The translations under genes were made by a program, and so were the position numbers. Shown here piece after piece: positions 1-64,000 of a stretch of DNA of 64,000 nucleotides (positions within the stretch are counted from its first letter, which is position 1; each line of letters starts with the position of its first letter). The notes under the pieces were generated by a model, which was given only the letters and a program-made list of their open reading frames with translations, did not search any database and was not told the DNA's origin. The DNA is from Quadrisphaera sp. DSM 44207 (lineage in GTDB: Bacteria; Actinomycetota; Actinomycetes; Actinomycetales; Quadrisphaeraceae), in contig NZ_FNKA01000002.1 in the NCBI RefSeq assembly GCF_900101335.1, positions 496,001-560,000 on the forward strand, read 5' to 3'.

Positions 1-775
1 CCCCCAGCAGGACGGCGGCCCCGGCGTAGACCGGCCCGGTGCCCGCCACCGGCACGAGCAGCAGCGTCGCCGCGACGGTCGCCCACGTGTACGCGACCAC
101 CTGGCGCCCGACGGCGGTGGGGGTGGCGACCACGGGCAGCATCGGGACGCCGACCTCGGCGTAGTCGTCCCGGTACTTGATCGACAGCGGCCAGTAGTGC
201 GGCGGCGTCCAGAGGAAGATCACCGCGAACAGCACCCAGGGCGTCCACGAGAGGCTGCCCGTGACCGCGGACCACCCGATGAGCACGGGCATGCAGCCGG
301 CGGCGCCGCCCCAGACGATGTTCTGCCGCGTGCGCCGCTTGAGGCCGAGGGTGTAGACGAGCACGTAGAACGCGATCGCCAGCCCGGCCAGCAGCGCCGA
401 GAGCCCGTTGACGACGAGGGCCAGCCACGCGACCGCCACGACCCCGAGCCCGAGGCCGAACGCGAGCGCCTCGCCCGGGCGCACCACGCCGGTCACGAGC
501 GGGCGGCGCCCGGTGCGGTGCATCCGCATGTCGATGTCGCGGTCGAGGTAGCAGTTCAGGGCGTTCGCGCTCGCCGCGGCGAGCGTGCCGCCGACGAGGG
601 TCGCGCCCAGCAGGCCCAGGGGCGGCAGGCCCCGGTCGGCCAGCATCATCGTCGGCACGGTGGTCATGAGCAGCAGCTCGATGATCCGCGGCTTCGTGAG
701 CGCCACGAAGCCGAGCAGGCGCTGGCCGGTGGTCCACCGGGCCGGGGACGGGGCGACGTGCTCGACGGCGGTCAC
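1..775 (-). CDS. ctaB: Heme o synthase (protoheme IX farnesyltransferase), partial
   Basis: UbiA-type membrane prenyltransferase that farnesylates heme b to heme o on the way to aa3-type cytochrome oxidase. About 258 residues are visible from a GTG at 775; the C-terminus lies beyond the left edge. Residues 74-82 carry the N-x3-D-x3-D prenyl-diphosphate motif (NCYLDRDID), preceded by the conserved [11 protein letters not shown] helix at about 26-36. The last visible residues ([11 protein letters not shown]) also fit a late transmembrane helix of this family. It is divergent from the pentose-phosphate operon, a common actinobacterial arrangement. It is missing from simple ORF lists only because its stop codon is outside the window. 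Identity is secure; the GTG start is the most likely of the available ones. Confidence 0.93.
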
Positions 776-989
776 GGGCGGTCGTGGTCCTCGCTCGCGA
801 GGGGTCCCCGAGGGGCTGGCGCTCCACTCTACGACCACGCCCCGCGGCCGCAGCCGCTGCGGTGTGGCGGGGCAGGAGGGGGTGAGTAGGCTTCCGACGA
901 CGGGCGGCGAAGTCGACGACCGCCGGTGTGACAGCCATCAGGGCCGCGCGCGCGTGCCCCTTGCGCGCGGCGCGAGGGAAGGACCCCGA
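776..989. promoter_or_regulatory. Divergent ctaB/tkt intergenic region with candidate -10 boxes
   Basis: A 214-nt non-coding gap between divergent genes. Candidate -10 boxes are TAGAGT on the minus strand (826-831) for ctaB and TAGGCT on the plus strand (887-892) for tkt. Neither has a convincing -35 box. A short palindrome CCGCAG-CCG-CTGCGG lies at 848-862 between them. A GC-rich stretch at about 930-970 could fold in the tkt leader. Assignment is by pattern only. Confidence 0.3.
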
Positions 990-3176
990 GTGACCAGCAC
1001 GGACGTCAGCACCACCAGCACCGCTCTGGAGTGGGACGAGACCGACCAGCGGGCCGTCGACACGATCCGCGTCCTGGCCGCCGACGCCGTCCAGAAGGCC
1101 GGCAACGGCCACCCGGGCACGGCCATGAGCCTGGCGCCGGCCGCGTACCTGCTGTTCCAGAAGCTCATGCGCCACGACCCGTCCGACCCGCTGTGGCCTG
1201 GGCGCGACCGCTTCGTCCTGTCGGCCGGGCACTCCAGCCTCACCCTGTACATCCAGCTGTACCTGGCCGGCTTCGGCCTGGAGCTGGAGGACCTGCAGGC
1301 GCTGCGCACGTGGGGCTCGAAGACCCCCGGCCACCCCGAGTACCAGCACACCCCCGGCGTGGAGATCACCACCGGCCCCCTCGGCCAGGGCCTGGCCAGC
1401 GCCGTGGGCATGGCCATGGCCGCCCGCCGCGAGCGCGGCCTGCTCGACCCGGACGCCGCGACCGGCGAGAGCCCGTTCGACCACTCCGTCTACGTCATCG
1501 CCTCCGACGGCGACCTGCAGGAGGGCGTCACTGCCGAGGCCAGCTCCCTGGCCGGCCACCAGGAGCTGGGGAACCTCGTCGTCCTCTACGACCAGAACCA
1601 CATCTCCATCGAGGACGACACCGACATCGCCTTCAGCGAGGACGTCCTCAAGCGGTACGAGGCCTACGGCTGGCACACCCAGGAGGTGGACTGGACGCAC
1701 GGCGGCAGCGAGTACTCCGAGGACGTCGAGGGCCTGTGGTCCGCCCTGCAGGCGGCCCGCGCCGAGACCGGCCGGCCCTCGATCATCGCCCTGCGCACGA
1801 TCATCGCGTGGCCCGCGCCGAAGGCGCAGAACACCGGCAAGGCCCACGGCTCCGCCCTCGGCGAGGACGAGGTCAGGGCGACCAAGCAGGTCCTGGGCTT
1901 CGACCCCGAGCAGACCTTCGCCGTCGAGGACGCCGTGATCGAGCGCACCCGCGGCCTCGCCGAGCGCCTGCGCCCGCAGCGAGAGGAGTGGGACGCCGCC
2001 TACGCCGCCTGGCGCGAGGCGAACCCCGAGCGGGCCGCGTTCCTGGACCGCACCAGCGAGCGCCGCCTGCCCGAGGGCTGGACGTCGGCGCTGCCGTCCT
2101 TCCCGGCCGGCAAGGACGTCTCCACCCGCAAGGCCTCCGGCGCGGTGCTCACGGCGCTCGCCCCGGTGCTGCCCGAGCTGTGGGGCGGCTCCGCGGACCT
2201 GGCGGAGAGCAACAACACGACGATGGAGGGCGAGCCCTCCTTCGTCCCCGCGCACCGCGCCACCCGCAGCTGGGCCGGGAACGAGCACGGGCGCACGCTG
2301 CACTTCGGCATCCGCGAGCACGCCATGGGCTCGATCCTCAACGGGATCACGCTGCACGACGGGCTGCGGGCCTACGGCGGCACGTTCCTGGTCTTCAGCG
2401 ACTACATGCGCCCCGCCGTCCGCCTCGCCGCGCTGATGCAGATCCCCACGATCTACGTGTGGACCCACGACTCCATCGGCCTGGGCGAGGACGGCCCGAC
2501 CCACCAGCCGGTCGAGCACCTGGCCGCCCTGCGCGCCATCCCGGGCCTGTCCGTCGTCCGCCCCGCCGACGCCAACGAGACCGCCGTCGCCTGGCGCGGG
2601 ATCCTCGAGCGCACGAACGGGCCGGCCGGCCTGACCCTGACGCGCCAGAACGTGCCGACGTTCGAGCGCGGGGACGGCGACGCGACGCCGGAGTCCTTCG
2701 GCTCCGCGCAGGGCGTGCTGCGCGGCGGGTACGTGCTCGCCGAGGCCAGCACCGGCACCCCGCAGGTGGTGCTCGTCGGCACGGGCTCGGAGGTGCAGAT
2801 CGCGGTCGCCGCGCGCGAGCAGCTGGAGGCCGACGGCATCGCGACCCGCGTGGTCTCCATGCCGTGCCGCGAGTGGTTCGCCGAGCAGGACGCCGAGTAC
2901 CGCGAGTCAGTGCTGCCGCCGTCCGTGCGCGCGCGCGTGTCGGTGGAGGCCGGGGTGGCCGCCGGGTGGCGCGACGTCGTCGGGGACGCCGGGCGCTCCG
3001 TGTCCCTGGAGCACTTCGGCGCCTCCGCCGACTACCAGACCCTCTACGCCGAGCTGGGCTTCACGGCCGAGCACGTGGCCGCGGCGGCCCGCGAGTCCCT
3101 GCAGCAGCAGGACTCCGCGACCCCGGGCAGCGCGGCGGGCTCCAGCTCCCCCTCCGGCGGCACCGCCGACCGCTGA
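990..3176 (+). CDS. tkt: Transketolase
   Basis: Thiamine-diphosphate enzyme moving two-carbon units between sugar phosphates in the non-oxidative pentose-phosphate pathway; cytosolic. The 728-residue product has the family's usual length. Visible features are HPG at 41-43, the ThDP/Mg motif SDGDLQEG at 172-179 closed by DQN at 201-203, and the pyrimidine-domain segment with [11 protein letters not shown] and [15 protein letters not shown]. The GTG at 990 is chosen because the protein family begins here and GAGGGAAGGA lies just upstream; the open frame extends back to 585 without family similarity and runs antisense to ctaB. It is first gene of a six-gene pentose-phosphate operon. The C-terminal 20 residues are Ser/Gly/Ala-rich and look like a dispensable tail. 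Confidence 0.97.
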
Positions 3177-3178
3177 CC

Positions 3179-3202
3179 CGACCTCCCGACCTCCCGACCT
3201 CC
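3179..3202. repeat. Short 8-bp tandem repeat between tkt and tal
   Basis: Three exact copies of CGACCTCC directly after the tkt stop, followed by a partial copy and a fourth CACCTCCCGACC-like unit. It fills most of the 70-nt tkt-tal gap and sits upstream of the AAGGAG ribosome site of tal. No function is evident. Confidence 0.6.
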
Positions 3203-3246
3203 CGACCGGCACCTCCCGACCGGGACCCCCGACAAGGAGCACGGAC

Positions 3247-4389
3247 ATGAGCAACCCCGCACTGACCGCCCTCAGCCAGGCCGGCGTGTCGATCTGGCTG
3301 GACGACCTCTCCCGCGAGCTGACCGACTCGGGCGCGCTGCAGCAGCTGATCGACGACAAGAACGTCGTCGGGGTCACGAGCAACCCGACGATCTTCGCCT
3401 CGGCGCTGGCCAAGGGCGACCGCTACACCGAGCAGCTCGCCGAGGTCGCCGCCCGCGGCGGCGACCTCGAGCAGGTGGTGGAGCAGGCGGTCCTGGAGGT
3501 CACCACGACCGACGTGCGCAGGGCCTGCGACATCTTCGCCCCCGTCTACGAGGCGAGCGGGGGCCAGGACGGGCGGGTCTCCCTCGAGGTCGACCCGCGC
3601 CTGGCCCACGACCGCAGGGCCACCGAGGAGGCCGCCCGCACGCTGTGGCGGACCGTGGACCGGCCCAACCTCATGATCAAGATCCCGGCCGTGGAGGACG
3701 GGCTGCCCGCCATCACCACCGCCCTGGCGGAGGGGATCAGCGTCAACGTCACGCTGATCTTCAGCCTCGACCGCTACCGGGCCGTGATGAACGCCCACCT
3801 GACCGGCCTGGAGCAGGCCCGCGAGAAGGGGCTGGACCTCTCCCGGATCCAGTCGGTGGCCAGCTTCTTCGTCTCCCGGGTGGACACCGACGTGGACGCG
3901 CGGCTGAACGAGATCGGCACCGAGGAGGCGCTCGCCCTGCGCGGGAAGGCGGCGCTCGCCAACGCCCGCCTGGCGTTCCAGGCCTACGAGGAGGTCCTCG
4001 CCTCCCCGCGCTGGCAGGTCCTCGCGGACGCCGGGGCCACGCCGCAGCGGCCGCTGTGGGCCTCCACCGGGGTGAAGAACCCCGACTACCCGGACACCCT
4101 CTACGTCTCCGAGCTGGTCACGGACGGCGTGGTCAACACCATGCCGGGATCCACCCTGGAGGCGTTCGCCGACCACGGCGAGGTGCGCGGCGACACGGTG
4201 CGCGGCACGTACGAGGAGGCCTCGCAGGTGCTCGACGCCCTGGCGCGCCTGGGCATCTCCTACTCCGAGGTCGTCGAGGGCCTCGAGCGCGAGGCCGTGA
4301 GCAAGTTCGAGAAGTCCTGGGGCGAGCTGACCGGCACGGTCCGCGACGAGCTCGAGCGCGCCGCGATCCAGGCCGGCGGTGACCGGTGA
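3247..4389 (+). CDS. tal: Transaldolase
   Basis: Transfers dihydroxyacetone units between sedoheptulose-7-phosphate and glyceraldehyde-3-phosphate. The 380-residue length fits the long actinobacterial transaldolases. TSNPTIF at 44-50 and [12 protein letters not shown], with the Schiff-base Lys at 145, identify it; a second conserved segment is [11 protein letters not shown]. The ATG has AAGGAG seven bases upstream. The stop overlaps the pgi start by 4 nt (GTGA), so pgi is probably translationally coupled. Confidence 0.97.
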
Positions 4390-6059
4390 CGAGCAGCACC
4401 CCCAGCACCGGTCCCACCACCGGTCTCGGCGTCGAGGTCTCCGGCGCCGCCGAGGACGCCGTCCGCACCCGCCTGCCCTCCCTGCTCTCCGACCGCGTCG
4501 CGTCCCGGCTCGCGTCCGGTGACGCGACCCTGTGGGGCCCGGCGGCCGAGGAGGAGGCGTCGAAGCGGCTGGGGTGGGTGCACCTGCCCACCTCCTCCCG
4601 CCCGCTCGTGGAGCGGATCACCGCGCTGCGCGAGCAGCTGCGCGCCGAGGGCGTCGACCACGTCGTGCTGTGCGGCATGGGCGGCTCCTCGCTCGCGCCC
4701 GAGGTGATCACGGCGACGGCCGGCGTGGAGCTGACGGTCCTCGACGGCACCGACCCCGACCAGGTCGCCCGCGCCCTGCACGACCGGCTCGAGCGCACGG
4801 TCGTCGTGGTCAGCAGCAAGTCCGGCTCCACCGTGGAGACCGACAGCCAGCGCCGGGCGCTGGAGGCCGCGATGACCGAGGCGGGCATCGACGCGAGGAG
4901 CCGCGTCGTCGTCGTCACCGACCCCGGCTCGCCGCTGCAGCAGGCCGCCACCGAGGCCGGCTACCGCGCCGTGATCGAGGCCGACCCGACCGTCGGGGGC
5001 CGCTACTCGGCGCTGACGGCGTTCGGGCTCGTGCCCTCCGGGCTGGCGGGCGCGGACGTCGGGGTCCTGCTGGAGGAGGCCGCCGCGGTCACCGAGGTGC
5101 TCGCCGCCGACGACCCGCTCAACCCCGCGCTCGTCCTCGGCGCCGCCCTCGGCGGCAGCGAGGGCCGCGACAAGGTCGTCGTCGTCGACGACGGCTCCGG
5201 GCTCGTCGGCTTCGGGGACTGGGCCGAGCAGCTGATCGCCGAGTCCACGGGCAAGGAGGGCACCGGCCTGCTCCCCGTCGTCGTCGCCTCCGCGGACGAC
5301 CCCGAGGTCCTCGACCCGCCCCCGGACGTGCTCGTGGTGCACCTGACGCGCTCCGTCTCCCCCGACTTCGCGCACCGCCCCGAGCGCGCCGAGGTGGCCG
5401 TGGCGGGCACCCTGGGCGCGCAGGTGCAGCTGTGGGAGCACGCCGTCGCCGTCGCCGGGAAGGTGCTGGGGATCAACCCCTTCGACCAGCCGGACGTCGA
5501 GAGCGCCAAGGCCGCTGCCCGCGGCCTGCTCGACGCGACGCCCGAGCCGGAGCCGGCGCAGCTGGTCGACGGCGCGATCGAGGTGCGCGCCACCCCCGGC
5601 CTGCTCGACGGCGTGAGCGACGCCGCGGGCGCGGTCGAGGCGCTGCTCGGGCGGCTGGACCCGCAGCGCGGCTACCTGGCGGTCATGGCCTACCTCGACC
5701 GCCTGGGCCACCCGGAGCTGGAGCGGGTGCGCCCGGCGCTCGCCCGGCGCACCGGGCGGCCGGTCACCTTCGGGTGGGGGCCGCGGTTCTTGCACTCCAC
5801 CGGCCAGTACCACAAGGGCGGGCCCGCCACGGGCGTGTACCTGCAGGTCACGGCCGCGCCGAGCGGCGACCTGGAGGTCCCCGGGCGGCCGTTCACCTTC
5901 GGGCAGCTGGTCAGCGCGCAGGCCGGCGGCGACGCCGCCGTGCTCGCCGACCACGGCCGTCCCGTGCTGCGCCTGCACCTGACCGACCGAGCTGCCGGCA
6001 CCGCCCAGCTGCTCGACCTGCTGGGGGTCGGGGCGGCGGAGGCGGGAGGCGCCTCGTGA
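4386..6059 (+). CDS. pgi: Glucose-6-phosphate isomerase
   Basis: Interconverts glucose-6-phosphate and fructose-6-phosphate, linking glycolysis to this pentose-phosphate operon. The 557-residue protein has two SIS-type domains: [12 protein letters not shown] at 96-107 and the phosphate-binding KSGSTVET at 145-152, with [10 protein letters not shown] near 290 and a C-terminal [14 protein letters not shown] segment. The family is the actinobacterial Pgi form related to the isomerase half of Tal-Pgi fusions, rather than the E. coli type. It starts with GTG overlapping the tal stop by 4 nt, and its own stop overlaps zwf the same way. Confidence 0.93.
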
Positions 6060-7603
6060 GCCGCGCGGGCGCGGACCCGCTCGTCGCGGCGAACCCGCTG
6101 CGCGACCCGCGCGACAAGCGCCTGGCCCGCATCGCCGGGCCCTGCGGCATGGTGCTGTTCGGCGTCACCGGCGACCTGGCGCGCAAGAAGCTCATGCCGG
6201 CGATCTACGACCTGGCCAACCGCGGCCTGCTGCCCCCGGGGTTCTCCCTCGTCGGCTTCGCCCGGCGCGACTGGGCCGAGCAGGACTTCGGCCGGGTCGT
6301 CTACGACGCGGTCCGCCAGCACGCCCGCACCCCGTTCCGGGAGGAGGTCTGGCAGAACCTCGCCGAGGGCTTCCGATTCGTGCCCGGTGAGTTCGACGAC
6401 CCGGCCGCGTTCGACAAGCTCGCCGAGACCGTCCTCCAGCTGGACGAGGAGCGGGGCACGGGCGGCAACCACGCCTTCTACCTCTCGATCCCGCCGCGCT
6501 TCTTCCCCGTGGTCACCGAGCAGCTGGAGAAGTCCGGGCTCGCGGCCCCCGTGGAGGGCCAGTGGCGGCGCGTGGTCATCGAGAAGCCGTTCGGCCACGA
6601 CCTGGAGAGCGCCCGGGAGCTGAACGCCGTGGTGGAGCGGGTCTTCCCGCCGGACTCGGTGTTCCGGATCGACCACTACCTGGGCAAGGAGACGGTCCAG
6701 AACCTCCTGGCGCTGCGGTTCGCCAACGAGATGTTCGAGCCGATCTGGAACTCCAGCCACGTCGACCACGTGCAGATCACCATGGCCGAGGACATCGGCA
6801 TCGGCGGCCGGGCCGGGTACTACGACGGCATCGGCGCGGCGCGCGACGTGATCCAGAACCACCTGCTGCAGCTGCTGGCGCTGACCGCCATGGAGGAGCC
6901 GGTCTCCTTCTCCGCCCGCGACCTGCGCGCGGAGAAGGAGAAGGTGCTCTCCGCGGTCCGGCTGCCCGCCGACCTCGACGCCGGCACCGCCCGCGGGCAG
7001 TACGCGCCGGGCTGGCAGGGCAGCGAGCCGGTGCGCGGCTACCTGGAGGAGGAGGGGATCCCCGACGACTCGGCCACCGAGACCTACGCGGCGGTGACCC
7101 TGGAGATCGACACCCGGCGGTGGGCCGGGGTGCCGTTCTACCTGCGCACCGGCAAGCGCCTGGGCCGGCGCGTCACCGAGATCGCGATCGTCTTCAAGCC
7201 GGCGCCGCACCTGCCGTTCGAGTCCACGGCGACCGAGGAGCTGGGCCGCAACGCCCTGGTGATCCGCGTGCAGCCGGACGAGGGCGTCACCCTCCGGTTC
7301 GGGTCGAAGGTGCCGGGCACCGCCATGGAGGTCCGCGACGTCACGATGGACTTCGGGTACGGCAACGCCTTCACCGAGTCCTCCCCCGAGGCGTACGAGC
7401 GCCTGATCCTCGACGTGCTGCTCGGCGACCCGCCGCTGTTCCCCCGCCACGAGGAGGTCGAGCTGTCCTGGCGGATCCTCGACCCGGTCATCGAGCACTG
7501 GGCCGGGCAGGGTCAGCCGCAGCCGTACCCGTCCGGGACCTGGGGGCCGGCGTCGGCCGACGAGATGCTGGCCCGCACCGGCCGCACCTGGAGGCGGCCG
7601 TGA
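6056..7603 (+). CDS. zwf: Glucose-6-phosphate 1-dehydrogenase (canonical copy)
   Basis: Oxidises glucose-6-phosphate to 6-phosphogluconolactone with reduction of NADP+, opening the oxidative pentose-phosphate pathway. It is 515 residues long. The nucleotide-binding GVTGDLARKKL lies at 36-46, EKPFG at 176-180, and the active-site RIDHYLGK at 204-211 with catalytic His207 and substrate Lys211 intact. GTG start overlaps the pgi stop by 4 nt; its stop overlaps opcA by 4 nt. A divergent paralogue with a changed motif lies at 29705-31081, so this is the copy expected to carry flux. Confidence 0.97.
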   Translation: MSRAGADPLVAANPLRDPRDKRLARIAGPCGMVLFGVTGDLARKKLMPAIYDLANRGLLPPGFSLVGFARRDWAEQDFGRVVYDAVRQHARTPFREEVWQNLAEGFRFVPGEFDDPAAFDKLAETVLQLDEERGTGGNHAFYLSIPPRFFPVVTEQLEKSGLAAPVEGQWRRVVIEKPFGHDLESARELNAVVERVFPPDSVFRIDHYLGKETVQNLLALRFANEMFEPIWNSSHVDHVQITMAEDIGIGGRAGYYDGIGAARDVIQNHLLQLLALTAMEEPVSFSARDLRAEKEKVLSAVRLPADLDAGTARGQYAPGWQGSEPVRGYLEEEGIPDDSATETYAAVTLEIDTRRWAGVPFYLRTGKRLGRRVTEIAIVFKPAPHLPFESTATEELGRNALVIRVQPDEGVTLRFGSKVPGTAMEVRDVTMDFGYGNAFTESSPEAYERLILDVLLGDPPLFPRHEEVELSWRILDPVIEHWAGQGQPQPYPSGTWGPASADEMLARTGRTWRRP

Positions 7604-8793
7604 TCGTCGACATGCCGAACACGTCGACCGGGGCGATCGCCAAGCGGCTGGTCGACCTGCGCGAGACCGGCGGGGCGGTCGCCCTGGGGCGGGTGCTCAC
7701 CCTCGTCGTCCCCACGGACGACGAGCGGGCCGAGGCGGCCATCGCCGCCGCCAACGAGGCCAGCCGGGAGCACCCGTGCCGGATCATCGTCCTGGCCCGC
7801 GGCGAGCGGCGGGGCACCATCCGCCTCGACGGCCAGATCCGCGTCGGCGGTGACGCCGGCGCCAGCGAGGTCGTGGTGCTGCGCAGCTACGGCCCGCTGT
7901 CCGACCACGCGGACTCGATGGTCATCCCGCTGCTGCTGCCCGACGCCCCCGTGGTGACCTGGTGGCCCGGCGAGCCGCCGGAGGACCCCGCCGCCGACCC
8001 CATCGGGGCGATGGGCCAGCGCCGCATCACCGACTCCGCGGCGAGCGCGGACCCGCCGGCCGCCCTGCGGCGCCTGGCCGCCTGCCACGGCCCCGGTGAC
8101 ACCGACTTCGCCTGGACCCGGCTGACCCTGTGGCGCGGCTACCTGGCCGCGGCGCTGGACGGGAGGCCCGAGGAGCCGATCACCGCGGCGGCGGTGACCG
8201 GCGCCGTCGACAGCCCCAGCAGCGACCTGCTCGCGGCCTGGCTGACCTGGGCGCTCGAGTGCCCGGTCACGCGGGTGAACGCCGATCCCGGCAGCGGCAT
8301 CATCGGGGTGCGCCTGGAGCGGGCGTCCGGCGCGGTGGAGCTGGTGCGCCCCGACGGCCGCGTCGCCACCCTCACCCAGCCCGGGCAGCCGGACCGCCGC
8401 CTCACCCTGGCGCGGCGCGCGGACTCCGAGTGCCTCGCCGAGGAGCTGCGGCGCCTGGACCCGGACGACATCTTCGGCGACGTCGTCACCCGGGGCCTGC
8501 CGGCCCTGGAGGAGGAGGACGCCATCGGCGTCGACGAGGCGCAGCGGCGCGGCGCCATCACCCCTGCCGAGCAGGTGCGCCAGCGCGGGGAGGAGCTGGA
8601 CGCCCACGCCGCCGAGGTCGCCCGCGGCATCGCCGGGGCCGAGCCCAGCGGCATCGAGCTCGAGGGGCCCAGCGGCCCCCTCGACGAGCAGGGCCGGCCC
8701 GCGGGCGAGGGCCACCGTCCCCAGGACGACGCGGTCGCGTCACCGGGGGGCGACCGGTCCGGGGAGTCCGGCGAGTCCGCGGACGCCCCGTGA
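7600..8793 (+). CDS. opcA: Glucose-6-phosphate dehydrogenase assembly/activator protein OpcA
   Basis: OpcA is required for full activity of glucose-6-phosphate dehydrogenase in actinobacteria and cyanobacteria, and typically sits directly after zwf, as here. The 397-residue product starts VIVDMPNTSTGAIAKRL, has the family's HPCRIIVLARG segment near residue 65, and the VVTWWPGEPPEDP segment near 120. The last 80 or so residues are acidic and low-complexity, with no recognisable domain. GTG start and stop each overlap the neighbours by 4 nt. Confidence 0.93.
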   Translation: MIVDMPNTSTGAIAKRLVDLRETGGAVALGRVLTLVVPTDDERAEAAIAAANEASREHPCRIIVLARGERRGTIRLDGQIRVGGDAGASEVVVLRSYGPLSDHADSMVIPLLLPDAPVVTWWPGEPPEDPAADPIGAMGQRRITDSAASADPPAALRRLAACHGPGDTDFAWTRLTLWRGYLAAALDGRPEEPITAAAVTGAVDSPSSDLLAAWLTWALECPVTRVNADPGSGIIGVRLERASGAVELVRPDGRVATLTQPGQPDRRLTLARRADSECLAEELRRLDPDDIFGDVVTRGLPALEEEDAIGVDEAQRRGAITPAEQVRQRGEELDAHAAEVARGIAGAEPSGIELEGPSGPLDEQGRPAGEGHRPQDDAVASPGGDRSGESGESADAP

Positions 8794-9563
8794 GCCCCGC
8801 GCCGGTGGAGGTCCTCACCTCCCCCGACCGCGCGTCCCTGGCGGCCGCCGTCGCCGGCCGCCTGGTCACGCGCCTGGTCGATGTGCAGGCCCGGCGCGGA
8901 CGGGCGGGTGTGGTGCTCACCGGCGGCACGGTGGGCACCGAGGCGCTGCGCCAGGTCGCGGCCAGCCCCGCCGTGCGCTCCGTCGACTGGTCGCGCGCGG
9001 ACCTGTGGTGGGGCGACGAGCGCTTCCTGCCCGACGGGGACGGCGAGCGCAACGCCACGCAGGCGCGCGAGGCGCTGCTCGACGCGCTCACCCCCCTCGG
9101 GCTCGACCCAGCCCGCGTGCACGCCATGCCGGCCAGCGACGGCCCCGACGGCGACGACCCGGACGCCGCGGCCCGGCGCTACGCGCAGGAGCTCGCGCGC
9201 GTCGCCCGCGAGGCGGGCGTGCCGGGCCCGGTGCCCGTCTTCGACGTCCTGCTGCTCGGGGTCGGCCCGGACGGGCACGTGGCCTCGCTCTTCCCCGGCC
9301 ACCCGGGGGCCGAGGAGGCCGGGGAGCCCGTGGTGGCGGTGCGCGACGCGCCGAAGCCGCCGCCGACGCGCCTGTCCCTGACGATGCCCGTCATCACCAC
9401 GGCCGAGGAGGTCTGGTGCGTGGTCTCCGGCGCCGACAAGGCGGACGCCGCCGCTCGGGCCCTCGCCGGGCCGGGCGCGCTGCCCGCCAGCCGGGCCAGG
9501 GGCGTTCAGCGCACGCTGTGGCTCGTGGACGCCGACGCGGCCGGCGGGCTGCCGCCCGCCTGA
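8790..9563 (+). CDS. pgl: 6-phosphogluconolactonase
   Basis: Hydrolyses 6-phosphogluconolactone, the product of zwf, to 6-phosphogluconate. The 257-residue protein has the DevB-family motifs LTGGTVGTEAL, WWGDERFLP and GVGPDGHVASLFPGHP. Start is GTG overlapping the opcA stop by 4 nt. It is last in the operon and is followed by a perfect hairpin shared with the convergent rbpA gene. Confidence 0.95.
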   Translation: MSPAPVEVLTSPDRASLAAAVAGRLVTRLVDVQARRGRAGVVLTGGTVGTEALRQVAASPAVRSVDWSRADLWWGDERFLPDGDGERNATQAREALLDALTPLGLDPARVHAMPASDGPDGDDPDAAARRYAQELARVAREAGVPGPVPVFDVLLLGVGPDGHVASLFPGHPGAEEAGEPVVAVRDAPKPPPTRLSLTMPVITTAEEVWCVVSGADKADAAARALAGPGALPASRARGVQRTLWLVDADAAGGLPPA

Positions 9564-9570
9564 GCCGCTC

Positions 9571-9594
9571 GCGTCCCGTCAGCCGACGGGACGC
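9571..9594. terminator. Bidirectional hairpin between pgl and rbpA
   Basis: Perfect 10-bp stem GCGTCCCGTC / GACGGGACGC with loop AGCC, starting 8 nt after the pgl stop and overlapping the 3' end of the convergent rbpA gene. No U-tract follows, as is usual in such GC-rich genomes. Symmetry and the convergent position suggest it ends transcription both ways. Confidence 0.7.
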
Positions 9595-9932
9595 TGCCGG
9601 GCGCGGACCTTCTCCAGCGCGGTGGCGAGGATGGCCTCGCCGTCGGCGTCGCTGCGCCGCTCCTTCACGTACGCCAGGTGCGTCTTGTAGGGCTCGGTGC
9701 GCGGCGGGGCCGGCGGGTTCGCCCGGTCCTGGCCCGCGGGGAAGCCGCAGCGCTGGCAGTCCCACGTCTCGGGGACGTCCGAGCCGCCCTCCTGCGCGAA
9801 GCTCGGCTGGGTCTCGTGACCGTTGGCGCACCAGTACGACACCCGCCGGCGCGGCGCGGTGTCGCCGCGCTCCGCCTCGCCCATCGGTCCGGCGCCCACC
9901 CGGCTGCCGCGGATCGCGTTGCCACCTGCCAC
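9579..9932 (-). CDS. rbpA: RNA polymerase-binding protein RbpA
   Basis: Actinobacteria-specific RNA polymerase accessory protein that binds the principal sigma factor and stabilises open complexes. The 117-residue product has the core RVSYWCANGHETQPSF and PETWDCQRCGFPAG segments and the C-terminal sigma-interaction helix (TPYK-like EPYKTHLAYVKERRS). Cys35, His39, Cys59 and Cys62 form a potential zinc site, as in Streptomyces RbpA. Start GTG at 9932 has GAGGGAG upstream. It is convergent with pgl. Confidence 0.95.
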   Translation of the reverse strand: MAGGNAIRGSRVGAGPMGEAERGDTAPRRRVSYWCANGHETQPSFAQEGGSDVPETWDCQRCGFPAGQDRANPPAPPRTEPYKTHLAYVKERRSDADGEAILATALEKVRARQRPVG

Positions 9933-10011
9933 GGGAGTCTCCCTCGTGCTCGTGCCCGGCCGGTGCCGGAGCGGGTCGGGATCGGGCCTGCGGTGCCCGA
10001 TCGGGGGTCGG

Positions 10012-10269
10012 TCAGGACGGGGTGGTCGGCTCGAACCGCTCGATCAGGCCCAGCAGGACCACCACGGAGGCCCACACCAGGGCCACCGCGATGGTGAAGC
10101 GGTTGAGGTTGCGCTCGGCCACGCCGGAGGAGCCGGCGCTCGTGGACATGCCGCCGCCGAACATGTCCGACAGCCCGCCGCCCTTGCCCTTGTGCAGCAG
10201 GATCAGCAGGGTCAGGAACAGGCTGGTCAGGGCCAGCAGCACCATCAGGACGATGCGCAGCGCGGTCAC
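10012..10269 (-). CDS. secG: Preprotein translocase subunit SecG
   Basis: Small membrane subunit of the SecYEG translocon. The 85-residue protein has two hydrophobic segments (about 4-24 and 62-79) flanking the conserved HKGKGGGLSDMFGGG loop. It follows tpiA, the usual actinobacterial order. A TACCCT box at 10276-10281 ends 6 nt before the GTG, so a leaderless transcript is likely. Confidence 0.95.
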   Translation of the reverse strand: MTALRIVLMVLLALTSLFLTLLILLHKGKGGGLSDMFGGGMSTSAGSSGVAERNLNRFTIAVALVWASVVVLLGLIERFEPTTPS

Positions 10270-10333
10270 GGCTGCAGGGTACCGGTCACCGAGGCCCGCC
10301 AGGCCGTGCCGAGGCGCCGTGCCGAGGCCGGGC

Positions 10334-11128
10334 TCAGGCGGTGGTCCCGACGTGGTCGCCGAAACGGCAGATGGCGGCGAACTCCGCCGCGTCCAGGCTC
10401 GCGCCGCCGACGAGGGCGCCGTCGACGTCCGGGCGCGCCATGAGCGCCGCGACGTTGCCCGACTTCACGGAGCCGCCGTAGAGCACGCGCACCGCGTCGG
10501 CCACCTCGCTGCCGTGCCAGTCGGCCAGCCACCGGCGGATCGCGGAGCACACCTCCTGCGCGTCGTCGGGAGTGGCGACCTCCCCGGTGCCGATCGCCCA
10601 GACCGGCTCGTAGGCGATCACGACCTCGGGCAGGTCCGCGGCCTGCAGCCCGGCGAGGGAGCCCTGCAGCTGCTCGAGGACGTGGGCGACCTGGCGGCCC
10701 TCGCGGCGCACCTGGAGCGGCTCCCCGACGCAGACGATCGGGCGCATCCCGGCGCGGCGCACCGCGACGGCCTTCGCCGCCACGAGGGCGTCGTCCTCGC
10801 CGTGGAACTGGCGCCGCTCGCTGTGGCCCACCACGACGTAGCGGCAGCCGAGGCGGGCGAGCATCGGCGGGGCGACCTCGCCGGTGCGGGCCCCGGAGTC
10901 CAGGTGCGAGGCGTCCTGGGCGCCGTAGCCGACGGTCAGCTGGTCGCCCTCGACGAGGGTCTGCACGGTGCGCAGGTCGGTGAACGGCGGCAGGACGACG
11001 ACCTCGACGGCGGCGGGGTCGTGCCCGGCGTCGCGCAGGGTCCAGGCCAGGCGCTGCACCAGCGCCGTCGCCTGCACGTGGTCGACGTTCATCTTCCAGT
11101 TGCCGGCCATCAGGGGCGTGCGGGCCAT
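10334..11128 (-). CDS. tpiA: Triose-phosphate isomerase
   Basis: Interconverts dihydroxyacetone phosphate and glyceraldehyde-3-phosphate. The 264-residue TIM barrel has GNWKMN at 9-14, the catalytic His in VVGHSERR near residue 99, the catalytic Glu in [11 protein letters not shown] near 173, and the phosphate-binding GGSVK near 238. Its ATG lies inside the end of pgk (19-nt overlap), indicating one gap-pgk-tpiA transcript. secG follows after 64 nt with its own probable promoter. Confidence 0.97.
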
Positions 11129-12372
11129 CGCGGGCTCCTCGGTCGTTCCAGGACGGTCAGGCCGGGCAGGGCTTCGCCCTCGAGGAGCTCGAGGCTGGCG
11201 CCGCCGCCGGTGGAGATGTGGCCGAAGGCGTCCTCGGCGAAGCCGAGGCCGCGCACCGCGGCGGCGGAGTCGCCGCCGCCGACCACGGTCAGGCCACCGC
11301 GGGCGGTGACCTCGGTGAGCGCCTGGGCCACCGCACGGGTGCCCTCGGCGTACGGGGCCATCTCGAAGGCGCCCATCGGGCCGTTCCAGAAGACCGTGCG
11401 CGCGTCGGCGAGCCGCTGCGCGAACAGCGTCGCCGAGCGCGGGCCGATGTCGAGGCCCATCCGGTCGGCCGGGATGGCCTCGACGCCGACGACCTCGTGG
11501 TCGGCGTCGGCCGAGAAGGCGGTCGCGGCGACGACGTCGACGGGCAGGACGACCTCGACGCCGCGCTCGGCGGCCGCGTCGAGGGAGCGGCGCACCGCCT
11601 CGACCTGGTCGGCCTCGAGCAGGGACCTGCCCACCTCGTGCCCCTGCGCGGCGAGGAAGGTGAAGACCATGCCGCCGCCGACGAGGAGGCGATCGCAGGT
11701 GCGGAGCAGGTTCTCGATCACCCCGAGCTTGTCGGAGACCTTGGCGCCCCCCAGGACGACGGCGTACGGGCGCTGCGGGTCCTCCACCAGGCGGCGCAGC
11801 ACCCGGGTCTCGGCCAGCACGAGGTCACCGGCGGCGTGCGGCAGCCGCTGCGCGACGTCGTAGACGCTCGCCTGCTTGCGGTGCACGACGCCGAACCCGT
11901 CGGAGACGTACAGGCCGCCGCCGTCCGCGCCGCCCACGAGCGCCGCCAGCTCGTCGGCGAGGGCGCCGCGCTCGGCGTCGTCCTCGCTGGTCTCGCGCGC
12001 GTCGAAGCGCAGGTTCTCCACGAGCAGCAGCTCGCCGTCCCCGAGGGCCTGCGCCGCGGCGCGGGCCGACGGGCCGACGGTGTCCTCGGCGAAGCGCGCG
12101 GTCGTGCCCGCCAGCAGCTCGGCGATCCGCGCGTGCACCGGGCGCAGGGAGTAGCGCTCCTCCGGCGCGCCCCTGGGGCGGCCGAGGTGCGCGCACACGA
12201 CCACCCGCGCGCCGGCGTCCAGGAGTCGCTGCCACGTCGGCAGCGACGCCCGGACCCGGCCGTCGTCGGTGATCCGAGCGCCGTCCAGGGGGACGTTGAG
12301 GTCGCTGCGCACCAGCACCCGCCGGCCGCGCAGGTCGCCCTGCGCGGCGAGCAGGTCGTCGATGGTCCTCAC
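11110..12372 (-). CDS. pgk: Phosphoglycerate kinase
   Basis: ATP-forming glycolytic kinase. 420 residues from the GTG at 12372. [12 protein letters not shown] at about 18-29 is the family signature; [16 protein letters not shown] and the C-terminal [16 protein letters not shown] are also present. The GTG is chosen because similarity begins here, 26 nt after the gap stop; the frame is open much further upstream only because of base composition. The C-terminus has about ten extra residues ([11 protein letters not shown]) after the usual end, overlapping the tpiA start. Confidence 0.96.
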
Positions 12373-12398
12373 GCTGCGTGCCTCCCGGGCGGGGGTGC

Positions 12399-14508
<2,110 letters not shown>

Positions 14509-14589
14509 GGCCCAATCCTGCCACCGCGACACGCCCGAGCGCGGGCGAAACCGGCGAAACGCCACCGGCGCGCGGACGGGCGGGAGGGG

Positions 14590-15600
14590 TCAGCCGACGT
14601 CGCCCCAGGCGCCGTCGAAGACGTCGCGGAAGGCGGCGGCCAGGCGCAGCGGGTCGTGCTCGGGCACGCCGCCGCGCCCGACCTGGCGCAGCACCAGGCG
14701 CGCGCCGGCGGCCTCGGCGGAGGTGGCGAGGTCCTCGACGTCCTCGACGGCGCTGGGGTCGGCGAGGACGACGTCCAGGCGCAGCCGCGGGGCGTGGGCG
14801 GTCAGGGCCCGCACGTGGTCGGCGGCGGACAGGCCCGTGGCCTCGCCCCGCTGCGCCGAGAGGTTGAGCACGAGGCAGCGGCGGGCGGGCGTGGCCTGCA
14901 GCGCCGCCGCGAGGTCCGGCACGAGCAGGTGCGGGGTGACGCTGGTGAACCACGAGCCGGGGCCGAGGACGACCCAGTCGGCCGCCAGGACGGCCTCGAC
15001 GGCCTCCGGGCGCGCCGGCGGGTCGCCCGGCAGCAGCCGGACGCCGGCCACGCGACCCTCGGTGGTGGCCACCGCCACCTGGCCGCGCACGACCTCCAGG
15101 CGCTCGGGGTCCGGGTGCAGGCCCGCGACGTCGGCCTCGATCCGCAGCGGCACGGACGACATCGGCAGCACGCGCCCGCGCGCGCCGAGCAGCTGGGCGA
15201 CGAGGTCGAGGCCGGCCACGGCGTCCCCCAGCTGCTCCCACAGGGCGACGATGAGCAGGTTGCCCACCGCGTGGTCGTGCAGGGCGCCGTCGGTGTGGAA
15301 GCGGTGCTGGAGCACGTCGCGCCAGGTGCGCCCCCACTCGGTGTCGTCGCACAGCGCCGAGAGGGCCATGCGCAGGTCCCCGGGCGGCAGGACGCCGAAC
15401 TCCTCGCGCAGCCGGCCGCTGGAGCCGCCGTCGTCGGCGACGGTGACCACCGCCGTCAGCCGCTCGGACAGGTGGCGCAGGGCCGACAGCGACGCCGCCA
15501 GCCCGTGACCTCCCCCGCAGGCGACGACGGCGGGGCCGGCGCCGGCGCGGCGCCGCCGCCCCGGCAGCTGCCCGGGGCGGCGGGGGGCGGCGGCGCTCAC
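14590..15600 (-). CDS. yvcK: Gluconeogenesis factor family protein (YvcK/CofD-like)
   Basis: Member of the YvcK/CofD-like family, which binds UDP-sugars and affects carbon metabolism and cell shape in Bacillus and mycobacteria (CuvA). The 336-residue protein has [15 protein letters not shown] near residue 28 and [14 protein letters not shown] near 52, both diagnostic. The first 25 residues are Pro/Arg/Ala-rich and poorly conserved. GTG start overlaps the rapZ stop by 4 nt. Confidence 0.93.
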
Positions 15601-16517
15601 TCGCGGCCCAGGTCCCGGTGCGCCACGCGCACCGACGGGCCGCCCTCGCCGGTCGCCGCCCGCAGCCGCGCGGCGAGGGCCTCGGACATCGCCACGGAGC
15701 GGTGCTTGCCGCCGGTGCAGCCGATCGCGATGGTCGCGTAGCGGCGGTTCTCGCGCGCGTAGCCGGCGAGGACGGGCTCGAGCGCGGCGGCGTAGCGGTC
15801 GAGGAACTCCCCGGCGCCCTCCTGCCCGAGCACGTAGTCGCTGACGGGCGCGTCCCTGCCCGTGTGGGGGCGCAGCGCGGGCACCCAGTGCGGGTTGGGC
15901 AGGAAGCGGACGTCGACGACGTGGTCGGCGTCCGTGGGCAGGCCGTACTTGAAGCCGAAGGAGACCAGCGTCAGGCGCAGGCGCGTGCGGTCGACGTCCC
16001 CGAAGACGTCGGTGACGGCCGCGCCGAGCTGGTGGACGTTGAGGTCGGTGGTGTCGATGACGACGTCGGCGGCGGCGCGCAGGTCCCGCAGCAGCTCCCG
16101 CTCGGCGACGATCCCGTCCAGGACGCGCCCCTCCTCCTGCAGCGGGTGGGGGCGGCGCACCGACTCGAAGCGGCGCACGAGCACGGCGTCGCTCGCCTCG
16201 AGGAAGAGCACGCGGTGGCGCACGCCGCGCTGCTCCAGGCCCGAGAGGGCGGAGAACAGGTCGGCGGAGAAGCCGCGGCCGCGCACGTCGAGGACGACGG
16301 CGACCCTCGGCACGGTCCGCGACGCCCCGGCGGCCAGCTCCGCGAGGGGCGCGAGCATCTGCGGGGGCAGGTTGTCGACGACGTACCAGCCGAGGTCCTC
16401 CAGCACGTGGGCCGCGGTGGAGCGGCCGGCGCCGGACAGGCCGGTGACGACGAGCAGCTCGGAGGCCTGCGGCAGCTCGGGGGCCTGCGGCGCCTCGGCG
16501 GTGGTCACGGCGCCCAT
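15597..16517 (-). CDS. rapZ: RNase adapter protein RapZ (P-loop nucleotide-binding)
   Basis: RapZ/YvcJ family P-loop protein; in E. coli it guides RNase E to a small RNA controlling amino-sugar synthesis, but its role in actinobacteria is not established. 306 residues, with Walker [10 protein letters not shown] at 26-34, DNLPPQML near 48 and the C-terminal [14 protein letters not shown] segment. The ATG at 16517 is used; a GTG three codons inside is an alternative. It overlaps yvcK by 4 nt. Confidence 0.93.
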
Positions 16518-16665
16518 CGTGCCAGCGCCGCCTGCGTCCCGAGCGCGGTTCTGGGCCGGGTCGCTCGGCCAGGGCGGTCAGCTGGGCGCGCGTGCTCCTG
16601 GAGCGACCGCCCGGGCCGCCCGTGCCGCGAGGGCGTCACGGGTCGCGTCGTCCGGTCGTGGCGGT

Positions 16666-18693
16666 TCAGTCGACGAGCTCGCCCGTCGTGAGGTCGACGG
16701 CGGGCTCCGGCGCGTCGGCGGCCAGGGCGGCGACGACCGCGGCGGCGGTCGCCGGGCCGACGCCGGGCACCTCGGCCACCTGCTCGGCCGTGGCCGTGCG
16801 CAGCTGCTTGATCGACCCGAACCTCGCCAGCAGCGCCGCCTTGCGCGCCGGGCCCAGGCCCGGGACGTCGTCCAGCGCGCTCTTCGTCATGGTCCTGCTG
16901 CGCTTGGCGCGGTGGTAGGTGATGGCGAAGCGGTGGGCCTCGTCGCGCACCCGCTGCAGCAGGTACAGGCCCTCGGACGTGCGCGGCAGGACGACGGGGA
17001 ACTCCTCCCCCGGCAGCCACACCTCCTCCAGCCGCTTCGCCAGGCCGCACAGCGCCACGCCCTCGACCCCCAGCTCGGCGAGGGCCCGCGCCGCGGCCGC
17101 CACCTGCGGCGGGCCGCCGTCCACGACGACGAGGTTCGGCTGGTAGGCGAAGCGCCGCGCGCGTCCCGTGGCGGGGTCGATGCCGGCGGGCACCTCGCGG
17201 GACGCCGGCACCGGCCCGACGTCGCCGAGCTCCGGCGCGGCGTCCGCGGCGCGCTCCTCGATGCCGCGGCGGAAGCGGCGCACGAGCACCTCGTGCAGGG
17301 CCGCGGTGTCGTCGAGGCCGTTCGTCCCGCGCACGGCGAAGCGGCGGTACTCGCTCTTGCGGGGCAGGCCGTCCTCGAAGACGACCATCGAGGCGACGAC
17401 CTCGGTGCCCTGCAGGTTCGAGACGTCGTAGCACTCGATGCGCAGCGGGGCGTCGTCGAGCCCGAGCGCGTCCTGGACCTCCTGCAGCGCGAGGCTGCGG
17501 GTGGTCAGGTCCCCGGCGCGGCGGGTCTTGTGCAGCTTCAGCGCGCCGACGGCGTTGCGCTCGACCGTCTCCAGCAGGGCGCGCTTGTCGCCGCGCTGGG
17601 GCACGCGGACGTCGACGCGCGAGCCGCGCAGCCCGCTCAGCCAGGTGGTCACCTGGTCGAGGTCGGGAGGCTCCACCGGCACGAGCACCTCCCGCGGGAC
17701 GCCGCCGGAGCCCGAGGCGCCGCCGTCCTGCCCGTCCTGCCCGTCCCCGCTGCTCGCCTCGTCGCCGTAGACCTGCTGCAGCAGGTGCTGGACGAGGTCG
17801 GCGGGAGTGACGTCCTCGACCTTCTCGACGACCCAGCCGCGCTGGCCCCGGATCCGGCCCCCGCGCACGTGGAAGACCTGCACGGCCGCCTCGAGCTCGT
17901 CCTCCGCGAGGCCGAAGACGTCGGCGTCGGTGGCGTCGGGCAGGACGACGGCGCTCTTCTCGAGGACCTTGCGCAGGGCGCCGAGGTCGTCGCGCAGCCG
18001 GGCGGCCCGCTCGAAGTCCATCCGCGCCGCGGCGTCCTTCATCTCCCGCTCCAGGCGGCGCAGGTAGCGGGAGGTGTTGCCGCCCATGAAGTCGACGAAC
18101 TCCTGGGCGAGCGCCCTGTGGTCCTCGGCGCTGATCCGCCCGACGCAGGGCGCGGAGCACTTGTCGATGTAGCCGAGCAGGCACGGGCGGTCCACCTGGC
18201 GGGCGCGCTTGAACACGCCCGCCGAGCAGGTGCGCACGGGGAAGACGCGCAGCAGCAGGTCGACGGTCTCGCGGATCGCCCAGGCGTGCGTGTACGGCCC
18301 GAAGTACTTGGTGCCCTTGCGCTTGGCCCCGCGCAGCACCTGCACGCGCGGGTGCTCCTCACCCATCGTCACCGCGAGGTAGGGGTAGGACTTGTCGTCG
18401 CGGTACTTGACGTTGAAGCGGGGGTCGAACTCCTTGATCCAGGAGTACTCCAGCTGCAGCGCCTCGACCTCGGACCCGACGACGGTCCACTCCACGCTCG
18501 CGGCGGTGGTGACCATCGTCTGGGTGCGCGGGTGCAGCGCCGAGAGGTCCTGGAAGTAGTTCGCCAGGCGCGAGCGCAGGCTCTTGGCCTTCCCGACGTA
18601 GATCACCCGCCCGCTGGCGTCGCGGAAGCGGTAGACGCCGGGAGAGTCGGGCACCTCCCCCGGCCGAGGGCGGTAGGTCGCGGGATCGGCCAC
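16666..18693 (-). CDS. uvrC: Excinuclease ABC subunit UvrC
   Basis: Dual-incision nuclease of nucleotide excision repair. The 675-residue protein has the GIY-YIG 3' nuclease domain at 16-95 ([19 protein letters not shown]), a Cys cluster between 155 and 185, a UVR domain near 210-245, the 5' RNase H-like nuclease near 390-540 ([20 protein letters not shown]) and C-terminal helix-hairpin-helix motifs ([25 protein letters not shown]). TAGGCT at 18700-18705 lies 6 nt before the GTG, predicting a leaderless mRNA. It heads the uvrC-rapZ-yvcK-whiA series; the 148-nt gap to rapZ shows nothing notable. Confidence 0.97.
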
Positions 18694-18786
18694 CCGTTCA
18701 GCCTAAGCACGCGCGGGAACCGCGCCCGGACGGCCTCCTGGCCCCGCGGCGGGCAGGCGCACCTCGGCGACGACCCGCGGCACGGT

Positions 18787-18831
18787 GAGCAACTCGGGTT
18801 GACGCCGGTCCCCCGAGCAACTACGGTTGAC
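18787..18831 (+). promoter_or_regulatory. Leaderless promoter with two direct-repeat operators before the HTH gene
   Basis: Two 17-bp direct repeats, GAGCAACTCGGGTTGAC (18787-18803) and GAGCAACTACGGTTGAC (18815-18831), are 28 bp apart. Each contains the small palindrome CAAC-N4-GTTG. A promoter is embedded in them: -35 TTGACG (18799-18804), 17-bp spacer, -10 TACGGT (18822-18827), then 7 nt to the GTG at 18835. Repeat 1 covers the -35 and repeat 2 covers the -10, the geometry of an autorepressed leaderless promoter. Binding by the downstream HTH protein is inferred. Confidence 0.7.
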
Positions 18832-18834
18832 ACC

Positions 18835-19080
18835 GTGGACGCGGCGGCGCTGGCGGCGACCGCCTCGGATCCCGAGGACCACGCCGCCGGGCTGCGCGCG
18901 GTCGCGGCGCTGCGGCGCCTGCTGGAGACCCTGGAGCTGCGCCAGGTGGAGCAGGCCCTCGCCCACGGGGCCTCCTGGTCCGACATCGCCGCGGAGCTGG
19001 GCGTGACCCGGCAGGCGGTGCACAAGAAGTACGCCCGGCGGTTGCGGGGGCGCGGCCCCCGCGGAGAGGAGCGAGCATGA
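18835..19080 (+). CDS. Small helix-turn-helix protein
   Basis: 81-residue protein with an N-terminal helical part and a clear HTH at about 50-70 (ASWSDIAAELGVTRQAVHKKYARRL). Probably a DNA-binding regulator. The GTG start is fixed by the promoter whose expected +1 falls on it. Its stop overlaps the next gene by 4 nt (ATGA), so both are one operon; HTH genes of this kind paired with Clp N-terminal-domain genes recur in actinobacteria, to my knowledge. Target and signal are unknown; the CAAC-N4-GTTG sites over its own promoter are the obvious candidate. Confidence 0.85.
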   Translation: MDAAALAATASDPEDHAAGLRAVAALRRLLETLELRQVEQALAHGASWSDIAAELGVTRQAVHKKYARRLRGRGPRGEERA

Positions 19081-20147
19081 GCGTTCAACCGCGTCCCGAT
19101 CCGGAGCGGTCCCTGGCCCGGCAGGTCCCCTACGTCGTCGCGGCGGCGCGCGCGGAGGTCGCGCGGTTCGGGCACCCGGAGGTCGAGGCCGAGCACCTGC
19201 TGCTGGGGCTGCTGGCCACCGGCGGGCCCAGCGCGCGAGCGCTCACGGGCGCCGGGGTGGACCTCGCCGGGCTGCGCCGGGCGCTCGTGCAGCTGCAGGA
19301 GCAGGACCTCGCGAGCCTGGGACTTCCCGACGCCGTCCCCGCGCCTCCGCCCGCCGGCTCCGCCCGCGACGTCCTCGACCAGCACCTGCCGGTCAGCGAG
19401 CGGGCCGGTGAGCTGCTGGAGGAGCGCGGACTCGGCTTCCGCACCGACGACCGGGCGCTCCTGCTCGCCCTGCTCGAGGACGGCCCGCGGGTGCGCCGCC
19501 TCCTGCAGCAGGCGGGCGTCGACCCCGCCGCGCTGGAGCGCGGCGTCCGCGACGGGCTCCACGGCGGCGCCGACGCCGCACGCCCGGGGCGGCAGCAGGG
19601 ACAGGACGAGCAGCCTCCCGCTGACCTCGATGCCGCCGACCTCGACGACGCCGACGGCGCGCCGCTGCCGCCCGGGTCGACCCGGATGCAGGCACGGCAC
19701 ACCCAGGTCCTGCCGGTCCCGCGCGAGCGGGTGTGGGCGCTGATCGCCTCCCCGCAGCGGCGCCCGGAGTGGGACCCGAACTGCGCCGGCGTCGACGTCG
19801 GAGCCGACGGCACCGAGGAGGTCACCACCACCAGCCCGGGCGACCGGGAGCGGGTCGCACCCCAGGTCGTGACCCGCCTGGTGCCGGGCGCGGAGATCGC
19901 CTGGGCGCACCACGCGCCCGGGACCAGGCCTGGGCGTGGGGCCGGGTCGGTGGACGGTGGCGGGAGCTGGACGCTGCACGTCCGCCTCGAGGAGCACGAG
20001 CAGGGCTGCACCATCGACCTGCACAAGCGCTGGGTGACCCGCGGCAGGAGCTGGAAGCTCCTGCGACCCCTGCTCGAGCGCACGGTCACCGTGCAGCTGC
20101 GCCGCACCGCCGTGAGCATCGCCCAGGCCGCCAGCGAGCCCGCCTGA
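19077..20147 (+). CDS. Clp N-terminal (Clp_N) repeat protein fused to an SRPBCC/polyketide-cyclase domain
   Basis: 356 residues in two parts. Residues about 12-70 and 100-155 are two Clp repeats (HPEVEAEHLLLGLLATGG; LGFRTDDRALLLALLED), the substrate/adaptor-binding fold of ClpA/ClpC, but with no AAA+ ATPase. After an acidic low-complexity linker (about 165-200), residues 205-350 look like an SRPBCC (Bet v1/polyketide-cyclase) domain, beginning with RHTQVLPVPRERVWALIASPQRRPEWD. A free Clp_N protein could recognise substrates or cap them from ClpC; the SRPBCC cavity suggests a small hydrophobic ligand. That is inference. It is co-translated with the HTH gene. Confidence 0.8.
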   Translation: MSVQPRPDPERSLARQVPYVVAAARAEVARFGHPEVEAEHLLLGLLATGGPSARALTGAGVDLAGLRRALVQLQEQDLASLGLPDAVPAPPPAGSARDVLDQHLPVSERAGELLEERGLGFRTDDRALLLALLEDGPRVRRLLQQAGVDPAALERGVRDGLHGGADAARPGRQQGQDEQPPADLDAADLDDADGAPLPPGSTRMQARHTQVLPVPRERVWALIASPQRRPEWDPNCAGVDVGADGTEEVTTTSPGDRERVAPQVVTRLVPGAEIAWAHHAPGTRPGRGAGSVDGGGSWTLHVRLEEHEQGCTIDLHKRWVTRGRSWKLLRPLLERTVTVQLRRTAVSIAQAASEPA

Positions 20148-20228
20148 CCGCCCGCAGGACGTCGGCGCGCCCGCCGCCGCGCATCCCGCCGGGCCACCGG
20201 GCCGCGGGTCGGACCGCGGCGGCGGCGG

Positions 20229-20843
20229 TCAGCGCAGCCCGTGGACGAGGTTGCGCACGAGCGCGGCGGCGAAGGCGTCGGTGAGCGGCTGGTCGGGCAG
20301 CAGCAGGCGGTGGTAGCAGGCGCCCCACAGCTGGTCCACGACGACTTCCGGGTCGACGTCCGGGTGCACCTGGCCGCGCTCCTGCGCGCGGCGCAGCCTC
20401 TCCACGGCCAGGGCCCGGCGAGGACCGGAGTACCGGTGCCGGTACGCGGCCGCCAGCTCGGGGTCCGTCTGGGCCGCTCCGATGAGCTCGGCGATCACGC
20501 GCCCGGCCCGGGTGTCGCGCAGCAGGTGCACGAAGGCGGTCAGCTGGGTCGTCAGGTCCGCCTCGAGGTCACCGGTGTCCGGGAGGGCCAGGGCGGTCTC
20601 GACGCTCGTGAAGTAGCCGTCGAGCGCCAGGGCCCCCTTCGACGGCCACCACTTGTAGATCGTCATCTTGCTGGCCCCCGACAGGGCGGCGACCCGTTCG
20701 ATCGTGAAGGGGCCCATCCCCTCGGACAGCAGCAGCCGCCCGGCCGTCTCCAGGACCTCTCGCCGGACCACGTCGGCGGGCCGGCGCCCGCGTCGGCGGC
20801 GCACCGGCTGGTCGCCGGTCGCCAGCACGCCCTGGTCCTCCAC
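20229..20843 (-). CDS. TetR-family transcriptional regulator
   Basis: 204 residues from GTG 20843, chosen because GGGAGG lies just upstream; the frame is open to 20897 but that would run into the operator. Residues about 28-75 form the TetR HTH (FTIERVAALSGASKMTIYKWWPSKGALALDGYF); the C-terminal part is the variable ligand-binding domain with a TetR_C-like PEVVVDQLWGACYHRLLL. It is divergent from an SDR oxidoreductase, with a large palindrome between, so it most likely represses itself and the SDR gene. Confidence 0.9.
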   Translation of the reverse strand: MEDQGVLATGDQPVRRRRGRRPADVVRREVLETAGRLLLSEGMGPFTIERVAALSGASKMTIYKWWPSKGALALDGYFTSVETALALPDTGDLEADLTTQLTAFVHLLRDTRAGRVIAELIGAAQTDPELAAAYRHRYSGPRRALAVERLRRAQERGQVHPDVDPEVVVDQLWGACYHRLLLPDQPLTDAFAAALVRNLVHGLR

Positions 20844-20875
20844 CGCTCGCCTCCCGCGCCCCGGAACGACCTGAA

Positions 20876-20920
20876 GTGGACACAGCGTACACATCATGCT
20901 CTAGTGTACGTGCCGTCCAC
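20876..20920. promoter_or_regulatory. Compound palindromic operator between TetR and SDR genes
   Basis: Two nested inverted repeats share one centre (20898). Outer arms are GTGGAC (20876-20881) and GTCCAC (20915-20920); inner arms are CGTACAC (20886-20892) and GTGTACG (20904-20910). TGGACA on the plus strand (20877-20882) and TGGACG on the minus strand (20914-20919) in the outer arms resemble -35 boxes, and plausible -10 boxes (TCTAGT at 20900-20905; TGATGT on the minus strand at 20891-20896) lie 17 bp further in. A dimeric TetR repressor bound here would block both promoters. Confidence 0.7.
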
Positions 20921-20955
20921 ATAGACGGTGCTGCAGTCCCGTCCGAGGAGGTCCC

Positions 20956-21708
20956 ATGACCAACCCCACCACCCAGCACTCCGGCCCTCGCGTCGCCGTC
21001 GTCATCGGCGGCTCCGGCGGCATCGGCCGCGCTGCCGCCGAGCGGCTGGCCCGCGACGGCGTGAGCGTCGTCGTCCACTACGCCGGCAGGCCCGCCCGCG
21101 CCCAGGAGGTCGTCGACGCGATCACCGGGGCCGGAGGGCGGGCGAGCGCCGCGCAGGCGGACGTCGCCGACGAGGACCAGGTCGCCGCCCTGTTCGACGC
21201 CGTCGAGCGCGAGCACGGCGGCGTCGACGTCGTCGTGAACACCGCCGGGATCATGCTGCTCTCCCCCCTGGCGGACCTGGCGCTGTCCGACTTCGACCGC
21301 ATGCACCGCACCAACGTGCGCGGCACCTTCGTCGTCTCCCAGCAGGCCGCCCGCCGCGTGCGCGCCGGCGGGGCGATCGTGAACTTCTCCACCTCGGTGA
21401 CCCGGCTCGCCCTGCCCACCTACAGCGCCTACGCGGCCACCAAGGGCGCCGTCGAGGCGATGACGCTGGTCCTCGCCAAGGAGATGCGCGGGCGGGACGT
21501 CACGGTCAACGCCGTCGCGCCCGGCCCCACCGCCACGCCGCTGTTCCTCGAGGGCAAGGACGAGGCGACCGTCGACCGCATGGCGCGGATGAACCCGATG
21601 GAGCGCCTGGGCACGCCCGAGGACGTCGCCGAGGTCGTCGCCTTCCTCGCCGGCCCCGGCCGCTGGGTCAACGGCCAGGTGCTCCACGCCAACGGAGGAG
21701 CCGCGTGA
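20956..21708 (+). CDS. Short-chain dehydrogenase/reductase (SDR) family oxidoreductase
   Basis: Classical SDR of 250 residues: cofactor motif GGSGGIGR at 18-25 (first Thr/Gly variant), NTAG near 95, catalytic Ser in NFSTS, and YAATK near 157-161. An N-terminal VVHYAG segment suggests NADP(H) use. GAGGAGG sits before the ATG. Substrate is unknown. Its divergent TetR gene and the GMC oxidoreductase nearby suggest an inducible redox module. The stop overlaps a 25-codon open frame by 4 nt. Confidence 0.92.
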   Translation: MTNPTTQHSGPRVAVVIGGSGGIGRAAAERLARDGVSVVVHYAGRPARAQEVVDAITGAGGRASAAQADVADEDQVAALFDAVEREHGGVDVVVNTAGIMLLSPLADLALSDFDRMHRTNVRGTFVVSQQAARRVRAGGAIVNFSTSVTRLALPTYSAYAATKGAVEAMTLVLAKEMRGRDVTVNAVAPGPTATPLFLEGKDEATVDRMARMNPMERLGTPEDVAEVVAFLAGPGRWVNGQVLHANGGAA

Positions 21709-24164
21709 GCACCTCGTCGCAGCACCCCACCCATCCGCAGGACCCGTCCACCACGACGACGTCCACCCCTGCAGGAGCGTGACCGCGCTCGCCTCCGCAC
21801 CCGGTGCGCCGCCGCCACCTCGCGGGTGAAGAAGACGCCGAAGCGGGCCAGCACCGCCCCGGCGCGGACGGCGGTGACGACCCCGCCCGCGGGCGCCAGG
21901 CCGGTGGCCCGGGCGCTGGCCACCAGTCGCACCACCCCGAGGGGGCTGATGGTAAAGGTCCCGCGGGACCCCGCGGTGCCCCGGGAGCCCGGGACGGAGC
22001 CCTCGTCGGGGTCCTCGGCGGGGTCCAGGACGACGCCCAGGCGCGTGGTCGTCCTCCACGGCATCGCGCCCCCGGTGCCCGGGACGTCCTTGCGCCCGCG
22101 CAGCACCCGGTGCACCCCGGCGCCGTCGGCGAAGACCAGCTCGTAGGCCATGGTGCGACCGCGCGGGTCCTCGGCCGCGGGCACCAGGAGGTGCAGGACC
22201 CCCTCGAGCACCGAGGCCGGTGCGGGGGTCAGGCCCTCGACGTCCACCGTGCCGGTGAGCGCGACGGGATGGCGGGGGTCGCGCAGGAAGGCCCGCAGGT
22301 CGGCGATCCGCGCGGTCAGCCGCAGGGTGACCCGGTCGTCCCCGAGCCGGCCGGCCATCACCTCGGAGAAGACGACCCCGGCGCAGGGCGGCGGCTCCGG
22401 GCGCCGGGCCCGCGTGCTGGCGACCGCGACGTCCTCCGGGATGCCGCCGCGGCGCACGGCGGCGCGCTCCGGCGGCTCCCACGAGGCGTCGCCGGTCATC
22501 CGGCGCACCGCGACCTGCGCGCAGCGCTCGGCGACCGCGGCGATGGTCAGCGAGGGGTTCCCGCCCGTGGCGCCGGGCAGGGCAGCGCCGTCCAGGACGT
22601 GCAGGCCGGGGTGGCCGAAGACCTGCCCGTCGACGTCGACCACGCCCTCGTCGGGGGAGGTGGCCATGCGGCAGCCGCCGAGGTTGTGCACGGTCACCGG
22701 CTGGCGGAACAGCCGCCAGGTCGGGAACGAGGCCGGCCGCCCCCCGAGGGCCCGCACGACCTCGGCGGACGCGGCCTCCTCGGCGGCGTACAGGGCGTCG
22801 TTGCGGGTGGTGTCCCAGGTGATCCGCAGCCGGTGGTCGCGCCCGCGCAGCTCGATGCGCCCGTCGGCGACGTCACGGCCCATGGCCAGCAGCACCGCGG
22901 TGCGGCTCGTGCGCTCGGCGAGCCGGTCGGGCATCGCCTCGGCCAGGCGGCGGGCCCCCGCGAGCGCGGTGCGCGACCGGGGCGCGATCGCCCGCAGCGC
23001 CTGGGCCGGCAGGGTCGCCAGGTCCAGCCCGGCCACGAGGCGGGAGACGTGCGGGGAGAACCCGCCGTCCTCGAGGACGAACCACCGCTCGCCTTCGGCG
23101 GTGTCGGCGCGCACGACGGAGGCGGTGGTGATCGTGGGCCCGGCCACCGGCTCGGCGGCGTCGGGCAGGTCGAAGCCGAAGCCCAGGAAGTCCCCGTTGC
23201 CGGAGTACCCCTCCCCCAGCGCGGCCGGCAGGTCCGGCAGCGTGCGGTGCTGGTCGCGGCTGCGCAGCAGCAGCTCGGTGCTCCCCAGGGCGCCCGCGCA
23301 GACGAACACCGAACGGGCGGCGATCACTCGCTCGACCACGCCCTTGCCGTCGTCCCCGTGGCCGTGCTCGCGCACCCGCACGCGGTACCCACCGCCGGAG
23401 CCGCCGCCGGGGCGGTCGCCGGAGCCGTCGCCGGGGCCGTCGCCGGCGCGGGCGATGCTGACGGCCTCGGTGCGCGTGCCGACCGCGAGGCCGTGCTCCT
23501 CGGCCACGGCGAGGTAGTTGCGGTCGAGGGTGTTCTTGGCGCCGGTGTTGCACCCGATGTCGCACTCCCCGCAGAAGGTGCAGGCCGCCTGCGGCAGCCC
23601 GACGCGCGGGCGCGGTGGCCGGGAGGGGTCCGGGTCGGCGAAGGTCACGGCGAGGTTGGGGTGGAAGAAGCCGTCGACCCGGTCCACCCGCTCGGCCGCG
23701 GTCTGCATCAGCCGGGTCATCGGCGGCGCCTGCCCCGTGCCAGGGTCAGCCGGCGCCGGGGAGACGTCGAGCATGTGCGCGGCCAGGTCGAAGTACGGCT
23801 CCAGCGCCGCCCGGCCGTAGGGGGCGGGCCAGCTCGCGAAGACCTCCTGGGGCGGGCGCGCCGCGACGTTGGCGTAGACCAGGGAGCCGCCTCCGTAGCC
23901 GGCGGCCTGCACGGCGAGGACGTCGCCGCGCGGCCGGACGTCGTAGAGGCCGTGCTCGCACGCCCACAGCCAGCCGTCCTCCAGCCTGCCGGTGTCGCGG
24001 GGGAAGCTGCCGAGGGGCCAGCGGCGTCCGCGCTCGATCGCCGCGACGTCCACACCGGCCTGGGCCAGGCGGCACGCGGCCACGGCCCCTCCGAACCCGG
24101 TGCCGATGACGAGCGCCTGGTAGGAGCTCCGCGCGAGGCGCTCCGCAGGCCGGGTCGACGCCAC
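21429..24164 (-). CDS. GMC-family oxidoreductase (cholesterol oxidase-like), 3' end disrupted
   Basis: FAD-dependent GMC oxidoreductase. From GTG 24164 (GAGGAGGGG upstream) it has the FAD fold VIGTGFGGAVAACRLAQAG at about 17-35, a Cys-rich CTFCGECDIGC near 195, the GMC C-terminal VHNLGGCRMA and VLDGAALPGATGGNPSLT, and then the extra domain seen in cholesterol oxidase-like members. Similarity stops at ARFGVFFTREV (near 21816). The frame then runs on through Arg/Ser-rich sequence antisense to the SDR gene to a stop at 21429, giving 911 residues, of which about 130 look like read-through. Known relatives continue at this point, so the gene is probably truncated; the catalytic part is complete. 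Its substrate is unknown. Confidence 0.8.
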   Translation of the reverse strand: MASTRPAERLARSSYQALVIGTGFGGAVAACRLAQAGVDVAAIERGRRWPLGSFPRDTGRLEDGWLWACEHGLYDVRPRGDVLAVQAAGYGGGSLVYANVAARPPQEVFASWPAPYGRAALEPYFDLAAHMLDVSPAPADPGTGQAPPMTRLMQTAAERVDRVDGFFHPNLAVTFADPDPSRPPRPRVGLPQAACTFCGECDIGCNTGAKNTLDRNYLAVAEEHGLAVGTRTEAVSIARAGDGPGDGSGDRPGGGSGGGYRVRVREHGHGDDGKGVVERVIAARSVFVCAGALGSTELLLRSRDQHRTLPDLPAALGEGYSGNGDFLGFGFDLPDAAEPVAGPTITTASVVRADTAEGERWFVLEDGGFSPHVSRLVAGLDLATLPAQALRAIAPRSRTALAGARRLAEAMPDRLAERTSRTAVLLAMGRDVADGRIELRGRDHRLRITWDTTRNDALYAAEEAASAEVVRALGGRPASFPTWRLFRQPVTVHNLGGCRMATSPDEGVVDVDGQVFGHPGLHVLDGAALPGATGGNPSLTIAAVAERCAQVAVRRMTGDASWEPPERAAVRRGGIPEDVAVASTRARRPEPPPCAGVVFSEVMAGRLGDDRVTLRLTARIADLRAFLRDPRHPVALTGTVDVEGLTPAPASVLEGVLHLLVPAAEDPRGRTMAYELVFADGAGVHRVLRGRKDVPGTGGAMPWRTTTRLGVVLDPAEDPDEGSVPGSRGTAGSRGTFTISPLGVVRLVASARATGLAPAGGVVTAVRAGAVLARFGVFFTREVAAAHRVRRRARSRSCRGGRRRGGRVLRMGGVLRRGAHAAPPLAWSTWPLTQRPGPARKATTSATSSGVPRRSIGFIRAMRSTVASSLPSRNSGVAVGPGATALTVTSRPRISLARTSVIASTAPLVAA
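21705..21782 (+). pseudogene. Probable 5' remnant of a gene coupled to the SDR gene
   Basis: A 25-codon frame beginning GTG in a GTGA overlap with the SDR stop and reading MSTSSQHPTHPQDPSTTTT-like before a stop at 21780-21782. The tight coupling and the typical disordered N-terminal composition suggest the head of a lost gene. The convergent GMC gene is also cut off about 35 bp further on, so a deletion between the two is likely. It could equally be a meaningless short frame. Confidence 0.35.
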
Positions 24165-24244
24165 GTCACCCCTCCTCGGCGCGAGGCGGGCAGGGCGGCG
24201 TCGTGGCCGAGGACGTCGGCGAGAAGGAGCACAGCATGTGTGTG

Positions 24245-24273
24245 AGTACACAGTCACTACGGCCTGATGTCAA
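24245..24273 (-). promoter_or_regulatory. Candidate promoter of the GMC oxidoreductase gene
   Basis: Minus-strand -35 TTGACA (24268-24273) and -10 TGTACT (24245-24250) with a 17-bp spacer, giving a leader of about 70 nt. The -10 lies in a small palindrome TGTGT-GAGT-ACACA. It contains the hexamer GTGTAC (24246-24251) also found in both inner arms of the TetR/SDR operator, so shared control is possible. Confidence 0.5.
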
Positions 24274-24346
24274 CCCCTCGTGCACGGGGGCTGACGCGGG
24301 CCCGGCGACCCGCACCCGGACCGCAGCGCGCTGACCGCGGTGGGGC

Positions 24347-25711
24347 TCAGGTGGTCACCCCGGCGGCGGTGCGCGCCGGACGGCGCAGCCCGGTGCGGGC
24401 GAGGACCGCCGTCCCGACGAGCGGCAGGGCCGTGGTGGCGAGCAGGACGGCCCACCCGGGGACGAGTCCCTGCAGCCCTCCGACGAGCGCCGAGCCGGTG
24501 GCACCACCGGTGAGGAAGACCAGGGCGGCCACCCCCAGGGCGACGCCGCGGACGTCCTCGCCGGTGCTGGCGCCGACCTGGGCGAGCATGGCGGGCTGGC
24601 CGTGGGTGAAGCCGACCGCGACGGCGAGGGTGGCGGCCACGAGCAGCACCGGGGAGGAGGTCGCCAGCCCCAGGGCTCCCAGCAGGAGCGCGGCGACGGC
24701 GGCGACCGCGCTGAGCAGCAGGGTCGTGCGGGTCCCGAGCCGGGTGAGCACCGGCCGGGAGGTGCGCGTGGCGACGAGGGCGGCGGCGGCCGCGGGCACC
24801 AGCGCGGCGCCGATGGCCAGCGGGCTCCAGCCGCGCCCGGCCAGGGCGTCGGGCACGACGACCAGGAGGGCGAACCACGCCGCGGGCAGCCCGGCCGCGC
24901 CGACGGCGGCGGTGATCACCGCGCGGTCCCCGAGCACCCGGCGCGGCAGGAAGCCCTCGGGGTGCCGGCGCACCCGGTGCGCGAGCAGCGGGAGGCCAGC
25001 GAGGAGGAGCCCGGCACCCGCGACGGCGACGGCGACGCTGCTGGACGGCGCCTGCGCCAGCAGGATCACGCCGCCGGCGGTGGCGGTGACGAAGGCGGCG
25101 CCGGCGGTGTCGATGCGGCCGCCGCCGCCCGCGGCCGGGGCGATCCGGGCCACGGGCACCACCAGGAGCAGGGCCAGCGCCGGCAGCGCCACCACCGGCC
25201 GCCAGCCGACGGCCGCCTCCAGCGCTCCGCCGGCCAGGAGTGCGACGGCGGACAGGGCCGCGCCGATGCCGGCGACGGAGGCCAGGACGCCCGCCCGCAC
25301 CGGCCCGGAGTAGCGCCGGCTGACGAGGGCGGCGCCGAGGACGGTGACGGACGCCGCGCCGGCGCCCTGCGCCAGGCGGGCGCCGACGAGGACGGCGGTG
25401 CCGGGCGCCGCGGCCGCGGCGAGGGCTCCGGCGCTCATCACCACCAGCCCGACGACCAGGGGCCGGCGGATGCCGAAGCGGTCGCCCAGGCGACCGAAGA
25501 CCGGGGTGAGCACCGCGAGCATCAGGGCGTAGCCGCTGAGGACCCAGGCCGCCGCGGACCGGCTCACCTGCAGGTCGGCGGCGGCGGTGGGCAGGACGAC
25601 GGCCACGGCGGAGGAGCCGGCGATCCCGAGGCCGGTGAACGCCCCCAGCAGCCAGGACACCCGGCGGGCGTCGTCCGGCTCGGCGGTCGCTGCCGGTGGT
25701 GCGACCGGCAC
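24347..25711 (-). CDS. MFS transporter, DHA2 (EmrB/QacA)-like, about 14 transmembrane helices
   Basis: Drug:proton-antiporter-type major facilitator. The first helix is VSWLLGAFTGLGIAGSSAVAV, followed by the MFS loop GRLGDRFGIRRPLVVG between helices 2 and 3; I count about 14 hydrophobic segments. The start is uncertain: GTG at 25711 is the last reasonable one before helix 1 and gives 454 residues, but its ribosome site is weak, and the frame is open back to 26086 through sequence that belongs to the preceding gene. It lies downstream of the Dabb-family gene on the same strand. Confidence 0.85.
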   Translation of the reverse strand: MPVAPPAATAEPDDARRVSWLLGAFTGLGIAGSSAVAVVLPTAAADLQVSRSAAAWVLSGYALMLAVLTPVFGRLGDRFGIRRPLVVGLVVMSAGALAAAAAPGTAVLVGARLAQGAGAASVTVLGAALVSRRYSGPVRAGVLASVAGIGAALSAVALLAGGALEAAVGWRPVVALPALALLLVVPVARIAPAAGGGGRIDTAGAAFVTATAGGVILLAQAPSSSVAVAVAGAGLLLAGLPLLAHRVRRHPEGFLPRRVLGDRAVITAAVGAAGLPAAWFALLVVVPDALAGRGWSPLAIGAALVPAAAAALVATRTSRPVLTRLGTRTTLLLSAVAAVAALLLGALGLATSSPVLLVAATLAVAVGFTHGQPAMLAQVGASTGEDVRGVALGVAALVFLTGGATGSALVGGLQGLVPGWAVLLATTALPLVGTAVLARTGLRRPARTAAGVTT

Positions 25712-25793
25712 GGCGGCCGGTCCGGACGGCGCGGAGGTCGCCGTGGTCCGAAGGGTCGTGGCAGGTCCTTCCGGCGGGTCGGGCCCGACGGGC

Positions 25794-26228
25794 TCAGGCG
25801 TCCTGGGTCTCGGCGCGGTCGTGGCTGAGGGCGCTGCCGGAGCAGGTGTCCAGGCCCTCGACGAGCGCGACGAGGTCGGCGTCCCCGGCGAAGCGGTCGG
25901 TGTGGACCCTGCGGATCTTCTCGGGCAGGTCCGGGTCGGGGTCGTCGACGATGTCGAAGGAGACCATGTCGGCCACGAGCGGCAGGCCGAGCTCGTCGGT
26001 CCTGCGGTGGGTCGGGTGCAGCATGTACTCGACGTAGCCGGGGAGGTCCTCGAGGACGAACGTCGCTCCGACGTCGTACGACCCACCGACGTCGGGGCCG
26101 ACGACGAAGGACGTCACGGACTCGATCTCCTCGCCCTGCCTGCGCAGGTTCGCCATGGCGGCGTCGACCTGGTCCCGGGCGGCGTCCGAGCGCAGCGAGA
26201 AGCGGATGGTGTGGTAGATCAGGGCCAC
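25794..26228 (-). CDS. Dabb-family (stress-responsive alpha/beta barrel) protein
   Basis: Short ferredoxin-like protein of the Dabb type: IYHTIRFSLR at the start, a central VTSFVVGPDVGGSYDVGATFVLEDL, and YVEYMLHPTHRRT, the usual strand-helix signature. 144 residues from GTG 26228; alternatives are GTG at 26234 or 26237 and, less likely, 26285. Members include olivetolic-acid-cyclase-like enzymes and uncharacterised stress proteins; no specific activity can be assigned. It lies between the Rieske remnant and the MFS gene, same strand. Confidence 0.8.
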   Translation of the reverse strand: MALIYHTIRFSLRSDAARDQVDAAMANLRRQGEEIESVTSFVVGPDVGGSYDVGATFVLEDLPGYVEYMLHPTHRRTDELGLPLVADMVSFDIVDDPDPDLPEKIRRVHTDRFAGDADLVALVEGLDTCSGSALSHDRAETQDA

Positions 26229-26290
26229 CCCCACCACCCCCCGGATCGCGGTCCGTCCTCGCCGTCCCGCCCTGTGGGGGGCCACGGGGC

Positions 26291-26786
26291 TCAGCCGAGG
26301 ACCAGCTGGTCGCCCTCCTGGCGCACCGGGACGGCGCTGAGCGGCCGCTCGCCGGGCCGTTCAGGACGGCCCCGCCGTCTGCGGCGTCGAAGCGGCTGCC
26401 GTGCAGGGTGCACAGGACGACGAGGCCCTCGTCCTCGGTCAGGGCGCCGCCCTGGTGGGTGCACACGGCGGGGTGGGCGACGAACTCGCCCTCGCTCGGC
26501 TGCGCGACGACGAGCCGGTCGCCCCGCACCTGCACCACGCGGGCACGGCCCACGGGCACCTCGGCGACCGGCACCGCGGCGGCCGCCGCGGCGTCGGACC
26601 CGCCGGCGTCCTGCCCGCCGGAGGCGCCGCCGTCCGGTTCGCCGCCGCCGCACCCGGCCGCGAGCGCGCCGGGCAGCAGCACGACCCCCGCCCCGGCCGC
26701 CGTGCGCAGCAGGGCGCGCCGGCTGCACCCGCCGCCGGCGGGCGTCGCGCCGCCGGGGACGACGGGCGGGACGGGGCTCGGCCGGC

Positions 26787-26790
<4 letters not shown>
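26291..26790 (-). pseudogene. Rieske [2Fe-2S] lipoprotein gene with a -1 frameshift near its 3' end
   Basis: Exported Rieske protein. GTG 26790 overlaps the uvrA stop by 4 nt. Residues 24-30 hold a twin-arginine motif (RRALLRT) and LAAGC is a lipobox, so it should be a Tat-exported lipoprotein. The cluster ligands CTH and CTLHGS are intact. After VLNGP the expected ending (GERPLSAVPVRQEGDQLVLG, stop at 26291) is in the next frame; one G appears to be missing in the CCCGGC run at about 26350-26358. Without it the frame runs on antisense-like to 25564. The 2Fe-2S domain is complete before the shift. It is either a real mutation or a sequencing error. Confidence 0.8.
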
Positions 26791-29636
<2,846 letters not shown>

Positions 29637-29642
29637 GCCTCA

Positions 29643-29665
29643 ACTGTAGGCGGCGCCCCGGACAG
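29643..29665 (-). promoter_or_regulatory. uvrA promoter with partial PafBC/RecA-NDp-like element
   Basis: Minus-strand order: CTGTCCGGG (29657-29665), 8 nt, TACAGT (29643-29648), 6 nt, start codon. The DNA-damage promoter known in mycobacteria is TTGTCRGTG-N8-TANNNT; the match is 6 of 9 in the upstream element with exact spacing. Weaker than at uvrB. Confidence 0.45.
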
Positions 29666-29704
29666 CTCCCGCCGCGGACGAGGAGCCCGTCGGGGTGCTC
29701 TGCC

Positions 29705-31081
29705 TCACAGCGCCGGGAAGCCCTCGCGCGGCGCCGGCCCGTCGCTGCCGGCGGGGTACCCCTCCAGCGGCACCTCGCCGGCGCGCCAGGCGGCCAGCAC
29801 GGGCTCGAGGATGCGCCAGCACTCCTCGACGTTGTCGCCGCGCACCGACAGGGTGGCGTCCCCGGCCAGCACCCCGGCGAGCACCTCGCCGTAGGGCAGC
29901 AGCTCCGAGGCGCCCAGCTCCGCGGCCAGCTGCGCGCCCTCGAGGTCGTAGGGGTCGCCCTCGCTGTTCACCGCGAGGTCGAGGGCCACCCGGTCCGGGG
30001 AGAAGCCGAGCCGCAGCCGGCTCGGCGGCGGGGTGCCCCGCAGGCCGGCCGGCACGTGCGGCACGTCCGCGAAGGTGACCACCGCCTCCTGCCGCGGGGA
30101 GCCGAGGGCCTTGCCGGAGCGCAGCCGGAACGGCACCCCGGCCCAGCGCCAGCTGTCGACGTGCAGGACCACCTCGGCCAGGGTCTCGGTGCCGCGGTCG
30201 GGGTCCACGCCGGGCTCGGCGGCGTAGTCGGGCAGGTCCCGCTCCCCGATGCGCCCCGCCGTGTAGCGGGCGCGGCGGCTGGCGCGCTGCGGCGGCCCGG
30301 CCAGCCGCGTCGCGCGCAGCACCTCCCCCTTGCGGTCGCGCAGGTCGCGCTCGCCGAGGGTGGACGGCGGGTCCATGGCCAGCAGCGCCATCACCTGCAG
30401 CAGGTGGCTCTGCAGCATGTCCACGAGCGCGCCGGCGGCGTCGTAGTAGCCGGCCCGCCCCTCCAGCGCGAGGTCCTCGTCGAAGACGACGTCGACGCGG
30501 GCCACGTGCGCCGCGCTCCACAGCGGCTCGAAGATCCGGTTGGCGAAGCGCAGGCCCAGGGTGTTGAGCACGGTCGACATGCCCAGGAAGTGGTCCACGC
30601 GGTGCACGCGGTCCTCCGGGGCGATCGCCGCCACGACCTCGTTCAGGTGCCGCGCAGAGGCCAGGTCGGTGCCGAACGGCTTCTCGAGCACGAGGCGGAC
30701 GTCGTCCGGGGCACCCGCGCGCCGCAGCTCCTCGCAGGCGCGCACCGTGACGGCGGGCGGGAGCGCGAAGTAGACCGCGACCGGCCCCTGGCACGAGGCC
30801 AGCAGGGCGCGCAGCTGCTCCCCGTCGGTCACGTCGGCGCGCACGTAGCGCGCGGCGCCCGCGACGGCCGCCGGCGCGCCGCCCGGTGCGCCGGCGAAGG
30901 CCTCGTGCACCCGCGAGCGCCAGCGGGCGTCGTCCCAGTCCTCCGTGCCGGCGCCGACCAGCTGCAGCGGCTCGGCGCGTCCGGCGGCGAGGAGGCTGCC
31001 CAGGCCGGGCAGCAGCAGGCGCGCGGTCAGGTCGCCGGTGGCGCCGAGCACGAGCAGCGTGGCGACGGGAGCAGGGCCCAT
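29705..31081 (-). CDS. Glucose-6-phosphate dehydrogenase-like paralogue with altered active-site motif
   Basis: 458-residue member of the G6PDH family: dinucleotide motif GATGDLTARLLLP at 13-25, EKPFG near 138, and a C-terminal half colinear with zwf (RFANRIFEPLW, EGRAGYYD, DMLQSHLLQVMALLAM). The canonical DHYLGK is DHFLGM here: the catalytic His is kept, but the substrate-phosphate Lys is Met. Activity on another sugar (phosphate) or a lost activity are both possible. It is divergent from a GH15 glycosidase gene and not near another opcA, which argues for a role separate from zwf. Confidence 0.88.
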   Translation of the reverse strand: MGPAPVATLLVLGATGDLTARLLLPGLGSLLAAGRAEPLQLVGAGTEDWDDARWRSRVHEAFAGAPGGAPAAVAGAARYVRADVTDGEQLRALLASCQGPVAVYFALPPAVTVRACEELRRAGAPDDVRLVLEKPFGTDLASARHLNEVVAAIAPEDRVHRVDHFLGMSTVLNTLGLRFANRIFEPLWSAAHVARVDVVFDEDLALEGRAGYYDAAGALVDMLQSHLLQVMALLAMDPPSTLGERDLRDRKGEVLRATRLAGPPQRASRRARYTAGRIGERDLPDYAAEPGVDPDRGTETLAEVVLHVDSWRWAGVPFRLRSGKALGSPRQEAVVTFADVPHVPAGLRGTPPPSRLRLGFSPDRVALDLAVNSEGDPYDLEGAQLAAELGASELLPYGEVLAGVLAGDATLSVRGDNVEECWRILEPVLAAWRAGEVPLEGYPAGSDGPAPREGFPAL

Positions 31082-31155
31082 CTCTCCAGGCTGCTCGCCC
31101 CGGCGCGGGCGCGCACCCCGTGGCCGGCGCGAGCGCGCCGGCCACGGCGGGCAGG

Positions 31156-32958
31156 ATGAGGCGCGTGCACGCTCCCATCGAGGACTACGCCCTGATCGGG
31201 GACTGCCACACGGCGGCCCTGGTCAGCCGCTCGGGCAGCATCGACTGGCTGTGCCTGCCCCGCTTCGACTCCCCGGCCGTCTTCTCCGCCCTGCTGGGCA
31301 CCGAGGAGCACGGCCGCTGGCTGCTGGCCCCCGCCGGGGAGGTCCGCTCGGTGCAGCGCTCCTACGTGGGGGACAGCTTCGTGCTCAGCACGCGCTACGA
31401 GGTGGACGGCGGCAGCGTCGAGGTGGTCGACGCGATGCCGCTGCGCGACCGCCGCGCCGACGTCATCCGGCGCGTGCGGGGCGTCTCCGGCACGGTGCGG
31501 ATGCGGCAGGAGTACGTGGTCCGCTTCGGCTACGGCGACGTGCTGCCGTGGGTGCTGCGCGTGCCGGAGGAGGAGCGCGCGCTGCTGGCGTGCGCCGGGC
31601 CGGACGCCGTCCTGCTGCGCACCGACGTGCCGCTGCCGCGGCCGCAGGGCAACCGCCACGTCGGGGAGTTCGACGTGCGCGCGGGCGAGGTCGTGGACCT
31701 GGTGATGACCTGGTACCCCTCCCACCGCCCGGCGCCACCGCCGCTGGACCGCGACCGGCGCCTGGCGGAGACCGTGCGGTGGTGGCAGGACTGGGCGGAC
31801 CGGCGCGAGGACGGCGGGCCGTTCGCCGCCGCCGTCGCCCGCTCCCTGCTCGTGCTGCGGGCCCTGACCCACGAGGACACCGGCGGCATCGTCGCCGCCG
31901 CGACGACGTCCCTGCCGGAGGAGCCGGGCGGGGTGCGCAACTGGGACTACCGGTACTGCTGGCTGCGCGACGCGGCGCTGACGCTGGAGACGCTGATCAG
32001 CCACGGGTACTCCGAGGAGGCGCGCGAGTGGCGGGACTGGCTGCTGCGCGCCGTCGCGGGCGACCCCGAGGACGTGCAGATCATGTACGGCGTCGCCGGG
32101 GAACGGCACCTGCCCGAGCGCGAGCTGGGGCACCTGCCCGGCTACGAGGGCTCCCGGCCGGTGCGGGTGGGCAACGGCGCCTTCACCCAGTACCAGGCCG
32201 ACGTCATCGGGGAGGTCCTCGTCGCGCTGGACGCCGCCCGGCGCGACGGCATCGCCGAGGACCCCTTCTCGTGGCCGCTGCAGCGGGCGCTGCTGGACTT
32301 CGTGGAGCGCAACTGGGACCGGGCGGACTCGGGCATCTGGGAGATGCGCGGGCCGGAGCAGCACTTCACCCACTCGCGGGTGATGGTGTGGGCGGCCCTC
32401 GACCGCGGCGTGCGGGCCGTGCGCTCCTTCGGCCTCGACGGCCCCGTCGACCGGTGGCAGGCGCTGCGCGACCGCGTGCGCGACGAGGTCCTCCAGCGCG
32501 GCGTGGACCCGCAGCGCGGCTGCTTCACGCAGCGCTACGGCTCGCGGGAGGTCGACGCCTCGCTGCTGGTGCTGCCCCAGGTCGGCTTCGTCGCCCCCGA
32601 CGACCCGGTGATGCTCGCCACCGTGCGCGCCATCGAGGAGGACCTGCTGCAGGACGGCCTCGTGCTGCGCTACCGCACGCACGCCGCCCCCGACGGGCTG
32701 CCGCCCGGCGAGCACCCCTTCCTCGCCTGCTCGTTCTGGCTCGCCGAGCAGTACGCGCTGTCGGGCCGGGTCGAGGACGCCCGCGCGCTCCTGGAGCGGC
32801 TGGTCTCGCTCTGCAACGACGTCGGGCTGCTGTCGGAGGAGTACGACACCACCGCGCGGCGCCAGCTCGGCAACACCCCGCAGGCGCTCTCCCACCTCGC
32901 GCTGGTGCGGGCGGTGCAGGCCCTGCGGTGCGCCGACCCGCAGCGGCTGCTGCGCTGA
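31156..32958 (+). CDS. Glycoside hydrolase family 15 protein (glucoamylase/trehalase type)
   Basis: Probable cytosolic GH15 (alpha,alpha)6-barrel enzyme; in actinobacteria this group includes GH15 trehalases and glucoamylase-like proteins. 600 residues, no signal peptide. The N-terminal IEDYALIGDCHTAALVSRSG-type segment with IDWLCLPRFDSP, then WDYRYCWLRDAALTLE near 265 and the C-terminal FLACSFWLAEQY and LSEEYDT segments (catalytic Glu region) are typical. ATG 31156 is chosen; GTG 31165 is equally possible. Glucose released from trehalose or glucan would feed this region's glucose-phosphate enzymes. Confidence 0.9.
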   Translation: MRRVHAPIEDYALIGDCHTAALVSRSGSIDWLCLPRFDSPAVFSALLGTEEHGRWLLAPAGEVRSVQRSYVGDSFVLSTRYEVDGGSVEVVDAMPLRDRRADVIRRVRGVSGTVRMRQEYVVRFGYGDVLPWVLRVPEEERALLACAGPDAVLLRTDVPLPRPQGNRHVGEFDVRAGEVVDLVMTWYPSHRPAPPPLDRDRRLAETVRWWQDWADRREDGGPFAAAVARSLLVLRALTHEDTGGIVAAATTSLPEEPGGVRNWDYRYCWLRDAALTLETLISHGYSEEAREWRDWLLRAVAGDPEDVQIMYGVAGERHLPERELGHLPGYEGSRPVRVGNGAFTQYQADVIGEVLVALDAARRDGIAEDPFSWPLQRALLDFVERNWDRADSGIWEMRGPEQHFTHSRVMVWAALDRGVRAVRSFGLDGPVDRWQALRDRVRDEVLQRGVDPQRGCFTQRYGSREVDASLLVLPQVGFVAPDDPVMLATVRAIEEDLLQDGLVLRYRTHAAPDGLPPGEHPFLACSFWLAEQYALSGRVEDARALLERLVSLCNDVGLLSEEYDTTARRQLGNTPQALSHLALVRAVQALRCADPQRLLR

Positions 32959-32966
32959 GCCGGCAG

Positions 32967-33026
32967 CAGCCGACCCCGCAGCCGACCCCGCAGCCGACCC
33001 CGCAGCCGACCCCGCAGCCGACCCGG
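32967..33026 (+). repeat. Five 12-bp tandem repeats between GH15 and MBL genes
   Basis: Five contiguous copies of CAGCCGACCCCG (last one ending CGG), starting 8 nt after the GH15 stop and ending at the GGAGGAGAAG ribosome site of the next gene. In one frame they would read Pro-Thr-Pro-Gln repeats, but they lie after a stop codon. Copy number probably varies between strains. Confidence 0.85.
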
Positions 33027-33038
33027 AGGAGAAGCGGA

Positions 33039-33695
33039 GTGTCCACCTACACCGGCGACGTCGTCCCCGGCGGGCCGCCCGACGTCCGGCAGCTGCCGGG
33101 CCTGGTGGTGCGCAAGATCAGCGTCGAGGACACCGACAACAACTGCTACCTGCTCACGTGCTCGGCGACCGGCCGCCAGGCGCTCGTGGACGCCGCCGGC
33201 GACGCCCCCCGGCTGCTGGACCTCGTGCGCTCCACCGGGGACGCCCTGGACGTCGTGGTCACCACGCACCAGCACTGGGACCACCACCGCGCGCTCGCCG
33301 ACGTCGTGGCGGCCACGGGGGCCCGCACGGCCGCCGGCGCCGACGACGCGGACGCCCTGCCGGTGCCGGTGCAGCAGCGCCTGGCCCACGGCGACCGGGT
33401 GGAGTTCGGGCGGGTGGCCCTCGACGTCGTGCACCTGCGCGGGCACACGCCCGGCTCGGTCGCCCTGGTCGCGCGGGCGGGCGGCACGCACCTGTTCACC
33501 GGCGACAGCCTCTTCCCCGGCGGGGTGGGGCGCACGACCTCGCCCCAGGACTTCGCCTCGCTGCTGCAGGACGTGCAGGAGCGCCTGTTCGGGTGCTACG
33601 ACGACGCGGCGTGGGTCTACCCCGGCCACGGCAGGGACACCACGCTGGGCGCGGAGCGGCCCTCGCTGCCCGAGTGGCGCGCCCGCGGCTGGTGA
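33039..33695 (+). CDS. Metallo-beta-lactamase-fold hydrolase (glyoxalase II-like)
   Basis: 218-residue MBL-fold protein. Metal ligands are HQHWDH near residue 78-83, GHTPGS near 134, the bridging Asp in FTGDSLFPGG near 156, and YPGHG near 197, so a binuclear Zn/Fe site is intact. Size and the GHTPGS spacing resemble glyoxalase II-type thioester hydrolases, but the substrate is not determined. GTG 33039 has GGAGGAG upstream. It is convergent with the TerC gene and is separated from the GH15 gene by the 12-bp repeats. Confidence 0.9.
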   Translation: MSTYTGDVVPGGPPDVRQLPGLVVRKISVEDTDNNCYLLTCSATGRQALVDAAGDAPRLLDLVRSTGDALDVVVTTHQHWDHHRALADVVAATGARTAAGADDADALPVPVQQRLAHGDRVEFGRVALDVVHLRGHTPGSVALVARAGGTHLFTGDSLFPGGVGRTTSPQDFASLLQDVQERLFGCYDDAAWVYPGHGRDTTLGAERPSLPEWRARGW

Positions 33696-33704
33696 GGCCG
33701 CGGG

Positions 33705-33724
33705 CGCGCCCCGCGTCGGGCGCG
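33705..33724. terminator. Hairpin between convergent MBL and TerC genes
   Basis: Stem CGCGCCC / GGGCGCG around loop CGCGTC, lying in the 47-nt gap between two convergent stop codons. Only 7 bp and no U-tract, so moderate. Confidence 0.45.
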
Positions 33725-33742
33725 GCTCGGTGCCCGGTGGCC

Positions 33743-34822
33743 TCAGCTGCCGGAGCCGCTGCCGCCACCGTCGCCGCCGCGCTCGAAGGCGCCGGGGGTG
33801 ACGCTCTTGCGGCGGTCGGTCAGGTCCTCGACGGCGTGCGGCTGCTCGCCGCGCCGCTCCAGCTGGCGGCTGCGCACCAGGCTCGCGACGGTGGCGATGG
33901 CGATGGTGCCGAGGATGACCGTCAGGGACAGCCAGATCGGGATCTCCGGCGCCCAGTCCACGTGCTCGCCGCCGTTGATGAACGGCAGCGTGTTGGTGTG
34001 CAGGGCCTCGAGGAACAGCTTCACGCCGATGAAGGCGAGGATGAAGCTGAGCCCGTAGGAGAGGTAGATGAGGCGGTCCAGCAGCCCACCGAGCAGGAAG
34101 TACAGCTGGCGCAGGCCCATGAGGGCGAAGACGTTGGCCGTGAAGACGATGAACGGGCTCTGGGTGAGGCCGAAGATCGCCGGGATCGAGTCGAGGGCGA
34201 ACAGCAGGTCCGTCGAGCCGATGGCCAGGAGCACGATCACCATCGGGGTGAACAGCTTCTTGCCGTCCACCGTGGTGCGCAGCTTGGAGCCGTCGTAGTC
34301 CTCGGAGATCGGCAGCACCTTGCGCATGCGCCGGATGAAGGCGTTCTCCTCGTACTCCTCGTCCTGCCCGTGGCTGCGGACGAGCTGGATGGCGGTGTAG
34401 ATGAGGAAGGCGCCGAAGATGTAGAAGACCCAGGAGAAGCGCTCGATGGCCGCGGCGCCGATGACGATGAAGACGCCGCGCAGCACCAGGGCGATGATGA
34501 TGCCGATCATCAGCACCTTCTGCTGGTACTGCCGCGGCACCGCGAACCTCGCCATGATGATGACGAAGACGAACAGGTTGTCCACGGACAGGCTGTACTC
34601 GGTGAGCCAGCCGGCGTAGAACTCACCCGCCGCCTGGCCGCCGGCGAAGGCGAGCATGGCGAGCCCGAAGACCAGCGCCAGGGCGACGTAGAAGCTGACC
34701 CACAGCCCCGACTCCTTCAGGGAGGGTTCATGCGGGCGTCTCGTGACGATGAGCAGGTCGGCGATCAGGAGCACGCCGAGGACGACGAACGTGCCGACCT
34801 CGAACCACACGGGCAGTTCCAC
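33743..34822 (-). CDS. TerC-family membrane protein (riboswitch-preceded copy)
   Basis: Integral membrane protein of the TerC/Alx family; several members export manganese or protect secreted metalloproteins from metal stress. 359 residues, GTG start. About nine helices; acidic intramembrane motifs SLSVDNLFVFVIIM near 76 and STDLLFALDSIPA near 215 are the conserved metal-site segments. A soluble loop (about 160-195) is followed by the second helix group; the tail is Gly/Ser-rich. A yybP-ykoY-type leader precedes it, so it is probably a manganese-responsive Mn exporter. Confidence 0.93.
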   Translation of the reverse strand: MELPVWFEVGTFVVLGVLLIADLLIVTRRPHEPSLKESGLWVSFYVALALVFGLAMLAFAGGQAAGEFYAGWLTEYSLSVDNLFVFVIIMARFAVPRQYQQKVLMIGIIIALVLRGVFIVIGAAAIERFSWVFYIFGAFLIYTAIQLVRSHGQDEEYEENAFIRRMRKVLPISEDYDGSKLRTTVDGKKLFTPMVIVLLAIGSTDLLFALDSIPAIFGLTQSPFIVFTANVFALMGLRQLYFLLGGLLDRLIYLSYGLSFILAFIGVKLFLEALHTNTLPFINGGEHVDWAPEIPIWLSLTVILGTIAIATVASLVRSRQLERRGEQPHAVEDLTDRRKSVTPGAFERGGDGGGSGSGS

Positions 34823-34829
34823 AGGGGGA

Positions 34830-34957
34830 CCTCTCGAGAGGGGGCGGTAGCACCGTCCGGAGGTCTCTCCCACCCGAGGGCCGGCGCTCCCGGGGCCCCT
34901 CAGGCTCGAGGGCTCCGTGCTGACGAGGGCGCCGCGCGGGGATACTCCCCTCCGCAG
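34830..34957 (-). promoter_or_regulatory. Probable yybP-ykoY (manganese) riboswitch in the TerC leader
   Basis: The 120-nt leader has the class's hallmark elements in order on the minus strand: GGGGAGTA (34943-34950), a TCAGCA segment about 30 nt later, and GGGAGAGACCTCC (about 34858-34870). TerC genes are among the most frequent partners of this Mn2+-sensing class. Just before the start codon, CCTCTCGAGAGG (34830-34841) is a perfect palindrome that would hide the GAGAGG ribosome site, fitting translational control. Not verified by a covariance model. Confidence 0.65.
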
Positions 34958-34968
34958 TTGACCGAACC

Positions 34969-35988
34969 CTACCGGGACAGCGACCGACCCGCCGACTCGT
35001 GGTCCTGGTGGGGCCGGCCGTGGATGCGGCCGGCGTGGGCCCGCTCCTGCGGGTGGGCGCGCACCCGGCGCAGGCTCGCCACGGTCGTGATCACGAGCAC
35101 GCCGATGATGAAGACCAGCGACAGCCAGGTCGGGATCTCCGGCACAGACGCGGAGACGTCCACGTGCAGCCAGTGCAGGATCAGCTTGACGCCGATGAAG
35201 CCGAGGATCACGGACAGGCCCAGCGAGAGGTAGACGAGCTTCTCGAGCAGGCCGTGGATGAGGAAGTACAGCGCGCGCAGCCCGAGCAGGGCGAAGGCGT
35301 TGGCCGCGAAGACGAGGAACGGGTCCTGCGTGATGCCGAAGACGGCGGGGATGGAGTCGAGGGCGAAGAGCAGGTCCGTGGAGGCGATCGCGAGGAAGAC
35401 GATGAACAGCGGCGTGACCATCCGCTTGCCGTTCTCGCGCGTGAACAGCTTCGTGCCGTGGTACTCGGCCGTCAGCGGCAGGCGGCGCTGCGCGGCCCGC
35501 AGGATCGCGTTGTCGCCGTCCGGGTCCTCGTCGCGGTGGCGCGCCAGCTGCACCGCCGTGTAGATCAGGAAGAGCCCGAAGACCACGAACGCCCACGAAA
35601 AGGCGCTGAGGACGGCGGCTCCCAGGGCGATGAAGACCGCGCGCATCACCAGCGCCGCGGCGATGCCGAACAGCAGCACGCGCTGCTGCAGCACGTCGGG
35701 CACGGCGAACCGCGTCATGATGATCACGAAGATGAAGAGGTTGTCGACGGACAGGCTCTTCTCGACCACCCAGCCGGCGAAGTACTCGCCGCCGGCCTGC
35801 GCGCCGGCGGTGAACAGCAGGACCACGCCGAAGAGCAGCGCCACCCCGATGTAGAAGACCGACCACGCCGTCGCCTCGCGGATCTCGACGGAGTGCGGGC
35901 GCCGCGCGGCGATGACGAAGTCGAGCACCAGCAGGGCGACGACGAGGCCGATGGTGGTGCCCCACGCCAGGGCGCTGGTGCCAGCCAT
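34969..35988 (-). CDS. TerC-family membrane protein (second copy)
   Basis: 339-residue paralogue of the adjacent TerC with the same motifs (KSLSVDNLFIFVIIM; ASTDLLFALDSIPAVFG), about 50-60% alike by eye. The C-terminus is His/Arg-rich (RAHPQERAHAGRIHGRPHQDHE). ATG 35988 is preceded by TACAGT (35995-36000) 6 nt away, predicting a leaderless mRNA; no riboswitch-like leader is present, so the two copies are probably regulated differently. Metal specificity is unknown. Confidence 0.93.
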   Translation of the reverse strand: MAGTSALAWGTTIGLVVALLVLDFVIAARRPHSVEIREATAWSVFYIGVALLFGVVLLFTAGAQAGGEYFAGWVVEKSLSVDNLFIFVIIMTRFAVPDVLQQRVLLFGIAAALVMRAVFIALGAAVLSAFSWAFVVFGLFLIYTAVQLARHRDEDPDGDNAILRAAQRRLPLTAEYHGTKLFTRENGKRMVTPLFIVFLAIASTDLLFALDSIPAVFGITQDPFLVFAANAFALLGLRALYFLIHGLLEKLVYLSLGLSVILGFIGVKLILHWLHVDVSASVPEIPTWLSLVFIIGVLVITTVASLRRVRAHPQERAHAGRIHGRPHQDHESAGRSLSR

Positions 35989-36077
35989 CGCTCGACTGTA
36001 CCCAGCGGCGCCGGTCCCGCGCCCGTCGCAGGTCAGCTGGAGGTCGTGCGCGGGTCGAGGCCGGGGCCCCGCCCCGC

Positions 36078-38183
36078 TCAGGCCGACGTGGCCCGCTGCA
36101 TGCCGCGCAGCTCCTTCTTCAGGTCGCCGATCTCGTCGCGCAGGCGCGCGGCCAGCTCGAACTGCAGCTCGGCCGCGGCCGCGTGCATCTGGTCCGACAG
36201 CTGCTGGATCAGCTCGGCGAGGTCCGCGGACGGCGCCCCGGCCGGGCGGGCGGACCCGCCGTCCCCGCCGCGCGAGCGCATGCCCGGCACCGGCGCCTTG
36301 CCGCGCGACTGCTGGCGCCCGGCGCCGCCGAGCAGCGCGGCGGTGTCGGCGTCCTCGCGGGCGATGAGGTCGGTGATGTCGGCGATCCTCTTGCGCAGCG
36401 GCTGGGGGTCCACGCCGCGCTCGCGGTTGTACGCCAGCTGCTTCTCGCGGCGCCGGTCGGTCTCCTCGATCGCCTGCGCCATCGAGGGGGTGACGCGGTC
36501 GGCGTACATGTGCACCTCCCCGGAGATGTTGCGCGCCGCACGACCGATGGTCTGCACCAGCGAGGTGGCGGAGCGCAGGAAGCCCTCCTTGTCGGCGTCG
36601 AGGATGCTCACCAGGGAGACCTCGGGCAGGTCCAGGCCCTCGCGCAGCAGGTTGATGCCGACGAGGACGTCGAACTCGCCCTGGCGCAGCTCGCGCAGCA
36701 GCTCCACCCGCCGCAGGGTGTCGATGTCGGAGTGCAGGTAGCGCACCCGCACGCCCTGGTCGAGCAGGTAGTCGGTGAGGTCCTCCGCCATCTTCTTCGT
36801 CAGCGTCGTCACCAGCACCCGCTCGTCGCGCGCGGCGCGCTCGCGCACCTGGTGCAGCAGGTCGTCGATCTGGCCCTTCGTCGGGCGCAGGACGACCTTC
36901 GGGTCGACCAGGCCCGTGGGACGGATGATCTGCTCGACGACGCCGCGCCCGCGGGAGAGCTCGTAGGGGCCCGGCGTGGCCGACAGGTAGACCGTCTGCC
37001 CGATCCGCTCGAGGAACTCCTCCCACTTCAGCGGCCGGTTGTCCATGGCGGAGGGCAGGCGGAAGCCGTGGTCGACGAGCGTGCGCTTGCGCGACATGTC
37101 GCCCTCGTACATCGCCCCGATCTGCGGCACCGTGACGTGCGACTCGTCGACGACGAGCAGGAAGTCCTCGGGGAAGTAGTCGAGGAGGGTGTTCGGCGCC
37201 GTGCCGGGCCCGCGGCCGTCGATGTGGCGGGAGTAGTTCTCGATGCCCGCGCACGTGCCGACCTGGCGCATCATCTCGATGTCGTAGGTGGTGCGCATGC
37301 GCAGCCGCTGGGCCTCCAGCAGCCTGCCCTGCGCCTCCAGCTCCGCCAGCCGCCCGGCCAGCTCGTGCTCGATGCCGGCGATGGCGCGCTCCATGCGCTC
37401 GGGGCCGGCGACGTAGTGCGTGGCGGGGAAGACGTACATCTCGTCCTCCTCGCGCAGCACCTCGCCGGTCAGCGGGTGCAGGGTGTACATGCGCTCGATC
37501 TCGTCGCCGAACATCTCGATGCGCACGGCGTGCTCCTCGTACACCGGGATGATCTCCACGGTGTCCCCGCGCACGCGGAACGTGCCGCGGGTGAACGCGA
37601 GGTCGTTGCGCGTGTACTGCATCGTCACGAACTGGCGCAGCATGTCCTCGCGGTCGATCTGCTGGCCCACGCGCAGCCGCAGCATGCGGTCGACGTACTC
37701 CTGCGGCGTGCCCAGGCCGTAGATGCACGAGACCGAGGCGACGACGACGACGTCGCGGCGGGTGAGCAGGCTGTTCGTCGCCGAGTGGCGCAGCCGCTCG
37801 ACCTCCTCGTTGACCGAGGAGTCCTTCTCGATGTACGTGTCGGACTGCGGGACGTACGCCTCGGGCTGGTAGTAGTCGTAGTACGAGACGAAGTACTCGA
37901 CGGCGTTGTCGGGCAGCAGCTCGCGGAACTCGTTGGCCAGCTGAGCGGCGAGGGTCTTGTTCGGCGCGAGCACCAGGGTGGGGCGCTGCAGCCGCTCGAT
38001 CATCCACGCCGTGGTGGCGGACTTGCCGGTGCCGGTGGCGCCGAGCAGGACGACGTCCTTCTCGCCCGCCTCGACGCGGCGGGCCAGCTCGGCGATGGCG
38101 GCGGGCTGGTCGCCCGAGGGGGAGAACTCCGACTCGACGTGGAACGGCGCCAGGCGGCGCTGGATGTCGGTGACGGGGCGCAT
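36078..38183 (-). CDS. uvrB: Excinuclease ABC subunit UvrB
   Basis: Central helicase-like factor of nucleotide excision repair. 701 residues. Walker [13 protein letters not shown] at 47-58, the beta-hairpin [12 protein letters not shown] near 100, DESHVT near 345, and motif [11 protein letters not shown] near 540; a UVR domain ([25 protein letters not shown]-terminal 45 residues) binds UvrC. The ATG at 38183 begins the family protein; the frame is open far upstream only by composition. A -10 box ends 6 nt before the ATG. Confidence 0.98.
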
Positions 38184-38189
38184 GATACG

Positions 38190-38212
38190 ACGGTAAGCGC
38201 TGGCACCGACGG
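38190..38212 (-). promoter_or_regulatory. uvrB promoter with PafBC/RecA-NDp-type DNA-damage element
   Basis: Minus strand: CCGTCGGTG (38204-38212), exactly 8 nt, TACCGT (38190-38195), 6 nt, ATG. The mycobacterial LexA-independent damage promoter is TTGTCRGTG-N8-TANNNT; 7 of 9 upstream bases, the spacing and the TANNNT box all match. No GAAC-N4-GTTC-like LexA site was seen next to it. Confidence 0.6.
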
Positions 38213-38239
38213 TCCTGTTCCCGCTGGTGAGCGGCGGTC

Positions 38240-39397
38240 TCAGGCCCCGGCGCGGGCCAGGACGCCGGCGATGAACGCCGTCTTGGCGCGGGCGTACGCG
38301 TCCGCGCTGGGCCAGGTGCGCGCCGCCAGCTCGTGCTTGAGCGCCGCGTACGCCGCCCGCTCGCCGGCGTCGGCGCGCAGGCGGTCGCGGAACGCCAGGG
38401 CCTCGGCCACCGCGGGGCTGCCGGCCACCCGCACGGAGCAGTCCACCGCCCGGCCCGGGTCCGCGTTCGCCGCGAACGCCCTGGGCACCGGCCGCCCCGG
38501 CGCCGTCACGGGCTCGTCCGCCCACTCCCCCGGCACGGCGACCAGCCCGGCCGCCGCCAGGTCCGCGGCCACCTCCCGCGCGGTGGGCAGGTCGGCGACC
38601 ACGACCTGCAGGTCGATCACGTCCTTCGCGTCCAGCCCCGGCACGGCGGTGGAGCCGGTGTGCTGCACGTCGAGCGCCCGCTCCCCCGCCGCGCGGCGCA
38701 CCCGCGCTGCCAGCCTCGCCCCGGCCGCGGCCCACGCCGGGTCCGCGGGGACGAGGACCGGCTGGTCGGGGCGCGGGGCGCGCACGCCGGCGCGCAGGTT
38801 CGCCTCGAACGGCACCAGGCGCTCGCGCCACAGCCGCTCCACCCGCTCGGCGAGGCCGGCCGGGACGCCGGCGTTGTCCAGCTCCACGTCCGCGGCGGCG
38901 CGGCGCTGCTCGTCCGTGGCCTGCGCGGCCACCCGGGCCCGGGCGTCGTCCTCGGGCGTGCCGCGCTCGGTGACGAGGCGGCGCACGCGCTCCTCGGCGC
39001 TCGCGGCGACCACGACGACGAGGTGGTAGCGGTCGCCGCGGCCCAGCTCGACCAGCAGGGGGATGTCGTGCACGACGACGGCGTCGGCGGGCGCCGCGGC
39101 GACGAGCTGCTCGGTGCGCGCGGCGATGCGGGGGTGGGTGACCGCCTCCAGCGCCCGCCGCCGCTCGGCGTCCTCGAAGACGACGCGGGCGAGCGCCGCG
39201 CGGTCGAGGGCGCCGTCCGCGCGCAGCACCCCGGGGCCGAACTCCTCGACGACGGCGGCCAGGCCCTCGGTGCCGGGGGCGACGACCTCGCGGGCGAGGG
39301 CGTCGGCGTCCACGACGACGGCGCCCAGCGCCGCCAGCTGCCGCGCCACCGTGGACTTGCCCGCCCCGACCCCGCCCGTCAGCCCCACCCGCAGCAC
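38240..39397 (-). CDS. coaE: Dephospho-CoA kinase fused to a GrpB/UPF0157 domain
   Basis: Last step of coenzyme A synthesis: phosphorylation of dephospho-CoA. 385 residues from GTG 39397. Residues 1-200 are the kinase with P-loop [11 protein letters not shown] at 6-16 and VDADALARE near 33; residues 215-385 are a GrpB (UPF0157, nucleotidyltransferase-fold) domain with [24 protein letters not shown]. This fusion is the normal actinobacterial form, as in M. tuberculosis. TAGGCT (39405-39410) lies 7 nt before the start. Lies downstream of rpsA behind a strong terminator. Confidence 0.95.
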
Positions 39398-39500
39398 GCC
39401 CGCGAGCCTAGGCGCCCCGCCCGCCCCGGGTGTCAGCACGACCACACCGGGGCCGCGCGCGTGTGCGACAGCAGCGCGGTCGTGCTCGGGCCCCAGGACG

Positions 39501-39534
39501 CCGCAGGGCCCCGGCGCGCGCCGGGGCCCTGCGG
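39501..39534 (-). terminator. Strong hairpin terminator downstream of rpsA
   Basis: Perfect 14-bp stem CCGCAGGGCCCCGG / CCGGGGCCCTGCGG with loop CGCGCG, 25 nt after the rpsA stop. Most stable hairpin noticed in the window; it isolates rpsA from coaE, which has its own promoter. Confidence 0.85.
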
Positions 39535-39559
39535 TCGGTGCTGGTCGTGCTGGCGGTGC

Positions 39560-41041
39560 TCAGCCGCCGGTGAGCTTCTCCCGCAGGGCCGCCAGCGCCT
39601 CGTCGGAGGCCAGGGTGCCCTCGCCGGCGCTGGCGCCGACCGAGACGGACTCGGTGCCCGAGGAGCTGTAGCTCGTCGGGGCGGCCTCGCCGCCGGACGC
39701 CGCCTCGGCGTCGCGGGTGCGCGCGTCGGCGACCTGCTTGCGGTGCGCCTCGTAGCGGGCGTGGGCCTCGGCGTACTGCCGCTCCCACTCCTCGCGCTGG
39801 CGCTCGAAGCCGGGCAGCCAGTCGTTCGCCTCCGGGTCGAAGCCCTCGGGGTACTTGTAGTTGCCCTGCTCGTCGTACTCGGCCGCCATGCCGTACAGCG
39901 ACGGGTCGAACTCGTCGCTGTCCGGGTCCACGCCCTGGTTGGCCTGCTTGAGCGAGAGGGAGATCCGGCGCCGCTCGAGGTCGATGTCGATGACCTTCAC
40001 GAAGATCTCGTCGCCGACGTTGACGACCTGCTCGGGCAGCTCCACGTGGCGCTCGGCCAGCTCGGAGATGTGCACCAGGCCCTCGATGCCCTCCTCCACG
40101 CGCACGAAGGCGCCGAAGGGGACGAGCTTGGTGACCTTGCCCGGAACGACCTGCCCGATGGCGTGGGTGCGGGCGAACTGCTGCCACGGGTCCTCCTGCG
40201 TCGCCTTCAGCGACAGGGAGACCCGCTCGCGGTCCATGTCGACGTCGAGGACCTCGACGCGCACCTCCTGGCCCACCTCGACGACCTCGCTCGGGTGGTC
40301 GATGTGCTTCCAGGACAGCTCGGAGACGTGGACTAGGCCGTCCACGCCGCCCAGGTCGACGAAGGCGCCGAAGTTGACGATCGAGGAGACGACGCCGGAG
40401 CGCACCTGGCCCTTCTGCAGGGTCTGCAGGAAGTTCTGGCGCACGGCGGACTGCGTCTGCTCCAGCCAGGCGCGGCGGGACAGGACCACGTTGTTGCGGT
40501 TCTTGTCCAGCTCGATGATCTTCGCCTCGAGCTCCTGGCCGACGTACGGCTGCAGGTCGCGCACGCGGCGCATCTCCACCAGCGAGGCGGGCAGGAAGCC
40601 GCGCAGGCCGATGTCGAGGATCAGGCCGCCCTTGACGACCTCGATGACGGTGCCGGTGACGACGCCGTCCTCCTCCTTGAGCTTCTCGATCGTGCCCCAG
40701 GCGCGCTCGTACTGGGCGCGCTTCTTGGACAGGATCAGGCGGCCCTCCTTGTCCTCCTTCTGGAGGACCAGGGCCTCGACCTCGTCGCCGACGCCGACGA
40801 CCTCGCTGGGGTCGACGTCGTGCTTGATCGACAGCTCGCGCGAGGGGATGACGCCCTCGGTCTTGTAGCCGATGTCGAGCAGGACTTCGTCCCGGTCCAC
40901 CTTGACGATGGTGCCGGAGACGATGTCGCCGTCGTTGAAGTACTTGATGGTCGCGTCGATGGCGGCGAGGAGCTCCTCGGCCGTGCCGATGTCGTTGACG
41001 GCGACCTGGGGAGCACCCGACGGCGGGGCGGTGACGGTCAT
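39560..41041 (-). CDS. rpsA: 30S ribosomal protein S1
   Basis: RNA-binding ribosomal protein helping initiation on leadered mRNAs. 493 residues with four S1 (OB-fold) repeats at about 38-107, 124-190, 209-279 and 296-364 (for example GLVHVSELSWKHI, GLVHISELAERHV). The C-terminal 125 residues are charged and not S1-like, as in other actinobacterial S1 proteins. It is transcribed alone, from a strong promoter at 41136-41165 to the hairpin at 39501. Confidence 0.97.
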   Translation of the reverse strand: MTVTAPPSGAPQVAVNDIGTAEELLAAIDATIKYFNDGDIVSGTIVKVDRDEVLLDIGYKTEGVIPSRELSIKHDVDPSEVVGVGDEVEALVLQKEDKEGRLILSKKRAQYERAWGTIEKLKEEDGVVTGTVIEVVKGGLILDIGLRGFLPASLVEMRRVRDLQPYVGQELEAKIIELDKNRNNVVLSRRAWLEQTQSAVRQNFLQTLQKGQVRSGVVSSIVNFGAFVDLGGVDGLVHVSELSWKHIDHPSEVVEVGQEVRVEVLDVDMDRERVSLSLKATQEDPWQQFARTHAIGQVVPGKVTKLVPFGAFVRVEEGIEGLVHISELAERHVELPEQVVNVGDEIFVKVIDIDLERRRISLSLKQANQGVDPDSDEFDPSLYGMAAEYDEQGNYKYPEGFDPEANDWLPGFERQREEWERQYAEAHARYEAHRKQVADARTRDAEAASGGEAAPTSYSSSGTESVSVGASAGEGTLASDEALAALREKLTGG

Positions 41042-41135
41042 GTAGGTGTGGACTCCGATGCGGACAGGGATTCGTGGGGCGGGTCTGTGGCGACGGGGGG
41101 CGGCGTGCGAACGGCACGCAGCGCACCCACCCTAC

Positions 41136-41165
41136 AGGGTACGCAGCGCGCACGAGCAGGGTCAA
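41136..41165 (-). promoter_or_regulatory. rpsA promoter
   Basis: Minus strand TTGACC (41160-41165), 18-bp spacer, TACCCT (41136-41141); the best -35/-10 pair in the window. The leader is about 90 nt and ends in a region rich in GTCC/ACC with no clear structure. Confidence 0.75.
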
Positions 41166-41188
41166 CGCGGGCGGGCGGAGGAGGCGGC

Positions 41189-42058
41189 GTGTCCGAGCAC
41201 GATCACGAGCACGATCACGAGCACGAGCACGAGCACGACGACGGGGCGGGCGGGGCGCTGGCGTCGGCCGGGTACGGCCCCGCCGGCGCCCGCGAGAGCG
41301 CGCGGGCGAACCGGCGCTGGTGGGACGGGGAGTCGACCGGCTACCTGCAGGCCCACGGCGCCACGCTCGGCCGCGACCGCCTGGTGTGGGGCCCTGAGGG
41401 CCTCGACGAGGAGGACGCGCGGCTGCTCGGCCCGCCCGGAGCGCTGCGGGGCCGCGCGGTGCTCGAGGTGGGGTGCGGCGCGGGGCAGGGCGCGCGCTGG
41501 GCCGCCGCGCAGGGCGCCCGCGCCGTCGGCGTCGACCTGTCGGCCGGCATGCTGGCGCGCAGCCGCGCCCTGGACGCGCAGCTGGGCACGCGCGTGCCGG
41601 TGCTGCAGGCGGACGCCGCGGCGCTGCCGCTGGCCGACGCGGCGGTCGCGGTGGCCTTCTCCGCCTACGGGGCGCTGCCGTTCGTCGCCGACGCCGGCCG
41701 GGTGCTGGCCGAGGTGGCCCGGGTCCTGCAGCCCGGCGGCCGGTGGGTGTTCTCCACCACGCACCCGGTGCGGTGGGCGTTCCCCGACGACCCCGGGCCG
41801 GGCGGGCTGACGGCCGACCGCTCCTACTTCGACCGCACCCCCTACGTCGAGCGGGACGCCGACGGTCGCCTGCTGTACGCCGAGCACCACCGCACGATCG
41901 GCGACTGGGTGCGCCTGGTCGGCGCCGCCGGGATGCACCTGGTCGACCTCGTCGAGCCGGAGTGGCCCGAGCGCCCCCAGCCGGCGTGGGGCGGCTGGAG
42001 CGCCCTGCGCGGCCGCCTGCTGCCGGGCACGGCGGTGCTCGTGTGCTCCCGCCCCTGA
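41189..42058 (+). CDS. Class I SAM-dependent methyltransferase with His/Asp/Glu-rich N-terminus
   Basis: 289-residue Rossmann methyltransferase: motif I VLEVGCGAGQGARWAA near 93, acidic VGVDLSAGML near 113, and AFSAYGALPFVADA for motif IV. Substrate is unknown; the size and sequence resemble small-molecule methyltransferases. Residues 3-17 are a run of alternating His with Asp/Glu (EHDHEHDH...), a possible metal-binding tail encoded by a 45-bp repeat. GGAGGAGG precedes the GTG. Divergent from rpsA. Confidence 0.9.
   Translation: MSEHDHEHDHEHEHEHDDGAGGALASAGYGPAGARESARANRRWWDGESTGYLQAHGATLGRDRLVWGPEGLDEEDARLLGPPGALRGRAVLEVGCGAGQGARWAAAQGARAVGVDLSAGMLARSRALDAQLGTRVPVLQADAAALPLADAAVAVAFSAYGALPFVADAGRVLAEVARVLQPGGRWVFSTTHPVRWAFPDDPGPGGLTADRSYFDRTPYVERDADGRLLYAEHHRTIGDWVRLVGAAGMHLVDLVEPEWPERPQPAWGGWSALRGRLLPGTAVLVCSRP
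41195..41239 (+). repeat. In-frame GAGCAC/GATCAC repeat coding His-rich head
   Basis: Fifteen codons alternating CAC with GAG, GAT or GAC, i.e. a 6-12 bp tandem pattern (GAGCACGATCAC twice, then GAGCAC three times). Slippage-prone and likely length-variable. Confidence 0.8.
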
Positions 42059-42072
42059 GCCGCGCCGCCTGA

Positions 42073-42094
42073 GCGCCTCCCCGGCGGGGGGCGC
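42073..42094. terminator. Hairpin between convergent methyltransferase and polA genes
   Basis: GCGCC-T-CCCC pairs with GGGGGGCGC around loop GGC (one bulged T), in the 47-nt gap between two convergent stops. Probably serves both genes. Confidence 0.6.
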
Positions 42095-42105
42095 GCCTCA
42101 GCGCC

Positions 42106-44937
42106 TCAGTGGCCGGCCTCGTGCCAGGAGGTGCCGGCGCCCACGGAGACCTCCAGCGGCACCGACAGCTGCGCGGCGCCCGCCATCTGCTGGCGCAGCA
42201 GCGCCCGCACGGCGTCGGACTCGCCCGCCGCCACCTCCACGACCAGCTCGTCGTGCACCTGCAGCAGCACGCGGGAGGCCAGCCCGCCGGCGCTCAGCGC
42301 GCGGTCGACGTCGAGCATCGCGACCTTGATGATGTCCGCGGCCGAGCCCTGGATGGGGGCGTTGAGGGCCATCCGCTCCGCGATCTCGCGGCGCTGGCGG
42401 TTGTCGCTGGTCAGGTCGGGCAGGTAGCGGCGCCGTCCCAGGATGGTCTCGGTGTAGCCGGTGGAGCGGGCCTCCTCCACGACGCCGTGCAGGTAGTCGC
42501 GCACCCGGCCGAAGCGGGCGAAGTAGTCCTCCATCAGGGTGCGGGCCTCCTCTCCGGAGATCCCCAGCTGCCGGGAGAGGCCGAAGGCGCTCAGGCCGTA
42601 CGCCAGCCCGTAGGACATCGCCTTGATCTTCGCCCGCATGTCGGGGGTGACCTGCTCGGGCGGGACGCCGAAGACGCGGGAGCCGACGAAGCGGTGCAGG
42701 TCCTCCCCGGAGCGGAACGCCTCGATGAGACCCTCGTCGCCGGACAGGTGCGCCATGATCCGCATCTCGATCTGGCTGTAGTCGGCGGTCAGCAGCTGCT
42801 CGTAGCCGGGCCCGACGACGAACGCCTCCCGGATCCGGCGGCCCTCCGCCGTCCGGATCGGGATGTTCTGCAGGTTCGGGTCCGTCGAGGACAGGCGGCC
42901 CGTGGCGGCGATGGTCTGCTGGTAGGTGGTGTGGATGCGGCCGTCGTCGGCGACCGCCTTGAGCAGCCCCTCGACGGTCTGGCGCAGCCGGCTGGCGTCG
43001 CGGTGGCGCAGCAGTGCCTCGAGGAACGGGTGCTGGGTGCGGGCGAACAGCTCCGCGAGGGCGTCCGCGTCGGTGGTCCAGCCCGTCTTGGTGCGCTTGG
43101 TCTTCGGCATGCCGAGCTGCTCGAAGAGCACCACCTGCAGCTGCTTGGGCGAGCCGAGGTTGATCTGCTGCCCGTCGATGGCCGCGTAGGCGTCCTCCGC
43201 GGCCGCGGCCACCGCGTCGGCGAACTCCGACTCCAGGGCCTCCAGCCGGTCGACGTCGACGGCGATGCCGACGTCCTCCATCGTCGAGAGCACGCCCACC
43301 AGCGGCAGCTCCAGCTCGTGCAGCAGCTGCTCGCCGCCGTGCTCGCGCACCTGCTGCGCGAGCACGGCGGACAGCTCCAGCACGGCCGCGGCGCGCACCG
43401 CGGCCAGGTCGCCCTCCGCGCTCGCGGCGTCGTCGCCGACCTCGAGGGTCAGCTGCCCGGACGCCGCCACGGGCGAGGCGCCCTCGGCCCGCAGCTCGCG
43501 CTGCAGGTGGCGCACGGCGAGGTCGGCGAGGTCGTAGCTGCGCTGGTCCGGGCGGCACAGGTAGGCCGCCAGCGCGGTGTCGTCGGCCAGGCCGGCCAGG
43601 GGCAGGCCGCGGCCGGCGAGCGCGTGCAGCGGGCCCTTGGCGTCGTGCAGCACCTTGGGCCGCTGCGGGTTGGCCAGCCACGCCGCCAGCGCCGCCTCGG
43701 CGTCGGGCTCGACCTCGCGCAGGTCCACCCACGCGGCCGCGCCGTCGCCCGTCGCCACGGCGAGGCCGCTGGCGTCGCCGCGGCCGCCGGACCAGTGCCC
43801 GAGCACGCAGACGCCCGCGGCGCCCGGGCCGGCGGCGTGCTCGGCGAGCCAGGCGGCCAGGGCCGCACCGGCCGGCCGCTCGGCGACGACCTCGAACCCG
43901 CCCTCGGCCGTCGGCTCGTCGACGGTCAGCGTGGCGAACAGCCGGTCGCGCAGGACGCGGAACTCCAGGCCGTCGAAGACCCGGTGCACCTCCTCGCGGT
44001 CCCACGGCCGCCGCGCCAGGGCGTCGACGGTGACGGGGAGGTCGAGGTCGGCGACGAGCCCGTTCAGCTGCCGGTTGCGCAGCACCTGGTCCAGGTGCCC
44101 GCGCAGGCTGGCGCCCGCCTTGCCGGGCAGCTGGTCGACGGCGGCGACCAGGCCCATCAGGTCACCGTGCGTGGACAGCCACTTGGCGGCCGTCTTCGGC
44201 CCGACCCCGGGCACGCCGGGCAGGTTGTCGCTGCTCTCCCCCACGAGCGCGGCGAGGTCGGGGTAGCGCTCGGGGCGCACGCCGTACTTCTCCTCCACGG
44301 CGTCGGGGGTGATGCGCGCGAGGTCGGAGACGCCCTTGCGGGGGTAGAGCACCGTCACCTGCTCGTCGACGAGCTGGAAGGCGTCGCGGTCGCCGGTGCA
44401 CACGAGCACCTCGAAGCCCTGCGCGCGGGCCTGCCGCACGACGGTGGCGATGACGTCGTCCGCCTCGTAGCCCTCGACCGAGATCACGGGGATGCGCAGC
44501 GCGGCCAGCACCTCCTTGATCAGGGGCACCTGGCCGGCGAACTCGGACGGCGTGCTGGCCCGACCGGCCTTGTACTCCGCGTACGCCTCCGTGCGGAAGG
44601 TCTGGCGGGAGACGTCGAAGGCGACGGCGACGTGGGTGGGCTCCTCGTCGCGCAGGACGTTGATGAGCATGGCCGTGAACCCGTAGACCGCGTTGGTCAC
44701 CTGGCCCGTGGTGGTGGAGAAGTTCTCCGCCGGCAGGGCGAAGAACGCCCGGTACGCCAGGGAGTGCCCGTCGACGAGCAGCAGCCGGGGCCGCTCCCCC
44801 GGCTGCGCGCCGGCCCCCTGGAGATCGGCCCCCGGCTCCGGCAGCGGCTCGTCCTCCAGCTCCGGCGCCAGCTCCGGCAGCGGCCCGGGCTGCTCCGGCA
44901 CGGCGGAGGCGGGCGTGGTGACCGGCGTCGTGCTCAC
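42106..44937 (-). CDS. polA: DNA polymerase I
   Basis: Repair and Okazaki-fragment polymerase. 943 residues from GTG 44937. A 45-residue Pro/Glu-rich head precedes the 5'-3' exonuclease (LLLVDGHSLAYRAFFAL near 52; YEADDVIATV; GESSDNLPGVPGVGPKTAAKWL). The central 3'-5' exonuclease domain lacks the DxE metal motif (CVLGHWSGG at that place), so proofreading is probably absent, as in other actinobacterial PolA. Polymerase motifs A (DYSQIEMRIMAHL, about 720), B (KAMSYGLAYGLSAFGLS) and C (QVHDELVVEV, about 893) are intact. TAGGCT (44945-44950) lies 7 nt before the start, with CTGTCG upstream in DNA-damage-promoter spacing. Confidence 0.97.
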   Translation of the reverse strand: MSTTPVTTPASAVPEQPGPLPELAPELEDEPLPEPGADLQGAGAQPGERPRLLLVDGHSLAYRAFFALPAENFSTTTGQVTNAVYGFTAMLINVLRDEEPTHVAVAFDVSRQTFRTEAYAEYKAGRASTPSEFAGQVPLIKEVLAALRIPVISVEGYEADDVIATVVRQARAQGFEVLVCTGDRDAFQLVDEQVTVLYPRKGVSDLARITPDAVEEKYGVRPERYPDLAALVGESSDNLPGVPGVGPKTAAKWLSTHGDLMGLVAAVDQLPGKAGASLRGHLDQVLRNRQLNGLVADLDLPVTVDALARRPWDREEVHRVFDGLEFRVLRDRLFATLTVDEPTAEGGFEVVAERPAGAALAAWLAEHAAGPGAAGVCVLGHWSGGRGDASGLAVATGDGAAAWVDLREVEPDAEAALAAWLANPQRPKVLHDAKGPLHALAGRGLPLAGLADDTALAAYLCRPDQRSYDLADLAVRHLQRELRAEGASPVAASGQLTLEVGDDAASAEGDLAAVRAAAVLELSAVLAQQVREHGGEQLLHELELPLVGVLSTMEDVGIAVDVDRLEALESEFADAVAAAAEDAYAAIDGQQINLGSPKQLQVVLFEQLGMPKTKRTKTGWTTDADALAELFARTQHPFLEALLRHRDASRLRQTVEGLLKAVADDGRIHTTYQQTIAATGRLSSTDPNLQNIPIRTAEGRRIREAFVVGPGYEQLLTADYSQIEMRIMAHLSGDEGLIEAFRSGEDLHRFVGSRVFGVPPEQVTPDMRAKIKAMSYGLAYGLSAFGLSRQLGISGEEARTLMEDYFARFGRVRDYLHGVVEEARSTGYTETILGRRRYLPDLTSDNRQRREIAERMALNAPIQGSAADIIKVAMLDVDRALSAGGLASRVLLQVHDELVVEVAAGESDAVRALLRQQMAGAAQLSVPLEVSVGAGTSWHEAGH

Positions 44938-44956
44938 GCCTGCCAGCCTAGGGCGC

Positions 44957-45355
44957 ATGGACGACAGCACCCCCGTGCCCGTGGGGGCCCTCGCCGAGCG
45001 GATGGGGATCCGCCTGGTGAGCGCGGACCCGCAGCGACTGGTCGCCACCATGCCGGTCGCGGGCAACACCCAGCCGCACGGCCTGCTGCACGGCGGGGCG
45101 AGCGTCGTGCTCGCCGAGACCCTCGGCTCCCTCGGCGCCGTGCTGCTCGCGGGCCCGGGGCGCACCGCGGTCGGGGTCGACGTCAACGCCACGCACCACC
45201 GGGCGGTGCGCACCGGCGAGGTCACCGCCACCGCGGTGCCCGTGCACGAGGGGCGGACGGCGGTGACCTACGAGGTCGTCGTCACCGACGACGCCGGGCG
45301 GCGCGCGTGCACCGCCCGCATCACCTGCCTGCTGCGCGCCGCCCGGCCGCGCTGA
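44957..45355 (+). CDS. PaaI-like hotdog-fold thioesterase
   Basis: 132-residue hotdog-fold acyl-CoA thioesterase candidate. NTQPHGLLHGGASVVLAETLGS near 41-62 is the family active-site helix region, and VDVNATHHRAV follows. It is typical of the PaaI/MenI (DHNA-CoA or phenylacetyl-CoA thioesterase) group; the true substrate cannot be read from sequence. It starts 19 nt from polA on the opposite strand and its last 35 nt overlap the end of the GNAT gene. Confidence 0.9.
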   Translation: MDDSTPVPVGALAERMGIRLVSADPQRLVATMPVAGNTQPHGLLHGGASVVLAETLGSLGAVLLAGPGRTAVGVDVNATHHRAVRTGEVTATAVPVHEGRTAVTYEVVVTDDAGRRACTARITCLLRAARPR

Positions 45356-46043
45356 GCCGCGCCCCCGGCACCGGCTGCAGGCCCGGGCGCGCCGCCACGG
45401 CCCCGGCCGCGCCCACGGCCACCGGCAGGCCGACGGTCGCCGCCGCGCCGACGGGATCGGCCCCGGGCGTGCCGGCGGGCACGGCCAGCTGGCGGCGGCG
45501 GCGCGCGACGAGCTGGTCCAGGGCCACCCGGCGGCGGCCGTCCTCGTGGTCCCCGGCCAGGCGGGCGCGCAGGCGGCCCGCGGCGACCACGCGCAGCGTG
45601 ACCAGCGGCGCGAAGCCGAGCCGGGCGAAGAAGCGCTGCACCTCGCGGCCGCCGGGCGGCACGACGCAGGCGACCTCCTCGGCGCCCACGCGCTCGGCGG
45701 AGCACACCGCCGCCGCGAGCAGCTGGCGCGCCACACCGCGGTGGCGCCACGCGGGGTGGACGTACAGCTGGTCGACGTGGACGGCGGCGCCCCCGGTCAG
45801 CCCGAGCAGGTCGCCCAGGCGCAGCACCACCACGCCCACGGGGCCGTCGTCCGCGAGCGCCACGTGCACCTCGACGTCCGGGCGGGCGAGCACGGCCTCC
45901 ACCCGCTCGCGAGGGGCGCTGACGACGGCGTGGACGGGCCCGCGCTCGGCGCCGTCCGCGCCGCGGGCGCGCTCGGCGAGCAGGATCACGAGGTCGATGT
46001 CGTCGGCGCCGACCCGGCGCACCTCGACCGTCCGTCGCTTCAT
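45321..46043 (-). CDS. GNAT-family N-acetyltransferase
   Basis: 240-residue protein. Residues 1-150 form a GNAT domain, with LYVHPAWRHRGVARQLLAAAV near 91-111 carrying the acetyl-CoA-binding R-x-x-G-x-A loop, and FFARLGFAPLVTLRV as the last strands. Residues 150-240 are Ala/Gly/Arg-rich without a known domain, and end inside the thioesterase gene. ATG 46043 has GGAGGAGG upstream. The target amine is unknown. Confidence 0.85.
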   Translation of the reverse strand: MKRRTVEVRRVGADDIDLVILLAERARGADGAERGPVHAVVSAPRERVEAVLARPDVEVHVALADDGPVGVVVLRLGDLLGLTGGAAVHVDQLYVHPAWRHRGVARQLLAAAVCSAERVGAEEVACVVPPGGREVQRFFARLGFAPLVTLRVVAAGRLRARLAGDHEDGRRRVALDQLVARRRRQLAVPAGTPGADPVGAAATVGLPVAVGAAGAVAARPGLQPVPGARLSAAGRRAAGR

Positions 46044-46408
46044 GGCCGCGAGCCTCCTCCCGGCGTGCCGGTCGGCTCCGGCGCCGCCGCGAGCGTAGTG
46101 CCTGGGCTCCGCCGCGCACGTCAGGCGCGGCCGTCGGTGAGGTCGTGGCGTGCTCCCCGGCGCGGGCACCGCGCTCGGCGGAGGAGCGGTGCCCGCCGAG
46201 GTCGTCGTCCGGGGGCGCGGGTGGGCTCCTCGCACCCGGTCACCGACCCGGTCACCGCAGGACCCGGAACGGTCACGGCGCGCCCCGGAGGCGCCCAGCA
46301 GGGCGCCACCAGCGCGGACGCCGTGGCTATGCTCCCGCAGCCGGTCCCTCGCCGGGAGGGCGCCCGCCGATCGGCGGCGCCCGGACGACCACCTACGGAG
46401 GTGCCCGC
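46044..46408 (+). promoter_or_regulatory. Intergenic region and leader of the liv operon
   Basis: 365 nt without a gene. TATGCT (46328-46333) is a reasonable -10 for livH; no -35 is clear. The leader contains a hairpin of about 12 bp, GGGCGCCCGCCGA / TCGGCGGCGCCC (46358-46382, one bulged base), 26 nt before the livH start, so it may affect translation. The rest is GC-rich with short inverted repeats and no coding potential that I trust. Confidence 0.4.
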
Positions 46409-47860
46409 GTGCGCAGAGCCGCCGCCAGCGCTCTGGGGACCCTGATCGCCGCCACCGCCCTCCTGCTCGGAGCCGGCGGCGCGGTCGCCGCCCCCGCCGC
46501 GGCCACCCCCGTCGCGGCCGTCCCGCTCCCCGCGGCGGCCGCGACGCCGGGCTCCCCCGCGGAGACCCCGCCGGGCGCCGACCCGTCGGCGTCGCCCGGG
46601 TCCGACCAGGCGCCGGCGGAGTCCGCGCCGCCGGGAGCGGAGCCGGCCGCCGGGACCGCGACCGAGGTGGTGCGGGCCCGCGTGCGCACCGGCGCCGGGG
46701 AGGACCTCGCCGGCGTCGCGGTCAGCGTCGAGCAGGACGGCCAGGAGGTGGCCGCCGGCGAGACGGACGCGCAGGGCACCGCGGACCTGCCGGTCCCCGC
46801 GCCCGGCGACTACGAGGTGCTGCTCGACGTCGACGCCCTGCCGGACGCCGCAGCCGACCTGCAGCCGCGGCAGAACCCCATCACCACCACGGTCGAGGCC
46901 GGGCAGACGCGCACGGTCGCGTTCCGCCTCGAGGAGGCCGGCGCCGCGGCCGGCGCGGAGGCCGCCGGCGGCAGCACCCGGGTGCTGCAGCTGGTCGCGA
47001 ACGGGCTGCGCTTCGGCCTCGTGGTCGCCCTGGCGGCGATCGGCCTGTCGCTGATCTTCGGCACCACGGGGCTGACGAACTTCGCGCACAGCGAGCTGAT
47101 CACCTTCGGGGCGCTGACGACGTACCTCTTCAACGTCGTCGCGGGGCTGCCGGTGCTGCTCGCCGCGGTGCTCGGCATCGCGGTCAGCGGGGCCTTCGGA
47201 TGGCTCAACGACCGCGGCCTGTGGCAGCCCCTGCGGCGGCGCGGCACGGGCCTGATCGCCATGATGATCGTCTCCATCGGCCTGTCGCTGTTCCTGCGCT
47301 ACCTGTTCCTGTTCCTCTTCGGCGGCGACTCGGCCAACTACGTCGGCTTCCAGGGGCAGGCCGGCGTCGACCTGCTCGGCCTCGGCCTGGTGCGGCTGCG
47401 GCCCGTCGACGTGGTGAGCATGGCCGTCTCCGCGGTCGTGCTCGTCGTCGTCGCCCTCGCCCTGCTGCGCACGCGCCTGGGCAAGGCCACGCGCGCCGTC
47501 TCCGACAACCCGGCGCTGGCCTCGGCGTCCGGCATCGACGTCGACCGCGTGATCCGCACGGTCTGGATCGTCGGCGCCGCCCTGGCAGGCCTGTCCGGCA
47601 TCATGCTCGGCCTCCAGCAGGGCCTGAGCTTCCAGATGGGCTTCCAGATCCTGCTGCTCGTCTTCGCCGCGGTCACCCTCGGCGGCCTCGGCACGGCGTT
47701 CGGGGCGATCCTCGGCAGCATCGTCGTCGGCGTCTTCGTCGAGGTCAGCACCCTCGTGGTGCCCACCGAGCTGCGCAACGTCGGCGCGCTCGCCATCCTG
47801 ATCATCATCCTGCTCGTGCGGCCCCAGGGCATCCTCGGCCGCGCCCAGCGGGTCGGCTGA
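46409..47860 (+). CDS. livH: Branched-chain amino acid ABC transporter permease (LivH) with extracytoplasmic N-terminal domain
   Basis: Inner-membrane permease of a HAAT-type importer. 483 residues from GTG 46409 (GGAGGTG upstream). Residues 1-33 resemble a signal peptide; 35-80 are Pro/Ala/Ser-rich; 85-170 look like a carboxypeptidase-regulatory/Ig-like beta-sandwich (VRARVRTGAGEDLAGVAVSV, ETDAQGTADLPVPAPGDYEV). The LivH core starts near 190 (LQLVANGLRFGLVVALAAIGLSL..GLTNFAHSELITFGA), with eight helices, and ends LLVRPQGILGR. The extra domain would face outside and might contact the binding protein; E. coli LivH lacks it. Confidence 0.92.
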   Translation: MRRAAASALGTLIAATALLLGAGGAVAAPAAATPVAAVPLPAAAATPGSPAETPPGADPSASPGSDQAPAESAPPGAEPAAGTATEVVRARVRTGAGEDLAGVAVSVEQDGQEVAAGETDAQGTADLPVPAPGDYEVLLDVDALPDAAADLQPRQNPITTTVEAGQTRTVAFRLEEAGAAAGAEAAGGSTRVLQLVANGLRFGLVVALAAIGLSLIFGTTGLTNFAHSELITFGALTTYLFNVVAGLPVLLAAVLGIAVSGAFGWLNDRGLWQPLRRRGTGLIAMMIVSIGLSLFLRYLFLFLFGGDSANYVGFQGQAGVDLLGLGLVRLRPVDVVSMAVSAVVLVVVALALLRTRLGKATRAVSDNPALASASGIDVDRVIRTVWIVGAALAGLSGIMLGLQQGLSFQMGFQILLLVFAAVTLGGLGTAFGAILGSIVVGVFVEVSTLVVPTELRNVGALAILIIILLVRPQGILGRAQRVG

Positions 47861-47875
47861 GGAAGGGGTCCGCCC

Positions 47876-48868
47876 GTGGACTGGGGATCGATCCTCTCCA
47901 ACGCCGTCGGCGCCGCCGTGGGGCTCGACACCGTCATCTACGCCCTCGCCGCGATCGGCCTGAACATCCAGTTCGGGTACGCCGGCCTGCTGAACTTCGG
48001 CCAGTCGGCCTTCGCCGCCATCGGCGCCTACGGCATCGCGACCATGGTCTCGGTGGCCGGGCTGCCGCTGTGGGTCGGCGTCGGGGCCGGCATCGCCGGC
48101 GCCGTCCTGTTCGCGCTGCTGCTCGGCGTGCCCACCCTGCGGCTGCGCGCCGACTACCTCGCCATCGCCACGATCGCGGCCGCCGAGATCGTGCGCCTGG
48201 TGGCCCGCTCGAACACGATGACGGAGTACACGGGCGGCTCCAACGGCCTCACGGCGTTCGCGGAGGGCTTCTACGCCCTCAACCCGCTCCCCCCCGGCAG
48301 CTACGGGTTCGGGCCGTTCACCTACACCGAGCGGTCCGCGTGGATCCTCCTCGTCGGCTGGGCGCTGGTCGCGCTCGCCTCCCTGCTCACCTGGCTGCTC
48401 ATGCGCAGCCCGTGGGGGCGGGTCTTGAAGGGCATCCGCGAGGACGAGGACGCCGTGCGCGCGCTCGGCAAGAACGTCTACGCCTACAAGCTGCAGGCCC
48501 TCGTCCTCGGCGGCGTCGTCGGGGCGCTCGCGGGCTTCGTCTTCGCCCTCGGGCGCGCCGCGGTGCAGCCGGACAACTACGGCACCGCGTTCACCTTCTT
48601 CATGTACACGGTGCTGCTGCTCGGCGGCGCCGCCCGCGTGCTGGGCCCCGTCGTCGGGGCGGCGGTCTTCTGGGTCGTCCTGTCGCTGACCGAGAACGTG
48701 CTCATCGGGCTCATCGGCTCCGGCGTCGTCCCCGAGTCCCTGCTCACGACGTCCCAGGTCGGCCAGGTGCGCTTCATGCTCGTGGGCCTGGCCCTCATGC
48801 TGCTCATGATCTTCCGACCGCAAGGCATCTTCGGCGACCGCAAGGAGCTGGCGATCGATGCTCGCTGA
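47876..48868 (+). CDS. livM: Branched-chain amino acid ABC transporter permease (LivM)
   Basis: Second permease subunit, 330 residues, eight to ten helices: IQFGYAGLLNFGQSAFAAIGAYG near 31, and LRADYLAIATIAAAEIVRL near 90, both family signatures; the coupling-loop GRVLKGIREDEDAVRALGKN lies near 181. GTG start with GAAGGGG upstream. Its end overlaps the livG start by 11 nt. Confidence 0.95.
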   Translation: MDWGSILSNAVGAAVGLDTVIYALAAIGLNIQFGYAGLLNFGQSAFAAIGAYGIATMVSVAGLPLWVGVGAGIAGAVLFALLLGVPTLRLRADYLAIATIAAAEIVRLVARSNTMTEYTGGSNGLTAFAEGFYALNPLPPGSYGFGPFTYTERSAWILLVGWALVALASLLTWLLMRSPWGRVLKGIREDEDAVRALGKNVYAYKLQALVLGGVVGALAGFVFALGRAAVQPDNYGTAFTFFMYTVLLLGGAARVLGPVVGAAVFWVVLSLTENVLIGLIGSGVVPESLLTTSQVGQVRFMLVGLALMLLMIFRPQGIFGDRKELAIDAR

Positions 48869-49804
48869 CCCGCCCCACACCGCGGCGTCCTCCACCCCCG
48901 CCAAGGACGCCGCCACGCGCGCCCTGGCCGACGTCCCGCGCGTGCCCGGGGCCCCCAAGCCCGACCCGATCCTCGTCGCCGACGGCGTCGTTCGGCGCTT
49001 CGGCGGCCTCACCGCCGTCGACGTCGCCCACGTGGAGGTCCAGCGGGGCGCGATCACCGCCCTGATCGGCCCCAACGGCGCCGGCAAGACGACGTTCTTC
49101 AACCTGCTTACCGGCTTCGACCGCCCGGACGCCGGCACGTGGACCTTCGAGGGCAGCGACCTCGCGCGCGTGCCCGCGCACAAGGTCGCCCGCCGCGGCA
49201 TGGTCCGCACCTTCCAGCTCACCAAGGCGCTCTCGCGCATGAGCGTGCTGCAGAACATGCTCCTCGGCGCCTCCGGGCAGCGCGGGGAGAGCCTGCTGCG
49301 GGCCCTGGTGCCGGGCGCCTGGCGCTCCCAGGAGCGGGCCAACACCGAGCGCGCCCACGAGCTGCTGCGCCGCTTCAAGCTCGACGCGAAGGCCGACGAC
49401 TTCGCCGGCAGCCTCTCCGGCGGCCAGCGCAAGCTGCTGGAGATGGCGCGCGCCCTGATGAGCTCCCCGCAGATGGTCATGCTCGACGAGCCCATGGCCG
49501 GGGTGAACCCCGCGCTGACGCAGTCGCTGCTCGGGCACGTGAAGGACCTGCGCGAGCAGGGCATGACCGTGCTCTTCGTCGAGCACGACATGGACATGGT
49601 CCGCGACATCTCGGACTGGGTCGTCGTCATGGCGCAGGGCACCGTCGTCGCCGAGGGCCCCCCGGACGCCGTCATGGCCGACCCGGCCGTCATCGACGCC
49701 TACCTGGGCAGCCACCACGACGCGCCGCTGACCGAGGAGGACGAGCGCGCCCAGCTCGCCGAGGTCGAGCGCGCCGTCGAGGCCGAGATCGAGGGAGAGC
49801 ACCG

Positions 49805-49808
<4 letters not shown>
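48858..49808 (+). CDS. livG: Branched-chain amino acid ABC transporter ATP-binding protein (LivG)
   Basis: Cytosolic ATPase, 316 residues. Walker A GPNGAGKTT near 71-79, signature LSGGQRKLLEMARAL near 187, Walker B MVMLDEPMAGVNP and H-loop EHDMDMV. The first 35 residues and the acidic last 25 are extensions beyond the usual LivG. ATG overlaps livM by 11 nt; its stop overlaps livF by 4 nt. Confidence 0.95.
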
Positions 49809-50584
<776 letters not shown>

Positions 50585-50620
50585 CGCGCGCGCGGCCCAC
50601 CGGGCCGGGCGCAGGACGAC

Positions 50621-50654
50621 GGAGGGCGCCACCCGGTCCCGGGTGACGCCCTCC
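50621..50654. terminator. Bidirectional hairpin between livF and livK
   Basis: Sixteen-bp stem with one mismatch, GGAGGGCGCCACCCGG / CCGGGTGACGCCCTCC, loop TC, in the 87-nt gap between convergent genes. Confidence 0.8.
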
Positions 50655-50671
50655 GCGCTCGAGCGGAGCGG

Positions 50672-51964
50672 TCAGCCCAGCGAGCCCTCGCGGTACTCGA
50701 TGTTGCTGTACATGTTGTCGGGGCCGTACTGGTAGATCCCGATCGTCGCGCGCGTCGGATCGCCGTTCTCGTCGAACTCGACCGGGCCGGAGAAGCCGTT
50801 GTAGTCGATGTCCTCACCGGCGTCGAGCAGGCCCGCGCACTCCTCGTACGAGGTGCACGCGGTGCCCTCGCGGCTGACGCCCTGCAGCTCCGCGGCGATC
50901 GCCGTGCCGGCGTCGGAGCCCGCGACATTGGCCGCCAGCCCGATCAGCACGGTCGCGTCGTAGGCCTCGGGGGCGTACTCGAAGCCGTTCAGCGCCGGGT
51001 CCACCTCCTTGAGGCGGGCCTGGAACTCCGCGGACGTCGCCGAGCCCGGCAGGGTGCCCTTGACGCCCTCGAGCGTGCCGGGGGCGAACTCCTCGCCGTA
51101 GTTCGACAGGTTGCCGTCGACGAAGTAGGTCGGCAGGTCCTGCGGGCCGGAGCCCTGGGCGACGAGCGCGTTGACGATCCGGACCGTCTGGTCGAAGCCG
51201 ATGACGACCAGGGCCTCCGGCTGCGCCGCGAGGACCTCGGAGACCTCCGCGTCGAAGGTCGGCGCGTCGGGGTTGAAGACGACGTTCGCCACGACCGAGC
51301 CGCCGCCGGCCTCCACCGAGGAGGTGATGTTCTCCGCCAGCCCCGAGCCGTACGGGTCGTCGATCGTCAGCAGCGCCACGTCGAGGTGGCCGTCGCTGAC
51401 CACCAGGTCCCCCATCACGCGGCCCTGCAGGACGTCGGACGGCGCGGTGCGGAAGTACAGGCCGTCGTCCTCGTAGTCGGTGAAGACCGGCGAGGTGTTG
51501 GCCGGGCTGAACTGGACGACGCCGGCGCCGGTGATGGCGTCGATGACGGTCTGGGAGACCCCGGAGGACGCCGCGCCGACGATCGCGTCGGCGTTCGCGC
51601 CCAGCAGGCGCTGCACCGTCTGGGAGGCGATGTCGGTGGTGGCGTCACCGGAGTCGCCCTCGACGTACCCGACGTCCTGGCCGTTGAAGCCGCCGGCGGC
51701 GTTGATGTCGGAGATGGCCAGCTCGACGCCGGCGAACTCCGGCGGACCGAGGAAGGCGAGGCTGCCGGTCTGCGGCAGCAGCGAGCCGATGGTCAGGACG
51801 CCGTCGCCGGTGTTCTGCTCGGCCGGGGCGCTGCTGCTGCTGCCGCTCTCGGACGCGCTGGGCTCCGCCGCCGTCTCCTCGCCGCCGCCACCGCACGCGG
51901 TGAGCGCGAGACCGGCGACGCCGAGGACCGCGACCGCGCGCGCACCGCGCAGAGGTCCGTTCAT
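50672..51964 (-). CDS. livK: ABC transporter substrate-binding lipoprotein (LivK-like)
   Basis: Extracellular binding protein of the type 1 periplasmic (Leu/Ile/Val-BP) fold. 430 residues: lipoprotein signal with lipobox LTAC at about 21-24, a Ser/Glu-rich tether to about 50, then TIGSLLPQTGSLAFLGPPEFAGVELA and DINAAGGFNGQDV, both family marks. It very probably serves the LivHMGF importer next door, yet lies on the opposite strand at the operon's end with its own leader, so its dose is set independently. Confidence 0.92.
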   Translation of the reverse strand: MNGPLRGARAVAVLGVAGLALTACGGGGEETAAEPSASESGSSSSAPAEQNTGDGVLTIGSLLPQTGSLAFLGPPEFAGVELAISDINAAGGFNGQDVGYVEGDSGDATTDIASQTVQRLLGANADAIVGAASSGVSQTVIDAITGAGVVQFSPANTSPVFTDYEDDGLYFRTAPSDVLQGRVMGDLVVSDGHLDVALLTIDDPYGSGLAENITSSVEAGGGSVVANVVFNPDAPTFDAEVSEVLAAQPEALVVIGFDQTVRIVNALVAQGSGPQDLPTYFVDGNLSNYGEEFAPGTLEGVKGTLPGSATSAEFQARLKEVDPALNGFEYAPEAYDATVLIGLAANVAGSDAGTAIAAELQGVSREGTACTSYEECAGLLDAGEDIDYNGFSGPVEFDENGDPTRATIGIYQYGPDNMYSNIEYREGSLG

Positions 51965-51987
51965 GGGGTCTCCTCCGTTGGGGACTC

Positions 51988-52029
51988 GGCGCAGGAGACT
52001 CCTGCGCCGCTCAGGGTGGGGGGAACCTA
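51988..52029 (-). promoter_or_regulatory. livK promoter and palindromic leader element
   Basis: Minus-strand -10 candidate TAGGTT (52024-52029) gives a leader of about 50 nt. In it lies a perfect 10-bp-arm palindrome, GGCGCAGGAG-A-CTCCTGCGCC (51988-52008), 24 nt before the start codon. It may be an operator or an RNA structure. No -35 seen. Confidence 0.45.
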
Positions 52030-52132
52030 ACCGGCCGCGGCGCGGGCGCGGACACCCGAGGGACGGTCGTTGTGGAGTCGTGACCTGCGAGGACCCGGCG
52101 CGCCACCGTGGATCACGACGGGTGACGGACCG

Positions 52133-52747
52133 TCAGGCGGAGCCGACCTGCGACAGGACGGCGTCGGCCACCTCGCGCATGGTCAGCCGGCGGTCCATCG
52201 ACGTCTTCTGGATCCACCGGAACGCCTCGGGCTCGGTCAGGCCCATGCGGGTCATCAGCAGGCCCTTCGCGCGCTCGACGCGCTTGCGGGTCTCGAAGCG
52301 CTCGGTGAGGTCGGAGACCTCCTTCTCCAGCTCCGAGATCTCCTGGAAGCGGGAGACGGCGATCTCCACCGCCGGCAGCAGGTCGGCGGAGGTGAACGGC
52401 TTGACGACGTAGGCCATGGCCCCCGCGTCGCGGGCGCGGTCGACCAGCTCGCGCTGGGAGAAGGCGGTCAGCAGCACGACCGGGGCGAGGCGGGCGCGGC
52501 CGATCCGCTCGGCGGCGCTGATGCCGTCCAGCACCGGCATCTTCACGTCCATGACCACGAGGTCGGGCAGGGTCTCCTCGACGAGCCGGACGGCGCTCTC
52601 GCCGTCCCCGGCCTCCCCGACCACGTCGTAGCCGGCGTCGCGGAGGATCTCCACGACGTCCAGGCGGATGATCGCCTCGTCCTCGGCGACCACGACGCGC
52701 CGCCGCGGCGGGACGGACTGGGCGCCGGGCTCCTGCTCCTCGCTCAC
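52133..52747 (-). CDS. ANTAR-domain response regulator (PdtaR-like)
   Basis: Two-component response regulator acting on RNA. 204 residues: receiver domain 17-135 with acidic pocket EDE at 22-24, phospho-acceptor Asp67 in VVMDVKMPVLDG, Thr in LLTAFS and Lys in YVVKPF; then a coiled linker and an ANTAR domain (about 145-200; VERAKGLLMTRMGLTEPEAFRWIQKTSM), which binds paired hairpins to prevent termination. M. tuberculosis PdtaR (Rv1626) is the model. TAGGGT (52754-52759) lies 6 nt before the GTG, so a leaderless transcript is likely. Confidence 0.94.
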   Translation of the reverse strand: MSEEQEPGAQSVPPRRRVVVAEDEAIIRLDVVEILRDAGYDVVGEAGDGESAVRLVEETLPDLVVMDVKMPVLDGISAAERIGRARLAPVVLLTAFSQRELVDRARDAGAMAYVVKPFTSADLLPAVEIAVSRFQEISELEKEVSDLTERFETRKRVERAKGLLMTRMGLTEPEAFRWIQKTSMDRRLTMREVADAVLSQVGSA

Positions 52748-52793
52748 GCCGGTACCCTATCCAGGCGCAGGGCAGCGGCGACCGCCCGCCCGA

Positions 52794-52867
52794 GCCCCGG
52801 TATTCCAATCGGCAGAGAAGATCGTCTCAAAAGCGATTCAGTGTGGGTTCGAGTCCCACCCGGGGCA
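52794..52867 (+). tRNA. tRNA-Leu(CAA), unusually short variable loop
   Basis: Cloverleaf by hand: acceptor GCCCCGG (52794-52800) pairs fully with CCGGGGC (52860-52866), discriminator A at 52867; anticodon stem ATCGT/GCGAT with loop CTCAAAA, anticodon CAA at 52828-52830; T arm GTGGG-TTCGAGT-CCCAC. The D stem is weak (TTC/GAA, position 10 is U). The variable region is only TCAGT (5 nt), whereas tRNA-Leu is normally class II with a long variable arm. CCA is not encoded. The 74-nt molecule may be a divergent or non-canonical tRNA. Confidence 0.75.
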
Positions 52868-52905
52868 CCGTCGGACCTCCGCGGCACGGTGCCGCGCCAG
52901 CCGCC

Positions 52906-53247
52906 GGGCTCCACCTCGGCGACGGCTGCACCAGCGCGCACGCCCGCGGCGTCCACGCCCTGCGCGTCGCCTGCTGCGACGACCACCCGGGCCTCGTGGA
53001 CGAGTGCGAGGAGTCCATGAGGGCCGTCCACGCGGGCGCGGTCCTCCGGTGCGCCGAGCCGGGGCGCACCAGCGTCGAGACGATGTGGGAGCACTGGCCG
53101 TGCGTCTTCCCCCAGCACGGGCCGGGGCGCAAGCACGAGCAGGAGATCCGCCCGGAGCAGTGGACCCGGCCCGCCGAGCGCCAGGTCTCCGTCGCGCGGC
53201 GCGGGTCCGTGGCGGTCCTGGGCCAGCACGTCGGGCCCGAGCACTGA
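52906..53247 (+). pseudogene. Remnant of a homing-endonuclease-like (LAGLIDADG-type) gene
   Basis: The frame reads GLHLGDGCTSAHARG, LRVACCDDHPGLVDECEESM and HWPCVFPQHGPGRKHEQEI, a series I recall from an actinobacterial family with an N-terminal HTH and a homing-endonuclease-like core (LGDG..; WPCLFPQHGPGxKH). Here the HTH part is absent, no start codon precedes the homology, which begins 39 nt after the tRNA, and the C-terminal half is lost after RPAERQV. It is a decayed fragment. Family naming is from memory. Confidence 0.6.
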
Positions 53248-53259
53248 CGTCGAGCGGGC

Positions 53260-54681
53260 TCAGCCGCCCTGCGTGTTGCCGATCCGGTGCACCCGCACGG
53301 CGTTCGTCGAGCCCGGCGTGCCCGGGGGCGCCCCGGCCACGATGACGACCGTCTGGCCCTCGGTGACGTCGGCGGCGGCGAGCAGGGCCTGGTCGACCTG
53401 CGCGACCATCTCGTCGGTGGTCTGCACGAACGGCACCAGGAACGCCCGGATGCCCCAGGTGAGGGACAGCTGGTTGCGCACGGCGGGCTCGGGGGTGAAC
53501 GCCAGCGTCGGGATGCCGGAGCGCAGCCGGGCCATGCGCCGGGCGGAGTCGCCCGTGACGGTGAAGGTCGCCAGGTAGTCCGCGCCGATCATCTCGCCGA
53601 TCTCGCGCGCCGCCCACGTGACGGCGCCGCCCTGCGTGTGCGGCGTGGTGCCGAGCGGGCGGATGCGGTCCAGGCCCAGGTCCTCGGTGCTCTCGATGAT
53701 CCGGGCCATCGTGCGCACGGTCTGCACCGGGTACTCCCCCACGCTGGTCTCGCCGGAGAGCATGAGGGCGTCCGCGCCGTCGAGGACGGCGTTGGCGACG
53801 TCGGAGGCCTCCGCGCGCGTCGGCCGCGGCGCGGTGATCATCGACTCGAGCATCTGGGTGGCGACGATGACGGGCTTGGCGTTGCGCCGGCACAGCTCCA
53901 CGGCCCGCTTCTGCACCAGCGGCACCTGCTCGAGCGGCAGCTCCACCCCGAGGTCGCCGCGGGCCACCATGACGCCGTCGAAGGCGTCCACGACGCCGCG
54001 CAGGTCCTCCACCGCCTGCGGCTTCTCGACCTTGGCGAGGACGGGGACGCTCACGCCCTCCTCCGACATGATCGAGCGCACGTCGAACACGTCGGCGCCG
54101 CTGCGCACGAAGGAGAGCGCGATGAGGTCGACGCCCTGGCGCAGCCCCCAGCGCAGGTCCTCGGCGTCCTTGTCGGTGAGGGCGGGCACGCTGACCGAGA
54201 CGCCGGGCAGGTTGATGCCCTTGTTGTTGGACACGGCCCCGGCGACGACGACCTCGGTGAGCACGCGGGGGCCGTCGACGGAGACCACGCGCAGCGCGAC
54301 CCGGCCGTCGTCGACGAGCAGCGGGTCACCGGGCGAGACGTCGCCGGGCAGCCCCTCGTACGTGGTGGAGCAGATCTCCGCCGTGCCGGGCACGTCCTCC
54401 GCGGTGATGGTGAACCGGTCGCCCACGGCGAGGAAGTGGGGGCCGTCGACGAAGCGCCCGAGCCGGATCTTCGGGCCCTGCAGGTCGACGAGCACCGCCA
54501 CCGGCCGGCCCGTCTCCTCGCTGGCCCGCCGCACGTTCGCGTACGAGGCGGCGTGGACGTCGTGGCTGCCGTGGGAGAGGTTGAGGCGGGCGACGTCCAT
54601 GCCGGCCTCCACGAGCGCCCTGATCTGCTCGTAGGAGGAGACGGCCGGGCCCAGCGTGCAGACGATCTTCGCGCGGCGCAT
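53260..54681 (-). CDS. pyk: Pyruvate kinase
   Basis: Final ATP-yielding step of glycolysis. 473 residues: MRRAKIVCTLGPA start, ARLNLSHGSH near 31, active-site Lys in AKVEKPQAVEDL and the metal-binding VMVARGDLGVELP near 225. TAGGCT (54688-54693) sits 6 nt before the ATG within the 21-nt gap to gltD, so it has its own leaderless promoter besides any read-through. Confidence 0.97.
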   Translation of the reverse strand: MRRAKIVCTLGPAVSSYEQIRALVEAGMDVARLNLSHGSHDVHAASYANVRRASEETGRPVAVLVDLQGPKIRLGRFVDGPHFLAVGDRFTITAEDVPGTAEICSTTYEGLPGDVSPGDPLLVDDGRVALRVVSVDGPRVLTEVVVAGAVSNNKGINLPGVSVSVPALTDKDAEDLRWGLRQGVDLIALSFVRSGADVFDVRSIMSEEGVSVPVLAKVEKPQAVEDLRGVVDAFDGVMVARGDLGVELPLEQVPLVQKRAVELCRRNAKPVIVATQMLESMITAPRPTRAEASDVANAVLDGADALMLSGETSVGEYPVQTVRTMARIIESTEDLGLDRIRPLGTTPHTQGGAVTWAAREIGEMIGADYLATFTVTGDSARRMARLRSGIPTLAFTPEPAVRNQLSLTWGIRAFLVPFVQTTDEMVAQVDQALLAAADVTEGQTVVIVAGAPPGTPGSTNAVRVHRIGNTQGG

Positions 54682-54702
54682 GCGGGGAGCCTATGGCCTG
54701 GC

Positions 54703-56166
54703 TCAGACCGCCAGGGGGCGGGTGCGCGGGGTCACCGGCGCCGGCAGGGTGCTCTCCGCGCCGCGCAGGTGGGCGTCGACGGCGGCGGCGCAGGCGCGGC
54801 CCTCGGCGATGGCCCACACGATGAGGGAGGCCCCGCGACCGGCGTCGCCGGCGACGAAGACGCCCTCGCGCGAGGTCATCCACCGCTCGTCGCGCGCCAG
54901 CGCACCGGTGCGGTCGACCTCCAGGCCGAGCTGCTCGACGAGCGGCATGGGCTCGACGCCGGTGAACCCCAGGGCGAGCAGCACCAGCTGGGCGGGCAGC
55001 ACCTGCTCGGAGCCGTCGACCACCTCGTAGGTGCGGTCCGGCAGGCGGCGCACCTCCACGAGCCGCACGCCCGCCACGGCGCCGGTGCCGTCGTCGACCA
55101 GCTCGGTGGTGCTGGCCTGGTACAGCCGCTCCCCGCCCTCCTCGTGGGCGGTGGAGGTGCGGAAGACGAGCGGGTACGTCGGCCAGGGCTGGGTGCTCGC
55201 GCGGTCCTCGGGCGGCTGCGGGCCGATCGCCAGCTGCGTGACCGAGCGGGGGCGCTGGCGGTGCACCGTGCCGAGGCAGTCGGCGCCGGTGTCGCCGGCG
55301 CCGATGACGACGACGTCCTTGCCCGTGGCGGTGATCTGGTCGGGCACCGCCTGGCCGAGGGCCTCCCGGTTGCCCTGCGGCAGGTACTCCATCGCCTGGT
55401 GCACCCCGCGCAGCTGCCGGCCCGCCACGGGCAGGTCGCGCGGCGCGAGGGCCCCCACCGTGAGGACGACGGCGTCGTAGCGCTCGGCGAGGGCGGCGGC
55501 GTCCACGTCGACCCCGACGTCCACGCCGGTGCGGAACCGGGTGCCCTCGGCGCTCATCTGCGCGACGCGGCGGTCGATGTGCCGCTTCTCCATCTTGTAC
55601 TCGGGCACGCCGTAGCGCATCAGGCCGCCGACGGCGTCGTCGCGCTCGTAGACGGCCACGGTGTGGCCGGCGCGGGTCAGCTGCTGGGCCGCCGCCAGGC
55701 CCGCGGGCCCGGAGCCGATGACGGCCACGGTGCGGCCGGTCAGCCGCTCCGGCGGCTGCGGCGCGACCCAGCCCTGCTCCCAGGCGCGGTCGGCGATGGC
55801 CTCCTCGACCTGCTTGATCGTCACGGCGTCCTGGTTGATCGCCAGGACGCACGCGCTCTCGCAGGGCGCCGGGCACAGCTTGCCGGTGAACTCGGGGAAG
55901 TTGTTCGTCGAGTGGGCCCACTTCACCGCCTCGCGCCACTCCCCGCGCCGGGCCAGGTCGTTCCACTCGGGGATGGGGTTCCCCAGCGGGCAGCCGTTGT
56001 GGCAGAACGGGATGCCGCAGTCCATGCAGCGGCCCGCCTGGCGGCGCAGCAGGTCCTCGGCCGGGCGCTCGTAGACCTCGCGCCAGTCCATGATCCGCAC
56101 GGGGACCGGGCGGCGCGGCGCCGTCTCGCGCTGGCGCACCTCCAGGAACCCTCGGGGGTCAGCCAC
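54703..56166 (-). CDS. gltD: Glutamate synthase (NADPH) small subunit
   Basis: Feeds electrons from NADPH to GltB. 487 residues: N-terminal 4Fe-4S ligands [20 protein letters not shown] near 47-66 and [10 protein letters not shown] near 97-106; FAD site [15 protein letters not shown] near 148; NADPH site [11 protein letters not shown] near 292. GTG start overlaps the gltB stop by 8 nt. Confidence 0.97.
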
Positions 56167-59100
56167 GGGTCACCTCCAGGATCTGCTGCCACACCCGGCT
56201 CCCGTCGGGGTCCAGGCCCTGCTGCTCCGCCTGCGCCCGCAGCTGCGTGACGCGGGCGTAGTCGCGCGGCACGAGCCGGCGCACCCGGGACGCGACCGCG
56301 CCCGGGGTCTCCAGCAGCGCCTGCGCCACGGTCGAGCCGGTCTCCTCCGCGTGGCGGCGCAGCAGGGTCGAGACCAGCGCCTCGTCCGCCTCGTCCAGGT
56401 CGTCGAGCACCAGCTCGCCGGAGGACAGCGCCGCGGCGTTGACGCGCGCCGGCGAGGCGTCGAGGAGGTAGGCGGTGCCGCCGGACATGCCGGCGCCGAA
56501 GTTGCGCCCCGTCGGCCCGAGCACGAGCACGGTGCCGCCGGTCATGTACTCGCAGCCGTGGTCGCCGGCGCCCTCGACGACGATGGTGGCGCCGGAGTTG
56601 CGCACGGCGAACCGCTCGCCGACCCGGCCGCGCAGGAACGCCTCCCCCGACGTCGCCCCGTAGCCGATGGTGTTGCCGGCGATGACGTTGTCCTCGGCGG
56701 CGAAGCCGGCCCGCTCGTCCGGCGCCACGACGACGCGCCCGCCCGACAGGCCCTTGCCGACGTAGTCGTTGGCGTCGCCGACCAGGCGCAGCGTGATGCC
56801 GGAAGGCAGGAACGCCCCGAAGGACTGGCCCGCCGAGCCGGTCAGCGTGAGGTCGATGGTGCCGTCCGGCAGGCCGTCGGGTCCGAAGCGGGCGGTCACC
56901 TCGTGCCCGAGCATCGTGCCCACGGTGCGGTTGACGTTGCGCACGCCCGTGCGCGCGCGCACGGGCTCGCGCTGCTCGAGGGCGTCGCGGCTCATGGCGA
57001 TCAGCTGGTGGTCCAGGGCCTTCTCCAGGCCGTGGTCCTGCGCGGCGCTGCGGCGCAGCGAGGCGCCCTCGGGCAGGGCCACCTCGTGCAGCACGGGGCT
57101 CAGGTCGAGGCCGGAGGCCTTCCAGTGGTCGACGGCGCGGCGGGTGTCGAGCACGTCGACCCGCCCGACCGCCTCGTCCAGGCTGCGGAAGCCCAGCGCC
57201 GCCAGGTGCTCGCGCACCTCCTCCGCCAGGTACTCGAAGAAGGTCATCACGAACTCCGGCCTGCCGTCGAAGCGGGCCCGCAGCTCCGGGTTCTGGGTCG
57301 CGACGCCGACCGGGCAGGTGTCGAGCTGGCAGACGCGCATCATGATGCACCCGGAGACCACCAGCGGTGCGGTGGAGAAGCCGTACTCCTCGGCGCCGAG
57401 CAGCGCGGCGATGACGACGTCCCGCCCGGTCTTCAGCTGCCCGTCGACCTGCACGGAGATCCGGTCGCGCAGCCCGTTGAGCAGCAGCGTCTGCTGCGTC
57501 TCGGCCAGGCCCAGCTCCCAGGGCGCCCCGGCGTGCTTGAGGGACGTCAGGGGCGCGGCCCCCGTTCCGCCGTCGTGCCCGGAGACCAGGACGACGTCGG
57601 CGTGGGCCTTGCTCACGCCCGCCGCGACCGTGCCGATGCCGAACTCCGAGACGAGCTTGACGTGCACGCGCGCGTCGGGGTTGGCGTTCTTCAGGTCGTG
57701 GACGAGCTGGGCGAGGTCCTCGATGGAGTAGATGTCGTGGTGCGGCGGCGGGGAGATCAGCCCCACGCCGGGGGTGGAGTGCCGCGTGCGGGCGATGTTC
57801 GGGTACACCTTCGACCCGGGCAGCTGGCCGCCCTCGCCCGGCTTCGCGCCCTGCGCCATCTTGATCTGCAGGTCGGTGGCGTAGGTGAGGTAGGCGCTGG
57901 TGACGCCGAAGCGCCCGGAGGCCACCTGCTTGATCCGGCTGCGCCGCTCCGGGTCGAGCAGGCGCTCGACGTCCTCGCCGCCCTCCCCGGAGTTCGAGCG
58001 GGCCCCGAGGCGGTTCATGGCGATGGCGAGGGTCTCGTGCGCCTCCGCGGAGATGGAGCCGTAGCTCATCGCGCCGGTGGAGAAGCGCTTGACGATCTCC
58101 GAGACCGGCTCGACCTCGGCCAGCGGCACGGGCGGGCGCTGGCCGTCGCGGAAGGCGAACAGCCCGCGCAGCGTCATCAGCCGCTCCGACTGGGCGTCGA
58201 CCGCCCGGGTGTACTGGCGGAAGACGTCGTAGCGGCGGGCGCGCGTGGCGTGCTGGAGCCGGAAGACGGTCTCCGGGTCGAACAGGTGCGGCTCGCCCTC
58301 ACGGCGCCACGCGTACTCGCCGCCGACGTCCAGGCGCCGGTGGGCCAGGTGCACGCCGTCCGGCGGGTACGCCCGCGCGTGGCGCTGGGCCACCTCCTCG
58401 GCGACGACGTCGATGCCGATGCCGCCGAGCTGGGTGGTGGTGCCGGTGAACCAGCGGTCGACCAGCTCCTGCGAGAGCCCGATGGCCTCGAAGACCTGCG
58501 CCCCGCGGTAGGAGGCCACGGTGGAGATGCCCATCTTGCTCATCACCTTGAGCACGCCCTTGCCGAGCGCGTAGATGAGGTTGCGCACGGCCCTCTCCGG
58601 CGTCACGCCGGTCAGGACGCCGTTGCGCACGAGGTCCTCCACGGACTCCATCGCCAGGTACGGGTTGACGGCGGCCGCGCCGTAGCCGACGAGGAGGGCG
58701 ACGTGGTGCACCTCGCGCACGTCGCCGGCCTCGATCACGAGGCCCACCTGGGTGCGGGTCTTCTCCCGGATCAGGTGGTGGTGCACGGCGCTGGTCAGCA
58801 GCAGCGAGGGGATGGGCGCCCACACGGCGTCCGAGTCGCGGTCGGAGAGGACGACGAAGCGGGCGCCGCCGGCGATGGCCGCGGAGACCTCGGCGCAGAC
58901 CTCCCGCAGCCGCCGCTCGAGCTCCTCGCCGCCGCCCGCGACCCGGTACAGGCCCCGCACCCGGGCGGTGGCGAAGCCGGGCAGGTCCCCGTCGCGGTTG
59001 ATGTGGGTGATCTTCGCGAGCTCGTCGTTGTCGATCACCGGGAACGGCAGGGTGAGCTGGCGACAGTGCGCCGGGGTGGCGGCCAGCGCGTTGCGCTCGG

Positions 59101-60751
59101 GCCCCATGGTCACGGACAGGCTGGTGACGACCTCCTCGCGGATGGCGTCCAGCGGCGGGTTCGTCACCTGGGCGAAGAGCTGGGTGAAGTAGTCGAAGAG
59201 CAGCCGCGGGCGCGTGGACAGCACCGCGATCGGGGTGTCGGTGCCCATGGACCCCACCGGCTCGGCGCCGGCCCTCGCCATGGGGGCGAGCAGCACCCGC
59301 ATCTCCTCCTCGGTGTACCCGAACGCCTGCTGGCGGCGGGTGACCGAGGCGTGGGTGTGCAGGACGTGCTCGCGCTCGGGCAGGTCCTCCAGGCGCACCA
59401 TGCCCGCGTGCAGCCACTCCCCGTAGGGGTGCTCGGCGGCCAGCGCGCCCTTGACCTCCTCGTCCTCGACGATGCGGCCCTCGGCGGTGTCGACGAGGAA
59501 CATGCGGCCCGGCTGCAGGCGGCCCTTGCGCACGACGCTGGCGGGGTCGAGGTCGAGCACGCCGACCTCGCTGGCGAGGACGACCAGGCCGTCGTCGGAG
59601 ACCCAGTACCGCGAGGGGCGCAGGCCGTTGCGGTCGAGGACGGCGCCGATGAGCGTGCCGTCGCTGAAGGTCACGCAGGCCGGGCCGTCCCACGGCTCCA
59701 TGAAGGTGGAGTGGAACTCGTAGAAGGCGCGGCGGGCCGGGTCCATCTCGGCGTGGTTCTCCCACGCCTCCGGGATCATCATGAGCACCGAGTGCGGCAG
59801 GGAGCGGCCGGACAGGTGCAGCAGCTCGAGCACCTCGTCGAAGGACGCCGAGTCGCTCGCGCCCGGCGTGCACACCGGGAACAGGCGCGACAGGTCGCCC
59901 TCGACGGCGTCGGTGGCCAGCTGCGACTCGCGCGCGCTCATCCAGTTGCGGTTGCCGCGCACGGTGTTGATCTCGCCGTTGTGGGCGATGTAGCGGAACG
60001 GGTGCGCCAGCGGCCAGGACGGGAAGGTGTTGGTCGAGAACCGCGAGTGCACGATCGCCAGCTCGGTGGCCAGGCGCCGGTCCGACAGGTCGGGGAAGAA
60101 CGGCTCCAGCTGGCCGGTGGTGAGCATGCCCTTGTAGACGAGCGTGCGGGAGGACAGGGAGGCGAAGTAGACCGCCGCCTCGCGCTCGGCGCGCTTGCGC
60201 AGCGCGAAGGCGAGGCGGTCCAGCGCCACGCCGGTGGCGCCCTCGTGGCGCCCGGCGCCGGCCACCAGCAGCTGCCGGAAGCGCGGCATGCACCCGCGCG
60301 CGGTGCGCCCGACGAGGTCGGCGGCCACCGGCACCTGCCGCCAGGCCAGGACGGCGAGGCCCTCCTGCTCGGCCAGGGCCTGCACGGCGGCGCGCGCGCC
60401 CGCCTCCTCCGCGTCGTCGTCCGGCAGGAAGCCCAGGCCGACGGCGTAGGCGCCGGCCGGTGGCAGGTCGGTGCCCTGCTCGGCGAGCACCTCGCGCAGG
60501 AAGGCGTCGGGGACCTGCACGAGGATGCCGGCGCCGTCGCCGGTGTCGACCTCGGAGCCCGTGGCGCCGCGGTGGTCGAGGTTGCGCAGCGCCGTCAGGG
60601 CGTGGTCGACGATGTCGTGACCCGCGCTGCCGCGCATGGTCGCCACGAAGGCGACGCCGCAGGCGTCGCGCTCGGCGGAGGCGTCGTAGAGCCCCTGGTC
60701 GGCGGGCTGCGCGGAGAAGCGCTGCAGGGCGGGGGCGACGTGCTGGACCAT
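56159..60751 (-). CDS. gltB: Glutamate synthase large subunit
   Basis: Makes two glutamates from glutamine and 2-oxoglutarate. 1530 residues from ATG 60751. The Ntn-hydrolase Cys is at residue 31 (ERDACGVAF), so about 30 residues must be removed by processing. A central domain, the FMN synthase barrel ([40 protein letters not shown]), a 3Fe-4S ligand set ([15 protein letters not shown]) and the C-terminal GXGXG beta-helix follow in order. Frame upstream of 60751 has no similarity. Confidence 0.97.
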
Positions 60752-60898
60752 GGGCACCGTCCTCGGTGGCGCCGGGCCGCTGCGCGGGCGGCGCGGAGTG
60801 TTCGACGTGGTGGTGAGGCGTGGCGGTCGGCGTGGCGGAGGGTGTTGCTCTGGTGGTACCTCCGGCGCGGGACGACGGCGGCCCGGCACGAACGGCTC

Positions 60899-60986
60899 AG
60901 GCTAGCACCCGCACGGCCGCGCACGGGTCGTGGGACGGATTCCACCCGTCCCAGATGCCGGACGCCGTGGCCGGATGCTGGGACGG
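60899..60986 (-). promoter_or_regulatory. gltB promoter with a cluster of TGGGACGG operator repeats
   Basis: Minus-strand -10 candidate TAGCCT (60899-60904), leader about 140 nt. Upstream (plus-strand reading) are TGGGACGG (60931-60938), CCGTCCCA (60946-60953) and TGGGACGG (60979-60986). Sites 1-2 form an 8-bp-arm palindrome with 7-nt spacer; sites 2-3 form a longer one: CCGTCCCAGATGCCGG and CCGGATGCTGGGACGG, with 9 nt between. Position upstream of the -35 suggests an activator or nitrogen regulator. Remaining gap sequence (60752-61042) shows nothing else. Confidence 0.55.
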
Positions 60987-61042
60987 CGCGGGAGGGACGG
61001 AGCGGTTCGGGCGCCGCTCGGGCGCGGCTCGGGGGCGGGCGG

Positions 61043-61957
61043 TCAGGGCCGCGGCGGGTCCGCCGGACGGGCTCCGGCGGACCCGGCCGCGGCGGCTGCG
61101 GTCGCGGCGTCCGGGTGCGGCGCGAGCAGCACCTCGGCCTCGCGCCCGCGCCGGGCGTAGAGCAGGCCGACGAGGCCGACGACGCCGACCCCCAGCGACG
61201 TCCACACGTTCAGGCGCAGCCCGAGCACCTGCTCGGCCGGGTCGACGCGCAGCGTCTCGATCCACCCCCGGCCCAGGGTGTAGAGGACGACGTAGCCCCA
61301 GAAGACCCTGCCGTGCCCGAGGCGCCAGCGGCGGTCCGCCCACACCAGCACGGCCGCGGCGACGACGTTCCACAGCGCCTCGTAGAGGAAGGTCGGGTGG
61401 AAGGCCCCGACGTCCGCGAAGCCGGCGGGGCGGTGGGCCGGGTCGATGGCCAGCCCCCACGGCAGGTCGGTGGGGCGGCCGAACAGCTCCTGGTTGAACC
61501 AGTTGCCCAGGCGCCCGACGGCCTGGGCGAGCAGCAGGCCGGGCGCCAGCGCGTCGGCGAAGGCCGAGAAGCGCATGCCGGAGCGCCGGCACCCGATCCA
61601 CGCCCCGACGGCCCCCAGCGCGACGGCGCCCCAGATGCCCAGCCCGCCCTGCCAGATGAACAGGGCCCGCACCGGGTCGCCGCCGGCGCCGAAGTACGCG
61701 TCCGGGGAGGACAGGACGTGGTAGAGGCGCCCGCCGACGATCCCGAACGGGACCGCCCACAGCGCCACGTCGGCGACCTGGCCCGGCAGGCCGCCGCGGG
61801 CGCGCCAGCGGCGGTCGGTGACGACGATCGCCACCGCGATGCCGGCGAGGATGCACAGCGCGTAGGCCCGCAGCGGCACGGGGCCGAGGTGCCACACGCC
61901 CGTGGCGGGGCTGGGGATCTCCGCGAGCACCGGGCCCGCCAGCGCGAGCGCGCTCAC
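61043..61957 (-). CDS. lgt: Prolipoprotein diacylglyceryl transferase
   Basis: Membrane enzyme attaching diacylglycerol to lipobox Cys, as needed by LivK and the Rieske protein here. 304 residues, seven or more helices, signature GRLGNWFNQELFG near 146-158 and HPTFLYEALW near 183. GTG overlaps the trpA stop by 4 nt. Tail is Ala/Pro-rich. Confidence 0.95.
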   Translation of the reverse strand: MSALALAGPVLAEIPSPATGVWHLGPVPLRAYALCILAGIAVAIVVTDRRWRARGGLPGQVADVALWAVPFGIVGGRLYHVLSSPDAYFGAGGDPVRALFIWQGGLGIWGAVALGAVGAWIGCRRSGMRFSAFADALAPGLLLAQAVGRLGNWFNQELFGRPTDLPWGLAIDPAHRPAGFADVGAFHPTFLYEALWNVVAAAVLVWADRRWRLGHGRVFWGYVVLYTLGRGWIETLRVDPAEQVLGLRLNVWTSLGVGVVGLVGLLYARRGREAEVLLAPHPDAATAAAAAGSAGARPADPPRP

Positions 61958-62802
61958 GAGCGGGCCGGGGCGCCGCGCACGCCCTCGGCGAGGCCCGCGG
62001 TCAGGGACGCCAGGGCGTCCACGCCGCCCTCGTCCAGCGCGCGCACGAGCGCCGAGCCGACGATGACGCCGTCGGCGAAGGAGGCGACCTCGGCGGCCTG
62101 CTCGGGCGTGGAGACGCCGAGGCCCACGCACACCCGCTGCGCCCCCGCCTCGCGGGTGGCCGCGACGAGGCCGCGGGCCGCCGGGCCGACGGCCGAGCGC
62201 GCCCCGGTGACCCCCATGGTGGAGGCGGCGTAGACGAAGCCGCGGCAGGCGGCGGCGGTGGACGCCAGGCGCTGCGGGCTCGAGGACGGCGCCACGAGGA
62301 AGATCCGGTCCAGGCCCAGCTCGTCACTGGCGGCGAGCCAGTCCCCGGCCTCGTCGGGGATGAGGTCCGGCGTGATCAGGCCCGCGCCGCCCGCGGCGGC
62401 GAGGTCCCGGGCGAAGGCGGCCACGCCGTAGCGGACGACGGGGTTCCAGTACGTCATCACCACGACGGGGGCGCCGGCGGCGGCGACCCGCTCGACGGCG
62501 GAGAGCACCTGCGCGGTGCGGGTGCCCGCGCGCAGGGCGGCGTCCGAGGCCGCCTGGATCACGGGCCCGTCCATGACGGGGTCGGAGTAGGGCAGGCCCA
62601 GCTCGACGAGGTCCGCGCCCGCCTCGACCACCGCCGTCGCGGCGCGCACGGAGGTCTCCAGGTCGGGGAACCCGACGGGCAGGTACGCCACGAGCGCCGC
62701 GCGCCCCCGCGCCCGCGCGGCGTCGACGGCCGCCGCGGTCGACGGACGCGGCGCCGGCGCCGGCGCTGACGCCGGCGCGGGTGCGGACGGGGTGCTGGTC
62801 AC
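61954..62802 (-). CDS. trpA: Tryptophan synthase alpha subunit
   Basis: Cleaves indole-3-glycerol phosphate to indole, channelled to TrpB. 282 residues; catalytic Glu67 and Asp78 in [14 protein letters not shown], and [10 protein letters not shown] near 242 for phosphate binding. The first 22 residues are Ala/Pro-rich linker. GTG overlaps the trpB stop by 4 nt. Confidence 0.97.
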
Positions 62803-64000
62803 CAGCCGCCCGCCTCGGTCTCGCCGACGGGCTCGCTGACCCGCTCGACCTCCGACTGCACGAGGTCCTCGTCGCTGACCAGGTCGAACCAGCGGGCCGC
62901 CGTGTCGACGTCCTTGTCGCCGCGGCCGGAGAGGTTGACCAGCACCACGCCGTCCGGGCCCAGCTCGCGGCCGACCCGCAGCGCGCCGGCGAGGGCGTGG
63001 GAGGACTCGATGGCCGGGATGATGCCCTCGGTGCGGCACAGGAGGCGGAAGGCCTCCATCGCCTCGGCGTCCGTGACCGGCTCGTAGTGCGCGCGGCCGG
63101 TGTCGGCGAGCCAGGCGTGCTCGGGGCCGATGCCGGGGTAGTCCAGGCCGGCGGAGATGGAGTGGCTCTCCACCGTCTGCCCGTCCTCGTCCTGCAGCAG
63201 GAACGACCGGGACCCGTGCAGCACGCCCGGGGACCCGCCCGCGATGGCGGCGGCGTGCCGGCCGGAGTCCAGGCCGGACCCGCCGGCCTCCAGGCCCAGC
63301 AGCCGCACGCCGGCGTCGTCGAGGAAGGCGTGGAAGATGCCGATCGCGTTCGAGCCGCCGCCGACGCACGCGCACACGACGTCGGGCAGGCGCCCGATCA
63401 GGTCCAGGACCTGCTGGCGCGCCTCGACGCCGATGATCCGGTGGAAGTCGCGGACCATGACGGGGAACGGGTGGGGGCCGGCGACCGTGCCGAACAGGTA
63501 GTGGGTGTCGTCCACCTGCGCCACCCAGGCGCGGTAGGCCTCGTTGACGGCGTCCTTGAGGGTGCGCGAGCCGGTGGTGACGGGCACGACCTCCGCGCCG
63601 AGCAGGCGCATCCGGGCGACGTTGAGCGCCTGGCGGCGGGTGTCCTCCTCGCCCATGTACACGGTGCACCCGAGCCCGAGCAGCGCCGCGGCGGTGGCCG
63701 TGGCGACGCCGTGCTGCCCGGCGCCGGTCTCGGCGATGACCCGGGTCTTGCCCATGCGGCGGGTCAGCAGCGCCTGGCCCAGCACGTTGTTGATCTTGTG
63801 GGACCCGGTGTGGTTGAGGTCCTCGCGCTTGAGGAGCACGCGCGCGCCGCCGGCGTGCTCGGCGAAGCGCCCCACCTCGGTCAGCAGGCTCGGGCGCCCG
63901 GTGTAGGTGCGGTGCAGGGAGTCCAGCTCGGCCGTGAAGGCGGGGTCGGCCATGGCCGACAGGTGCTCGCGCTCGAGCTGCTCGAGCGCGGCGACGAGCG
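62799..64000 (-). CDS. trpB: Tryptophan synthase beta subunit, 5' end outside the window
   Basis: PLP enzyme joining indole and serine. About 400 codons are visible. The family sequence continues past the apparent ATG at 63953 to the window edge ([15 protein letters not shown]), so that ATG is internal and the true start lies beyond 64000. PLP Lys in GSHKINN, serine site ETGAGQHG and phosphate loop GGGSNAIG are intact. Last residues ETEAGGW. It heads trpBA-lgt with 4-nt overlaps. Confidence 0.96.

Follow-up and report, generated by a model that had tools for sequence, protein, structure and literature searches.

A branch of the glucose-6-phosphate dehydrogenase family with a relaxed phosphate anchor, possibly acting on an unphosphorylated sugar

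What does a member of the glucose-6-phosphate dehydrogenase (G6PDH) family oxidise when the lysine that contacts the phosphate of the substrate has been replaced? The question is raised by a gene in the window, i.e., the whole 64-kb stretch of Quadrisphaera sp. DSM 44207 DNA analysed here, which stands back to back with a glycosidase gene:

29705-31081, minus strand: target G6PDH-family protein, 458 aa, of the NCBIfam NF009492 (PRK12853) branch
31082-31155, no strand: gap of 74 bp that separates the two divergent start codons and contains a perfect inverted repeat (31118-31147)
31156-32958, plus strand: GH15 glycosidase with a TREH_N domain (trehalase-like), the divergent partner (PF00723 295 bits, PF19291 60.7 bits)

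The open frame of the target has an ATG start and a GC3 of 98.5%. Its product matches G6PD_N (106.9 bits) and G6PD_C (228.9 bits), both above the Pfam cut-offs, and so belongs to the G6PDH superfamily; within it, NF009492 claims the protein at 646.7 bits (cut-off 428), and TIGR00871, the Zwf equivalog, stays below its cut-off (322.7 bits against 400.6). The top structural matches of its AlphaFold2 model (mean pLDDT 95.0, 74 sequences) are G6PDHs over the whole length, with a TM of 0.88 to L. mesenteroides 1e77 in Foldseek and, in VIA-align, a Z of 42.4 and an rmsd of 2.2 over 453 aligned residues for Z. mobilis 7xhl; the matches listed by both programs are mostly G6PDHs, and the absence of other folds among them is no evidence. 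With canonical G6PDHs (Zwf; EC 1.1.1.49/363/388; L. mesenteroides 1dpg/1e77, human 2bhl, Z. mobilis 7xhl), the target thus has the whole-length fold, the catalytic dyad, EKPxG and SGK in common, at 25-38% identity in structural alignments, but it is without the ligands Lys205, Tyr202 and Arg365 (human numbering) and without the NADP arginine.

The available part of PMC11448927 names His201, Tyr202, Lys205, Arg365 and Gln395 as the residues of human G6PD that bind the phosphate of the substrate, and Asp200-His263 as its catalytic dyad. The corresponding positions of the target, together with those of the cofactor site, are:

30578-30595, minus strand: DHFLGM, residues 163-168, with D163 (Asp of the dyad), H164 (human His201), F165 (human Tyr202) and M168 (human Lys205)
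30671-30685, minus strand: EKPFG, residues 133-137, with K134 (human Lys171; in 117/117 rows of the tree described below)
30404-30406, minus strand: H226, the general base (human His263; 117/117 rows)
30110-30112, minus strand: K324 of SGK (117/117 rows), equated with human Lys360 from motif and spacing
30095-30097, minus strand: P329, at the place of the phosphate ligand Arg365 of the human enzyme, by gapless loop alignment, five residues past K324
30941-30946, minus strand: T46-E47, at the place of the arginine for the 2'-phosphate of NADP (E. coli R50, L. mesenteroides R46), by alignment and the available part of PMC4807051

The residues that characterise the superfamily, i.e., the Asp-His dyad, EKPxG and the SGK lysine, are all in place (D163, H226, K134, K324). 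A previous, sequence-only reading of this DNA had held that EKPFG is kept and DHYLGK replaced by DHFLGM, and both statements stand, RVDHFLGM (161-168) in the target standing opposite RIDHYLGK in the window's canonical zwf. It had also held that the catalytic histidine is retained, which is correct for H226, in a QSH motif; the histidine within DHFLGM, H164, is a phosphate ligand and not the general base. Tyr202 is replaced by F165, Lys205 by M168 and Arg365 by P329, so that, of the five phosphate ligands listed for the human enzyme, three are exchanged in the target (Gln395 unplaced); its dyad D163-H226 is intact. M168 occupies the position of the RIDHYLGK lysine, which is Lys in 51/51 non-branch relatives. 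An alignment with a PDB homologue has no gaps in the loop around 329, and P329 follows the SGK lysine by five residues, as Arg365 follows Lys360 in the human enzyme; since only 7 of the 17 canonical rows are basic here, we consider site 329 a helper rather than a strictly defining hallmark. F165 alone says little, Phe being found at this position in 4/17 canonical rows.

The cofactor loop reads GAGTEDW, with Thr46 at the place of the 2'-phosphate arginine and two acidic residues after it; arginine is found there in 15/17 canonical and 34/100 branch rows. According to the available part of PMC4807051, R50 together with K18 is the basis of the NADP preference of the E. coli G6PDH, and an actinobacterial group has no conserved R50 and two Asp behind that position. 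The target, as a member of the NF009492 branch ('PRK12853.1-3 glucose-6-phosphate dehydrogenase'), shares with this group the missing arginine and the acidic residues that follow, and the branch probably corresponds to group IV of that study, to which its available part assigns no kinetics, all enzymes of assigned preference being in groups I and II. Because the arginine is replaced by Thr46-Glu47, the coenzyme of the target is probably NAD+.

The target had been taken for a second G6PDH-like enzyme, and a canonical zwf is indeed found in the same window, followed by its own companions:

6047-7603, plus strand: canonical zwf (RIDHYLGK), start codon provisional, match at 6149-7558 (TIGR00871 654.6 bits, cut-off 400.6)
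7603-9560, plus strand: opcA followed by pgl, which accompany the canonical zwf and not the target (OpcA 252.1 bits, pgl TIGR01198 204.6 bits)

The genome as a whole, though, encodes five G6PDH-family genes (seven matches, three of which are pieces of one gene), i.e., the target, the canonical zwf, L008 (DHYLGK), L010 (DHFLGK) and L009 (DHALAM). The OpcA match is just below the NCBIfam cut-off of 256.25 but above that of Pfam, and the pgl match exceeds its cut-off of 124.45, so that the TIGR01198 model is able to detect an actinobacterial pgl. L009, at 130141-131523 of contig C2 (8145-9539 in its locus), is the second of the five with Met at the last motif position and so likewise has no lysine there; it is further from canonical G6PDHs than the target, remains under the cut-offs of all three NCBIfam G6PDH models that it matches, groups on the tree with the DHALGM proteins of genus g10 and has no relative of the gluconolactonase discussed below within its 19 kb locus. 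Near gnd, a motif expression for gluconokinase had no match, and three further frames tested beside it in this genome matched no family. The window also encodes, at 25794-26285 on the minus strand and downstream of uvrA, a small Dabb-domain protein (stress responsive A/B barrel, PF07876).

For the comparison across relatives, 146 matches were collapsed to 130 distinct ones, and a tree was built, with column 168 left out, from 117 proteins: 100 branch rows and 17 canonical rows, the latter drawn from 51 non-branch sequences, of which the other 34 stand off the tree and were classed as non-branch by scoring <300 bits to the target (L165, L168, L193 and L202 were omitted as duplicates). The tree separates the 17 canonical from the 100 branch rows. 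Within the branch, site 168 is K in 39 rows, M in 20, R in 14, T in 12, L in 8, V in 4 and E in 3, a distribution that takes no fewer than 16 state changes on the 117-row tree, and no fewer than 8 between basic and non-basic, whereas D163, H164, H226, K324 and K134 are unchanged in all 117 rows. This argues that no common constraint acts on the lysine in the branch, though the catalytic site is constrained. Two simple views of DHFLGM are ruled out by these data: it does not define a conserved clade, Met at 168 being scattered over at least five separate parts of the family tree, nor can it be set aside as a private mutation and therefore noise, as the site is variable over the entire branch and Met is private only inside the organism's own family, whose 13 genomes show T six times, K four times, R twice and M once. 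The target's neighbour on the tree is the T group (support 89, not starred), and the relatives nearest to the target have Thr at 168. A close branch member (E 1e-110 or better) was found in 63/248 genomes of an order-level sample. Three branch proteins (L196, L197 and L132) carry Glu at the position of Lys205 (DHVLAE, DHVLGE and DHFLGE, respectively), a charge reversal at the phosphate-binding site; no GH15 gene was found near them in the flanking DNA examined.

Has the phosphate site been lost, or has it been rebuilt from other residues? The strongest rival to a change of substrate is that the target is still a G6PDH, probably NAD+-linked, in which R272, R296, R330/K331 and H164 form a rebuilt pocket in place of Lys205, Tyr202 and Arg365, a reading that we take seriously but consider rather unlikely. 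The branch does have conserved basic residues of its own, R272 in 91, R296 in 80, R330 in 81 and K331 in 70 of its 100 rows, opposite which canonical rows have Q (16/17), S (17/17) and, at 330 and 331, mostly uncharged residues; H164 is invariant, site 168 is still Lys or Arg in 53/100 branch rows, and NCBIfam labels the branch a G6PDH equivalog. An invariant human phosphate ligand in H164 and three branch arginines (R272, R296, R330) that could hold a phosphate also count against a free sugar as substrate. On the other hand, the target itself has Q at 331 and P at 329, a gluconolactonase gene adjoins the DHALGM group, no recognised pgl is present where branch genes are the sole G6PDH type, and a canonical zwf is already present in 34 of the 36 genomes with a branch gene that were searched, out of 63 such genomes.

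Of 89 further columns in which 10-90 branch rows are basic, column 329 follows the state of 168 most closely, with 74% agreement as against 70% for the runner-up: it is basic in 0/47 branch rows with a non-basic 168, as opposed to 27/53 with a basic one, and residues 329-331 read PRQ in eight non-basic rows (target, L109, L134, L135, L141, L164, L166 and L167) and one basic row (L126). Kinship weakens this link, a phylogenetic test giving 6 independent pairs on well-supported branches, of which 1-3 are informative, all in the expected direction and not significant. When columns were scanned for basic residues gained where 168 is uncharged, the strongest differences appeared at 259, 361, 78, 251 and 220, none of which is a phosphate ligand to our knowledge, and we claim no compensation.

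A further branch-specific residue is D201 (97/100 branch rows, as against Ala in 14/17 canonical ones), which adjoins the invariant E202, presumably a contact of the sugar. It hints at altered sugar contacts and, together with the loss of phosphate ligands and the retention of catalytic residues, would suit an enzyme that has lost its 6-phosphate site and acts on something other than glucose, i.e., some other anionic or phosphorylated sugar, e.g., one that carries its phosphate at a different position, or an oligosaccharide end. We regard this as improbable; the GH15 and gluconolactonase neighbours point to glucose and gluconate instead. That the target is a decaying or regulatory paralogue of little activity, kept beside the canonical zwf, appears to us very improbable. 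Both genes do occur together in those 34/36 genomes, and the lost lysine, going by the title of Bautista 1995, is reportedly essential for catalysis in human G6PD, but the dyad, the EKPxG lysine and the SGK lysine are invariant over the 100 branch rows, the frame of the target is intact with its high GC3, and branch proteins are the sole G6PD_C genes in 14 genomes of genus g10.

The neighbourhood bears on the substrate from another side. The target is divergent from the GH15 gene, as had been noted before, the ATG of the latter at 31156 lying 74 bp off. The repeat at 31118-31147 has 14-base arms and a 2-base spacer and is one of five such places in the window when arms of at least 12 and spacers of at most 6 bases are considered; it is a possible candidate operator for the target and the GH15 gene. 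The nearest NCBIfam model to the GH15 protein is the trehalase model NF041084 (trehalase_H1_Arch), whose cut-off of 820 it does not reach (399.5 bits), and a PDB sequence search with it returned only two repeat-protein matches.

When neighbouring genes were clustered by blastp, no recognisable GH15 cluster was seen among the 28 clusters listed; the link was found by targeted tblastn (match ends within 477 bp), with a GH15 gene directly upstream of 44/100 branch rows, the two genes being divergent in 29 and co-directional in 15 (e.g., L119, L123, L131, L138, L192 and L195), and at 0/51 non-branch loci in the flanking DNA examined. The other 56/100 branch rows have none, in flanks that often extend only ~1.5 kb per side. 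Two of the 100 rows have <1400 bases of upstream sequence; over the other 98, GH15 adjacency is seen in 16/39 rows with K at 168, 8/13 with R, 6/12 with T, 10/19 with M, 4/8 with L, 0/4 with V and 0/3 with E, the non-basic rows amounting to 20/46. Adjacency is thus about equal in Lys/Arg and non-basic members, so that the lysine alone is no marker of a change of substrate, and the GH15 link, if it is informative on the substrate, speaks for the branch and not for Met as such. The beta anomer of glucose is the form oxidised by G6PDHs. GH15 trehalases are thought to be inverting (PMC10969515, in its available part), in which case glucose would be released as the beta anomer.

Branch genes without a canonical G6PDH are found in genus g10, sampled here by 57 genomes. 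A G6PD_C gene is present in 14 of them, one in each, and HYLGK in none. Six of these carriers have genes with DHFLGM (three), DHFLGL (one) or DHFLNL (two), all with EKPIG and a divergent GH15 gene; one (G251) has DHFLGK and no adjoining GH15 gene, with a short GH15 gene on another contig; and seven have DHALGM, each with an adjoining, same-strand SMP-30/gluconolactonase gene (tblastn, 7/7), which lies downstream in six, judged by frames, and matches PF08450 at 227-234 bits in the two tested. At L171-L177 / L184-L190, the pair of DHALGM and SMP-30 genes is flanked on one side by a glycerol-3-phosphate dehydrogenase-like gene and on the other by a phenylacetate-degradation-like cluster (flanks named by eye). 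GH15 genes as such are no marker in this genus, as 55/57 genomes have them, mostly with long frames of >840 aa; a short type of 591-707 aa, scoring >222 bits, is found in 8/57, namely the seven carriers of DHFL-type genes and one genome without a G6PD_C gene (G269), and the Fisher p of 3e-8 is to be read with the fact that the short/long split was chosen after the table had been seen.

The remaining 43/57 g10 genomes have no G6PDH C-terminal domain at all, which suggests that the oxidative entry to the pentose phosphate pathway has been lost in most of the genus. We know of two 6-phosphogluconolactonase families, TIGR01198 and PF10282. In g10, TIGR01198 is over its cut-off in 0/57 genomes, with weaker matches in 41, and PF10282 is found in 2/57, neither a carrier. 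The weak pgl matches in 12/14 carriers all have glucosamine-6-phosphate deaminase models as their best, over the cut-offs of those models in 10, and carriers G106 and G195 have no such weak match; resolving these matches removed one doubt and leaves the standing of the readings unchanged. OpcA, searched together with 6PGD in 10 genomes, was found in 0/4 from g10 as opposed to 6/6 others.

Gluconokinase, in turn, is over its cut-off in 12/13 carriers of non-basic genes, compared with 19/43 non-carriers (p 0.003, kinship ignored), and in 12/14 when all carriers are taken (p 0.012), the two carriers without it being the single Lys carrier (0/1) and the DHFLGL carrier. G106 has gnd, gntK and gntP, the last coding for a gluconate symporter of GntP type, as direct neighbours. 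We also found gnd in G195 and in G036, which has no G6PD_C gene, so that gnd may there serve gluconate; G018 has neither. 6-Phosphogluconolactone hydrolyses spontaneously too, and with gnd present both G106 and G195 could therefore pass glucose 6-phosphate through the branch enzyme.

From the residues, the tree, the neighbours and the presence and absence of genes, we infer substrate, coenzyme and pathway as follows. The target has, in our estimate, an even chance of being a working, probably NAD+-linked dehydrogenase of G6PDH fold that acts on an unphosphorylated aldose, likeliest beta-D-glucose, in a branch freed from the 6-phosphate; with no phosphate left to grip, the position of Lys205 would be open to exchange there. 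The D163-H226 dyad, whose residues are kept, would take the proton of the C1 hydroxyl, and the hydride would pass to the dinucleotide. The GH15 enzyme next to it, presumably inverting, may supply the beta-D-glucose; oxidation would yield the aldonolactone, to be hydrolysed spontaneously or by an SMP-30 lactonase, and gluconate would then be converted by gluconokinase to 6-phosphogluconate. More tentatively, and with somewhat more doubt than belief, we propose that the branch labelled G6PDH consists of NAD+-dependent dehydrogenases of unphosphorylated sugar, which together with GH15, SMP-30 and gluconokinase form an "oxidise first, phosphorylate later" route to 6-phosphogluconate; in one genus that has no canonical G6PDH, this route would substitute for the oxidative entry to the pentose phosphate pathway. 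The suggestion of the sequence-only reading, that the enzyme might oxidise a non-phosphorylated or different sugar, is thereby favoured indirectly, by a site 168 free to vary with catalysis kept, by the GH15 and gluconolactonase neighbours and by a genus with neither canonical G6PDH nor recognised pgl, and the equal GH15 adjacency of Lys/Arg members counts against it.

Human H6PD is a G6PDH-fold enzyme that oxidises free glucose too. This protein, H6PD / GDH-6PGL (8em2), has the fold in common with the target (Z 32.0, 427 residues aligned), which differs from it by an identity of only 25% and by having no fused lactonase domain. The same logic, from beta-glucose over gluconolactone to 6-phosphogluconate, is proposed for methanotrophs in the available part of PMC8062543, with glucose 1-dehydrogenase and gluconokinase; the dehydrogenase of that route is an SDR, as are, by the same source, the bacterial glucose 1-dehydrogenases (EC 1.1.1.47) so named, whereas the target is a G6PDH-family protein and not an SDR. 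Already known are the family and its annotation as G6PDH; in the literature searched (titles and abstract openings, with most subscription journals outside), we met no actinobacterial G6PDH-family enzyme acting on free glucose and nothing for PRK12853 with G6PDH, nor any account of the relaxed phosphate anchor, of the links to GH15 and gluconolactonase genes or of the genus without canonical G6PDH.

If the proposal is true, proteins in about a quarter of the order's sampled genomes (the 63/248 with a close branch member) carry a wrong EC number, metabolic models built on them gain a false entry to the pentose phosphate pathway or a false source of NADPH, and the branch would be a natural case of a strict sugar-phosphate enzyme that lost its phosphate handle and kept its chemistry. 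As a ready test set, the branch offers natural variants with K, R, T, M, L, V or E at a single site. In the available part of the K. radiotolerans genome paper, gluconolactonase and gluconate kinase are listed and a glucose dehydrogenase is missing; a branch enzyme, if carried by this organism, would fill that place.
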